Shown: one piece after another, positions 1 to 64,000 of the stretch
Layout of the letters: every line of letters starts with the position of its first letter
Numbering within the stretch: position 1 is the first letter of the stretch
Origin: Strigamia acuminata
Taxonomy: Eukaryota > Arthropoda > Chilopoda > Geophilomorpha > Linotaeniidae
Reading direction: 5' to 3'
Assembly (NCBI GenBank): GCA_949358305.1
Contig: OX442314.1
Location: 22,871,060-22,935,059 of the forward strand
DNA length: 64,000 bases
Program-made: the position numbers and the translations under genes
Notes under the pieces: generated by a model
The model's input: only the letters and a program-made list of their open reading frames with translations
The model's database searches: none
What the model was told of the DNA's origin: nothing

Positions 1-66
1 AAATTCTGTGGTCTTTTAAATGATTTCCTAATGAAATAAACACATTTTGTACTCTCTTTTTATTAG

Positions 67-172
67 CAAAAGTCTTTCCTACGCCAAGGTGGCGACACAC
101 GCTGAGCGAAACAACATGCGCGGCAAAATGCTCGAGTTTGACCCGTCATCTATTGGTGACGACAAGCACTAG
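67..172 (+). CDS. 3'-terminal exon of an unrecognised gene (left-edge partial)
   Basis: A T-rich stretch ending in TTAG at 63-66 looks like a splice acceptor. The frame that follows encodes about 34 residues (KSLSYAKVATHAERNNMRGK, then a tail ending SIGDDKH) and stops at TAG 170-172. Composition is clearly less AT-rich than the surroundings, which supports coding. The rest of the gene lies left of the window. A second frame stays open to 320 with similar composition, so the true frame is not certain; I prefer the first because its residue mix is more protein-like. I do not recognise the family. Confidence 0.4.
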
Positions 173-528
173 AAAAATTGAGAGTTATCCCGTTGGTGGC
201 AGGGCATTTCAGCGAGATTCCAAACGCGAGCAAGTGAGCAGCGAGCGAGGGAACTCCATTCCAGACCACGTCAAACGTGCCACCAGATGGCAGTACGTTA
301 GCAGTAAAAAACAAAATTAAATTTTCAAAAATTAAATTTTTAAAAATTAGATTTGATAGATCTGTTATTGTTGATATTAATTAAAATTAATGTATTCAGA
401 TACATTATTCATCTCATTTTTTAATTATTATTGCCGACCTACCGTACTTATACTAATTCAAATATTGCAACGAATTTTTTGTTTATTTTATTATACAACA
501 TACAACAATATAATATATAAGTTTATTA
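173..528. other. Intergenic, convergent 3' ends
   Basis: This lies between the left-edge gene and the 3' end of NIM1K on the opposite strand. Bases 173-300 remain relatively GC-rich and could be 3' UTR of the left gene; the rest is AT-rich with no coding signal. Confidence 0.4.
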
Positions 529-3500
529 CTAAAATATCGTACACACTTTGGATTTGCACGTTTTCTTCGTCTTAAATCTATCTAAAAACCGACAAAACTT
601 GAAGGACTTGCACCTAAATTTGTTGCCTTCGTCGATATTTGAGCTGATTGGAGATGAGAGAGCACCTGGCAAATCATCTTCTGGTTTATTCATTTCATTT
701 TCATACCTGTGAACCAATATGTAATAAGTTCCGGAAATTGAATTTCTATTCCCCTTCGAAAGAGACGACTTTATTAATTCTTGGTCTATTCCAATCTTTT
801 CTAAATGTTCGTGAGCTTTTTCCTCGGCTTCTTTTGGACTTGGAGTCTGTTCATGTTTTGAGAAAACCTCGTCTTTCAGCCATTCCGAACACATGACTTC
901 AGATAAAGCCCATCTCTCTTTCGGTTCCTGCTTCAGAAGTCCAGAAATAACATTTCCCACCGACGAAGGAAGAGATGGAGGCGAAGTAAATTCACCGATT
1001 AGGATGAGCCGCTTGAGACTTGCAACAGTTTGTGCACAAAAAGGCATCGTACCCGTTACCATAAAGTAAAGTAACACGCCTAAAGCCCACAGATCAACAG
1101 GTATGCCGTCGTATCGTTCATCTTGAAACAACTCGGGCGCAGCGTATGGAGGGGAACCACAAAATGTGTTAAGGAGATGATCGAGGTTAGGAACTGGAGT
1201 ACTGAAACCAAAGTCACCAACTTTCACTGTTTTAGGAGGCGAGTAGAAAACGTTTTCTGCTTTTAAATCGCGATGAATGATGTTTCTGTTGTGCTGGATA
1301 AAAGAAAATATATTTTTTTTAAAATCAATCAAAGTAGGAAAGTACAGATTTACAGTTTTGAAATTGTTTTATGCGAGAAATATCTAGAAATTTGTAATTT
1401 TAAAAAATATATACAATATAATATAGCTTTTATCAATATTTTTATTTTTAGTCAAGCTGATAAGCTGTATTTTTCAACAATTCAATTATGGAATTTTTGA
1501 TTAAATTTATCTTCATACTTTAGAAACTCAACCACAAACTCTAATCAACATTATTTTCTCAAAGATAACATTTACTTTTATTTTTTATTTTTTGTTATTT
1601 TTGTTATCACTGTTTATAAGCGCCATGGGTAGTTTTTGTTTGCACTAGTCTACTCCAATCAATAATTCAGCGGAAACATTAGATCCTTTAAGCTGATGCT
1701 TGAAAAAGACTTTTTGGATACAACAAACTAACCCATTAATAACAAAAATGCTTTAAAAAATATTCACGCAATAAATAATTCAAGTTTGACACATGAGACA
1801 AAACTTTATTCTTCAACCCTACTTCACTTAATGTGCAGACATTTAAAACTAATTAGGTTATTTACATTTTTCAATCGATGCAGTTTAATCAATACTCAAA
1901 TTTGAAGTTCCCATTGTTTCTGTGTGGGAAACCGGAGACAGGAAGCTTGGGACTCATTTTATTAGCAGATCTAGTTACCAGCCACTAATTAGTATGTACA
2001 GTCGGGTTCCATTGTGGCGTGTCTCGGTCACCTGACAATTTTAGTTCCACAAGAATAACATTAATGAACAAAAGCTGATTAAAACGCGAACCCACAGGAA
2101 CAAGAATTTGCAAACAAAGCCGCCCTCTGCGCGACAAGAGATGACATTTAAATTCGTTCTGTCTGTCTATTACGCAATTTTTCCATACATTTTTCCTACT
2201 TTTTAATTAGCAGTGCTAAAAATAAAGACGAATTCAATCAATGTGCGCACGACAAGACCAAACTTTTCTATTCACTTGTGGGAAATACAAAAGTTCAATA
2301 GAAAAATACAAAACAATTTCAAACATTAAACAACACGCTCGTTTTACTCACCATGTAATTCACCGCCGATACCACCTGTGCGAATATGTGCCTGGCTTCT
2401 AATTCGGGGATCTTGCCGTGTGTGGTGATCTTCGCAAACAGTTCTCCGCCACTTGCGTATTCCATAACCAAGTATATTCGAGTGAGTGTTTCTACAACTT
2501 CGTATAAGCGGATTATGTTCGGATGGTGCAGAGTTTCCATGACGACGATTTCTCTACTTAACATGCGATGAGTTTTTCCGTCCAATTTTATCTTATCTAA
2601 GATTTTCACCGCCACACGCTCTGCAACAAAAATTATTTAGATTTATTCACTTCTACCATATAAAAAACAACTTATTTCGACAAGTTACTGTCTTTTGATT
2701 ACACCCAAAGAATTAATTAAATATTATCACCGTAGTAGCAGTTTTTTAAAGCAATTTTAATCTTCACGGACAGGGAGGGCGCGGAAATCAATATTGACAT
2801 TGTGGGTAAAATTGTGAGTTGAATTTAAACCATCACGTAACTCTGTTTGCTGGTGAGCTTGATTGAAGAAGCAGCAATAAATTACCTTTAATTGACTAAA
2901 TGAGAGGTTGCTAGCTGTGATTAGTACTATCTCCCAAAATAGGTAATCGATATTAGTTTAATCGAGTTAATGGCACCGCTTTGGTAAGGAATTGATGGCA
3001 GGTGTGGAAAAGAAAAAGAAAGCGTGCTTTATATTAGTTTGTGGTTAAAAGTGATTTGCGAACGTTTAAAAGTTTATCGGTTTAATTTATTCCTCATTCA
3101 TTAACGAGTGAAATATAAAACGAACAAGAAAATGCTATTAGTTTGTTCAGTGTCTCAAACGGTTTATCTTGCCTATTAAAAGTGAGATTACTGCCATATC
3201 TAGTTGCAGCTGATAGTGCATTTCCAGTGAATAAAGTTTTGCATCTTTGCAAAACTTTGAATTTATTTTTGATTTTAAACATTTCCTGCAGATAGTGTTT
3301 TTTTTTTTTACTTTACAAATTGTTTTTTACACAACAGCTGGAAAAATTCAATACAAATATTAAAAATTACAGGAAAAGTGATAAAGCTGTCAAAGTGCAT
3401 TATATTAAAAATTCCGCTGAAAAAACCCGATTGCATTTTTTGTATTCACCGGAAATTTTATTATCTGTTTTGGATGAAATAGTTAATAAAGCGTGCAATC

Positions 3501-4468
3501 ATTTTTTGCAATCACACAATTGCGTGTTTTTATTAGATTTGAACAACGCAATATACATAAAATGTAAAATTCTTTTCACACACTTTCCATCTTTCGTAGA
3601 ATCAATGTAATAAAAGCCAAAAGAAATAGGTTTTGTTATTGCCACCCCTTGGCTTTGCCGCCGAGCTTTGTTTCAAATAGAATTGCTGCCCCTTAGCTTT
3701 ACTGCTGAGCTTGTTTAAAATAAAATTCCCATTCGCCATTCTATAACGAACCATTTATATACTTTGAAATTGCCTCAAACCAAAACAACCAACAACACGA
3801 AAATTAAACATCAGTGAAGCCTGCAATGGCTTATTAATAAAACATCTGAATAGCAGAGCTTGCAAGCAAATTAAAACGCAAATCAAATGTTAAAATCGCT
3901 GCAATAAAATGAGCAAAACTAAAATATTCGACTCAAATTGGAAGCGACTTGAAAACACACCACATGCAATGATTCATTGTTGGTAAAATTAGGGATGTTT
4001 GCACTAGCCTAGAGCACTCGCACTATTTTCAGAGCGAAACAGTCGAGGGACTTGAGCCAAGGTCGAAAATGTCAAATGTAAATAAATATAAAATCACAAA
4101 ATGGTTCGTTCAATATTCATTTACAAGTGATCAAATATGAATCACCGATTATTTTTATAGAAGAAAAAAGTGGAATTTGCACATTGTTAAGCTTCGTTTC
4201 CGCTTTATTCAAATATTGCAACTTACAACTTACGTTTAGTCAGCTGATGAAACGCAAGTTTGACTTGCGAGAAGTTTCCGGTCCCTAATTCGCTGCGAAA
4301 GCGATAAAAACCCACGCGGGTTCCCATGGTGACTTCCTTGAGCCACTGTTCGTTGTGTTGTTGCGCGTACAACGTGCGTTCGTACAACGAATCGTGATTC
4401 AAGCTAAAAGAAACATCAGCACACGACGAATTGTTGTCAGAAGACGGAGAAACTCGTGTTGACGGCAT
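529..4468 (-). CDS. NIM1K: Serine/threonine protein kinase NIM1 (AMPK-related family)
   Basis: Three exons on the minus strand: 4234-4468, 2352-2620 and 529-1293, with canonical GT-AG junctions and phases that join to 422 residues (human NIM1 is about 436). The start is the ATG at 4466-4468; the longer open frame upstream begins only at a TTG. The kinase domain begins near residue 54 with a Gly loop (LGTGNFSQV). VAVK carries the ATP lysine, K84. The catalytic loop is HRDLKAEN (D177), followed by DFG (D195) and an activation loop LNTFCGSPPYAAPE whose T211 matches the LKB1-phosphorylated threonine of AMPK-related kinases. The C-terminal region with the IDQEL and SISGTYYILVHR motifs aligns with vertebrate NIM1, as does the short cysteine-containing tail. 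Introns are 1058 and 1613 nt and hold no other gene that I can see. Family assignment is strong; function in this animal is inferred. Confidence 0.93.
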
Positions 4469-6143
4469 TGTTGCGGAAATAAACAAAACAATAGAACAAG
4501 CAAAGACAAACTACACGTGTCAGTTTCGCATCGTGCTTTTTTTCACTCCGCCTTACAAGTTAGTCGAGATTCAGGCGTTGGTCGGTTACATCAAAGCCGC
4601 ATTGTGTGCGCTTCTGTTGGTAACACTTATAGCACATGTTGTATAAGGCAGTTTTCGAGCAATCCCATGAGGCTTCTCTGCTGTTGTCATGGTGATGAGT
4701 CTGAGCGCGCGTATAACTGGTTGCTGTGGCGTTTTTAGAATGGTGCGTGATTCAGCAACACGTGAGTCCGCTGGGAAATATATAAATAAATAAATAAACA
4801 GACAGAAAATTGATGAATTTTTAAGTGACTAGAAATGTATATGTTTGAAAGCTGGTTTTTTTTTTAATATTACTTTTTACATTTTTTTTTTTAAAAAAAT
4901 ATTTCTTGCTTTGAATATCCGGTTTTATTGGGTGATAAAAATGGTGACAAAATTTGAAGTTTCGACTGTTTACGATCGGTTTTTCGCAATTAAATTACCA
5001 CAGCTGGTCGCATGGGCATTGGTCTTGCTTGTTAGTGATATTGAATTTTGGAAGAAAAAAAAATATATAAAACTACATAAAAAACTCTTTGTATCAAATG
5101 TTTATGTTTTGCTAGCTTTAACTTCAACAAATATGCGTTTTATACTTTAATGTAATCAAGTAAAATGCATATCTAAGATTTTTTTTTTAAAAAATATTTA
5201 ATGATTGCTGATAATAATAATAAAATTAAATAAAATAAAATAATTTCTTATCGAGCAGTATTTAGTGTTAAATGTGACATTGATATTGGATGGTGAAACA
5301 GAAAGGGGAAAGTTTGCAATTTGAAACCGAAATGTGAATATTATTATTTGCCAAGTTCTATTTATAGAGCGGGTATTATTTACAGCGAGATTTTCTAAAG
5401 TAATTACATAGCAAATTCAAGAGGCAATTTGCACTGCCCGTTTTGCCAAGTTCAATATTGACTAATAAAACGCATGTTACAAGAGCCAGGTGTTACAAAT
5501 GATAAAAAAAAATAACGTTTTTCTAAGTGGGAATGAAAATTCCATTTATTCTCGTTATAATTGAGCTATATAGCGAACATAAAAGCAAGGTTTAAGCGCC
5601 TTCGTTAATCCATAATTTTATCTTTATGATTATGCAGACGTTCAGTTGTTGATGTCATAAGCTGCAAAATGCAAGCAACATTTGAAATGTATATTTTTTT
5701 AGTGAAGCAGGAATTGCCATTAAGTTTATTCATCGTTTTCTTTAAACGTTATTTTGTTTAATTCGTTTATATTTCATGATTTCCATTTACTGTCTTACAT
5801 TCGGTGAATAGAATTTTAATAGTTTGAAGAGAAACAAAAGGGGATCGTGTACTTACGCGTTTTCATGCCTAATTCCGCACTCTCTTTTGTCTTCGTAATC
5901 AAGTTTAACCACCTTAAGTTGTTTCTTGTGTTTCTCCTGTTTGTATTTTGACCAGGTTACCTTGGGGAGCAACATGTTTGTTGTACAGACTCGCTCTGGT
6001 GGCAAAAAGTTTAAATATTATTATCGAGCGACTTTGCTTTTCGCTTTGCTCTTTCTGCTCTGCTAAACTGATTAAGAGAATGTTTGTGTTCAACAAGCTT
6101 TACAAATTAATTTCACACAACGTTTGTCACTTTATAAATTAAT
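4469..6143. other. Intergenic, NIM1K 5' flank
   Basis: AT-rich sequence upstream of NIM1K and downstream of the Gly/His-rich gene. The stretch 4490-4740 is less AT-rich and is the likely NIM1K promoter and 5' UTR. The open frames here have low-complexity, AT-driven residue content and no splice logic, so I see no gene. Confidence 0.4.
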
Positions 6144-6149
6144 TTTATT
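6144..6149 (-). terminator. Poly(A) signal AATAAA for the Gly/His-rich gene
   Basis: Plus-strand TTTATT reads AATAAA on the minus strand, 34 nt beyond the stop codon at 6183-6185. Confidence 0.45.
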
Positions 6150-6182
6150 TGAACATGAATTAATTAATTGCACTAATACATA

Positions 6183-7466
6183 TTAATAATATTCAGCTTC
6201 TTTTTTGTAATCGTCGCCACCATGTCCACCTCCAACACCATGGCCACCGCCGTGCCCCTCACCACCGTATCCTCCATCATCGTGGCTTTTATAGTCAGCA
6301 TTGCCATGTTCGCCTTTTCCGTAATCTTCGTGCCCGTACCCACTACGACCACCCCCATGACCGCCATATCCATGGCCATCTCCATGACCACCACCATGAC
6401 CACCATATCCATGACCACCACCATGGCCACCATACCCATGACCACCACCTCCACTTCCATATCCAAACCCACCATGACCGTATCCACCACCATGACCGTA
6501 TCCGCCACCATGACCGTATCCGCCATCATATCCATGACCTCCATAGCCCCCATAGCCCCCATGTCCTCCATGACCACCGTATCCTCCGTGATTTCCATGT
6601 CCTCCATATCCTCCATACCCTCCATCTCCATGCCCACCATAGCCATGACCATCTCCATGTCCACCATCCCCATGACCACCTCCATGTCCACCATCCCCAT
6701 GTTTCTCATCTCCATATCCCCCATATCCATGTCCATCCCCATGACCACCTCCATGTCCACCATCCCCATGTCCACCACCTCCATGTTTCTCATCTCCATA
6801 TCCCCCATATCCATGTCCATCCCCATGACCACCTCCATGTCCACCATCTCCATGGCCACTTCCATGTCCACCATATCCATGACCATCCCCATGACCATCT
6901 CCATGGCCACTTCCATGTCCACCATCCCCATGTCCGCCATATCCATGCCCATTTCCATGCCCACCATGTCCATATCCACTATATCCATGCCCACCATCTC
7001 CATGCCCACCATAGCCATGACCATCCCCATAACCACCTCCATGTCCATGGCCACCTCCATGACCACCTCCATGTCCCCCATATCCATGACCACCTCCATG
7101 GCCACCATATCCATGACCATCTTTATGACCGCCTCCATGTCCACCACCGTATCCATAATCAGTTTCTTCTTCTACGTGTATTTTTAGATTGACAAAATGG
7201 TCCTTCTTTCCGCAACCGCTTCCATGACCATAATTGCTATAACTATGATATTTAGGAACTTGATAATAGTGTCCAACACTGCCTTTGGAACCATCGTGCC
7301 CATAGTCATCTCTCAGTGAAAATTTGTTGTTTGTTTTTTCTTCGTCCACATCCAGTGAAACCTTTTCTTCTGCTTTTAGTTCTTCCGAGCCAGTTTTTAT
7401 TACGCTGCATAGCACTAGATGGATGTCGAAAGCCAAGAGAAAACAATAAAATAGTCTCGACTGCAT
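6183..7466 (-). CDS. Secreted Gly/His/Tyr/Asp-rich repeat protein
   Basis: Single coding exon, 427 residues, starting at ATG 7464-7466. An upstream 5' UTR intron is supported by a GTAAGTA donor at 7537 and a TTTCAG acceptor at 7474-7475; the in-frame codons upstream of the ATG belong to this intron. Residues 1 to about 21 (MQSRLFYCFLLAF, then VLC) form a signal peptide. An acidic linker follows. From about residue 120 the protein is built of short repeats such as GGHGDGHGYGG, and it ends KKEAEYY. The repeat block lies at about 6230-7160. Gly/His-rich secreted proteins of this type occur in cuticle, silk, byssus-like or antimicrobial contexts, and His-rich repeats can bind metals. No conserved domain is visible and no precise function is claimed. 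The repeat codons leave three frames open. Confidence 0.8.
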   Translation of the reverse strand: MQSRLFYCFLLAFDIHLVLCSVIKTGSEELKAEEKVSLDVDEEKTNNKFSLRDDYGHDGSKGSVGHYYQVPKYHSYSNYGHGSGCGKKDHFVNLKIHVEEETDYGYGGGHGGGHKDGHGYGGHGGGHGYGGHGGGHGGGHGHGGGYGDGHGYGGHGDGGHGYSGYGHGGHGNGHGYGGHGDGGHGSGHGDGHGDGHGYGGHGSGHGDGGHGGGHGDGHGYGGYGDEKHGGGGHGDGGHGGGHGDGHGYGGYGDEKHGDGGHGGGHGDGGHGDGHGYGGHGDGGYGGYGGHGNHGGYGGHGGHGGYGGYGGHGYDGGYGHGGGYGHGGGYGHGGFGYGSGGGGHGYGGHGGGHGYGGHGGGHGDGHGYGGHGGGRSGYGHEDYGKGEHGNADYKSHDDGGYGGEGHGGGHGVGGGHGGDDYKKEAEYY

Positions 7467-7606
7467 TTTAAAACTGAAAGAAATAGAGTAAGCAAAAACA
7501 AACAATTGACGTATAATAAACTCCAATAGTTACTTACCCACGAATTTTGTGTGGCAGACGAGTTCAGTGCACGTACAAAGTAGACTTTCTGTAACAAAAT
7601 GTGCTA

Positions 7607-7614
7607 TATTTATA
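7607..7614 (-). promoter_or_regulatory. TATA box of the Gly/His-rich gene
   Basis: Plus-strand TATTTATA reads TATAAATA on the minus strand, about 70 nt upstream of the 5' UTR intron donor at 7537 and 141 nt upstream of the ATG. This is consistent with a short noncoding first exon starting near 7580. Confidence 0.55.
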
Positions 7615-7961
7615 TTGGAATACATCTACTAAAAAACAGTTTAACGGGCAGTAAGACAGTGTTAATCAATAGACACTGGTGCTTACGCGACGATAAAAGT
7701 TATTTGCGTGTGAATGGCTATTGCCATAGCTATTATCCGACTTGCAACTTAAGTTTTGCTGGAATTAACCATAAACTCTTAATAGTTACATCTAGTTTAG
7801 CATGTGTTGTAACAAAATGATGCAACTTCATGAATAGTTATTGGATCAGACAAATTATTATCAACACAATAAATAATATTTTTTAAAGATAAATGTTTTT
7901 AATTCATTACTGTTTCTACAAAATGTTTGATTGATTTGAAATTTTTGGTACAAAGTTGTAT

Positions 7962-8330
7962 TTAGCCAAGACCAAGGGTCAGTCCACCCAATAAATTATT
8001 TAACACGTCTCCAACAGTACCCAGCAAAGAATCCACAACACCTCCGCCGCTTCCTAATAACTCGGCCACGAGTCTTCCTTCGATAACATCAGTTTCAATG
8101 TTGCTAAACATTGTCTTGACAGCGCTTCTCAGGTCTTCTAGTTGATCCAACACGTCGCTTAATACGGAACCAGTTTCTTTGGTGTTTCCAGAATCATTGT
8201 CTTGTGAATCAATTCCTTCTTGCGGGGCACCAGAATCCTTGTCTTGTGAATCAAGATCTTCTTGCGGGGCACCAGTTACGAATAACAGAAAAATGGTGAA
8301 AATCAAAACAGTTGCAATAGCTGAATGCAT
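7962..8330 (-). CDS. Small secreted protein with duplicated acidic motif
   Basis: Single-exon frame of 122 residues starting at ATG 8328-8330. Residues 1 to about 20 are a signal peptide (MHSAIATVLIFTIFLLFVTG). It is followed by two near-identical 14-residue acidic units, GAPQEDLDSQDKDS and GAPQEGIDSQDNDS. The C-terminal half has an amphipathic segment (SDVLDQLEDLRSAVKTMF) and a Gly/Leu-rich hydrophobic end (VVDSLLGTVGDVLNNLLGGL). The mature protein has no cysteines. It sits tandem and same-strand with the Gly/His-rich gene and has a similar TATA promoter, suggesting both are highly transcribed in a secretory tissue (inference). I do not recognise the family; an antimicrobial or surface-active secreted peptide is possible but unproven. 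Confidence 0.72.
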   Translation of the reverse strand: MHSAIATVLIFTIFLLFVTGAPQEDLDSQDKDSGAPQEGIDSQDNDSGNTKETGSVLSDVLDQLEDLRSAVKTMFSNIETDVIEGRLVAELLGSGGGVVDSLLGTVGDVLNNLLGGLTLGLG

Positions 8331-8396
8331 CTTGTTTGTTGTTTCAGCGTCTGGATTGACTGAAAATGTCTATGGTACGGTGTGGTAAGAACATGG

Positions 8397-8404
8397 TATT
8401 TATA
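8397..8404 (-). promoter_or_regulatory. TATA box of the small secreted protein gene
   Basis: TATAAATA on the minus strand, about 67 nt upstream of the ATG at 8330, at the spacing expected for a start site near 8370 and a short 5' UTR. Confidence 0.6.
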
Positions 8405-8824
8405 AAGGTCTTGACACAATTTTGAGTGACACGATTTTGAGTGTGTTGTAAATTGTGTTTCTTTGAATTTTGACTGATTTAATAGCAATCAAGTGTTTTT
8501 GCATACACTGAAATGATTTGTTAGGTAATAAAACTTGCCATAGTATTGTGATTGACAACTGACCGTGACCCACGGACCAATGGATGTGTCAAAAACATTC
8601 CCATTGCAGCTGGAGTTTTCTCAGCGAAATTGCTTAGCAAATCGTAAATCAATAAGAACGTTTTGAATTTTGCATAAAGGAAAGGAAATTGTAAACAAAC
8701 TTCATAGAACTATTTTTATTAAGCATAGTTTCTTTCATACTCAGATAAGGAAAGAAAATGTGCATTTAATTAATATTATCGCATTGGCTTTTACAATTTT
8801 TCTTGTTATTTTATTAGTAGCTTC

Positions 8825-9986
8825 TTATTGGTAATACTGTTGGTACTGCGGGCAAGGAGGAGTTGAATAGTCAGGAAAGTTTGCACTTGATGCACTATAT
8901 CCTGAGCAGTTTGAATAACTGGAATTAAGATTGTTGGCGAGGTTTCTTGCGAAAGAACTCTGATCTTGGTCGTGGCCTGGAAACGGTTGAGGAAAACTCT
9001 GGAGATAGACTAAAGGAACGTCGTGTGCTCGCTCTATGACTATCTCGCGTTTGTCAATGTTCCTGAAGCGGGTAATCGTGTCCGTGTCGGCGTATTCGGC
9101 GTACTTTTGGGCCGTTATGATGATTTTCTTTTGATCTCGAGTGAGGTCCCATCGAAGTGTGCTCATGTTCAAATTAGTGGGAAGAGTATATCTTTCAGAT
9201 ATCGATCGGCTTTCATCATGCATTTGATTGCTTTGCGCATTTCTGCAAGTAGTCAATACAATTTAGTTTCTCAATTTCATTTACCTAATTGATACATAAA
9301 TTTTATTAAATTCATTCGAAAATAGATATATTTGCGAATTTCTCGCAGCTATTCACTGGTTTATAATTTTTTTTTTTAAAAAAGTCGTGCAAACAACTTA
9401 CTTAATTTACGACTACAAATTCAATTTTCGGCAGCATAAATTTTAATTCCGACAGCAAAAACTGTATTTTGATATCAAACACTCTAATTTTAACATCAAA
9501 TATTCCAATTTTTGACATCAAACACTGCATTTTTGACATCAAACACTAGATTTTGACATCAAAAACTACATTTTGACATTAAAAACTGCATGTTCGACAA
9601 CAAAAACTCTATATTCGAATGTTTCTCTAGATATTCACTTGAAATCCACTTCATGATTAGCCTTTACGATCATTGCACCGTCAACTATTTCAACCATTAT
9701 TTCTTGCGGCAAGAAATCGTGAACGTCAACAAACATTTTGAATTGAAATGGATCACCGTCTTGATAAACCACTCTCGAATCCCTATTTGGAGGAGCAACA
9801 TGTCCACTTTGATTGTACTCTACTAATTGCCTGGAATATTTAACATTTGAATTGCAAGATATACACTTCAATTTCTTTTCTTTTTTTAAGTAATACGGAG
9901 TGAATTAATTACAAATCCTCGGGCCTTGTTTTAGTACAGAAAGATCCTCCTTTTTGATATTTCGGTTGCCTCGACGGTTTAGCCAT
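8825..9986 (-). CDS. Small heat-shock protein (alpha-crystallin domain)
   Basis: Three exons on the minus strand: 9913-9986, 9639-9830 and 8825-9242, joining in phase to 227 residues. The start is the ATG at 9984-9986. The N-terminal arm is short (about 38 residues). The alpha-crystallin domain follows: DGDPFQFKMFVDVHDFLPQE, then VEIVDGAMIVKANHE, continuing across the second intron into HDESRSISERYTLP and a terminal strand KKIIITAQKY. This matches the strand order of Hsp20-class chaperones. A possible I-x-I motif (EIVIE) lies downstream, followed by an unusual 60-residue tail rich in Ser, Asn, Pro, Gln and Tyr ending PQYQQYYQ. Small HSPs are ATP-independent holdase chaperones. Residue identity to typical members is modest, so it may be a diverged paralogue. 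Confidence 0.8.
9440..9615. repeat. Degenerate ~20-bp tandem repeat in an sHSP intron
   Basis: About eight imperfect units of the form TTTTGACATCAAACACTGCA lie inside intron 2 (9243-9638) of the small heat-shock gene. Confidence 0.65.
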
Positions 9987-10119
9987 TTTAGAATTGATTG
10001 ATTAACTTAAAATTTCAAATAATTTCTTTAGAAGAATTTTCAGGTTTTCTCAGTAATTTTAAGTATTGTTATCTACAAACAAAACGATTTTATAACACCA
10101 ATTATTGTTTATTTGTTCA

Positions 10120-10475
10120 GAGGTTTATTTAAAATCACCGATTTGTATCCAAACTATAATTTTTGAAAGCCTAAATGTAACATTTCGTGATTTTTAAAAT
10201 TGTATTTGTGAATTCCTTTAAAAAATTTGTTTTAAAAGTCCGCGCTTTAAACTACATACTGTACAGCGCTGCTGCGACACCTCGGGAGAGACGAGTCAAC
10301 TACACTCAAAAAGAAATGTGAACGAAAGAATTTATCTAAACCTTTAGATAAATAAATCTTATCTTTGTTTCAAAAATGGGGCAAATTCTATTTTTGTGCA
10401 AAAACATTTATTATTTCTTGAAGGTTTCCTATCCCGAATTATGGGTTACAATATGGGTCTTGGACTTTTTTTTCA
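10120..10475 (+). repeat. Copy (a) of the TRAIP 5'-flank repeat
   Basis: This contains the signature block GCTGCGACACCTCGGGAGAG and the following conserved stretch also found upstream of intact TRAIP. It ends at GGGTCTTGGAC near 10470, where it is joined directly to the 5' flank of the truncated GULO copy. The TRAIP body that should follow is missing here; the sequence is present inverted just downstream. Confidence 0.7.
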
Positions 10476-10593
10476 AAGTTGAAATATTTGAAATGATTTT
10501 AATAAAAAAACTTTGAACTTTGAAATTTAAATCACGAGTTTGATAATAAATAAATAAAAAAAAAAATAAAAATAAAAATCATTAAAATTTAAA

Positions 10594-11216
10594 ATGGCTA
10601 ATAAAGTGGGTCAATGCTTTTCCCCTACGTCTTTAGACGATTTGAAACGGGTAACTATAATATATCAATTTTATACAAATTATTTATTAATTATAAAAAT
10701 AAAAATAAAATCCAAGATAGTTCAATTAGCCAAGAAAAGGAAGAAATGTATCAGCATTACAGCGAAGAAAAAAGCAGCTACAAATGAAAAATCAACACAG
10801 TTTGTCGTTAAGATGGAACATTTCAATAGAATTGTCGAGGTGAAAACTATAACACGAGCAAATGAGACGATTTCAACTTTTTACAACAAATGTTTCAGAT
10901 TAATTTGACGGAAAATTGGATAGTAGTCGAAGCCAGTGCCCAAATAAGTGCAATTAAAGCCTACTTGGAGAAAGTGGGACTTGCGCTGTGCATGTAATAA
11001 TAATAATAACAATATATTATGGATAAATGATTTAATTGTGCTCGATTTTTTAGGCCGGGTCTTCCTCATGACAAAGCTGTAGCAGCCGCTTTCAGTTCAG
11101 GATGTCATTCATCAAATATGAATCAAGCAATTATGTCATCGTTCGTAAGTCAAGTGTTTTCAAATTTAAACTTTAAATAAATATTTATTTGATGATATGA
11201 TACAATTTACAGGTAG
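10594..11216 (+). pseudogene. Truncated 5' copy of the GULO-like gene (exons 1-4)
   Basis: This is colinear with 17534-18156 at a constant offset of 6940 bp, without a single indel, and nearly identical. Exons equivalent to 10594-10650, 10717-10839, 10899-10993 and 11054-11144 keep all splice sites and an open frame ending SGCHSSNMNQAIMSSF. Right after the exon 5 acceptor (11210-11212) the copy loses the start of exon 5 and diverges by about 11230, so two thirds of the protein, including the substrate domain, is absent. It is a recent partial duplicate. It could be transcribed as a truncated product, but no enzyme would result. Confidence 0.85.
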
Positions 11217-11308
11217 TAAAATTTATTATCAAAGATTTTCGATTAAAATCATTTTAACTTTTAAAAAAAGAATTCATTTTTCATTTCTATTTTACAAATT
11301 AAAAAATA

Positions 11309-13097
11309 TTAATCTCGCGTCACATAATCGTCTAATGAGCTTAACTTAGGCACCTTTGATTTGGTAACTGGAAAAGAGGTTTCGTACTCAGACAAGCGCC
11401 TCTTACATGTAATCGTCAGGCAAAATCTAGCAACATAAAGGATTTCTCTTTACATACAAAAATGTTTAAAATATACCTTCGGCGATTGAATGTCTACACT
11501 GTCCATTCTTTGCACTAAAATAAAAAATAATAATAATTTCAACTCATTTTTAAAATAAAATACATATTAAGCACCTTTTCATTGCTACTTTTCCAAGTGG
11601 CATCACGTCTACCGTCTTCCCCCGAATATAACACCATGGTGTTGTATTCGAGTTTTGCCCAAAATCGCAAGTTTGCAAACATTGAGCAAAAATTCGAATA
11701 TAACACCACTTCAGCTATAACACCATGGTGTTATATTCGAATACACCCCCATGGTGTTATATTCGAATTTTTTATTGTTTTCGAATACACACCATGGTGT
11801 TATATTCGAATTTTTAGAAAAATATGAAAGACGTACAGTGTACGCTTCCAAAACGCAACTGAAACGTGCACGAAACGTGGATTTTACATATTTAACATAC
11901 AGCACCATGGTGTTATATTCGGGGGAAGACGGTAGTGATGGCGATCCAACATCCTGCAAACAACTGGCGCATTTTTTTATTTTCTCTCTTTCCTCTTTCA
12001 TTTTTTTCAACTGCTGTTCCAATCTAGTTGAGCGCGCCTTGTGGTCGTTAACATTATATTGTAATAATCTGATCTCTATTTTTAATTTTCCCGTGTCTGT
12101 TTTTAATTCTCTCTTTTCTGTTCCCGCACTTTCGATCTCCTTCGTTAGGTTTCGTGTTTCCTCGCCTGATTTAATCAGTTTCCTATTTTAAAAAAATTTA
12201 AATAAATAATTCAGAAATTTTTTATTTTAATTTAAATTAGAATTTGGTCAAAATACTCACCGTCTAATGGCCAAATGCCATCTCAGTACCTCTTCAACTT
12301 GTGGTTTTTCTCCACATTTCTCGATTACATCTTCAAACATTTTTAGTTGCATCCTCCATGAACATTTTCAAGCTAGAAATTCCAAATTATTACAACAAAT
12401 TCAATAAAATAAAAATTGATTCTCGATTTTTATAGTAAACTTAAAATATACTTCTGAAAACTCGCAAATTTCTTCTCTAATTCAGCCAACTCAGATTTCA
12501 TAAACGTATTATCAACGCTAAGTTCTGCATTTTTTTCTGCTCTCTTTCAAACACTTTACAAAAAAAATGAAGTTAAAATTATTATACAATATTTCAAAAA
12601 CACAACAAACTTTTTTATTATTTACTGAATCTTGTGCTCAAAATCGGCTTTACACTTCCAAAAGGCAGACTGAATGGTTTGCTTCTCCGTATCTACAGTA
12701 CTAAAATACAAAAAAAAAATTGAATCAAAAGTATTATGTTTAAAAAACACATCAAACTTTTTGATTATTTATCGAATCTTGTGCTCAAGATCGGTAAATT
12801 TCTTCCTTAATTCGTTTTTTTCTTTATTACTATGGTACCTGCCAAAGTAGCTTCACAACTGTCAACTTGGTTTTTCAATTGCGCATAGTTGAAAGTACCA
12901 CTGTCGTCTCGGTTTTCGTCCGTGTCGAAGTATAACTTTGGTATGTTGTTTTGACTTGTAACTTCGAGTCGACATTGAGGACATGTTTTGCTTTCATGCG
13001 CTAAGCAACTTGCATGAAAGGTGTGTCCGCAAAACGTTGCTGCTATATCCTGAATGAAATCAAGTAAGTCGGAACAGATAGAACAACGTGCGTTCAT
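11309..13097 (-). pseudogene. TRAIP copy A, inverted and disrupted
   Basis: The inverted copy spans the full TRAIP gene, from ATG 13095-13097 to a stop at 11309-11311. Damage relative to the intact copy: four residues around the conserved RING tryptophan are deleted (CLAHESKTCPQC in place of CLAQWLHQSKTCPQC); a small insertion frameshifts exon 1 near 12835; the exon 1 donor GT is changed to AT; exon 2 carries inserted intron-like sequence; part of exon 5 is lost; and a 321-bp MITE sits in exon 4. The C-terminal exon remains readable. This is a pseudogene. Confidence 0.82.
11612..11932. mobile_element. MITE with 30-bp terminal inverted repeats and TA duplication
   Basis: A 321-bp insertion in TRAIP pseudogene copy A. 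Its ends are inverted repeats beginning CCGTCTTCCCCCGAATATAA, identical for 30 bp, flanked by TA at 11610-11611 and 11933-11934. The intact TRAIP copy has the empty site: a single TA at 16867-16868 in otherwise matching sequence. The interior repeats a palindromic motif (AACACCATGGTGTT); CCATGG centres lie at 11634, 11723, 11749, 11792 and 11905. No coding capacity. TA duplication points to Tc1/mariner-type mobilisation. Confidence 0.88.
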
Positions 13098-13425
13098 ATT
13101 TCTAGCTTTAAAGAGATTCTTTTGCCGGAGTGACACGCAAATGAAAAGCAGTCCCATTTGCAGACGGTTTTTGTTCTCACTAGATTGACTAGTCCAAGAC
13201 CCATACCGTAACCCATGATTAATCACGGGATAGGAAACCTTCAAGAAATAATAAATGTTTTTGCAAAAAAAATAGAATTTAACTCATAATCGGAACAAAG
13301 AAAAGATATATTTGTATAAAGGTTTAGATAAATTCTTTCGTTTACATTTTTTTTAGAGTGTAGTTGACTCGTCTCGCCCGAGGTGTCGCAGCAGTGCTGT
13401 ACAGAATATAGTTTAAAGCGCAAAT
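13098..13425 (-). repeat. Copy (b) of the TRAIP 5'-flank repeat, inverted
   Basis: This is the reverse complement of the TRAIP upstream region and continues directly into the inverted TRAIP copy A. It includes the CTCGGGCGAGACGAGTCAAC block and the cluster near GGTATGGGTCTTGGAC seen before the intact gene. Confidence 0.7.
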
Positions 13426-13457
13426 TTTTAAAACGAATTTTTTATTGGAATTTATAA

Positions 13458-13694
13458 ATACAATTTCAAACCACGTGGACGGAGATTGCGAAGAGACCGG
13501 AAGAAGAGACGAATGATGAATTTGACGATGTAGTAGAAGACGGTGATAAAGTAACTGACGAAGAATTTGTCGAACTAGACGCAGAGTTTGACGAAAGTCA
13601 CAAAGACGATCGAATTGAAGTAAAACTTAATGAAGTAAATGACGATGATGATGAAGTAAATAACGATAGATTTGACGGATTGGATGATAAATGA
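13458..13694 (+). other. Acidic open-frame fragment inside the TRAIP array
   Basis: Unique sequence trapped between oppositely oriented TRAIP flank copies. One frame is open for 78 codons, from just after TAA 13455-13457 to TGA 13692-13694, and is strongly acidic (for example NDEFDDVVEDGDKVTDEEF). It has no ATG at its start and its left end coincides with the repeat boundary, so it looks like a captured exon or transposase N-terminal fragment. I do not recognise it. Confidence 0.45.
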
Positions 13695-13721
13695 GACGAC
13701 TAAAAAACGAAGCGAATGCCA

Positions 13722-13960
13722 AACCAGCAGTGCTGCGACACCTCGGGAGAGACGAGTCAACTACACTCTAAAAAAAATGTAAACGAAAGAATTCATCTAA
13801 ACCTTTAGATAAATAAATCTTTTCTTTGTTCCAATTATGGGTAAAAATCTATTTTTTTGCAAAAATACAAAACCGTTTGTAAATGGCGCTGCTTTTCAGA
13901 TGTGTTTAATGATTTCTTCGATAGTTACTCCGAGAAAGGAATCTCTTTAAAGCTATAAAG
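13722..13960 (+). repeat. Copy (c) of the TRAIP 5'-flank repeat
   Basis: Direct-orientation copy beginning CAGTGCTGCGACACCTCGGG and running into TRAIP copy C. It is shorter in the middle than the copy before intact TRAIP. Confidence 0.7.
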
Positions 13961-14284
13961 ATGAACGCACATTGTTCTATATTTGATTTTATTCAGGATA
14001 TAGCAGCAACGTTTTGCGGACATATATTTCATGTAACTTGCTTAGCGCAGTGGTTGCATCAAAGCAAAACATGTCCACAATGTCGACTCAAAGTTACCAG
14101 TCAAAACACCCTAAAAAAGTTATACCACCACACGGACGAAAAACGAGACGACGACAATGGAACTTTCAACTATGTGCAATTAATAAACCAAGTTGACAGT
14201 TGCAAAGCTAGTTTGGCAAGTAGTAATAAAGAAAAAGTCGAATTGATGAAGAAAATTATCGAATTTGAGCACAAGATTCGATAA
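13961..14284 (+). pseudogene. TRAIP copy C: exon 1 only
   Basis: Exon 1 of TRAIP starting at ATG 13961, 107 residues before a stop. A five-residue deletion (CSIFDFIQD in place of CSICSDLFDFIQD) removes the second zinc-binding cysteine of the RING. The exon 1 donor is mutated from GT to AT (AAGATTCGATAAATAATC). It is followed only by the start of intron 1, then by the centre of a large inverted repeat. It cannot make TRAIP. Confidence 0.8.
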
Positions 14285-14629
14285 ATAATCAAAACGTTTG
14301 TTGTGTTTTTTTAACGCAGTGGCTACGTCACGTTGTAATAAGAACACCGTGACGTAGCCACTGCGTTAAAAAAACACAACAAACTTTTTGATTATTTACC
14401 GAATCTTGTGCTCAAATTCGATAATTTTCTTCATCAATTCGACTTTTTCTTTATTACTACTTGCCAAACTAGCTTTGCAATTTTCAACTTGGTTTAATAA
14501 CTGCGCATTGTTGACAGTTCCACTGTCGTCGTCTCGGTTTTCGTCCGCGTCTTATGTATGATCTTTTGACTGGTAACTTCGAGTCGACATTGAGGACATG
14601 TTTTGCTTTGATGCAACCACTGCGCTAAG
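14041..14629. repeat. Long hairpin: TRAIP exon 1 inverted repeat with 15-nt loop
   Basis: The left arm 14041-14332 and right arm 14348-14629 are reverse complements over about 285 bp, separated by only 15 nt (14333-14347). The innermost 37 bp either side are perfectly complementary and contain a segment (AACGCAGTGGCTACGTCACG) not seen in the other TRAIP copies; the outer parts differ by scattered substitutions. The arms carry the coding sequence for TRAIP residues from the middle of the RING to the end of exon 1. A transcript across this would fold into a long duplex. Confidence 0.88.
14348..14629 (-). pseudogene. TRAIP copy D: inverted exon 1 fragment
   Basis: This is the right arm of the hairpin, sense to TRAIP on the minus strand. 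It starts abruptly inside the RING (matching CLAQWLHQSKTCPQC) where it abuts retrotransposon gag sequence at 14630. It has a short deletion in the FDTDE region but keeps the GT donor at the exon 1 end. Confidence 0.75.
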
Positions 14630-14998
14630 GTTTCAATCCATTTCCACGTTTTTCGTGCACAACATGGTAATTGTGATCGTTCAACTTCTCGACTTTCGTA
14701 TGATCGGCCATTCTTTCGATCTATCGAGATTTAGTTACATGAAAACGCGATATTACGATTTACAATTAGTTAGCGCAATGGAAGCGTGCTGGGCCCATAA
14801 CCTGTTATGTTACTACTAAAAGTACGAATGTGTTGTGCAAGGAACGACTTGAATCAAGAACTGATTTTATTTAGATACAAAGGGGGGTTATATACCCCTA
14901 TACGCCGTTGCGCCCTATGGACGTTTTCGATGCATCACTCGTAACGTACGGTGGATGTTTGTTTCACGAAACTGGTGGGAATGGTTGATAATCCAGCA
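14630..14998 (-). mobile_element. 5' end of a Ty1/copia-like LTR retrotransposon (LTR, PBS, start of gag)
   Basis: Read on the minus strand. The LTR is about 14998-14803; it ends AACATAACA, contains a TATA-like GTATATAACC and an AATAAA, and its exact 5' end is uncertain. Bases 14802-14770 form a primer-binding site beginning GGTTATGGGCCCAGCACG, complementary over about 33 nt to the 5' half of initiator tRNA-Met; copia-type elements prime from an internal cut of that tRNA. An ATG at 14709-14711 opens a frame MADHTKVEKLNDHNYHV, resembling the KLN-x-x-NY start of copia gag. The element is cut off at 14630, fused to the TRAIP fragment. No reverse transcriptase or second LTR is present. Confidence 0.68.
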
Positions 14999-15000
14999 AG

Positions 15001-15300
15001 AGGTTTATTTAAAATCAAATCCAAACTATAATTTTTGAAAGCTTAAATGTAAAATTTCGTAAATTTTTAAAGTTGTATTTGTAAATTCCAATAAAAAATT
15101 CGTTTTAAAAATTCGCGCTTTAAACTATATTCTGTACAGCACTGTTGCGACGCCTCGGGAGAGACGAGTCAACTACACTCTAAAAAAAATGTAAACGAAA
15201 GAATTTATCTAAACCTTTAGACAAATAAATCTGTTCTTTGTTCCGATTATGGGTTAAATTTTTTTTTTTTTTAAATAATACGCAGTAATTTAATTTAATT
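15001..15300 (+). repeat. Copy (d) of the TRAIP 5'-flank repeat, without a gene
   Basis: It begins AGGTTTATTTAAAATC, matching 10126 and 15348, includes the CGCCTCGGGAGAGACGAG block, and degrades into an (ATTTA)n-type tract at about 15285-15310. No TRAIP exon follows before the next flank copy. Confidence 0.65.
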
Positions 15301-15329
15301 TAATTTAATTACGATTTTACAACACCAAT

Positions 15330-15811
15330 TATTGTTTATTTGTTCAGAGGTTTATACATATAAAATCACCGATTTACATCCAAACTTTAATTTTTGAAAA
15401 TCTAAAAGTAAAATTCCGTAATTTTTAAAATTGTATTTGTGAATTCTTTTAAAAAATTCGCGCTTTAAACTATATACCTGTACTGCGCAGCACTGCTGCG
15501 ACCCCTCGGGAGAGACGAGTCAACTACACTCTAAAAGAAATGTGAACAAAAGAATTTATTTAAATCTTTAGATGAATAAATCTTTTCTTTGTTCCCATTC
15601 TGGGTCAAATTCTATTTTTTTGCAAAAACATTTATTATTTCTCGAAGGTTTAGGCTTCCTATCCCGTGATGAATTATGGGTTACGGTATGGGTCTTGGAC
15701 TAGTCAATCGAGTGAGAACAAATCCGTTTGAAAATGGCGCTGCTTTTTAGATGTGTTTAATGATTTCTTCGATAGTTAGTCCGGGCAAGGAATCTCTTTA
15801 AAGCTAGAAAG
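15330..15811 (+). promoter_or_regulatory. TRAIP: Copy (e) of the flank repeat: 5' region of intact TRAIP
   Basis: Direct copy of the repeat immediately upstream of the intact TRAIP ATG at 15812, so it should contain the working promoter and 5' UTR. Because four other copies share this sequence, the damaged loci may carry promoter activity too. Confidence 0.5.
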
Positions 15812-17321
15812 ATGAACGCACGTTGTTCTATATGTTCGGACTTATTTGATTTCATTCAGGATATAGCAGCAACGTTTTGTGGACATATATTTCATGCAAC
15901 TTGCTTAGCGCAGTGGTTGCATCAAAGCAAAACATGTCCTCAATGTCGACTTAAAGTTACCAGTCAAAAGATCATACAAAAGTTATACTTCGACACGGAC
16001 GAAAAACAAGACGACGACACAGGAACTGTCAACAATGCGCAATTACTAAACCAAGTTGAAAGTTGCAAAGCTAGTTTGGCAGCTAATAATAAAGAAAAAG
16101 TCGAATTGATGAAGAAAATTACCGATTTTGAGGACAAGATTCGGTAAATAATCAAAAAGTTTGTTGTGTTTTTCAAATGTAATAATTTTAATTTCATTTT
16201 TTTGTATTTTAGGGTTCTAGATTCGGAGAAGCAAAGCATCCAGTCTGCCTTTTGGGAGTGTAAAGACAACTGTAAAGTGTTTAAAAGAGAGCTGAAAAAT
16301 ATGCAGACACTTCGCGTTGATAATACGTCTATGAAATCTGAGTTGACTGAAATGAAGAAGAAATTTATGAGTTTCCAAAAGTATATTTTTAGTTTAATAT
16401 AAAAATCTAGAATCAATTTTTATTTTATTGAATTTGTTGAAATAATTTGGAATTTCTAGCTTGAAAATGATAATGGAAAATGCAACTAAAGATGTCGAAG
16501 ATGTAATCGAGAAATGTCGAGAAAAACCACAAGTTGAAGAGGTTCTGAAATGGCATTCGGTCGTTAGACGGTTAGTATTGTGATCAATTCTAATTTAAAT
16601 TTAAAAAAATATTAAAATAAAAAATCTCTAAATTATTTATTAAAATTTTTTTTTCAAAAGGGAACTGATTAAATCAGACGAAGAAAGACGAAAATTAAAA
16701 CAGGAGATTGAAATGGCGCAAAAAGAGAACAGAAAATTACAACAAAATGTCATTGAACACAAAGCGCGCTCAACTGGATTGGAACAGGAGTTGAAATTTA
16801 TGGAAGAGGAAAGAGAAAATATAAAAAAATGCGCCAGTTGTTTGCGAGATGTTGGATCGCCATCACTAGACCCGATGCCACTTGGAAAACTAGCGATGAA
16901 AAGGTGCTTAATATTTATTTTATTTTTAAAATGAGTTGAAATTATATATTTTATTTATTTTAGTCCAAAGAATGGACAGCGGAGACATTCAAACACCGAA
17001 GATTGGATTGCACTGTCACCTGAGGTATATTTTAAACATTTTTGTGTATAAAGAGAAATTATATATATTTTATGTTTTTAGATTTTGCCTGACAAATCGA
17101 CAAATGTGGTTACTAAACGCAATAATCGTGTTGTGCGAACTGGTATATCGATTACATCTAAGAGACATTTGTCAGATTCATCTATGCCGATGAGGCTGAA
17201 GTCTAGTAATTTTCATTTTAATGGGTTAGGTGGTTGTTCTAAGTACGAAACCCCTTTTCCAGTTTCAAAATCAAAGGTGCCTAAGTTAAGTTCGTTAGAC
17301 GATTATGTGACGCTAGAATAA
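15812..17321 (+). CDS. TRAIP: E3 ubiquitin ligase TRAIP (intact copy)
   Basis: Six exons: 15812-16143, 16213-16380, 16460-16570, 16661-16903, 16964-17024 and 17082-17321. All have GT-AG junctions and join in phase to 384 residues (human TRAIP is 469). Residues 5-45 form a RING-H2 with ligands C5, C8, C23, H25, H28, C31, C42 and C45, and a CPQC signature. A long coiled coil rich in Glu and Lys follows (about 60-270). The C-terminus carries the NGLGGCSKY motif, aligning with the conserved DGLGGRTKF of vertebrate TRAIP. TRAIP is a nuclear ligase that ubiquitinates the CMG helicase at stalled or converging replication forks and at mitotic entry (family knowledge). This is the only copy in the array with an intact RING, frame and splice sites. 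GULO starts 213 bp downstream on the same strand. Confidence 0.92.
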
Positions 17322-17533
17322 TATTTTTTTATTTTGTATTACGATCTATTTTTTTCTCATTCTATATTATTATTATTATTTGTACAATCGATATTAAAAA
17401 TGACTTCTTTTTTTTTCAAAGTTGAAATATTTGAAATGATTTTAATCAAAAAACTTTGAACTTTGAAATTTAAATCACGAGTTTGATAATAAATAAATAA
17501 AAAAATAAAAATAAAAATCATTAAAAATTTAAA

Positions 17534-19564
17534 ATGGCTAATAAAGTGGGTCACTGCTTTTCCCCTACGTCTTTAGACGATTTGAAACGGGTAACTATAA
17601 TATATCAATTTTCTACAAATTATTTATTAATTATAAAAATGAAAATAAAATCCAAGATAGTTCAATTAGCCAAGAAAAGGAAGAAGTGTATCAGCATTAC
17701 AGCGAAGAAAAAAGCAGCTACAAATGAAAAATCAACACAGTTTGTCGTCAACATGGAACATTTCAATAGAATTGTCGAGGTGAGAACTATAACACGAGCA
17801 AATGTGACGATTTCAACTTTTTACAACACATGTTTCAGATTAATTTGACGGAAAATTGGATAGTAGTCGAAGCCAGTGCCCAAATAAGTGCAATTAAAGC
17901 CTATTTGGAGAAAGTGGGACTAGCGCTGTGCATGTAATAATAATAATAACAATATATTATGGATAAATGATTTAATTGTGCTCGATTTTTTAGGCCGGGT
18001 CTTCCTCATGACAAAGCTGTAGCAGCCGCTTTCAGTTCAGGATGTCATTCATCAAATATGAATCAATCACTTATGTCATCGTTCGTAAGTCAAGTGTTTT
18101 CAAATTTAAACTTTAAATAAATATTTATTTGATGATATGATACAATTTACAGGTTTCAAGCATCGATATTCTCACTTCAGATAGTAAAATTGTTACTTTA
18201 ACACCCGAAGATAAAGAATTCCGAGCAACGGCTTGTGGCTTAGGCGCGTGTGGAATTATTTTACTAATCACGTTGAAATGCGAACCTGCTTATCAATTGA
18301 GAACAACTCAGTTTGGTTGTTCCTTTAATAAAGTAAGTTTTATAATAGATAATACTAGCTTTAATGCCAGGCGTCGCCCGAAAATTTTATTATTGCGTTT
18401 AATAATTTTAATGAAAAACTAAAAAAATGAATATGCTTGGAAGAAAGAGCAGGCTGGAGTTGGCATCACATTCACATTTGCCGTAATTAGAAATAGAAGA
18501 AATTCCAAATTTTTTATACCACAGATTTTAATTAATTAATTTTATTTTATAAATAATGTTATTTCACCATTTTTTTATATTTTTCTTTTAGTTATTAGGA
18601 AATTTGCCTTTTAATCTGAAACGATACACAAATTTGAGCATTTCTTGGTGGCCTCACACCAATAATGCAGTTGTGTCTAACACGGAGAAAATGTTTGGAG
18701 CACCACGAACATATAAAGTGTGTATAGAAAAAAAATTAGAATATTAAAATAAATTTTTTTTATTTAGGAAAAACCACATTTCTTCATGAATTTAAAACAC
18801 CGGACTGTTGATATTGTTTCAATTCATATCATTAATGTTTTATATTGGTTTTGGTAACTTTTTAACTTTATTCGAATTTTATTTTATTTAGTGTTTATTT
18901 TTAATAATTTCAGTTTGGTTTCCCCATTTTTTATACCATTGGTCCATTACCTAAGTTTCTGGTTGCTTTTTATTTGGCAAAAAGTTGAATATTGTTCACC
19001 TAATCAAGAAATATCGCAAATAAAATCGTTAAATCGCGCACCAAAAACTTGCAAATGGTTTATTCCAATGTAAATATATTTCACGTTTTAAGTTGCATAC
19101 GCAAAAATAATTACATTTTCCTATTCTTTTTCAATTTTAGACAAAAAACAGTTCTAGCATTAAAACTAATTGAAAAATGGTGCGATTCGAGTTGCCATTA
19201 CCTCAACTATCCAATGCACATCCAGTTTATTAAAAAGGATAGTGTTTACTTGAGTCCTGCAAATGAATTTGATGTTTGTTGTATATGTATGACCATCAGT
19301 CAGCCATATGGGTTTTATTTTCCCTACGAAAAAGCTTTTTCGGAGTTTGGTGAACTGATGAAAGACATAGGAGGACGGCCGCAATTACATCGAGTAAGTA
19401 AATAAAATATCAACTGCTTCTTTAAAAAATTAATTTACACTCAAATTTAGAATTTGAATGCTAAAAATGAAGATTTAGACGCAATGTTCCCACATTACGA
19501 AGAATGGTTTACGTTACGTAACGAATTAGATCCTAATAATATATTTGTTAACTGCTTGGAATGA
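17534..19564 (+). CDS. GULO/ALO-family FAD-linked oxidoreductase, divergent
   Basis: Ten exons: 17534-17590, 17657-17779, 17839-17933, 17994-18084, 18153-18332, 18592-18717, 18768-18853, 18914-19069, 19141-19393 and 19451-19564, joining to 426 residues (rat L-gulonolactone oxidase has 440). Family matches run end to end: PTSLDDL at the start; WIVVEASAQISAIKAYLEK; FSSGCHSSN aligning with the SSGTHG motif; CGLGACGIILLITLKCEP; and the ending FTLRNELDPNNIFVN. These enzymes oxidise aldonolactones to ascorbate or its analogues. The FAD-binding GGGHS segment is replaced by a Lys/Ala-rich stretch (ITAKKKAATNE), and the C-terminal HWxK motif reads QLHR, so catalysis is doubtful. Intron 1 (66 nt) is a multiple of three, stop-free and lacks a pyrimidine tract, so it might be retained. 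An oxidase of changed specificity is the alternative. Confidence 0.82.
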
Positions 19565-19931
19565 TCTAAACAATTTAAATAAGAAATAATTGATTCAAGG
19601 AGCCCAGTGCTATTAAATTTGTGTCAAGTCGAACACTTGGGAGTTGCACTACCTATAGCCAGGTGCAATTCCACTGACGGGCTGGTGTTCAAACCAGCTC
19701 TCCTTGTGCCTTCGTAACCGGCGCGTCTTTCAAACCCGTTTAATTAAGTTCTAAAAAGCTGGTTCATGACAAATTTGCAAATGTTTTATTCCGATGTAAA
19801 AATTTTACATTTAAGTTGCATATGCAAAAATTATTACATTTTCCTTTTATTTTTCAATTCTAGACAATTTAAATAAAAAATAATTGATTCAATTACCCAT
19901 AAATATTTATAAAAACATATCTTTTGCATAT
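19565..19931. other. GULO 3' flank with intron fragment duplication
   Basis: This lies between the convergent 3' ends of GULO and CLN3. Bases 19610-19745 are an unusual GC-richer block with short hairpins (GCTGGTGTTCAAACCAGC) of unknown nature. Bases 19770-19897 repeat GULO intron 8 (compare 19052-19140) joined to a second copy of the GULO 3' UTR, a local tandem rearrangement. Confidence 0.6.
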
Positions 19932-22298
19932 TTATTGATTACAAAAAAACCTATGCACAGGCAGCGCAATCGCACCAGCAACCGCAATTCCAAGCGTATC
20001 TGCTAAGGGAACCACAGCCATAGAAAATTTTAATTTGTCTGCTGGAATCTGAAAATTATTTAATTATAAATAATTAAAAATTATTAAAATTATTATTCAG
20101 TTTCATTTCAAGTCTGATATTTTTGCTTACTTCTTGTCTCATCTTGTAGTAAGTATTTACGTAAGCAGCGCCGCCTAAAAGACCTTCGAATAGGATTAAA
20201 AGAAACACCAGCCAAATGCTTGGAAGGAAACGTGTTTGTACTTCAACCAGGAAGACTATTAAATTGATAAACTAAAAAAAAATAGGACTTAATTTTAATC
20301 AAATACAATTTAAATCTAATAAAGTGTACTTGTAAAACTGGTAAAATCCAAAGGGCGTTGATTTTTAAAATATTCACTGATGATCGAGAGATAAAAACAC
20401 CCAACTGATAATCTACTTGGAACCATCTGTACTGCTCGTTATGATTAAGCCAAATATCTTTAAAATATATCAATTCTGTCTAAACGCAAAAAAAATTATA
20501 AAAATATAAAAATATACCGGTATATATACATTGATCTCACCAATCCCTGATTAATAAAATACTCTGCAAAGTAAACTGTCATCAAAGGTAATGCGTAAGG
20601 CCATAAAATCTATTTGCGAAACAAAATCAATATCACAAATTGGGATTAAACAGGTACAATGCAATACCTTTATCATCTTCACTTTTGAAATTATTCCGTT
20701 TGAAGATTCGTGTAATGATTCGGCGTTAGTTAGAATGGCTGACCCCAAAATTAAGTCAAAAATCACAGTCACAGTTTAAATACTAAAATGCATGCACTAA
20801 CAAAATCTACTTATTATTACATGTTTCATCTAAAAGAGGTTTAAGGACACTATCAGCAGACACATCTATCTTTGGATGAATCAATATAAAGTAATAACTG
20901 TAAAAAAAATAATTTAAATCAACCAAAAAAAAAATTGTCCCTAAAAATTCTAAATTCTTAGCTAATTACCTGATAGCCATGACTACAGGAATAACTAACA
21001 TTATAAGCAATGTGTGACGAGGTGATAATACCTCCGTCATTCCTGCATATGATAATGCGCCAAATATCCCAGAACCACCAGTTCCCGAAGACCATGAGGA
21101 AATAACATTTCTACAAAAAACAATGAAGTGGTGATTGGGTTTTTTTTAAAATGGTTTTTCAATTGTACTTGTCAAAATACGATGCATAACTTAATAATGT
21201 CGTTTCACCCAAACCACTAGACAAACTTGCAGCTACAACACCAAAAAAAGCCATCCATGGGGCACGCGATAACGCAACTAAGGCAAAACTTGCAACAGAC
21301 AGTGCAACAACTACAATTATACGAATTCTAAAATTAGAGAGGCAAATTAATGACTTATTTGTCACTTTATAGCAGAGACGTAGCAATCGGGGGTGCAACG
21401 GGTGCGGTTGACACGGGGCCAACGAGCCTTGGGACCCCACGGATAAAAAAGAGTATACAAGTGTATATAATGTATATATATAATATACATCTCGCCAAGT
21501 ACCGAAGATCCTAGCTGCGGCTCTGCTAAAGGGCCTATCAACCCAACTTGCTACGCCACTGCTTTATAGCTTATATGTACGGAGTGCTAATGCCAATAAA
21601 CGGTGCTACGGATTTAACAAATAAAGCAGGTAGAATGTCAGCCAAAAGAATCGTCTACAATAAATAAAAAACGAAAATAAATAAATAAAATAAGAAATAG
21701 GAACATAAATTGCCATTATTTTTGCTTACTCCAGATGATAATGGGTTACAATCTCTTGTACTATTGCTGGAAGACTGTAAAAACTTCGTTATTTATTTAT
21801 TATAGTTTGTTATTTTTATAAAAAAAATATATATATATACAGTCAAAGCTGCGTAGCCCGGACATAGGACGGGTCCCAGAAAGTTGTCCGGACTAAAAGG
21901 CTGTCCGGATGGGAGAGGGGATTTAGTATTGCTGGGAATAGGTTGGGACCAAATCAGGACCTCCAAAATGTCCGGTCCACACAGCTGTCCGGTCGGTGCT
22001 ATGTCCGGGCTACGCAGCTTTGACTGTATATGTATATCACTTTTTGTACCGAAGTGGAAGTTTCATTAGAGAAACCAGCATTTAAGATGTCATGTGCTGC
22101 ACTCAGCATAATCACGTAGGCGTAATTGTTGCATAATCCAAGCAACCTAAATCAATTGTAAAATGTATGAGTTTGATGTTTGAAATGATTTACGGTGTTT
22201 GAAACCCACCAAAAGCCTGTTAAATTGCGGATTTTTTTGTGAGGTGGTTCGTGAGCTTGAGGCATTTCGTGAGACTCTATTTCTGATTCTTCTATCAT
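19932..22298 (-). CDS. CLN3: Battenin, lysosomal membrane protein CLN3
   Basis: Twelve exons on the minus strand: 22210-22298, 22050-22146, 21730-21774, 21581-21654, 21169-21327, 20970-21110, 20821-20897, 20668-20738, 20541-20609, 20330-20479, 20131-20271 and 19932-20048, joining in phase to 409 residues (human CLN3 is 438). Diagnostic segments in order: [103 protein letters not shown] and the C-terminal [18 protein letters not shown]3 is a multispanning endolysosomal membrane protein needed for glycerophosphodiester clearance; its loss causes Batten disease in humans. The exon 4 donor (GTACAT) is weak and the least certain junction. It is divergent from CDC14, with about 720 bp between start codons. 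A 187-bp DNA transposon sits in intron 2. Confidence 0.93.
21840..22026. mobile_element. pogo/mariner-like MITE in a CLN3 intron
   Basis: A 187-bp element with inverted ends CAGTCAAAGCTGCGTAGCCC continuing GGACATAG, flanked by TA at 21838-21839 and 22027-22028. The interior repeats GTCCGG motifs. No coding capacity. Confidence 0.85.
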
Positions 22299-23018
22299 AT
22301 TTTCGCCTGATACAAATTTTTATCATTAAGTTTGGTAGCATGAAATGTTTTAATTTCAACTTTTTGTAATCTTTAGGCTTGATAAGACAAGTGGTGGCAC
22401 CTATATTTAAGAAATAAATAAATAAATTTATTTTGAAATATTTTATTCGTCATGTAGAAATCAAAAGCTTTGAATTTTATTATCAATTCGGTTTTAATTC
22501 GCGTGAGATGAAACAAATTGATTGCATTTTTATTTGGTCATGGTCATGCCATAGCGGGAACTACGCCTCGAAATTGAAAGAATGGCGTCAATTCGCTCTA
22601 GCCAATGGAAAACAAGGATACGTGTTGTGACGCACTTGATCGTGTTACATCTTTTGTGATTAGTTCACCCAATCTTATCTTTTATTGGTTGTTTAGATTC
22701 ACGTGGTATTCAGGTTCAAAATATGGCCGTTTAAACGTTTAGGTGTCATGTCGTTCTGAAGGGGACCATTTTCATTCATTTTGCAACTAAAGTAATGTTT
22801 GCTAGAAATTATTTCGTGTGTATTTCGAATATTGACGCATCACTCATGGCTTAAAGCACAATTGTTTGCACTTAGAGAAGAAAATTTCTAGGATATGCCC
22901 GTTGTTTAACGCACATGCTGCAGACGAAACACTCAATTTTGTGCATTTTCATCCCATTTAATTCGTCGTACATTGTGTTCATTCAAATCTAGAAGAACTC
23001 TGATTAATTTACGACAGC
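22299..23018. promoter_or_regulatory. Shared 5' region between CLN3 and CDC14
   Basis: The two start codons diverge across 720 bp. CCAAT occurs at 22602-22606 and its inverse ATTGG at 22684-22688. No TATA box is evident near either start. A bidirectional promoter is inferred from layout only. Confidence 0.4.
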
Positions 23019-26000
23019 ATGGAGGATAATAATGACATTGTCGTTTGCGCTGCGGAAATTATCAAAGGTACAAACGTGTAAATAATCTACGATGTTGACT
23101 TAACATCGATTTAATTCGCTCAAAAAAATACATTTTTATTTACATTTCAGATCGGTTGAACTTTGCCACACTTCGTACGTCGGCAAAGCCTAAATCCACT
23201 CCAAATACTCATTATTTTAGCATTGATCAAGAGCTGGTTTATGAAAAGTAATGAATTTTTTTTTTTTTTTTTAAATGAATTTTTTTGACATGTTTTAATT
23301 TTTTAACATTTTTTTCATGTGTTTAAAACAGTTTTTATGCGGATTTTGGTCCCTTGAATTTAGCCATGTTATATCGTTATTGCACAAGATTAAATAAGAA
23401 ATTAAAGGTGAGAAAAGTTAATTTCTTTGCTTTTCTTTTTTTCAAGGTGAGCACGTTGTAATAAGCCACCGCCTTCATAAATCGTTGGAAAACTTCCAAC
23501 AATTTATGATCTAATTAAAAATGTGTTTTAAATGACTTCTGGAATTCATAAATGTAAGTGAAGCGAGACCACACCTTAATCAGAAAATCAGATTAAAGTT
23601 CGACCCTTTTTTATAAAATTAATTTCCGGATTATCTCTACTTTCTATCGCATTTAATTGTGCACTTAAAAAGTTCGAACAAGACGAAACAAATTTTTTTA
23701 AAAGGGAAAACGAGAAACAGGAAGTGAATTTCTGGTGGGGTCAAGCACCAGAGGCTCTTTAAAACGTGTTTATTTTTTTTTCAACAAATACAAATTCTTT
23801 ACCGTAAACATGAATTCCATTTATTTGCAAATTTCTTACAACTTTTTTTTTCCTTCCATTTTTCAACAGTCGTTTAATTTGGGCAAAAAGAAAATCGTGC
23901 ATTATACAACAATGGACAGTAAAAAGCGGGTTAATGCTGCATTTCTCGTTGCATCATATGCAGTAAGTAATAAATTATTCGCGGCGGAATCGGTTTCATC
24001 TATCGGCCAATAAATTCAGGTCAATATGATGTTACTGGTTATGTAATTCTGGAGCGGAAATTTATATATTTGTGCTACGAGTGAAAGCAATCGGAGGATA
24101 ATTTAATGAAAATGCTCCAAATCTTGTCGGAAATAAAAAAATATATATGTAGAATTACATAATATATCTTTTTTTGCCGACTCAAAAAAAAAAAAAAAGA
24201 GCTGAAATGGGAAATGTAAATATTTTGTTCGCACGCCTAATTTGGTTTCGGGTACACAAAAGAACATTTCCTCTAGAGGCACATTTTAATGCGTTTGACA
24301 TTGGTATGTGCTTAATGTGCCATTTCTAATCATTTTTAAAACCTGTTTTTTGAGATCTGATAATTTGTGATTGCGTAATGCAAGTGCCATCCCTCTTTAG
24401 GCAAATAAATTTGCATTTTATAATATATTTTCTTGTCTTGGTAGATAATTTACTTAAAGAAAACACCTACAGAGGTTTATCGGCCACTAATCGGAGACAC
24501 ACACCCTCCTTTTATACCATTTCGGTATTTATAAATTTTTTTCGAGCTATAATTATTTGTTTAATTAATTTTTTTTCTACTTATTAGCGATGCTTCATTC
24601 GGTCCATGTTCTTACAATCTGAATCTTTTGGATTGTTTGAACGCTGTGTACAAAGCGATACAAAACAATTTTTTCAATTTCGATGTTTTTGACGTAGAAG
24701 AGTACGAATATTATGAGGTGAAATTCAATGATCGTATTAATGTTGCTAGATGGGTCGTCTAACCGATTTATTTTCATTTCCATTATACACAGCAAGTTGA
24801 AAACGGAGATCTCAACTGGATCATTCCCAATAAATTTTTAGCTTTTTGTGGACCGCATCCGAAGAGCAAAATCGAAAATGGTATCAAAATAATTTTTTTT
24901 TTAAAATGTAAATCAAATTTTTATTTATTTATTTATTTATTTTGTTTTTAGGTTATCCTCTTCATGCTCCTGAAGCATACATTCCATATTTTAAAAAACA
25001 CAATGTCACAACGATAGTTCGCCTTAACGAAAAACTATATGATGCACAAAGGTTTGTTAACGCGGGTTTCAGCCACAAGGATTTGTTCTTCGTCGACGGT
25101 AGTACCCCCAGTGATGCAATCATGAGGCAGTTTTTAGAAATCGCAGAGACGTCGAAAGGAGCCATTGCTGTACACTGTAAAGCCGGATTGGGACGTACAG
25201 GCACACTTATTGCATGCTACATCATGAAGCATTACCGCTTTACAGCGGCTGAATCGATAGCGTGGATACGTGTAACACGTCCGGGTTCTGTAATCGGTTA
25301 TCAACAACATTGGTTGGAAGAGTAAGTTAGCAATGAAGTTGATTCTTTAAAGTGATTTTTTTGAAAATTTTTTTTTTTTAGGAAACAAGCTTATTTGTGG
25401 TTGCAAGGAGACGTTTGTCGATCGCAAGTTGGTGTGAAGTCGATCATTAATAATAATATGGTTACTCGAGGGCAAAGCTCGACACTTCGCGATTCATCAT
25501 CGAGAGTATCTCGAATTTTAAATAAAGTGGACAGTATAAGATTAGATGACTCAAGGACAGCTAATGTAGGATTGATTTTGTCGAGCGGTGGGAAGAGAGT
25601 TTGTAATGCTGAGGAAATTATTCAAAATTACGCCCAATTTGGCCTAAATTGATGGATAAAATGGTTATCTAGGGAACAAAAAATATGAATTAGGCATCTT
25701 TATGTGCACAAATATTTTTAAAATGCAGTTTTAGGTGTAAAACTGCAATTTTCAATGCAAAAAATATGAAAACTGCATTTTTAGGTGCAAAAATATAATA
25801 AAACTGCATTTTAAATGCAAAACAAAAAAATATGCATCTTAGGTTCAAAGATAAGCCTTTTTAGACCCAAAATGCATTTTTTAGGCACGAAAATGGTTCT
25901 TTAGACAAAACAACTACAATAATTTGCACAAGACAGCTCCCTCAGTTGCCACACCCTTGCCCCACCCTGGGTTTATCATTTGTTATTATTTAATTCACCT

Positions 26001-27899
26001 CAATGATTTATTTAGGGAAGCGACACAAATGCCAACGTTGAAGACGGTAATATATCGCAAGGCGATCGACTGAATCAAATCAAAGCCATGAGAAAACATC
26101 CTAGATCGGCCACGAGTGGTACTCTTAGCATGTAAGCAAATAACACTTTTGAAAATTATCAAAAATCGCGCCTAATATTGCCATCATTAGACCCGACGGC
26201 ACGAAAGAAGTACTCCACATGCGCACTAAGACGCAACCGTTTCGCTCGACGAGTTCCAGCCACACCACATCACCCCTCAAGTCAAAATTTAAGATTCAAA
26301 CTACACCTGCTATTATCCGACCACCTCCGAAAAGCGTAAACGATATGACATCATCACCGTCGGTTTCAAAGAGGTTTGTACGTTGTGTCGGAAATGTCGG
26401 CATCGTTTGAATGTGCTTAATTTGTTTAGAACGCTTAGAACTAACTGGTTCTTGGATAAACCTTCGTCAACCTCTTTGTGTTACGTTTCTGGACGGGATA
26501 TTAACGATGTGAAATCTAGTTCTAGGGTGATTAATTCATCTTCCTCTTCTACTAACTATCATTTTCGGTCTAATACTGATCTAACTACTCATCCTACCAC
26601 TTCATCTTTGTCTACTTGTGTTAGTATATGGGCACCACAGTAAGTCGTGGAAGTTTAGTTCGAGTTGTGTGTGCAGAGACGCAACCAGAAATTAATTTAA
26701 TTGTTCGGATGCAATTTTGCAAGAAAGTTTAGTTTAGAGTCAGTGGACATTTTGTATTTCTCCGAAATCAATAGATCGAGTTCAGAAATGCATTTATTAG
26801 GCTAGTTTTTACTTTTTAGGAAGATGAATGACTATCGCCAATAAAAAATAGGCTTTTTAGATTTTGACTAAAAATAGACCAATTTAGACAAAAAAAAAGA
26901 CTTTTTATTCAATAGTAGACCATTTCAGACGGATATTTTAGATTTTTACTCAATAATAGACTATTTCAGAGACAGATATTTTAGATTTTTACTCAATAGT
27001 AGACCATTTCAGGCAGATATTTTTGATTTCTACTCAAAATAGACCATTTCACACAGAAATTGTAGTTTTTGACTCGAAATAGACCAATTTAGACATAAAT
27101 ATAACATTTTAGACATAAAATAGACCAATTTAGACATAAATATAACATTTTAGACATAAAATAGACCAATTTAGACATAAATATAACATTTTAGACATAA
27201 AATAGACCAATTTAGACATAAATATAACATTTTAGACATAAAATAGACTAATTTAGACATAAATATAACATTTTAGACATAAATATAACATTTTAGACAT
27301 AAAATATAACATTTTAGACATAAATATAACATTTTAGACATAAAATAGACCAATTTAGACATAAATATAACATTTTAGATATAAAATAGACTAATTTAGA
27401 CATAAATATAACATTTTAGACATAAATATAACATTTTAGACATAAAATATAACATTTTAGACATAAAATATAACATTTTAGACATAAAATATAACATTTT
27501 AGACATAAAATAGACCATTTTAGACATAAAATAGACCATTTTAGACAAAAAAAATGAACTTTTTACTCAATAATAGACCATTTCAGGGACAGATATTTTA
27601 GATTTTTACTCAAAAACAGACCATTTCACACAGAATTTGTAGTTTTTGACTCAAAATAGACCATTTTAGACAAAATTTTACATGTTTTTTTAATCTGAAA
27701 ATGAAATTTTCTGGCAAAAATGCACCCCCAACAACCCTGGTTGCGTTACTGATCATTTGTAAAAATGTTATTTCTCTTCAATTTTTGTTTGCTTTTTTAT
27801 TCGCATTCTTACTAATTGTTTATTCTTTTTAGTACTCGGGCAAGTGATGGCACCACTTCGGTGTTCAAACGTGCTACTCGGGCATCCATGTTAAGATGA
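23019..27899 (+). CDS. CDC14: Dual-specificity phosphatase CDC14
   Basis: Thirteen exons: 23019-23067, 23151-23247, 23332-23407, 23870-23962, 24445-24524, 24588-24717, 24793-24880, 24952-25321, 25382-25565, 26016-26131, 26191-26373, 26430-26639 and 27833-27899, giving 580 residues (human CDC14A is about 594). The N-terminal half matches CDC14 almost continuously ([42 protein letters not shown]). The PTP signature [11 protein letters not shown] has its catalytic cysteine at residue 280 and arginine at 286. The C-terminal third is Ser/Thr-rich and basic. CDC14 reverses CDK phosphorylation and in animals acts in DNA repair, cilia and hearing. The exon 9 donor (25566) is a best fit; reading on instead ends at TGA 25650-25652, a possible shorter isoform. 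The frame continues past the final TGA (next entry). The last intron holds a large minisatellite. Confidence 0.92.
25725..25905. repeat. Degenerate tandem repeat in the CDC14 exon 9-10 intron
   Basis: Imperfect units around AAAACTGCATTTTTAGGTGC recur about six times with drifting spacing. Confidence 0.55.
26820..27690. repeat. AT-rich minisatellite in the last CDC14 intron
   Basis: About 870 bp of tandem units built on TTTAGACATAAA, alternating with AATAGACCA and TATAACA blocks. The core (about 27080-27545) is regular; the flanks (26860-27060 and 27550-27690) are older, longer and diverged (TAGACCATTTCAGACAGATA type). It accounts for most of the 1193-nt intron 26640-27832. Confidence 0.85.
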
Positions 27900-28217
27900 C
27901 TAAACCCTCAACCCACCAGTTGTCCACGCCCTAAAAAATACAATCGATTTATTGAAAAATCCAAACCAACCCTTTTGGAGAAGCAAGAGAATGTCGTTTG
28001 TAAAATAACCACCAGTAAGAAAAGTCTGCGCTCTCAACGTCATCCCAGTACGCCCGTTACTAGTAATGTTGGCAGCAAAAGACTTGGCGTTGAGGTGATA
28101 GCCGGCAAAAAAATGATTTTACAATCGCGTGTTATAAATTCAAGATACATGTTGCGGAATCTTGACAAGGAAAAATCCTTTCATAATAAAAGCAATATTT
28201 GTGAAAAATATAATTAA
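27900..28217 (+). CDS. CDC14: Candidate stop-codon readthrough extension of CDC14
   Basis: Directly after the CDC14 stop TGA (27897-27899) the same frame is open for 105 codons to TAA at 28217. The stop context is TGA CTA, the hexanucleotide known to promote programmed readthrough of UGA in animals. The extension is strongly basic and protein-like (for example RPKKYNRFIEKSKP and KKSLRSQRHPSTPVTSN) and has no ATG near its start. It resembles a nuclear or DNA-binding tail, which is inference. Alternatives: a 57-nt in-frame intron using a poor donor (GTTCAA at 27863, acceptor AG at 27918-27919), or a point change that created the stop. Confidence 0.6.
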   Translation, partial: LNPQPTSCPRPKKYNRFIEKSKPTLLEKQENVVCKITTSKKSLRSQRHPSTPVTSNVGSKRLGVEVIAGKKMILQSRVINSRYMLRNLDKEKSFHNKSNICEKYN

Positions 28218-30055
28218 ATGGGATTTGGGTGGCGTTATTTTTGTAAAACAAAAAATGATAAAGAAACAGTGCTTTCGTGTAATTTTAATAGAAAAACAAA
28301 ACAAAACAAAAGAAGAAAAAAGTAGAAGTAAACATTGGTAATGAAGTGGTTTGAAGAAATGGTGGGTTTTGATTGTCCATGTCATTCTGTAATGGGGTGA
28401 AATGAGGAAACTTACTACTAATGTCATGTTACTTCTTCCACAAATTTTTAGTAAATATTTCCTGTGTAAATAGTTTTAAAAATATTAAAATTGGATTTTT
28501 TGGGCTACGTTTTGTAGCACCGACAAGAAAATGAATACAAAAAAATAATATAAGTTGTATAATCTGGTTTAGTGAAATTATTATGACTTATTTTTTTAAA
28601 TAATAACTTTTTTTAGGAATGTACTTAAGTTTTAAACCTAAATTTTTGGTATATATAGTTGTTTGTTCTTTAAGTTGGATTTTTATTATTCATCATGCTT
28701 GAGCAAAATTTTTAAATTTGTAATTCTAACGTTAGAAAGAAGAAAAAAAAATGTTTAAAGAACTGTGTATAAAAATTCCAAGTTTTATTTGTGTATAAAA
28801 ATAAAGAAATAATCTGTTCTCTTTTTAGAATTTAGAGTATTTTCCACATGTAGAACCCTATGTTATTAAAATTTTATAGTTGCATTATGAATTGCCATGA
28901 ATTTAAATTCAACACGATCATTTATTCACATCGAGTAAATACGTTTGCGACGTCATTCAAAGTAAACAACATAAATTCCTAAAGGAATTTTACATAAACA
29001 ACAATTTGAATGATTTTTAATAATTAAATTCTGCTCGATAACTCGTTTAATTCGTCCAAAACTATCGATTTTCGTAATTACATCCGTTGTTTATTCTCCA
29101 AAATAATCACAAACTAAAATTTTAACAATTCACACTAGAGTTCCCTCAATAAGGAAGTGACGTTATATGCGCAAATTTATTGCGCAGTAGGTTAGATTTT
29201 GTCAAGTTAATATAGTAACTGCTGGAGATTCCATAATTTCTTTCCAGGTAATGTAAAACCACATTTTGAATCACTTTATTTATTATAACCCGCTAATTTA
29301 ACAAGCGAATCAATCGACCTACGATTAAAAGTGATTCCCAATAAGCACGGCGAACCGTGGAATGAAATATTTAACCTACAAGTAATGTTATTCCAAAGGA
29401 ATTCACATTTGACATGAAAACGTAGGCCTACATTCATCTTTTTTTTTCACCCACTTACTTTCATTTTAGATTTTTATTATAAACGCTTAAATAAATAACG
29501 ATAACCGACTTTGAAATTCTCCGTTCGATGCGAACATTGAGCGATAAGAGTTGCAAACGGTTGGGAAAAACGAAATAAGAAAATGGCATTTTTGCAAACC
29601 CCACCGAGTTTGTTTTGCGCTTATCGCTTTTCATTCGTTTTTCAATAAATGTTGTGTAATTTTTTTTTATGTTGAGTATTTCAAATAGCGAGAGGAAATG
29701 GAGTAGAAAGAGAGAAAAAAAAGTGTCCTTAGGGAGTGCGTCATTTTTATTTGAACGTATTGCATTTTGTGAAACAGCTGATCAGTAAGGCAGCTGTTAG
29801 TTGCAAAAATCTAAATATTTAATAAATTATCGTGTATTGAGAGCTGGAATCGAAATTGTGATGATTTTGTGACAATAAAATGTGGAAATGTACAGTTTTA
29901 CGTCGACTAATTAATCCTTTTTTATTAATTATTGTTTTTTTTTTTCTCTTTTCTTTCTAATTGGTATTTTGCAGCTTGGTCTTGTAGTGTTGTGCTTTTA
30001 ATAAGCTGAGAAATTGTTACACAAAAATAACTAGAAAAAGAAGTAAAGAAAATTA
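28218..30055. other. Intergenic between CDC14 and CNOT4
   Basis: AT-rich. An AATAAA at 28800-28805 is a plausible CDC14 poly(A) signal, giving a 3' UTR of about 600 nt after the extension stop. Sequence from about 29500 to 30055 should hold the CNOT4 promoter and 5' UTR; an intron ending near 29973 (TTTTGCAG) is possible. No coding signal seen. Confidence 0.45.
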
Positions 30056-33000
30056 ATGAAAATGTCAGCAAACGATGACCAAAATGTTGAGTGTCCTTTG
30101 TGCATGGAACCGCTTGAAATGGATGACATTAACTTCTTTCCATGCACCTGTGGTTATCAGGTAAAAAAAGAGAGAAACATTACATTTTATTTTTATTAAT
30201 ATGTGTGGGATTTGTTTTAGATATGTCGTTTTTGTTGGCATCGAATTCGAACCGATGAAAATGGATTATGCCCAGCTTGTAGAAAGGTATTGAAGGAAAT
30301 TAATATCGGCGACGATTTTTTCAATACATTTATGTCTAATTGAAGCAATACCCTGAAGATCCAGCTGATTTTAAACCATTGACTCAAGAAGAATTGCAAA
30401 AAATTAAAACAGAAAAAAGACAGAAAGATATGCAAAGGAAACAAAAGTTATCAGAAAATAGGAAGCATTTAGCAAATGTTAGGTAAATATTAACGTTTGG
30501 TATTTAGATGTAGAAATTTAAATGTGAAATTAAAAATAATTAATATTTATGTAGAGTTGTACAGAAGAATCTTGTATTCGTCGTTGGTTTGTCGCAAAGA
30601 TTAGCCGATACAGAAGTATTAAAACGGCACGAGTATTTTGGGAAATTTGGCAAAATTCATAAAGTTGTCATCAATATGAGCACATCTTACGCTGGTTCAC
30701 AGGTTTTTATCCACGCCATTGATTAATTAACGTACTCATTGAACAAAACGTCGAATAGGGTCCGAGCGCGAGCGCATATGTAACTTATCATCGATCCGAC
30801 GATGCGCTACGTGCAATTCACGCTGTAAATAACATCTACGTTGATGGGCGAACATTGAAGGCATCACTAGGGACAACGAAATACTGTAGTCACTTTCTAA
30901 GAGGGCAGCAATGTCCTAAACCAGTAAATACTTAATTTAAACACGAAATTAAAATTTATTTCAATAAACTAAATTATTCTTTTTAGGATTGTATGTACTT
31001 GCACGAACTAGGCGACGAAGCAGCCAGTTTTACAAAAGAGGAAATGCAACAAGGGAAACATCAAGATTACGAAAGAAAACTTCATGAACAGTTGTTCAGT
31101 AATCCTCCAGCTCCGCAGCAACAACCAGCACCACCAGCAGCGGCGGCAGCGGCGGCAGAAAAGAGCAAAGAACAGACGCGAAAACAAGCTTCTTCACCAA
31201 TTCCTCAACAGCAACCGCCACAACAACTACAGCAGCCCCAGATGCAACAAGCACCGCCACCATTACAGCAACCGCAACGCCAATCCCCGCTTAATGCAAA
31301 TTCAAACGACGCATGGCCATCATTGCAAAGTGGTTTCGTAAACAATAGCAGCAGCAACCAATCAAACACAAAAAGTGATGTGCGACAAAAGTCCCAACAG
31401 AATATTACGGCAGGAAAACTTGACAGAGGGAGCAGCGCTGGCTGCAGAAATAGACCAGTGTCGTCAGACGAAGAATGCAGGTAAACCAATCGCTCGCTCA
31501 TCACTTAACTCAAAGTGTATGAACTGACAATAAAATCTCCAAATGACGTTTTTTTTTGTTTATTTTTCTCATTCCTACAGCACCATAGGCAATTGCAGAA
31601 GCAAAGATCAACTGCCGTCGTCGGTACAACACCAAACAACAGTGTTACAACAAAATACAAGCTTGGGGGACCGGTCTCTGCAGATACCGCTCGAGTCGCA
31701 CAACGACCCTCTTCTATCACCCACAAAAACAGATAGCAAATTTCCACAAAATTGTCCGTTGACACGGTCGTCAAGTTCAGTCAACAGTTTTTCTTCAGCC
31801 AACACGCTGCAACAGAACAGAATGTTATTCGATTCTGCCGATAATAATTCATTCTTCAGTAGTGATAATGGATTTCCTCAGAGATCTAGAAACCTAGATT
31901 CCTCACCATCATCTCCACCCGATCCTACAGGTCTATTCGCTCGATTATATCGACACGTTTTGTTGTTGTTAACTTGCTTTTTTTTCTCTTTTAAACAGAG
32001 TGGGCGGCTAATTGTACCGATGCACCACCTCTTATCACGGCTGAAACGCTGCCAGTTTGCAGCGCTACAGATTGGCAAGCTGCTTTTGGCTTTAGTTGTG
32101 CTGCGCCTAATAAAGACGATGATTTAGGTCTTTAAATTTAATTGTTTTTAATGAAATTATGTATTAATTGTTTTATTTTTTTTTAATTTTAGGGTTTGAT
32201 CCATGGGACGAGTCGTCAAAAGCATTAGCAGACTTAATGGAAAAAGAGTCCATGTCTGATCGGCCAACACATTACCCGAATAAAGGTTTAACCACGTTTG
32301 GTTTTCCCGTTAATCGGAGTAGTTCGCAAATGTCCATGAATCACATTGATCATCGATCCAACAATTTAATAGGATCGCCGCACCGATTGGGTGTGCCACC
32401 TGGGTTTTCCACAAATCAGTCAAATCCATTATCGAGACAGATAAACAGACCACAACAACAGAATTCTATAGGAACAAGTAATTTTAAAATGATGCGCACG
32501 TTTGAATTCTTATTTATATCTGTTTGATTTATTTGGTTTCAGATCGCAGTAAAACGATTTTTATGAATTTAACGCATAATAATGTTATGTCCAACAGTTC
32601 GAATAATTATTTACAGGAAACAGCTACTCCAAATTTAGGGTTTAGTAATCACATGAAGGAAAGGACATCAAATAATGCTAAGGTTCAATTTTATTTTATT
32701 TTTTTATTTTTATTTTTTTTAAAATTTATTTATTTCTCGATTTTAGGCTTTAGAAAATTTTGCAATGAAAGAATGGCAAGACAGTATTCGTGCATTGTTA
32801 CCGAACATAAACATCAATTATTCGACTCAGCATCCTGTGTCTCAGAATCAGAAACGTATTATTTGTTTATTCTAATTAAAATTGAGAAAAGTGTTAATTT
32901 TAATAGCAAATTTGTGCATAACAGCCTGGAATCCACCACCACAAACACATTTGTCTTGGATTGCGCAAGACCCAGCCATAGTAACTACAGGAAACCCAAC

Positions 33001-33615
33001 TGAAAGTAAAAAAAAAATAATATAATAATACCACGGCTAAAAAAATTATTTATTAGAAAAGTTAAGTCAAGGATCTTGCACTAAATATTCTTGATATTTA
33101 AAAAAAATATATTTTAGTCGAGTTGTTCAGTGTAAACCAATTTGTACTGATGTTTTGCGTGTATTTTAGGTAGGTCTGATAGTCCACCTCACTGGATGAG
33201 GTCTCTTCATCAGTTGACTGAAATTGATGCGCCAGCACCTTATAATAATCATCGTTTACCCTTTACCACACAGTTTGCTTACAGACGTAAGTGTTGATTG
33301 AGCGAATGTGTTTATAATTGCTGTATGTGATGAAAGAGTAGTGCATTTGGAAAACACCTTTTATATCGTTTTTTCACTTTTATTTTTATTTTATTTTTTA
33401 TTTCGATTTTTTTTTTAATGATTTTGCTACAATGCACCTGCATAGTTATTCATCCTGCGCAGCATGATTACACAAATTATCGTTTATTTTTGGATTTTTG
33501 CTATAAAACCTTCCCCGTTATTGCAGCCGCAGCATGGCCAGCGGCACAACAGGCCCCTCCCCCACCAGGCTTCAGTACAGCACATAAAGTCCACAGACAT
33601 GCTAAAGATTGTTGA
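30056..33615 (+). CDS. CNOT4: CCR4-NOT transcription complex subunit 4 (E3 ubiquitin ligase)
   Basis: Fourteen exons: 30056-30160, 30221-30286, 30346-30482, 30555-30702, 30759-30923, 30987-31480, 31581-31930, 31999-32127, 32193-32477, 32543-32682, 32747-32855, 32925-33005, 33170-33286 and 33527-33615, giving 804 residues. The N-terminus has the C4C4 RING (ECPLCMEPLEMDDINFFPCT, then CRFCWHRIR and CPACRK), followed by a coiled linker, an RRM (NLVFVVGLSQRLAD to KASLGTTKYC) and a C3H1 finger ending CPKPDCMYLHELGDEA. The long C-terminal region is disordered, with a Pro/Gln/Ala tract (31105-31290) and the conserved short motif TDWQAAFGF plus DDLGFDPWDESSKALADLME, seen in vertebrate CNOT4. It acts in mRNA deadenylation and ribosome-quality-control ubiquitination. 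An in-frame ATG at 30062 is an alternative start. The two last junctions are the least certain. A 3' UTR intron (33607 to about 34267) is possible. Confidence 0.93.
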
Positions 33616-33738
33616 GAGTAAGTGACACTGACTAGTATAAAAAATATTTTTGAGGTAAATTTTTAAAAAAATGTTTATTTATTTTTTAAATTTAGTTCAA
33701 ATTTGGACACTCGTATAATTAATTCAATAGTTTTAAAT

Positions 33739-33950
33739 AAGGGGTTTTGTAAATGACACGCTGAAGGCGCTGAAGTGATTATTTTGCATGTCATATGACT
33801 TTTATTTATTTATTTTTTATTTATTTTATTCTTCAGCACTAAAAACCTTCTTTTCAGATGATTATAAATAAGCCTGAAGTGATTATTCATGTGATTGGTC
33901 CGCATAGGTCACGTGATAATCACTTCAGCGTGTCATTTATGAAACCCCTT
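33739..33950. mobile_element. Foldback MITE in the CNOT4 3' region
   Basis: A 212-bp element. The ends are inverted repeats of about 28 bp with one or two mismatches (AAGGGGTTTTGTAAATGACA versus AAGGGGTTTCATAAATGACA), continuing CGCTGAAG with GTGATTAT nearby. Internal T-rich sequence has no frame. The target-site duplication is unclear. Confidence 0.75.
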
Positions 33951-36427
33951 GATGTAAAAATTAAGTCACAAATTATAGATAGTGCACAGAATGATTGATT
34001 GTCTCGGCGGAAATCAGTTTTCGGGGAACTAACTCTGTTTAATTTTCCAAATGCTAAAGATAGGCAGCAGTAGCTGAGCAACACTTAAGCTCCCATTGCT
34101 TCTTCCCTGCAGATTATTGCACACACCGGGCTGTATCTTGTTTTGTTTTATATTTTTGTTGGATTTATAATTTTTATAATTTTTTTTGTTTTTTTTTAAT
34201 TTGTGACTTTTTTTTTGTTTTTTAAATGTTCAAAATTTGTAAACAATTTTTATAATTTCATTTTCAGATCATTAACAATAGCAAATTTAGTCAACATAAG
34301 GCAAGGCGGTTGCTGGACTGTTTAATTCAACAAGGCATTGTTACGATAATTTAAGTCAACAGAAAGCGTCTCGTCATCTTTATTTTTTCTTATTTTCGAC
34401 CCTTTTTTTTCTTACTGTGTAGACTTGTCACTTTATTCCTGCTATATCTTTAGAGATCCTTTAAAAAACAAACAGATTTTGAAGTGTTAGTGATGTATAC
34501 TGCAAAAATATCTTTTTTGTTACAAAAAAAATTTACATAGTTGAAATAATAACAAGAGAACCACAAACGGTTCTCTCTAAAATGCTTTGTGTTAAATGGT
34601 ATTATTATTTTTGTGTGAGAAAAAAAAACATGGAAATTTGCAACTTGATATTTTTTTAAAGAATATTTATGTTATTATCTATATTTTGTGTTAGTAGTCG
34701 GCTAACCTTTTAACACATCGCAATTATTATTTTATTTTGGTTTATAAATTAGCTAAATTTCCAAGAAACAATAATTAAACATTACGAGTGACTAAATTTA
34801 TTTATTTTTTTACTTTTCTTTCAATGATCATTATTATGGTTTATTTTTTTTTCTGAAAATAGAAAAGTAGTTGTTTAAATAAATCGATTGTCTAGGAAAT
34901 AAAGGTTTCAACTGCTGATGTACAAAAGATGTAAAGGTTATATAAAACTTAAATACAGTTATTTCCTTTATTTCCAAGTTGAAACTGCCGGTCTATGTTT
35001 GGTTTAGATTGAGATGAGAAAAAAAAATTTGTTGTTACTAATATTAATGGATATTTGCTGATATCTTTTTACATTTTTGTTCTGCTGCTGCAAAATTATT
35101 TCCCTTCAGTATTCTCTTTCCTCTTAATACATTTCAGCTTAAAATGATTACAGATAATTAAAGAAAAAAAATAATGTATTATATTTGCCAGTAATTTTTT
35201 TTTTCTTTTTATATTTTAATATTTACATTCTCTGGATGCAGGTCAAGTTTATTCACTCCAATAACCGACTAACAAATTGGATCAGACTTACCTCGATGTG
35301 CTACTAACCAAGGATTGGTGTCAATTAAACAGCGACAACTGAAGGGGTCGACAAATGGGTTAAATTAACGTCATTTATTCGGGGAGACAATTAACCAGAT
35401 AAGACAATTGATCGGAAAACAATTAAACAGGTGAAAATTAAACAAGATTTTTGGTTTTACCCAATTTCAGCCGTTTAATTTTCTGTTTAACTGTCTACTA
35501 GATGAATTGACGCCCGGGATAAATACCGTATTTATTCGATTAAGCGCCGCAGCTGAGGCAGTAAAAATATACTATATTATCGCAAAAATACGGTATTTTT
35601 TTGTATTTAACGTAACGAACGTTGAACATTCGAAACAGCCTATGTCAGCCGCAATTACAATATTTTTTCCGTATTTTACATAACGAACTCATTAAAAATA
35701 GCTTTAAATTATGTGCAGTTTTCTTGAGTTATTCGAGAAATGGAAATTTAATAAGTTAAATTTATCCAAGCTAAATTAATGGTCGATCGTGTAGATAATT
35801 GTTGTTACATGTCTATTTCGCTGAATGTTCGCTCAGTGGAAGATACTTAATAGTAATTGAGGCAATATACAATTTTTTTTAAGCAAAAAAAAAGAAAAAC
35901 TCCACTTTATGCGAGGACATTAATGCATTAAATTTTCTACATGCCGTTTTCTTTTATTTCAACAAACCGCTTTCATTTTATTCATCTTATAAGTCACGCT
36001 ATCTTGATACTCGTCTAATTCCCATTAAGAATAGCTCTCTCGATCAATGGTAATTTTTGCAATAGAATAAAACTCATGTCAAACAGCGGTAATAAGAAAT
36101 TAATCCGATTTTCAGGTGGTTACCCCCCGTCCACCACATCCTTTTACATTCCTATAAATAACATGATATTGGATTGCTTTGCTGTTGCAATGTTAATAGG
36201 AAATAAGTGAAGTAAATCGATCTTCATTAAGGTGGATGCTTTTTCGTGTCTGGTTAATACTTAATATATTTTTTTTTCAAATCCATTTTTTTATGATCTA
36301 TGGAATGTTTGAAACATCAATCAAACTGGCAGGCACTGAATCTGAATTGTACAAGGAATAAATTATGATTTCCTGCAGGAAATAAGTAAAAGCATAAACG
36401 CATTAGGTGTACACACACATTTCTGTG
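33951..36427. other. CNOT4 3' UTR and intergenic DNA
   Basis: AT-rich sequence with poly-T and poly-A runs. An exon-like segment after TTTTCAG at 34267 could be 3' UTR of CNOT4 after a last intron, and AATAAA at 34899-34904 may be its poly(A) signal. A block at 35527-35590 (GAGGCAGTA near CCGTATTTATTCG) resembles the foldback element at 59944. No genes seen. Confidence 0.4.
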
Positions 36428-38713
36428 CTATAAGCAAGTGTGTTTCCATTGAATGACTTTCAAAGCAATTCGTGCTGCTTCTTGAACTGATGGATGTGGA
36501 TCTTCCAGCAGCGGCAAAACCTTGAAAATTGTTGCAAAATGTTAAGAGTGAAAAATGTGGATAAACATCATGCACTTGCCTTGTCAATGTGATGAAGCAG
36601 TATCGCTCTGCCACTAGGAGCTTCGGATACGTTAGTCAACAACTAAGATTGTAAATACAACGCATTAAATTCAATTCACACGTCGAAATAAGGATTTCCT
36701 GTCAAACATACCTTCAAAATATTGAGTCTAACTTCGAACTTTTCATGAGGCAATACGGGAATTGCAGTTTCTATTACCTTGTTTTCCAACGCAGTGTATT
36801 TACCTCTGGTTATTATTGTTATCCTGCAACGTAGATGTTTGAATTTTTAGGCCTACTCATAAAAGTTCATTTTTCTTTATAGGGCCCCAAAAATCTATTT
36901 CATGGTGCTTCCAATTTTATATTCAGCAATTTCTTGACGAATGAGATTCATTAATAATTTAATTAGGTTTTTCATTACGGAATAAAAATAGAGCGATTAA
37001 CGTTGTGTAGCTCAAGATCTTAAAGTAAAATATGGAAGCGCCATTAATATTTCAATATTCTTAATAATTACATCATCAAAGCCGATGCAGCTTTTGCTTT
37101 AACTAATGGATGATCATCGTTAAGGAGTTTAATTAACACAGGAACTGTTTGCGTTGAACACGCCAACATTTTTCCTTGTAAAAATACACTGGAAAAAAAT
37201 TAAGTGCAGCTTTTAATGTGATAAACCCGGGTACATCGTCTAGATATTATTACCTAAGATCAGTAATTACACGAGCAGTTTTAGCACGTATTATGGGGTA
37301 TGCATGACCCAACATCTCCTTAAAGATACTCATGGCATTTGACTCCAAAGCTTGTCTCACATCATCTTGCAAACAAAGGTGCAATGTGTCCAGAATAATT
37401 GTTTGAATAAAATTCCGTTCACTTGTAAGTTTCGTCAACAGTCTAGTGACCAACTTGTTGTGTAAAATTGCCCGAACTCCTGCAAAAAGTGTTTTATTTG
37501 ACGGAAAACAATATTTGGCAGGGCTCGAAGTGGAAAATTTCACCAACCGGAACGTCGCTTTAAAGTTTAAAAGAATAATAATAATTCGTACAAAATCACA
37601 AGAAAAAATTTAACACGAACCGGAATAATATTTTCCGGTACATTTCGAGCCCTGATATTTGGAGGACACCTTGTGGTATTGTTGCTAGTGAGCAAATCGT
37701 AATATTTGTATTTTTCCTCGCCGCCATGCAGTCGTCGTCCAGCAGTTTGTTTAAAGGTATTAAAATACTGGCGGACAGCAAAACATGAAGTCCGCACGAA
37801 TAAGCTGAGAAAAAATTGATTTTTGGATCTTTTCATTAGTTTTAGTTCTTGTTTGCCATGGTAACGTTATTAAAAATTCAAAGTTAAATTTTCATGCGTA
37901 GCAAGTATTGAATAAAAGCTCATTAATATCATTTCCATTCCATTTTTATAAGCTCGTTTACCCGCAATGACTTTAATGCATTCAGCTGCTTTGATTCGCA
38001 CTAATGTATCCGTTTCCAGCATCATAACTTTTAAAGTTTCGATTATACCTGAAAAGAAAATTAGAGCCAGAATTTGCATTTTTCATTTTCACTCTCACAT
38101 CCTCTTCCTAAATCGATATAAACCAAACAAACCGCATTTTTTAGCTCTGTCAATGTGTTCTGGATTGTAGAGATAACTACAAAGCTGAATGAGCGCCGTT
38201 TGTCTGATTATCAAATTTGCCCCACGAATTTCCCTATTCTTTAATAAAAATGGGAGATAAGAAAAGAAAAATCTTATTCCTTTTCTAGTTTTATTATATT
38301 ACCAATTTGGGCAGAGCTTCCAACCCATAAGCTAATTGTGATCTTGCAGGATCAATGACAGGTAACGGGATGGTCTCGATTTCGCGAGTTAATTCGATTT
38401 CGTCATTGTACGTTTCCTCATACTGATCCCACGGTTCGATTTGTTCAGGTTGTAGCGGCAAATCTAAACTTTTTATTCTCTTTTTTTCATCCTCGCATAT
38501 TCTGAATTTGTAAACTGTAAATGTCTCTTCCGCTCGAACGTCATAATCTGGAGGTTTCGATTCTTCGTCCTCAGCAGTTTCGGATTTCCCGTCGTCCGAT
38601 TGCGGTTTTGGTGCAATTGGTTTCTCTAATTTTTTAGTTTCTTGCGGCGGCTTGTCTCCATAGTCGTAATCATCATCATCTTCCAATTCAAATTCAAAAT
38701 TCAAAGGATTCAT
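36428..38713 (-). CDS. RSPH14: Radial spoke head 14 homologue, ARM-repeat axonemal protein
   Basis: Nine exons on the minus strand: 38303-38713, 38133-38238, 37962-38048, 37670-37804, 37254-37479, 37072-37188, 36712-36823, 36580-36642 and 36428-36520, giving 449 residues. From about residue 122 it follows human RSPH14/RTDR1 (348 residues) throughout: VIDPARSQLAYGLEALPKL, VRIKAAECIKVIA, IILDTLHLCLQDD, AKTARVI, VPVLIKLLNDDHPLVKAKAA, GKYTALE, NVSEAPSGRA and the end ARIALKVIQW. These form armadillo-like repeats. The protein belongs to the radial spoke of motile cilia or sperm flagella. An acidic 120-residue N-terminal extension (LEDDDDYDYGDKP, and so on), absent in vertebrates, precedes it. Intron 8 begins GC rather than GT (ACAAG|GCAAGT). 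An out-of-frame upstream ATG at about 38749 opens an 11-codon frame in the 5' leader. Confidence 0.9.
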
Positions 38714-39339
38714 ATCTGACTTTAATGTCAATATTGGCTGATGTATTCAAAGGAGTCGGCCATCTTTAGTCATCTCTACCAACACAATTTTATTATTCTA
38801 TATTAGAAATTGTTCAGGTCGCGAGATTTGCAAATTTTTCGAAATTATTATTATAACATCACAACGTCGCTCGTCCCATGACTTGCAGTTGCTGTCACGT
38901 GACAATAAATTGTTGTATTGCAAATGGCGGCTGTGGCATCTGAACTTTGCCTCTCTTGGTAAACGTTCTTTTCCGATCCTAATTCAGACAAATCCAGTCG
39001 ATCGTTAATGTTAAGCACAACACTTAATAGTAGCGTTAATCATTAATGTGAGAGCATAATTGCTCGTATAATACGGAATGGAATTAAAATAGATTAGGAT
39101 TTATTGAAATTGGCGATTAATCCTTTGTAAAGTGCCGTAATTTATTTATTTTTATTTATACCGGTAATCACGATAATGGGTTGTCATTAATAATTATTAA
39201 CGTAGCACAAGACTTGACATTGGAATCAGGTAGAATTCGATTGAAAAAAATGCTGAAAAAGCGAGAACAGAAGATGAAATTTTATGTTTAGGCCTAAAAC
39301 GCTTTTGTTTGTGTTTAGCATTCAGAGAGGTAACTAAAC
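38714..39339. promoter_or_regulatory. Divergent 5' region of RSPH14 and the 39340 gene
   Basis: It contains a palindromic E-box TCACGTGA at about 38895 and a probable noncoding first exon of the rightward gene around ATGGCGGCTGTGGC (38924) with a G|GTAAAC donor, rejoining at a TTTAG acceptor at 39318. Spliced, this would make an 18-codon upstream frame ending in TAA a few bases before the main ATG at 39340. Confidence 0.4.
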
Positions 39340-42300
39340 ATGAGTACTGATACAAGCCGTCAGAGAAAAAAAAGAAAACACATTCAACGGTCGCACAAAA
39401 GTTCTGTGAGTAATGAGTATGTTTAACTCGGAGATTTGTTTGAAAGGAATTAAAAATGCATTTATTTAATTTTGTGAAAGGATGTTTTACATTTTAATCA
39501 CGAAGAAGCGATCCATGCCGTTGAAACCAATCAAGTAAGTTGGCAAAAGTCATTTTCTTTTTAAAAGAAAGATTATTTTTATATTTTTATATCTTTTAGA
39601 AGAAGTTACGGACGGATAAACCAGGAATTAGAAGTGTAACTAAAAATAGATTAACTGTAAGGAATTATTATTCTATTTAAAATTTAAAATGGGATTAATT
39701 TTCAATGATTTCAGATGAAAGTGGGGATGTTCCAGTTTGGCAAAAGATCTGACAGCTTCACATCAAAAGGTGAATTTACACATTAAAAACTTATAAAAAT
39801 TTATTCGAAGTTACGTGCAAAAAAAATTTAAAAAAAAATTTACCAACACAAATGAAATATTTACACGTAACAATTTATTTTTTACGCACAAAATTAAATT
39901 TTTACATATAAAATTAATTTTTTGCGTGCAAAAACTGAATTTGTACATTTAAATTGGATTTTCAATTTTTACTAGTGAAACTTCAATATGTACACGTAAA
40001 ACTTCAATTTGTACACGTAAAACCTCAATTTTTACACGTAAAACCTCAATTTTTACACGTAAAACCTCAATTTTTACACGTAAAACCTCAATTTTTACAC
40101 GTAAAATTAAATTTTTACCATTATTTGCTTGGTATTTTAGCGTGATGCCACTTTGAAATACTTAAAATGTATTATTTATCTATTAAAGTGTCGGAAGAAA
40201 CTAAAGCACGAGCCAATGAAGATTTAAAACGAATTTTGCAATTGGCGAACCCGCCGTCTTCACCGCAAGACTTTCAACCGAATCATGTTGCGTCTGAACT
40301 AAATGTTTTTCGATCGTATCCCGAATGGAACTCGATTTTACCAGGAAGTAAAAGAAAAAAAACTTTTTCAAGGTACCTTATTTCTGTATTTTCAAATATT
40401 TTAATTTAAAATTGAATCAAACGTTGATATTAAATTCTTATAAAATTAATTTTGCAGAGGTTCTTCTACTAAATCGACCGATTTGGAATCCGTAGAAGAG
40501 GAAATTGAATTTCCTGTTGTGAGTTTGTTTTCCTTTGTTTGTCTGACACAAGCATGAAAATGAATTTTTAAATTACATGCTTTCTCTTTTCTTGGTTTGA
40601 TTTCAGTCGCCTCCTATTGAGGCCGTAGCGGATCGCTTGTCGTCTGTGTTTGAAATGAAAATTAAGAGTTTATGCTTAGGTCGAGGTTAGTAAGATTTTT
40701 TTTTCTCATTCTTTCGATAATTGAATAAATTACTCGCGGGTTTGTCTGGGAAAAATACTTTAAAGTTTTGTTTATCTTTGTTTCAGCGTCTGGTGGCAAA
40801 ACATTCTCTAATTTGCAATTTACTTGTTTTGATTTTGGTACCAGATGGTGAAAGTTAGGTTGTTGGCATTTTTAACTTTTTATGCACTAAAGTTTAATCG
40901 TAATCTGTGGCTTACCAGTCATACCCCCATTTAGGGCTAGCTAGACTAACCTAAAAATAATTCAGGAGGCAGCATATCTATTTTGCAAATATGGGCTAAG
41001 CACCAGGTAAAAATTTTCAGGTGGTATTTGTTATTGTACTGTACGTATTTGTACAGTACTTGACCAGCAGCATTTGTTCTACGTTAGTGACAAATGCTTG
41101 CTACATTAACGTAATTCACACAAATTTCTGAAATTTATTGTAATGAGAAAAGGTTTTCCCTAGTGACAAATAAGTGATGTTGCAACCATACAATACAGAC
41201 GTGTTAATATAAATTCCATGGCTAGGGTTAACTTAGCAACAGGCTCCTATTTGAGGCGGCTACAATTCAAGGGCGACTCCTAATTGCAAAAATACGTTCA
41301 AAATTCGTGCAATAGACCTTTGGAAAAATGAGGTGAGGTGATATGATCATCTAATTGTAACAATTGTTGCCCCTCTACTTCTATGAGAAAAGCTATTAGG
41401 CACGTTCTCTGATTTCGCTGATTTCGCTGATTTTGGGAACTCGTCATGAAAACAAATCAGATTTCAGAAAATCCGATTTCGCGAAAGCGACGTGTAGGGT
41501 CGCTTTCCTTAATTTCCTTGATTTCCAAGTTGATTTTCAGCCACCTTGAATTGTACACGAGCGATCAGAGCAGTCATTTATGTTTGCAATTTCATAATTG
41601 CAATTGGGAAAATTGCAATTGCAGTTGGGAAAATCGTGATATTTCGGCCGCGTTTGAGCTATCAACTGCGGTTGAAAGTTTTTAAATTTCAAACAGGAAG
41701 TCAAATTGGGTATGCGCAGCAGTTGGATTTCCAAAAAAATTGAGGCCGTTCAAAGTTGAAATCCGATTTCTTTGATTTCAGAAAATCAAGAAAATTTGAA
41801 CGCACCTATTGAAAAATAACATAACATTGCTAATTTGTAGTTTTCTTATTGAGGGCGGAACCAAACTGCATTATGTCATATTTTTCCAATGGTTTATTGG
41901 AAAAACTATTGGGAAATAAAAGTGTGATGATAACCGAAATCGGTTAGATTTTCTTACATGCGAGCAATTTTAATTTGAAGATTTTATCTTATTTTTCCAA
42001 TTTGATCTGTTAAGCTACACGAATTCCCAGCTGTTGACAGTAGGATTGCAGAATCCAACCAGAAAACACACGCATTACATCACAAATGTTTGTTTTACCA
42101 TGTTGTATACAGATACTGGCTACTGCAACTGCTGCATGTACCTAAGCTTATCTACACGCATGACATGACTGGCTGATGGGCTTTTCTTCAACCATGTTAA
42201 GACAGCTGAAATCTGCTTGAAATTGCAAAATTTGAGCACGATCAGGTGGATGAAACTTTAGTTTAGCTCGATTCAACAGCAAAATGAAAGAAACTGAAAT

Positions 42301-45167
42301 ATAAACCAAAATAAAAATAATAGAATTCTTATTTTCGTTTCTTTTTATTTTCCCCTCCCCACTTGTGAGTAACCCATAGGATTGTGTACGAACGACTTGA
42401 AGTATCGCTATAGTATGTGTCAATTGATTGCAACCAGCCTTTATGGTCAAGCAGCTTGAAACTAACGCTGGCAAATGCCAACACTCCTGATTTCCTGTAT
42501 TTATTAAATTTAATTAAATTTAATTAAATGAAATCGATACAGTTGATAGTATTGTGGAAATGGCAAATAAATTGTAACTTTTATTTATATTTTTTTATTA
42601 GATTGCTTAGAGGAATCCCGATCGGAATTGAAGATGATTTTAGAAGAAAGGTAAAGACATTTTATTTTCTATTTCTATCAGGGTCAGAATGTTGGCACAA
42701 AGTCAGCCAAAGGGGGGTCAATTTGATCCCAGGGAGGCATTTTTGCTTTGCTTCATGTTCTTGTGCAATTGTGCAAGTACAAAAGCCCACCAGGTCAGAC
42801 TGGGATTACATTTTGGCCTAGAAAAAGCTACCACATGTCAAGAATCATATGTCAAAATAAAAGTTACATAACCCAGGTCTGGTCAATGGTTTGTAGGCAT
42901 TTTCCATAGATCTATGTGCTGGTAGCGTAGTACAGTCGAGCTTCGTTATAACGAATTTCAAGGAATTCCAGAAATTGGTTCGTTACAACGAAAGTTTGTT
43001 ATATCAAATTTTTTTTGGACTTCAGGGTAGTTAAGCAGAATAATTATTGCATGGGGGCAAGTCTCCTGCTCAGTTTGCACTTACCACCCCTTAACTGGGA
43101 CCCACAAATTAAATTATCAAGTATTTAATGACCAAAAAATGGCAACTAAATGATGTGCGACAAAGTGAAGAGACCCCATGTGAAGTACAGTAGAACTTCG
43201 ATTATTGGAACACCGGTTATACGAACTTTTGGTTATCCGAACAGCAGTCAAGTGATTTTATATCGATTTTTGTACCAATTTTTATCGGTTTTTAATGTTT
43301 TTAAACAATTTTTATCCATTTTTGGTTAGTTTTTAATGTTTTTAAACAATTTTTATCCATTTTTGGTTGGTTTTAATGCTTTCTAACTATATTTTAAGGA
43401 CTTTATTTTTATATGCAGTACGGTATAAATCTAATGTACGATTATCCGAACAATTCGGTTTTATGAACATGTTCCCAATTAGTTCGGACAATCGAGGTTC
43501 TACTGTATTGCATTTCTGGGGTTCCTATTATTTTCTAAACAGTTGGTTTTAATTTTCAGTAAAGGGGTTCCTTTATTTTTGGGTCCAACTCAGGACCTTA
43601 TCACATCTTCCGATGAAGCGGAGGAAGAGGAAGACATCGTTTGCTATGCTCTTCAAAATGACTATTCTCCAGGTAGAAATTAATACCCTAATTGAAATTA
43701 ATTGAATTAAAAATGTGAAAAATCATTAAAACTGTTAGATCAAGAATCCATGCGTGGACTGAAATTTTTGCGGTTGGTTGAGGATCCGACCCTAGAACCT
43801 CTGCCTTCCGACCAATTAGTGGACTACCAGTGCAGTAGCCCAAGGGCTAACTGGCAGGAAAACCAAGTTCCACCGGAAGTGGATCAAGAAAGCACTTTTG
43901 TACCAACCACCAACGCCAATTGTTTTTGTTGGAGCAGTCAGGTATTTATTTTCAAGTTGGAAATAAATTTTGAAATTAGTTTCACATGATTTGTTATGAA
44001 GTGCGAATGACAGATTGTGACAACTTGAAATTTCAGGCTTTATGGATTTGACAGCTGAGAACTGACTAATTACATGATTATGACCTTATGGGGTACTTAA
44101 GGTTTAATTTGATGTGAAATTAATTTCTTTAATTTAATTCTCAACATTCGTAGTTGAAATTAACGTTTTAAAATACTTTTTAAAGCTATTAGAGCAGCAA
44201 CGATGTCCCACAACACACAGCAATCAACGATTGCCGTCTATGGTAGGCTGCGCTTGCTAAAAAACGATAATGGAGATTTTGGGCAGACTTAGCTCGCACT
44301 TTCGCCTTTAAAAACTCGGCGATTATTTTTTATTTGCAAGGGAACTCACGCTCGTGTGAATATTTCAATCTTCTTATATTTATTGCTGCCGTAGTAAATC
44401 GCATTGATTTACTATGAGCGAAGCAATTTTTATGAATATTTTTGATTTTTGATTGTTTAAAGCACTTAAAGTGCAAATGAATATCTTACGCTAGACCCTT
44501 TAAGGCCGATACCTGCAAGTTGAATCGGCACTGTCAAAAGTTGATTCTTTATCTTTTTGTGCCTGATGTGGCTTTGGCTGGTGGATGTGACGTTTTTTAC
44601 ATCGCAACTGATAACAGGTTTCTTAAAGTGGTGGTTCACAGACCGGATAGAAATGGGGGTGAAATATTTCAGTAAAATATATGAAAAAGGCGCGTCAGAA
44701 ATATTGGTAATTGAACTGTTATTGTGTAAAAAAAACGCTGTAGTCTAGGAGCGTAGCCACTTAAATTTTTCCTCACCAGGGACGCTGTTTCTTGACCCCA
44801 TTAGTGGGCTGCGTGCACCAACTAAATTATTGCTGGTCGAAGATTAAAGTTAATTAGGGCAGAATTGCGCTAAAATTGCTCAAAATGTCCATTTGTGTCG
44901 TTTAATTGAATTGTGATTTAACTGAATTGGGTATTTTGGTTTTAGACTGCAGCTTTTAGTCACGCAGGTCCAAAACAAATGGATTTTTTGGATTATTTAG
45001 ACCGGGTGAATATGAAAAGGAAAGAAAAATCATGTAACTCGAATGCAGAGCCTGCGTGGCATTCATTAATGCCGATTGCTTGCACGTCCAGTTTATCCTC
45101 ACGCCCGCCTTTACTCCGCAGTCCAAGCCCTCCTACTTATAAATTTTACAGACACAGATTGTATTAA
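39340..45167 (+). CDS. Unrecognised 380-residue protein, eleven exons
   Basis: Exons: 39340-39405, 39481-39534, 39600-39656, 39715-39769, 40189-40372, 40458-40518, 40607-40685, 42602-42650, 43560-43672, 43739-43941 and 44946-45167. All junctions are GT-AG and phases join without a stop, which is strong evidence for a real gene. The N-terminus is very basic (RQRKKRKHIQRSHKSS; possible nuclear localisation signal). Middle motifs are LKRILQLANPPSSP and YPEWNSILPGSKRKKTFSR. An acidic patch follows (SSDEAEEEEDI), then a Ser/Pro-rich tail (SSRPPLLRSPSPPTYKFYRH). No signal peptide, membrane segment or enzyme motif is visible. It is probably a disordered nuclear regulator; I do not recognise the family. 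Introns 7, 8 and 10 are long and carry transposon remnants. Confidence 0.7.
39955..40125. repeat. 21-bp minisatellite in an intron
   Basis: About eight head-to-tail units of CAATTTTTACACGTAAAACC plus one base, inside intron 4 (39770-40188) of the unrecognised gene. The unit is a multiple of three and stop-free, so it produces a spurious repetitive open frame. More degenerate units extend left to about 39800. Confidence 0.8.
42936..43015. mobile_element. Single end of a pogo-like element
   Basis: TACAGTCGAGCTTCGTTATA followed by ACGAA repeats resembles a pogo/Tigger terminal repeat. No matching inverted end was found nearby, so this is a remnant. Confidence 0.4.
43188..43505. mobile_element. 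pogo/Tigger-like MITE
   Basis: A 318-bp element with inverted ends CAGTAGAACTTCGATTATTG and CAGTAGAACCTCGATTGTCC, flanked by TA at 43186-43187 and 43506-43507. The interior has two tandem copies of an AT-rich unit of about 46 bp (43290-43375). It lies in intron 8 of the unrecognised gene. Confidence 0.82.
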
Positions 45168-45173
45168 GTGAAA

Positions 45174-45179
45174 AATAAA
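45174..45179 (+). terminator. Poly(A) signal AATAAA
   Basis: Seven bases after the stop of the 39340-45167 gene, consistent with a very short 3' UTR. Confidence 0.45.
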
Positions 45180-46260
45180 TAGAAGTATATTTATGTCAAA
45201 GTTAATTGTTTTATTTCTTTTTTTTGCGGGTGTTTTGAAAGGTTTTTTGTGCGTTGTTTTGGTTTTGATGTATATTTAATATCGATTTTTTTGGGTGGGT
45301 TGCAAGGTTAGACAAACACCGAAGAATTTTACATTTTTTTTTCGTGAAAATATGTGCAAAATGTTTTTTTTTTTATATATAAAATTCACTTTATATTATT
45401 GGGTTATTACATTTTGGCGAGTTATCGTCGATGGTTCGCTGTATACGTGAGAGAATTTTATCAAGTTATGAGATTTTGACGGATTTTGTAGTATGGTTTG
45501 ACGATTTCGAGATTTGATTCGGTAATTGAAACTTAATGAAAAATTGTCCGCATATTTGAGCACGATAATTGTAGTTATTGCAGTGGGGAAAAAATGTAAT
45601 GTATACAGTCCCACCTCGCTACAGCGAATTACCATACGTCACAAAACACATTCTGTATACAATGTTTCACTACACTGAAAAATTATTTAAGATTTTGAAT
45701 TTTTTTTGTTATAAGTTTAATATAATGTTTATTTTTTTTTTGCCTGTACTGTAAATGAATTTACTAGGACTGGTGGAATCTGGTTTTGTAAAGCCAGGAA
45801 ATAGGGACATTTCGTTTTTATCTTTTGCCCCTAGAGCTTCACTGCACTTCACAGAATGGAATTGGCCAAAAAGTATGAAAACTGGGCTATAGGATTGGCG
45901 AAGAGTAATAACAACAAATGAAACAAAAATAAATCATAAGTTTAAATTCCTTATTAAAAGAAATTAAAAAGTAAAGTTTTGATGGTTTTTTTTTTCAGGA
46001 CAAAGAAGCAATTTACAAAATATTTTTAGATCTCTCAAAATTTGCATCATAAATTTTTCATGAGAAATGAATTTTTCAAAGTTTGAAGGCGTTAAAAGAG
46101 CACTTTACCTGGTTCCATGTTTGCTTCTCTCTCCCATGTGCTTTCCATAGTTCCTCTCAAGTGATCTTGTGGCATTTGACTTCCTTTGACAAAATATTTG
46201 ATATGGTTAGTTTTAGTTTCCTGTTCGTGCCAATTGCTGTTCCATGCCGCAAACACAACG
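45180..46260. other. Intergenic upstream of the sushi/MAM gene
   Basis: AT-rich. A pogo-like terminal motif (TACAGTCCCACCTCGCTACA) at about 45604 has no clear partner. The last 200 bp before ATG 46261 is the likely promoter and 5' UTR. No gene seen. Confidence 0.4.
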
Positions 46261-46541
46261 ATGTCTTACAAGTCTCTACTTTTTCTTGCCCTGTTGAGTT
46301 TCAGCTGCATCTTATTGATTCCTTCGGAAGGTCAAAGTATAAGTAACGTCATTTCTTCACATATATTTCACTTTAACCTTCATAATAGCAGAAATTAATT
46401 TCTTTTTGTTAGCTGCCATTACGGATCGAGTAAATTTTATTCTCGATAAATCTGATCATTGACTTCAAAGTCAATAAACTCATCATTAAATATAAAAATT
46501 TTAAAATTCAAAACTCAGTCTTAATAATTTTATTTGTTTGT

Positions 46542-46572
<31 letters not shown>

Positions 46573-49191
46573 TATATTTATTTGGTGCTATTTTAGGTCG
46601 ATCTTGTCGTATCCCAAAGTTTCCTAACGGTAAACTTAAAATAAAGGGACGTGGACGAATCTTGCGGTATGTTTGTTTGAACGGGTATGAATTGGTTGGT
46701 CGTCGGATGTCGACTTGTTTGCGATCACACTGGTCAAATCCAACTCCGGTTTGTGTAGGTAAGTTATAGCCACCTTACATAAAGAGTTTGTAATGTAACC
46801 TTGAAGGTCACATCCGTTATTTACTGATAACAGCTTGAAACACGTGGAAATTTGCGAAATAAAGGTTTAATACGATTTTATTTACAGCTCCTGGTTGTTC
46901 GCTGGATGTTATGAAAAATGGGTACTCTATGCGCTCCCACAGGGATGCTTTCGTCAGTTTTTATTGTGATCCTGGATATACGTTGGAAGGAAGTAGTAGT
47001 TTATATTGTGATGGACGAATCTGGAATTCCACCACGCCGGTTTGCTTAGGTATAAGTACAAAGTAGATGGTGTCAAGAGCTTGACTTAATTGCCAGCCAT
47101 TTAAGCCAGTGCTGTGTCTACACATCTTAATTGTACCAGGCACCTCTTGTGTCAATTGGCTTTCGGATTGGTCATTTACACTGGCTGTACTCTTGAACTA
47201 ATTTAATTTAATTTAAAGCATAAATGTAAAAATAACGTAATAATTTGCTGGAGTTATGGGAGGGCTAATACTGTATTTTTTTAAAACAAAGTTATATGAA
47301 GTTTTTTTTTAATTTTATCAAAATTTTATTAAAATCTCAAAATCTCATCAAAATCTCAAAATTTCATCAAAATTTCATCAAAATCTCAAAATTTCATCAA
47401 AATCTCAAAATTTCATCAAAATCTCAAAATTTTATCAAAATCTCAAAATTTTAGGAAATTATTTCTAAATTTCATCACATTTTAATCAAAATTTCATGAA
47501 AATATTTCTAAATTTTATCACATTTTAATCAAAATTTAATGAAAATATTTCTAAATTTCATCACATTTTAATCAAAATTTCATGAAAATATTTCTAAATT
47601 TCATCACATTTTTATCAAAATTTCATAACACAAGGCTGGCAAAATAAGGCTGGCAAACAAATAGGCAGGCAAATTCTGAATATTTTATTAATTTAATCAA
47701 TAATAAAAAGGGACAAATCCAAAGAGGCTGAATTGGAAGTTAGGAAATAAGAAAAAGGCTAAAATCGGAAAGGCTGGAAGTTATAAGGCTGGCAATGCTG
47801 TGCACCAAAAAAATGTGCAAATCTATTTTAAATCAATTTTTTTAAAATTTTGATAAAATTTTCCCATATTTGACGGAAATTTTGATTGAATAAATTCAAT
47901 TAAATGAACATAATCACATAGAGTAATAAATAGATAACAACAATTTCAAAATTTTGTTTTTAGCCTCTCAAAAAAACCCACCTCCATCATGCGATTTTGA
48001 GTCTCCGGATTTATGCGGTTGGAGCCACGACGACACACACGAATTTGAGTGGACACGCCACAACTTTGCAACGCCTTCGGGTCACGTAGGAACCGGACCT
48101 TCGTACGACCACACGCTTGGCGAAGGAAGCGATGGTAACACCCAACATGCATTATTTTGCTTATTTATGTTGCAATCAGGCAATGGTCTATGAAAGATTT
48201 ATTCAAATTTACATCGTGTAAACTGGTAGTTGCACTATTGACTGTTGGGGGGGTTGTGAGTGGAAAGTTGGTTGCCTGGGGTCTGCAACTTAAGTAAGTG
48301 CTTTTAATATATTCCTCGTAGTTTGTCGGTGAGAGCTAGGCACAGAAATTGCTGTCTTTAAAGACTTGGCTGTAATTCAGTAACTTTTACTACACACTTA
48401 AATTTTATAATTATCATTACAGGTCATTACATGTACATAGAAGCCTCAAGTCCGAGGAAAGAAAACGATACTGCGCGACTAATTTCACCTGTTTATGAAG
48501 GCAGTCTCAGCACTAACGGATGTTTTAGGCTCTGGTACCACATGTTTGGTGCAACGACAGGTAATAAAATAATGGAATTTTGTCGCGAAAAAAAGCCGAT
48601 AATGAAAAATTTCCAACAAATTGGACAATTTGAATTGCACTTTTATTCAAATTGACTCATTTCGTCATAAATTACGTCCGTTTATCGATTAAAATTTGCA
48701 TTCGACATTCATGAATGTAATCAAATTGAGAGGACAACCTTTGAAAAATTTACTGGAATAAACCTCTAAATTTTTTATTATCGAGCTTATTGAATTAATG
48801 GTTGCAAAGTGAATATGCACGTGCAGAAATGAAGTAAATTGGGTCAAGGGATTGCGAACGATGTGCATTTGACGTTGTCGTATTTCTACGCTTCGAATGG
48901 CATGTTTTTCTCTGACTTTAGTGGATGACCCAAAATAAAAGGAATATATATATTTCAGCCCAAAGTGAATAAGCCGTCTTTACTGCTGGAGTTACGACTT
49001 TACCGCATTTCCAGGCAGGGTAACTCACTTGGAAACAAAGGGTTATTGCAAATGGATGCTCACCTCTCTCTCTCCCATATCTTATTCACGGCTCGATTCA
49101 TTCTTCCTTAAATTAGACCTAAGAAATTGATTTTGTCAACGGTGCTCAGTGGAATTTTTTCTCTTTTTTTGTCTAACTCGACGACTTTTAA

Positions 49192-49225
<34 letters not shown>

Positions 49226-52200
49226 TTTAAAAAAAAATCTAAAGTGGGGCTTTTTTCAGGATCAGGAAATTTGCGAATTTGACTCTCTCAAGGATTTGTT
49301 CGAGCTTCTTGTCTTACTTATCGAACCGTCTTGAGTCGACTGTTCGTCTCAGACCAGACGTAAAATGGTCTTTTAAAATGGAATGACGGGAAAGATAATT
49401 TGAATATATTTGGGGACAGATTCGGCAGTTGAAGTTGTCCCTATCTAGTACACTTGAATTTAAGGGTTTGTTTTCTGTCTTGTGATCGGTTTTCTTCATC
49501 AATCGTTGGTTGATCTTGTTTACTTAACGCGTGACTAAATTTCACGATGTAAATATTGTGATTGACCCCTTTTTTTTCTATCTCTCTCGTTATTTTCCTG
49601 GATTTTGGAAAATGTCCAGTTTGTTTCTCATAACAAATAAAAAACGAAGCAGGGAAAGACAGTCGAATTAAATTATAATTCCCCATTAAACTCACAAACT
49701 TCGTTTTGTTGCTTTTTACTTTTTGGTGGACATTTATTGACCACAAAGAAAATCCGCTTATTTGAGGTGGATATTCTACTTTTTCACACGTAATATTTAA
49801 CCGAAACTCTTTTCCAACCCACATTTGAAACAATGCACATAAAATTGAGGAAAACTTTGAGACGAACCCGATTTTCTTATAAAACCAGCATTGAATTATA
49901 CGACTCGTTTCTAGTGCAAGTTTTGCAGTAAACAATTTTATTATCGATGAATTTCGTGGCCGTATATTGACAGTTATATGCAGTCTAAATCATATCTAAA
50001 GTTCCATAAAAACATTGTTGCTTTTGGCTCTTTCTTGAATTTGAAGTTGAGAAAACTTATATTGTAAACAAGCATTCGGGGAACGCCAACAATTCCATGA
50101 TTAGAGGGAAAGATAGATGAGCTGAATCTATATTTGGCCACATCATCATCAGTCTTTAATTAATTAATTGATCACTTACCCCCCTCCAAGCACGACTTAT
50201 ATGTTTTGCCGCGGTAGTATTTTGACTTGAAGTTTCTGATAATTATTTAGGGCTTCACTGAAAGAAGTAATTACATTGCAACTTTGAAGTTTATCATATA
50301 AGCAATTAAACGTGGATGAAAAAATTGTCGAGTCTTCTAATTAGGTTTTGCGTTAGCTCCTCCAACTAATGGAAGTTTGTTATTAATAAGATTAATTAAT
50401 CGGTGTTAAATCTTTCGGTTGGTAAAATAGACTTTACGTTCGAAATTTATTAATTAGTTTACGGCAATTAATTAATTGAAGTTTTTTGGTTTTTATTTTA
50501 TATATATATATAAAATGGGAGTCTTTTATTTTGTATTGTATCCGTTTTTCTGCGGCTAATTTGCCAGTTGTCTTCCGATAAACTCGACAGTGATGATGTT
50601 GAAATTGATGATTCTTCGCTTTGACGTTTGTGCTAGTGGGAGTCTACACGGAGCGAGGAATCGTTAAAAGGGAGAGGACTCGTGGGATCTTTAATAGCAA
50701 AAAAAAATATATTTTTTTTGGGGGGATTCTTTCTAATTGATACACATGAAAAGAATGTATAAGAGAAAAGTTGGAAAAATTTGCGATTTTATTTGTTCAA
50801 TTGTATTTTTTTTTTCTATTATTTTTTTTTAGGTTCTCTGAGTGTTTTTGTGAAGCCAGAATCACAGAGACTGCAGGGACTCTTACCTCTCTACGAAAAA
50901 ACTGGAAACCAAGGGAACAAATGGATCGAAGGAATTATGATACTTCCACAACTTCAAGAAAACTTCCAAGTAACAATCAAAACTAGTAGAATTTTTTATT
51001 TGTGTTATTTTTCTAATTGATCATTTTAAACAGATAGTAATCCAGGGAGTTAGAGGAGCTAGTTACGTGAGTGACATCGCCATTGATGATGTGCAACTGA
51101 GTACTGACTTGGATTGCCCGGTTGATAGCGACGAAACCAGTTCAGGTAAATATTCACTAGATAACAGCATTTCATTTGCTTAGTATAATTTTAATTGGAT
51201 TGTATTTATTGACCCCCTATTTCGATTTTAAAAAACACCTAAATTATTTAATATTACACACATTTATTTTCCCACCAAATTATTGATTCTACTCCCCATT
51301 TTCAGTGATTGATTCCGATAATGTTTTTTCGACGTTCCGAACGTTTTTAAGTCGTTTTTACGTCGTTTATAGAATGAACTGTATAAATTATAAGCAGCAT
51401 GGTTTGGTCAATAATACATTCCAATTTTATTTTGCTTCATTATACTAAAATTTTGAATTTGTTATTGTCGTATAAATAACTGTCAATTTTCTGTTGGTCT
51501 GCAAATTAATGATAACAAACCAGAGACGAGATTAGTTAATTTTATTTTTAATAACAAATGATGGATTGTTAAAGAATGTTTTTGATTAATGCAAGCAAGT
51601 AATTAATTGCAACGTTTGTTGTTCGCAAGTCTCATAATTCAATCACCGATGGGATTTCCCAGCATCATGTTCGAGTTTTAATTTCATCCACGAGCATTAA
51701 AAAGTGTTGACTGAAGGTGTAGTGGAATTGTCATAAATTCCCACAGTCATATCGCAAGAAAAGCGTCTTTCGATGATAGATGATTGGGAGAGCCGAAGAA
51801 GAGTAGTCTGGTGGTGGTAATGCTTGGGCGAATACGTATGATGGGAATGGACGAACCAACCAACCAGATGAACCCGAGTTAGGAAGGTGATAACTCCCCC
51901 TAGACATCAATAAAAGCCAGAACATGAGCAAATAAGAGTTATTCATCACTTCCACCTTGTATGATTTCCTCAACTTGCCCGGCAACTTTCCAACACCCAA
52001 AACGTCTTTCATATTTGGCATTGTCATAAATTACTATACAGTTACATGATTGCACTGTGTAGCAGATTTCCCAATAGGCCTGATGGGCCTAGAGCACCTA
52101 AATTTCTTATTCTCCCCCCTGTTATGTAATTATTTAACATTGGAATGACCAAAGGTAGACTGAATGTTTGCGATTCTCGCTACAGAATCGGAATTAGTTT

Positions 52201-53782
52201 CATGTGATGGTGATATCGATTTATTTGCTGCTTCTAAGATGAGACAAAAAAGCTGGGGGCGGCAAAAAGGAAAGTGCCTTTGCGCGGCAAAATTGTAAAT
52301 CTAACATTGATTACATATGCGGACAAATATGTTTTCGGTATCAATAGATGTAATAGGTTTAATGTCGGTCAAATAAAGCGATTTACATGTGTAGGCGCAA
52401 CGGTTGAAAGTGAATAGTGTGCACTCAAGCTTGTTAAATAATGCAAACTAGGTAACTTTTTAGGTATGTATACTCTTGTCAACTCCAAGATAAACCCCAC
52501 TCCCATTGGCCTGTCTAATTACTACTAACTGTAGACTGTATACTACCACCAGGAAAAGTAGTTTTGTATTTTTTAAATTTTTTTTGTTATTATTATAATG
52601 ATTAAAATTATTTGAAATTATTTGTATTTTGTAATCAAATGTTTTTTCCATTTATAAAATTAAGTTTTATGCTGTTTTTAATTCAATGTACATGGGTGTT
52701 CAGTTTATTGGTTGCTTTGTCAGGAAAGCAAACAATTTTTTAATTTTTTTTTTCGATTACATTGTCTGTACATCAAGTGCAATTTTGGTGGTTTGGTCTA
52801 CATTTTTGTGTCGCTACACAAGTGAAATGGCTCGGCCAATGAGAATGAGACTTATCTTGGAGTTGACAAGAGTATAGTTGAGATTTTTCTCCACCGATTT
52901 GAACGCATCTAATGTCATTGACAAATTTATATTTAAAAGAAAAATTTTCAATATACAACAGAAACTGTATCTGATGAACCAACTGATGAACCAATAGATT
53001 GGCCAACTCCAGCTGTACCAACAATTGCATCTGTGACAGATGAGCCCACTACAAGCCCAGTTGTGACTACAATTCCCACCACTACCGTTAGTTCAACACT
53101 TTCCACTGTAACAGATGCGCCTAGTACGATTACAACCACGACTGATAGGCCCACAGAGACAGAGGAACCCGAGCCAAGAACAGTTGCAACTACAATTAGA
53201 ACCACCACTACGACTGAACCAACAGCTCCGACCACTGTTACGACTAAACCAACAGCTCCGACCACTGTTACGACTAAACCAACAACTTCTACCACTGCTA
53301 CGACTAAACCAACAACTTTAACCACTCAGAAGGAAACGCCAAGACCAACGCCGCCTACTAGAAAGCCAACACCAGCCCGAGTTCCATCAACTAACAATCC
53401 AAGCATCAAAACAACCTCTACCCCCACTATTCCCTTGGAGACCAGATTGCCATCAAGCACCGCTGCCCGAGCAACAATGTCAACAACATCAACAACTCCT
53501 TTTCAAAGAACTATTTTTCCTCGTAAAACCACCACATTAATACCTGAGCAAGTGAAAAAACCAGAGAAAAGGTCAGATGATGCAGCATCGAACAAGGCTC
53601 CCTCTTTAATGACTGTGGTTTTGGTGGTTGGAGGGGTTTTGCTGATTGGCGTTGTGTTTGGTGGAGCTTATTTTCTACACCGGAGACGTAAATTGAATAG
53701 GGAGAAATTGGCGGATGATTCGGATGTTAGATATTTGAAGGACGATGAAATTCAGATAGAAACTGATAATTCTGGTTTGTAA
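46261..53782 (+). CDS. Type I membrane protein: two sushi domains, MAM domain, mucin-like stalk
   Basis: Eight exons: 46261-46336, 46597-46758, 46888-47049, 47964-48134, 48423-48560, 50833-50969, 51034-51145 and 52962-53782, giving 592 residues. The signal peptide is residues 1 to about 24 ([20 protein letters not shown]). Sushi 1 (about 27-79) and sushi 2 (about 80-133) each occupy one exon with four cysteines and the W-x4-P-x-C ending. The MAM domain (about 144-315) spans four exons: [32 protein letters not shown], and [19 protein letters not shown] Thr/Pro-rich O-glycosylation stalk (about 325-530) contains 12-residue repeats [11 protein letters not shown] transmembrane helix (about 535-557, [20 protein letters not shown]) is followed by RRRK and a 35-residue cytoplasmic tail. 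The architecture suggests a cell-surface adhesion or recognition molecule. All sushi and most MAM junctions are phase 1, typical of shuffled modules. No named orthologue assigned. Confidence 0.88.
46528..46572. repeat. (TTTA)n microsatellite
   Basis: About ten TTTA units with slight interruption, in intron 1 of the sushi/MAM gene. Confidence 0.8.
47310..47630. repeat. Two adjacent AT-rich tandem repeats in intron 3
   Basis: 47325-47455 repeats CATCAAAATCTCAAAATTT (about 19 bp, six to seven times). 47455-47625 repeats a 43-bp-type unit containing AAATTTCATCACATTTTAAT. The second appears derived from the first. Confidence 0.75.
52471..52874. mobile_element. Tc1/mariner-type MITE in the last intron of the sushi/MAM gene
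   Basis: A 404-bp element with inverted ends TACTCTTGTCAACTCCAAGA, identical for 23 bp and similar for about 40, flanked by TA at 52469-52470 and 52875-52876. It lies only 87 bp upstream of the exon 8 acceptor. No transposase frame. Confidence 0.85.
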
Positions 53783-53869
53783 TTTGTAAAAGAAAAAAAT
53801 TAAAAAAAGATTTTTTTTTCTTACATTTTTTCATTTCTTAATTCAAATTGAACGATTAAGCTAGTGGGA

Positions 53870-53875
53870 AATAAA
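53870..53875 (+). terminator. Poly(A) signal AATAAA of the sushi/MAM gene
   Basis: It lies 88 nt after the stop codon; a second AATAAA at about 54064 is an alternative. Confidence 0.45.
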
Positions 53876-54557
53876 TTTAAATGCGTGTGAAAGTCGATGA
53901 ACGTATTATTTATTCAAAATACTTTCTTTGTTTTCTCACGCACTCCGGCTGATTTTATTCCTTTTCGTTAAATGGGGATTTATTTGAAAGAGCTGTTTGT
54001 TTTAACTTGTACTCATTAATGCATTTAATTATGTAGTTTGTATTGTTATTTTTTTTTTGTGTAAATAAATTTAGCTACAATCTATTTAGCTGTGATTTCG
54101 TACATTTTAATTTTTAAATCGGGCTTGAAACTTTGACATTTCAAGAACAGTTGGCGTAAGCATTTGCCTTTGCTGCTCTACTACCTACGCTCCAATCTCG
54201 TCGCTTTTTGGCGCTTTGTGGTTGCTAACTGTCAATTTCAATTCGAGTGACGTTCAGAAGATTCCTCTCGTGAAGGGACTGTAATTTAAAATGGGACGGA
54301 TGAGAACGAAAATTCAAATCGACCTACATACATATCACGTCGTTCTTTTTCGCTTTTCAAACTTTTTTTAAAAAAAAACTGAGATGATTGTTAAAATAAT
54401 ATAATATTTAATATTTTCGAGGGAGTTAGTTTTATTATTTATTAAACACTTGGAAAACTTGCACGTGTGAAGCGAAATAAGGAAGAACCTGATGTCTTTT
54501 TGTTTAATACGTACACCAGAGGTCACGTGGGACGATGTGTCACGTGTTCACAGAATA

Positions 54558-54861
54558 ATGATGGCGGCGGCTGTAACCGGTAAGTGTCGTAACTTGTAAT
54601 AATATTATTCCTGTTGAATAAAACACTTATTTAAACTCTCGAACTATAACTAGGATAACACAGGCAAGTCGTTTCAAGCAGATTTAATTGATGATTAATC
54701 GGCGAATTGAAAAAAAACATCACATAAAATGTATTTATTTTCAGGTACCCGTGTGCGATGTATTTATTTGTCTAAGCTGGATGAAGATTAACAACTTTCA
54801 TCATTTGTCATTTACTGACAGTTCTATTGATAATAAACCGAGCATCTAAGAAGAAATCAAA
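54558..54861 (+). other. Probable first exons of a rightward transcript
   Basis: Two CACGTG-containing sites (about 54522-54545) precede ATGATGGCGGCGGCTGTAAC and a strong donor CCG|GTAAGT at 54580. A second exon, 54745-54861, follows a TTTTCAG acceptor and ends at AAA|GTAAGA. Joined, they encode only 22 residues (start MMAAAVTGTRVRC, stop 54789-54791), so this is more likely a 5' leader with a small upstream frame than a complete gene. Any main coding exons would lie farther right or beyond the window. Confidence 0.4.
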
Positions 54862-56130
54862 GTAAGAAATAATTTTATCTATTAAGATTAATAATAACTC
54901 TAACCCTAACCAAATTATAATTGGAGTTTGTACCGAGTTGGACCGAATATTTCCCGCACTTTGACTGATCAAAGTTCTCCATCATCTTGGGTCAGTGGTT
55001 GAATTAATCCGACTTTGTTGTCGGGATTCCTTGAAAATGGCGATTGTCCGTTAGTGCGGTATTTGACATTACTTCACGATAAAATAATTGAAACCTGAAA
55101 TAATGGTCACATGCATAAAATTTTCTTTGCAATTGGAATAAATTCTGGACGTGCACAAGACAGGAAATCTAGAAATACCAATTCTAAATTATTATTTTTT
55201 TTGTCTCCCTCACATATCCGTAATAGAGGTCGACTAAAACAGTGATGTCAAAAACGTGGGATTTTTTTCGTATATGACATGAAAGTCGGAGCTTAAGGCA
55301 ACGGTGATCGCTTTAGATTTTGTTATATGAAGGCCACGATCTTGCAATGATGCAAGGGATCCTGTCAGTTTGACGCACGTCAATTTGGCGCCCACGTCAA
55401 TTTGGTGCGAATCAAATTGGTGCAGGTCAATTTCCCATTTCCTATCTCGAAAAGTAGGGGGAGTCGAATTACAAACTGCTCGACTCTATATTTTGCACCC
55501 GGTATGTTGATGCGAAATTCAAACTGCGCATGTCATTCTGCGCATGCATTTAACATGGCGATTGTCAAGCTTAGTGCACCCAAAAGAAATCAAACGACAA
55601 AATTGCGGAACCATGTTGTAAATTACTTTTATTAACGAATTTATTATTGTTTATTTACTTTATTTTAGCATTATTAAGTCTTAAATAAATAATGCTAACT
55701 AATAACTGGAATTAGGAAATCGCCTGAGTAGGCCGGAATGTAAAGTATGAATTTAGTACGAAGATATCGGCAATTTGTGATGAATAAAATAGCGTATACT
55801 TACAAGCAAATTATGTTTGAGTAAAATGCGCGTAATTTGACAAATGTCCGTACAAAATTTCAAAAATTAGGTACGTTTAAGGATGAAACAATCATGGGTA
55901 ATAGGGACAGGACGAGGGGCACTTGGATGAAGGCCAGCTTGAGTGTAGAGTAGCTGATGAATTTGAGTTTTTTAAAAAAATCAATATTTGCGCTCCTATA
56001 AAGTAGATTTATTCGTCCTAGATTCATCTAAAAGTAGCCATTGTGTCAAGGGGTCCAATTTTGTAGTTGAAAATATGGAAATTGAGCAATTGCAAAATAC
56101 TTTTTCGAATTTTTTCTAATTAAACATAAA
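54862..56130. other. Gene-poor DNA with a dispersed repeat copy
   Basis: Bases 55485-55730 share blocks with 59805-60240 (GCACCCGGTATGTTGATGC, and ACTGGAATTAGGAAATCG), a diverged copy of that element. Short blocks at 55365-55435 repeat the theme GTCAATTTGGCGC. No coding exon recognised. Confidence 0.4.
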
Positions 56131-56313
56131 CAGGGCCGGTGTGACACACATTTCCACCTGAGGCTAGCAAGGCATATGCCGCCCTTTTGAACAGTATAAA
56201 AATTTTTTTTTTTTTTTTTGAAAATAATCAGATTATGTGCCCAAAGATGCCGCCCCTAGAAATATGCCACCTGAGGTGACCGCTTCACAGCCTCACCCCT
56301 CGCGCCGGCCCTG
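56131..56313. mobile_element. hAT-type MITE with 8-bp target duplication
   Basis: A 183-bp element with inverted ends CAGGGCCGGTGTGA and CAGGGCCGGCGCGA. The flanking direct repeat AACATAAA (56123-56130 and 56314-56321) is the 8-bp duplication typical of hAT transposases. Internally, CACCTGAGG and TGCCGCCC recur in inverted orientation. Confidence 0.88.
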
Positions 56314-56921
56314 AACATAAATATGTTAATGCACACCGGCTGTTGTACACAATAAGCCGAAAATATCTGTTTACTATAGTTAGCACGCCAACTTTAGCCA
56401 GAACAAATTTAGCTATTGTTGCTATTGTTTTTGTTAAAATTATTCACAAAGGCTACATGAATGCCGAACTGGCGAGTTAGGAACAACCAGCTTTATCTCT
56501 TAACTTGGGGCAATGTTGCTGTGGCTAATGAGATAATCTCAATTTAGAGCAGGCAACCTATACAGCGATTTAAATGAACTGCACGATGTTATCCGCTAAA
56601 ATGAATTGCTGTTCCTTGCTGGATTGTCTCTTGGCTCCCCTTACATGTACACCGGTGACTACCACTACGACATTATTACTTAATTTATCAGTCCAAGAAC
56701 AACAAAGCTGTGGGGAAAGCCAAGCAAGCCAGCAAATGAAAGCGGACAGGTCAACCCTCATGCCAAGCAAGAACAGAACAAACACCAAACAAACAGCTTA
56801 CTTTCTTCTTCCGCAAAGAACTTTTCGTGCTGTGTGTGCCTGGGATTGTGTTGTGGCATATTGGCTAAGAAATTTGGCATCTCTTAATGCTGGATTAACA
56901 ACGCACCAAGGAAAGCAGTAG

Positions 56922-57028
56922 CTGCACTCAAAAAGTCGTGTTTTAAATGTTTTAGGTGGTTGTGTTTTTGTATTTTTTAACATCGCAATAAAAATACACT
57001 TGTAAAACGACTTTTTGAATGCGGGCAG
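56922..57028. mobile_element. Short foldback element
   Basis: Ends CTGCACTCAAAAAGTCGTGT and, inverted, CTGCCCGCATTCAAAAAGTC, 107 bp in all. A lone related end (CTGCATTCAAAAAGTCGTGT) occurs at 57491. No duplication identified. Confidence 0.6.
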
Positions 57029-57035
57029 TTTTTCT

Positions 57036-58503
57036 ATTTTGGATTGTTGGCCCCGTCAACTACGGTCAATGTTTTACGCTTTTACCACACGAATTGCGCG
57101 TTGGTGTGGTTTTTAATGGCGTGGGTGAATCCAAACCGCAAGATTGAAATCACCGCGCGAATTAATGATCTCACGATGGCTTTGGAGTAATATTTCCACT
57201 CTGGAAGATTTCGACCGAGACAACATTGTCACAAATGTTTGTGCTGGATTGAATTTGCTTTGGTCCTTTTCAAACAATACGGTAGCGGCTTTAATTTTAT
57301 TGCAATGCCTTATTAGTGCGGCAGCTTGCTCTGTGTGTGTGTGTGATAGCCAATACATCATTTAATGTACTGGTGAGTTAATGGAAGAAGTCGACGACAG
57401 CTGAGGCACTAATGGCTTTCGAAAACCTTCGCCACAACCAGGAACATCCAAAATGTTGAAGGTTTTTGTGTCAAGGTGACAATTACTACAGCTGCATTCA
57501 AAAAGTCGTGTTTTAAGTGTTTTCTGCGAATGCCGAACAAAAGCATGTCACTCATGGTTGTTTTTTGGAATATCGTAACAATGATCAACAAAAGTTTGTG
57601 CTCGCGCATTGAAAGAGCTTTGTTTGTGCCGCCAGTGTTGTTTTTTTGAAATGATTCAATCTTTCTTCCCATCTTTCAAAAGCAAACACAGATGGAATTG
57701 TGAAAGCCAGAGCTGCCTGGAATAATTTTTGTCAATTTAGAGTTCTCGTTTTGACATTTGTTGGTGCTATTGTTATAAATTTTCAATCGGTATGTGCTGG
57801 AATGGAATGTCACGTGATGTGTATCCCAAATGTGGTTTTACTACCATTTTGAAGCCATAGCAATAAAACCAGACTTCGAACATGAAGGAAATTGTCACAT
57901 AAATACGGTCAATATGGGCAAGTTGTGAATAATTTAGACATTTTTTTTTGCCATTTCGTTGCATGCTATATACATTAATTTGGGAGCAAATTGTGGGATA
58001 TTCTCATTTTTATTCATACAAAAATTATGGTGGAAACAATAGTTTCTCTAAAAAAAACAATTTCAGTTAACATGGGTATTTATGTAATTATATAATTATT
58101 TTGAACGAACTGAAAGTGTTTAAAAAGGCACACCTGCCATGTTACAATAGTTATTACTTAATAACTCAACATATTATTACTGAGTAATGTGGTGTTGTAT
58201 ATTGTTTATTTGTTGTAATGTACTTGATTGCCTTTAAAATGAAGGTTAACGTCATTGTAACAACATTATTATCACAAACTTTGTTGTAATGAGGGGTGAA
58301 AATAATTGTACACTGTTGTTCACATTGATTTGTTAGAGTAGTTCGAGGATCCTCATTCTACAATGACATTAAGGTTGAGCATGTTGGGAGAAATTGAAGG
58401 CGACTACGTCATCATCATCCGCACACAGTGAAAACCCCGTTGTGACTCGAGTCTAGGCCTGGGCTTGAGAGTTTATTTACGGCCTAAGATGGCCTGGTTT
58501 GGG
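57036..58503. other. Intergenic or intronic, no gene recognised
   Basis: Mixed-composition sequence. Open frames here lack splice logic and family resemblance. It may be 3' UTR of the leftward gene whose last exon is at 58504-58809. Confidence 0.35.
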
Positions 58504-58809
58504 TCAAAGATATTCAACTATATCACATTTTAGTGTCGGATAAGACGAATGTTCGTACGATCTGTCCACGTGGTTGGTTGGTGGCGGCTGTTGTTGTTGG
58601 TGCGATGCGTCGAAAGTGTGTTCCTTGTTCCTGACATCAGTTGCAGACGTCCAGGATGGAGAGTGCGTAATATCCGGTAAACTGCCGGTGTTTGCTGCTT
58701 GGTGGTGCACGACTTCCGTTTTATCTGTGGGCGTAAATGGAGTATGAGAGTCGTAAAAAGGCAAAAAGGGAAGTTTGTTGATGGCATCCTTAAGCAGGTC
58801 GTTTATAAT
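58504..58809 (-). CDS. 3'-terminal exon of an unrecognised leftward gene
   Basis: On the minus strand a CTCGTGCAG acceptor at 58810-58812 opens a 101-residue frame to a TGA at 58504. It is much less AT-rich than its surroundings and protein-like: INDLLKDAINKLPFLPFYD, a polar middle (DITHSPSWTSATDVRNKEH), a QQQQPPP run and the end KCDIVEYL. It could be the cytoplasmic tail of a larger protein. Upstream exons should lie to the right, possibly past the window edge. Family unknown. Confidence 0.45.
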   Translation of the reverse strand: MINDLLKDAINKLPFLPFYDSHTPFTPTDKTEVVHHQAANTGSLPDITHSPSWTSATDVRNKEHTFDASHQQQQPPPTNHVDRSYEHSSYPTLKCDIVEYL

Positions 58810-59804
58810 CTGCACGAGCAAATAAGGAATAAAGCCAAGGAAATGAAAGGACGACCTTGGGAATGATATGAAAAAAAAAAAATAAGTAAAAGAAAAAAGA
58901 AATCGTAATAAGTTTATTTTGCTTGGGTTTGGTTTCAGCAAAAACAAAAAAATTGGAGCTTGCAGCAGCTGCATATTCAGTTTGTAGCATGCCCACAAAG
59001 AAAGGGTTGTAAATTTGATGTTCCAGGCTTTTATGGTTGTTTTCTCTTTTTTTTTTTCTTTTTTTTTTTTGCAGAAAAACAGTCAATATTACTAGCACTA
59101 TTAGAAGTTTGTTTATCAACCTGGAAGTTAATCCCCAAGGAAATATTTAAATTGATTTATGAGTTTTTTTTGCTTTGAAACTTCTAAGTGGAGAATTGCA
59201 GTTGAATGCACAAATGAAAAAGGTTGCATACATGTGAAGATGTGCACTCATTGCGTAAAGAGATTAGCAAATTGCCTCGTTTGTGTATCTTTGCATACAG
59301 CATCTTACTATGCAAAGAATGACTTCTTGTACTGTAAACTGGCAAAATTTAGAGCAGGTAAGGTCATTCTGATGGCTTAAAAGTGACTTGTTTGAAGGTG
59401 AAATGTGCAATAAGTGCTTTTTTTTTACTAGAAAAGGAGAAAGTCTTTTTCTTTTCTTCTTTTTCTTTTCCATCAGGAAGAAAACTTTTGAATGAATGCA
59501 CTTAATTGGTGTATAGGACAACCAGGTAAATGAAGAAATAACTTTCCGTTAATTTACATGTCAAAACACATCTTATTTTTAGCAGTTTTGTCAAATGTTA
59601 ATGCGATTACTAATGCATGACGCGTGCTCAGGTCTTATCACTATCTCAAAAGGAAATTGCAAAAGGAAAAAAAGTGACCCTCGTTGGTCCCTTTTGCTAA
59701 CGTACTTTTTGGCACTTTGCTTTTGCAAGCTCTGGCGTTTTTTACATCGTGTCCGCTGACAAAAAGGAAAAAAAGTAATTGAATACACCGGATTGAATAC
59801 ACCT

Positions 59805-60250
59805 ACAGTTCGCGCCCGGTATCTTGATGCTAAATTTGTACTGCGCATCTCATTCTGCGTATACGATTTTCTAATTCCAGTTGTTATTTAGCAGTTTTAA
59901 GCCTAATATTAGACCTAATAACTAAAATAAAGTAAATACCGTACTGCCTCATTTTTTTGGGGGCCGACTCCCTCCCGGTAAAGTCAGTTCGGGGCGGCAC
60001 ACGGTGCAATAAACGCCGTCCAACCCCGGCGTTTATTCGGGCTCGGCATCTAAATGAACCCGGGCGTTTAAATGAGGCAGTAGGTAAACAACAATATTTT
60101 GGTACTGCACTGTAAATTACTTTTAAGCGTTATTAGGCCTAATATTAGACTCAACACTGCTAAATAACAACTGGAATTAGAAAATCGGATGCGCAGAATG
60201 GGATGCGCAGTATGAAAAGAACTTTAGTGCTTTTTATTCAGATTGCAAAG
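59805..60250. mobile_element. Foldback element with a nested second element
   Basis: Outer inverted arms at about 59848-59915 and 60130-60215 share CATTCTGCG, TTCTAATTCCAGTTGTTATT and TAGGCCTAATATTAGA in opposite orientation. A 137-bp second element is inserted between them. A diverged relative lies at 55485-55730. Confidence 0.6.
59944..60080. mobile_element. Nested 137-bp foldback element
   Basis: Inverted ends CTGCCTCATTT and AAATGAGGCAG are flanked by TA on both sides. The interior is GC-rich, with further palindromes (ATAAACGCCG and CGGCGTTTAT; GAACCCGGGCG). Insertion inside the larger element dates it as the younger of the two. Confidence 0.65.
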
Positions 60251-61413
60251 CTAGGATAGCGTTTACGCTGGTCTACAGTGTGTATGGCCCACAGGGTGGG
60301 ATTGGTGATAATTAATCACTCTGGTTAATTGTTGCTCGACCAATCGTCACGCGATTAATTGACGCCCGATTAATTGTCTGGATATCCACTGGGTATATCC
60401 ACTGCACAAGCCATGCTTCATATGTCACTTACCATAAGCGACTGACTTTCTTTTCTGTCTTTATGCTTGACTACATTACTCCTCTCTCTACCTGTTAGAA
60501 CATTTAAAGTTATCAATGTGCTGCTGTGAGAATTAATTGCATTCATTCATAAGTCACTTCTCCTTTTACGACTTGAACGCACGTATCTGCCAGCCAAAAG
60601 ATACGCAAGGTTCAAGAGATAAAGGATCCACTTAATGCGCAGATTGATTGCGCATAACCACTTTGAGTCATTAGTAATCTCGCTGAATTAAGTGTCTTGA
60701 AAGAAGTGCTTATTCTAATTGCTTTTTATATTATCTTACGAGTGTCACCTTTTAATCACTTTCAAAGTTGAGTTTTGCACACAAAGCTTTCTCTGCCATT
60801 TATGTCCGACCAATCACGAGGCAGAACCTAAGCAGCCGTGATCAGAAAAAGATTGCCACCTTAACAAAAATTCAAGTGCTTCACTCCAGCACAAATTTTA
60901 AGGATGGTGCTTGAACAAATGAAAAGGGGCAGATGAAGAAGAAGAAAAAAGTTGTGCAGAAGCACATTGAAAGCTTTAATCAATCTGTATTTCTGCTTTC
61001 AAGAACGGAATTATTTCTTGTATTATATACAATAAGACTTTACTTGGTGCATTCAACTTACTATGTGGATCAATAATGTCTGCTCTTGAATCAGGCAGTT
61101 TTCTTTTATTTCATTCAGAAATTGTTGTGCAAATTTTGAGGATTTTGCAAAAATCTTTAAGCTGAAGTCTGAGTTTTACCTTTAAGTGCAATAATTTGCT
61201 TAATTTGAAATGAATGCTAACGATCGTTTTATATGGGAAAGAATTAAAGGAACATCAAATTTACTTTAACATTTATTTTATTACGTATTTACTCCTATTT
61301 AACCACATTAACATTTCATGTAAATAAACATGCGCTAAAAAGGCATTTTAGGAGAAATTGAGTACTCTTTTTTTTACACCAATAAACCATGCAGGACTCT
61401 ACACATTCCATTG
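60251..61413. other. No gene recognised
   Basis: AT-rich sequence with a few moderately GC-rich patches (for example 60560-60670) but no splice-bounded coding frame. Confidence 0.35.
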
Positions 61414-61526
61414 TTATTCTGTAAGAGCCCAACCTGTATGGTCCCTCTTTTCTAAGGGCAAGTATCCTTTCTTGCCCCAACTAAATGCTCGTCGCAATTG
61501 TTGACTTGGACTCTCTATTGTGTAAA
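61414..61526 (-). CDS. Candidate coding exon of a leftward gene
   Basis: On the minus strand a TATTCCAG acceptor (61527-61529) is followed by a 37-codon frame, YTIESPSQQLRRAFSWGKKG, then a tail ending GWALTE and a TAA at 61414-61416. Composition and residue mix are protein-like within AT-rich surroundings. A donor-like ACAG|GTTGGG inside it would allow an alternative splice onward, but its phase does not fit the 58504-58809 exon. Family unknown; it may be a chance frame. Confidence 0.3.
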
Positions 61527-64000
61527 CTGGAATAAAATACACAATAAACTATTATGACACGTATATTGCTTCTCCGTTATCCATTCTCAAAATTTATTTT
61601 TAGTTTGGACGCATATGGAGGTAATGATGAATTTTTCTTGTCTGAAAGCATTTCAGTTGTGTTGGAAAAAGATTTTTTCTGCAGGTCAGGGCATTTACAT
61701 ATTGGCTTGTTAGTGGATTTTACTTATAGGTAGGATGTTTATACTAGTATGTATTTTTAAAACGTATTTTTTCGATTCTAAAAGAAAAGTTGGTCTTAGA
61801 ATTGAAGAAATACGGTAGATACATTTGTGAAATGAGGCATACATAAGTTATATTCTATAGCTTGTGATGTTAGCTTTATTGACTGAAGCAGATAATGATA
61901 AACTTTTAATCTGAAAAGTGCATGTGGAGAATTTAATTGGGAAATGCACTAAATTTGAGCAGCAAGTTCATCTAGATAAAGTGACTCCAGAATAGGTAAT
62001 TCTAGAATTATTATGTACCGGTATTATTAATTTTGGGTATTTTTTTTCTTCTTTTTTGCGTTGTTGCGTTGTTGCTCAGGGGTGCAAATTTCTTTGAGAA
62101 ATTAATTAAAGAAAATTCTGAATTGTACGTTGAAAACATTGCTATGCTTATATTACTTAGGAAATCTGAACGTTGTGAGTTGTTTTGAAAAATTGAAGAA
62201 CTGAAATTAAAATTTTTCTGATTCTTTCAAATGATGGAATTGTTATTATAGATATTTACCAGCGTTTCAAGGCTTTTAAAAATTTTTTTTTTTGATGTGA
62301 GTGGAAATTGTTATGTTTTCTTCTGAACTTTTTTTAAGTATCTCGAAATGTAGCCCACAATTATTAAATATTTCATTATCCACAAAGGAAAAACTTATTT
62401 CCACATAAATCTTTCAAAATAAATTTACAATATTCATTTCTTTTATTTTCCTGACAAATTAAATTTTCTTTGTTGGTGAAGTACAGGAGACAACAATAAC
62501 TGCATTTAAAAATAGAGTAAAGTGTATCGGTAGATCAGTGGTTCTTTGCCAGCGGTGCAAGCACATCTTGAAACTTCGTAACTGATAAGGACCGCAGGAG
62601 TGTGTAATCCACAATTATTAAATTTAAAAAAAAATAAAGTATTCACATGACCTAAACGATGTTTTTTCTTATATTTAAATGCACTTTTATTTCACATTGT
62701 TTCAAACAGTTTTCTTTATACTGTGTGTTGTAACACTACTTTTTCATTTTTTAAGTAAAAAGGCCATACTAGGTGAATAGGCTGCTGGATGTGTGACATC
62801 GTGAATAGTGAATTATGAATTATGAGTAGTTATGATGTCACATGACATTTTCGAACAGTCAAGTAGATTCTTCACCTACAACAATGCCCCCTCTATCTTG
62901 GATTGAACAATGCACAGCTGTTTTGTGCATGTTTGCACCTCTAGTATGTTCGAAATTGGGGGAGTTTTGCTGCATTGTGAACAGACAGAACAATTAAATT
63001 TTGCTCGTTGTTTCGCTTGTTGCTTTGCAGCATTGTGAACTAGCCTTTAAACAATCAGTTCGGCTGCTTTGTTTTGATCTATAAAGGTAAACACAAAATT
63101 TAAAAAATGTGTTACTGAAACCTTTCAGTTTGATCATGCCAGTCAGGTTTTACATAAACTTGCTTGTTCAGCCATTTCTCCTTTTATCCTTCTCCACTTT
63201 TGGCACTCAGCAAGCGAACTGGGAAGAAAAGACAATTTGTACTTCTACTTCAGCAACTAATAGGTGCACAAGTCATGTGATGCTTGACAGAGTCCAAAAT
63301 AAAAGTCTCGCGGTAGCAATGACGTAATTAATTTACGATCACATGTTGTTCGAACAATGGGTTTTGGACTCTTTTATTCCTTTAATGCATCTCGTTCTTA
63401 AATTACTGGCGCTGTGTTACAACTGGCTTTGGGATTGTGGATCGATGTTGCCACTCTTCCGACAACCACACGTATAATTTAAACTAGATTAGGTTAGGCT
63501 ACACTGTTTGGGAGGTCACATTAGCTTTGGTCAGGGCTTCTTGCTTAACTCTGAACAGAGAACACAACCAATTCTAGTAGGACATTGTTTATGAAAATGA
63601 TGTCTGCTGCGTGTTGATTAGGTTTGTGCTTGCCGTAATAAACAGGTTTAAAAAATTATGCTGTAATTGATCATTGTGTAGATTTTGGTGAGGTACGAAA
63701 AGACCGTTTTTTTTTTTAAGTATAATATAAATAATGTAGATGGTGTTTAAAATGCAGTATTTTAAAAAAAATCTCTCAGGGGTGCAGCAGACTAATTTTA
63801 AAATTCTTTGTAAAAGAATTTAGTAATGTGATTTACGGCATGCCATAGCCTATGAATTTACAATTAGATTTTAACTTATTTAAAAAAATTGTTTCGTAAG
63901 GGTTTATTAATTTTTAAAATGCCCACAAGGGCAATTGAAAACTGATCTTGAAGTTGGAAAGTCATCGACTAGTGTGTAGATGTTTTTTTGTTAATTTTTC
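61527..64000. other. No gene recognised to the window end
   Basis: AT-rich with poly-T runs. I found no convincing exon, RNA gene or complete mobile element; it may be an intron of a gene continuing to the right. Confidence 0.35.

Follow-up and report, generated by a model that had tools for sequence, protein, structure and literature searches.

In mammals the motif for strong stop codon readthrough is UGA CUA G; contexts of high efficiency often have C at positions -5 and +9 and G at -3 (excerpted text of PMC12233894). In a fungal gene, CUA after UGA was sufficient for efficient readthrough (excerpt of PMC4207609). For the centipede Strigamia maritima, the three-frame test of Jungreis et al. 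(2016) gave "no frame-0 excess at all", which the authors took to mean that this species has few readthrough transcripts, if any, with the caveat that its annotation is incomplete (excerpt of PMC5100048). This was the only relevant paper in the portions of the literature covered on readthrough in CDC14, Strigamia, centipedes and myriapods.

We analysed a stretch of 64,000 nucleotides of the Strigamia acuminata genome (the window), in which a CDC14 gene ends in TGA CTA and the frame continues. An initial annotation, made from the letters alone, had proposed programmed readthrough of this stop into a basic tail.

The CDC14 gene and its stop codon

The gene lies on the plus strand in 13 exons with consistent frames, and by sequence similarity it is CDC14, as originally named. 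All three marks of a CDC14 phosphatase are present in the spliced translation: the domains DSPn and DSPc (Pfam, 5.7e-60 and 1.8e-13) and the motif HCxxGxxR, which we take to be the catalytic motif of these enzymes. The top protein match is P0001, the CDC14 of S. maritima, with 486 of 512 aligned positions identical. P0001 itself matches solved chains of both CDC14A and CDC14B, among them the CDC14A chain 9rib_A in the PDB (6.1e-173). The features of the gene are as follows.

23019-23067, 23151-23247, 23332-23407 and 23870-23962, plus strand: CDC14 exons 1-4, from the frame chain, the DSPn/DSPc region and identity to P0001
24445-24524, 24588-24717, 24793-24880 and 24952-25321, plus strand: CDC14 exons 5-8, on the same basis
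25382-25565, plus strand: CDC14 exon 9; the S. maritima model agrees with the end at 25565, between RTAN and GSD
26016-26131, plus strand: CDC14 exon 10, from the frame chain and the P0001 alignment
26191-26373, plus strand: CDC14 exon 11, from the frame chain and the P0001 alignment
26430-26639, plus strand: candidate symmetric cassette exon (exon 12), with a strong gtaagt donor; missing from the S. maritima protein
27833-27896, plus strand, with TGA to 27899: last CDC14 coding exon (exon 13), closing in the conserved C-terminal motif
27897-27899, plus strand: TGA, the ancestral CDC14 stop, followed by CTA AAC; S. maritima has the same end, and 16 further matches listed have a motif-type end

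The structure that agrees with the S. maritima protein ends exon 9 at 25565 and skips the cassette. Exon 9 (25382-25598) has two in-phase donors, 25566 gtagga and 25599 gtttgt, and use of the latter would insert 11 residues; the S. maritima protein agrees with the first, and the alternative end is 25598. The cassette at 26430-26639 preserves phase whether in or out, and both forms end at the TGA of 27897-27899. It has a low codon score, shows no detectable similarity to the Schistocerca protein P0008, and may be an exon or may be intronic instead. Eight of the 12 introns span 56-84 nt. AT-rich tandem repeats at 26855-27680, with units of about 21 and 41 bases, take up much of the last intron, and like stretches occur on other contigs. 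Elsewhere in the window, three similar RING-finger-like ORFs (CSICSDLLDFIQDIAATFCGHTFH type; the domain was assigned by eye) lie on both strands at 12807-16147 and are perhaps duplicates. On the same strand as CDC14 and 3' of it, 30047-30486 is presumably the start of a CNOT4-like RING gene.

Exon 13 reads ACT CGG GCA ... TCC ATG TTA AGA TGA and is followed by CTA. Both this exon end and the frame that stays open from it for 105 codons, to TAA at 28215-28217, had been described correctly. The S. maritima protein P0001 terminates at the same residue, in ...FKRTTRASMLR. A pattern for this TTRASMLR-type end, sought within the last 30% of each CDC14 protein, marks the exact end of 17 of the 120 CDC14 matches listed (of 4329), including those of the annelid Capitella, the molluscs Sinanodonta and Babylonia, the crayfish Procambarus, a turtle and a crocodile. 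The sole internal match among the same 120 of 4329 is in P0064, where it lies 5' of that protein's own end motif, and not one of these 120 runs on beyond a TTRASMLR-type end. Most of the matches listed, including long vertebrate and mollusc isoforms, have other ends; 35 of the 120 end in R. The S. acuminata protein has the C-terminal end of the short CDC14 isoform, and at the level of protein ends its first stop stands at the same place as in S. maritima and the 16 further matches listed. Because these ends are shared with S. maritima and with other phyla, sequence comparison identifies the TGA at 27897-27899 as a genuine, ancestral CDC14 stop.

The open frame 3' of the stop

Three features lie 3' of the TGA.

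27900-28217, plus strand: frame open for 105 sense codons and closed by TAA 28215-28217; most likely 3' UTR
27900-27919, plus strand: weak possible 3' splice site with AG at 27919 (score -3.8), which stays in the tail frame when spliced to exon 11 or 12
28185-28190, plus strand: AATAAA within the tail, a hexamer that resembles a polyadenylation signal; the DNA after it is rich in G and T (G+T 0.67)

The open run was claimed to go beyond usual chance, and it does. Under a first-order Markov model with the tail's own dinucleotide composition, the median run is 11 codons and the probability of at least 105 open codons is 0.00125. Empirically, 18 of 2865 stops whose following DNA is of like GC and T content have a run of at least 105 codons; this sample, drawn from the window and 64 loci of the S. 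acuminata genome in six frames with runs leaving a locus excluded, overstates chance because the loci are exon-enriched and some overlap. Across the whole window, stop-to-stop runs of at least 105 codons number 20 of 3875 on the plus strand and 19 of 3821 on the minus strand, with real coding frames counted in. Within 27900-28214 itself, stops number 6 and 12 in the two other forward frames, and 3, 4 and 5 in the reverse frames.

The codon after the stop is also rare. TGA-CTA makes up 102 of 29971 stops (0.34%) in the window and the 64 loci, and only the CDC14 stop among these 102 has a run of at least 105 codons. If the two properties are independent, the joint chance of a long run (P about 0.001-0.006) and TGA-CTA is about 4e-6 to 2e-5 per stop. 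One such gene per whole genome would be mildly surprising though possible. This coincidence of a long run with a rare context is the strongest argument for readthrough.

The tail was first described as strongly basic and protein-like. The net charge is indeed +16, but the mean for composition-matched open frames is +14.0 (sd 4.9, P = 0.38), so the charge is what composition predicts and is not special. A protein-like character was not borne out by codon signal. The codon log-odds score, for which 44 Pfam-located segments (5959 codons) served as the training set, places the tail at z = -0.34 relative to composition-matched open frames; on the same scale, the median is -0.14 across 163 noncoding windows and 1.96 across 30 true coding segments. 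Uncorrected for composition, the raw score of the tail is higher than that of about 86% of noncoding windows. A frame-contrast model ranks frame 0 first in 31 of 33 true coding segments, but not in the tail. A weak period-3 signal is present (P = 0.019), compared with P < 0.05 in 22 of 30 true coding segments; its signal-to-noise is reached by 6 of 65 noncoding windows, 3 of which 65 have P <= 0.02. These codon tests are low-powered for such sequence, because CDC14's own C-terminal half does not pass them either (in each of two tests, 2 of 5 CDC14 windows).

Two protein searches found no homologue of the tail. The tail alone gave one candidate and none at E<=10. The C-terminal region of a full-length CDC14 query gave 181 candidates and none at E<=1, in a search of limited reach for short matches, as it also missed P0001, whose overlap with the region searched is limited to the 22 residues before the stop. 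The best Pfam match to the tail is below threshold (E 0.15).

The full stop context is AGA TGA CTA AAC, with T at -5, A at -3, A at +7 and C at +9. The context is UGA-CUA, as first described, and lacks the G at +7 of the mammalian motif (as given in the excerpt of PMC12233894). A stimulatory stem-loop after the stop was considered and rejected: folding gives a modest signal over 27900-28020 (z -2.05), which is lost over three other spans (z -1.0 to -1.2). Decoding of UGA as selenocysteine was likewise rejected, as Rfam returned nothing at E<=5 for 27833-30040, including no SECIS element.

AATAAA is common in AT-rich DNA, and alternative hexamers follow here (ATTAAA at 28213 and 28484, AATAAA from 28800 on). 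Between the 60-base steps at 28080 and 28200, GC drops from 0.38 to 0.25; this drop marks no clear transcript end, because GC is back up to 0.35-0.37 at 28320-28439. If the AATAAA at 28185 is used, we infer that the transcript would be cleaved around 28200-28215, which would remove the TAA at 28215-28217 or leave it at the very end.

Weighing the explanations

CGA to TGA is a common change, and an open frame 3' of the TGA is what a recent nonsense mutation (for example in a CGA codon) or a sequencing error in a longer CDC14 would leave behind. With the same end in S. maritima and a TTRASMLR-type motif terminating CDC14 in other phyla, this explanation is ruled out in practice, and we give it hardly any weight. 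A base error at the TGA is also unlikely because the assembly was built on 98-fold HiFi reads (excerpt of PMC10556566). That the tail represents a separate ORF, or what is left of another gene, is very unlikely. It has an in-frame ATG at 28113 and lies within a GC-richer stretch, but no homologue was found in the protein searches, Pfam gave no match above cut-off, and no second copy was seen in the genome, where the other 34 matches fall in the intronic repeat. Somewhat better placed, though still improbable, is an alternative 3' splice site or exitron, by which an acceptor at 27919 (or 28048, or 28075) in phase with exon 11 or 12 would bypass the TGA and bring in the tail without readthrough. 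The phase fits at 27919, and some 16 nt 5' of it there is a branch-like CTAAA element. Judged by matrices that derive from the 12 CDC14 introns only, the acceptor at 27919 (-3.8) still outscores one of the 12 real acceptors, the donor at 27863 (-0.5) outscores two of the 12 real donors, and the in-phase AG at 28075 (0.5) outscores five of the 12 real acceptors, each left out in turn. However, the score of 27919 is equalled or exceeded by 42% of all AG in the window and that of 27863 by 65% of all GT, and a donor at 27890 would imply an intron of 30 nt. The initial annotation had itself named a rival, a 57-nt intron at 27863-27919 with a poor donor, and was right about its weakness. Such an intron would be of ordinary size for this gene, but it would excise the conserved C-terminal motif. 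As a constitutive intron it is ruled out, given the lost C-terminus and the weak sites.

Functional programmed readthrough would have some ribosomes decode the UGA and add a basic tail of 105 residues to CDC14, perhaps changing its localisation. We consider this possible but unlikely. A real and conserved stop, rather than a nonsense mutation, is what readthrough calls for; the UGA-CUA context has C directly after the stop and C at +9, and CUA after UGA sufficed in the fungal gene (PMC4207609, in excerpt). The long second ORF and the weak period-3 signal also speak for it. Of the original proposal, the gene, its stop, the UGA-CUA context and the unusual length of the open frame stand. A coding or functional tail, to which the proposal also committed itself, finds neither a homologue in the two protein searches nor a codon signal in tests of low power, and AATAAA lies inside it. 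No convincing stem follows the stop, position +7 is A and not G, and T at -5 and A at -3 replace the frequent C and G (PMC12233894, in excerpt). S. maritima shows no excess of readthrough, subject to its authors' caveat on annotation (PMC5100048, in excerpt). We therefore favour, as the probable explanation, that the stop is genuine and ancestral and that the 3' UTR after it is open by chance, perhaps with incidental leakage, so that the stop would be leaky at most. The TGA at 27897-27899 is the ordinary CDC14 stop, at the same place in animals as far off as annelids. The DNA 3' of it would be a stop-poor 3' UTR (A-rich, low in T) whose frame 0 happens to stay open for 105 codons, and the transcript may end at about 28200-28215, just past the AATAAA at 28185. 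Because UGA-CUA terminates weakly in other eukaryotes, we infer that a few ribosomes may pass the stop; the resulting extension would be incidental and unselected.

Relation to known readthrough systems

If the tail is translated, functional readthrough would extend to a myriapod and to a mitotic-exit phosphatase, and the case would touch on the claimed origin of abundant readthrough in Pancrustacea, after their split from myriapods. It would be a centipede case in a genus whose one genome-wide test gave no excess (excerpt of PMC5100048). If the tail is not translated, a favourable stop context and an open frame of 100 codons can coincide by chance, and a comparison of close species is needed ahead of any such claim of readthrough.

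The insect readthrough candidates of Jungreis et al. (2016) resemble S. acuminata CDC14 in having UGA-C and, beyond a real stop that is conserved, a long second ORF in frame 0. In contrast to them, the S. acuminata tail found no relative in the two protein searches, and its genus was tested for abundant readthrough and none was found (excerpt of PMC5100048). MDH1, LDHB and AQP4 of mammals and Tpi1 of fungi have UGA CUA in common with CDC14. Compared with the UGA CUA (G) genes, CDC14 has A and not G at +7, and its predicted tail of 105 residues carries no known signal (excerpts of PMC12233894 and PMC4207609). A further close system is the bilaterian short isoform of CDC14 with its TTRASMLR-type end. 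The S. acuminata protein shares with it DSPn, DSPc and the end found in S. maritima, and the sole difference noted between the two is the 105-codon open frame after the stop.
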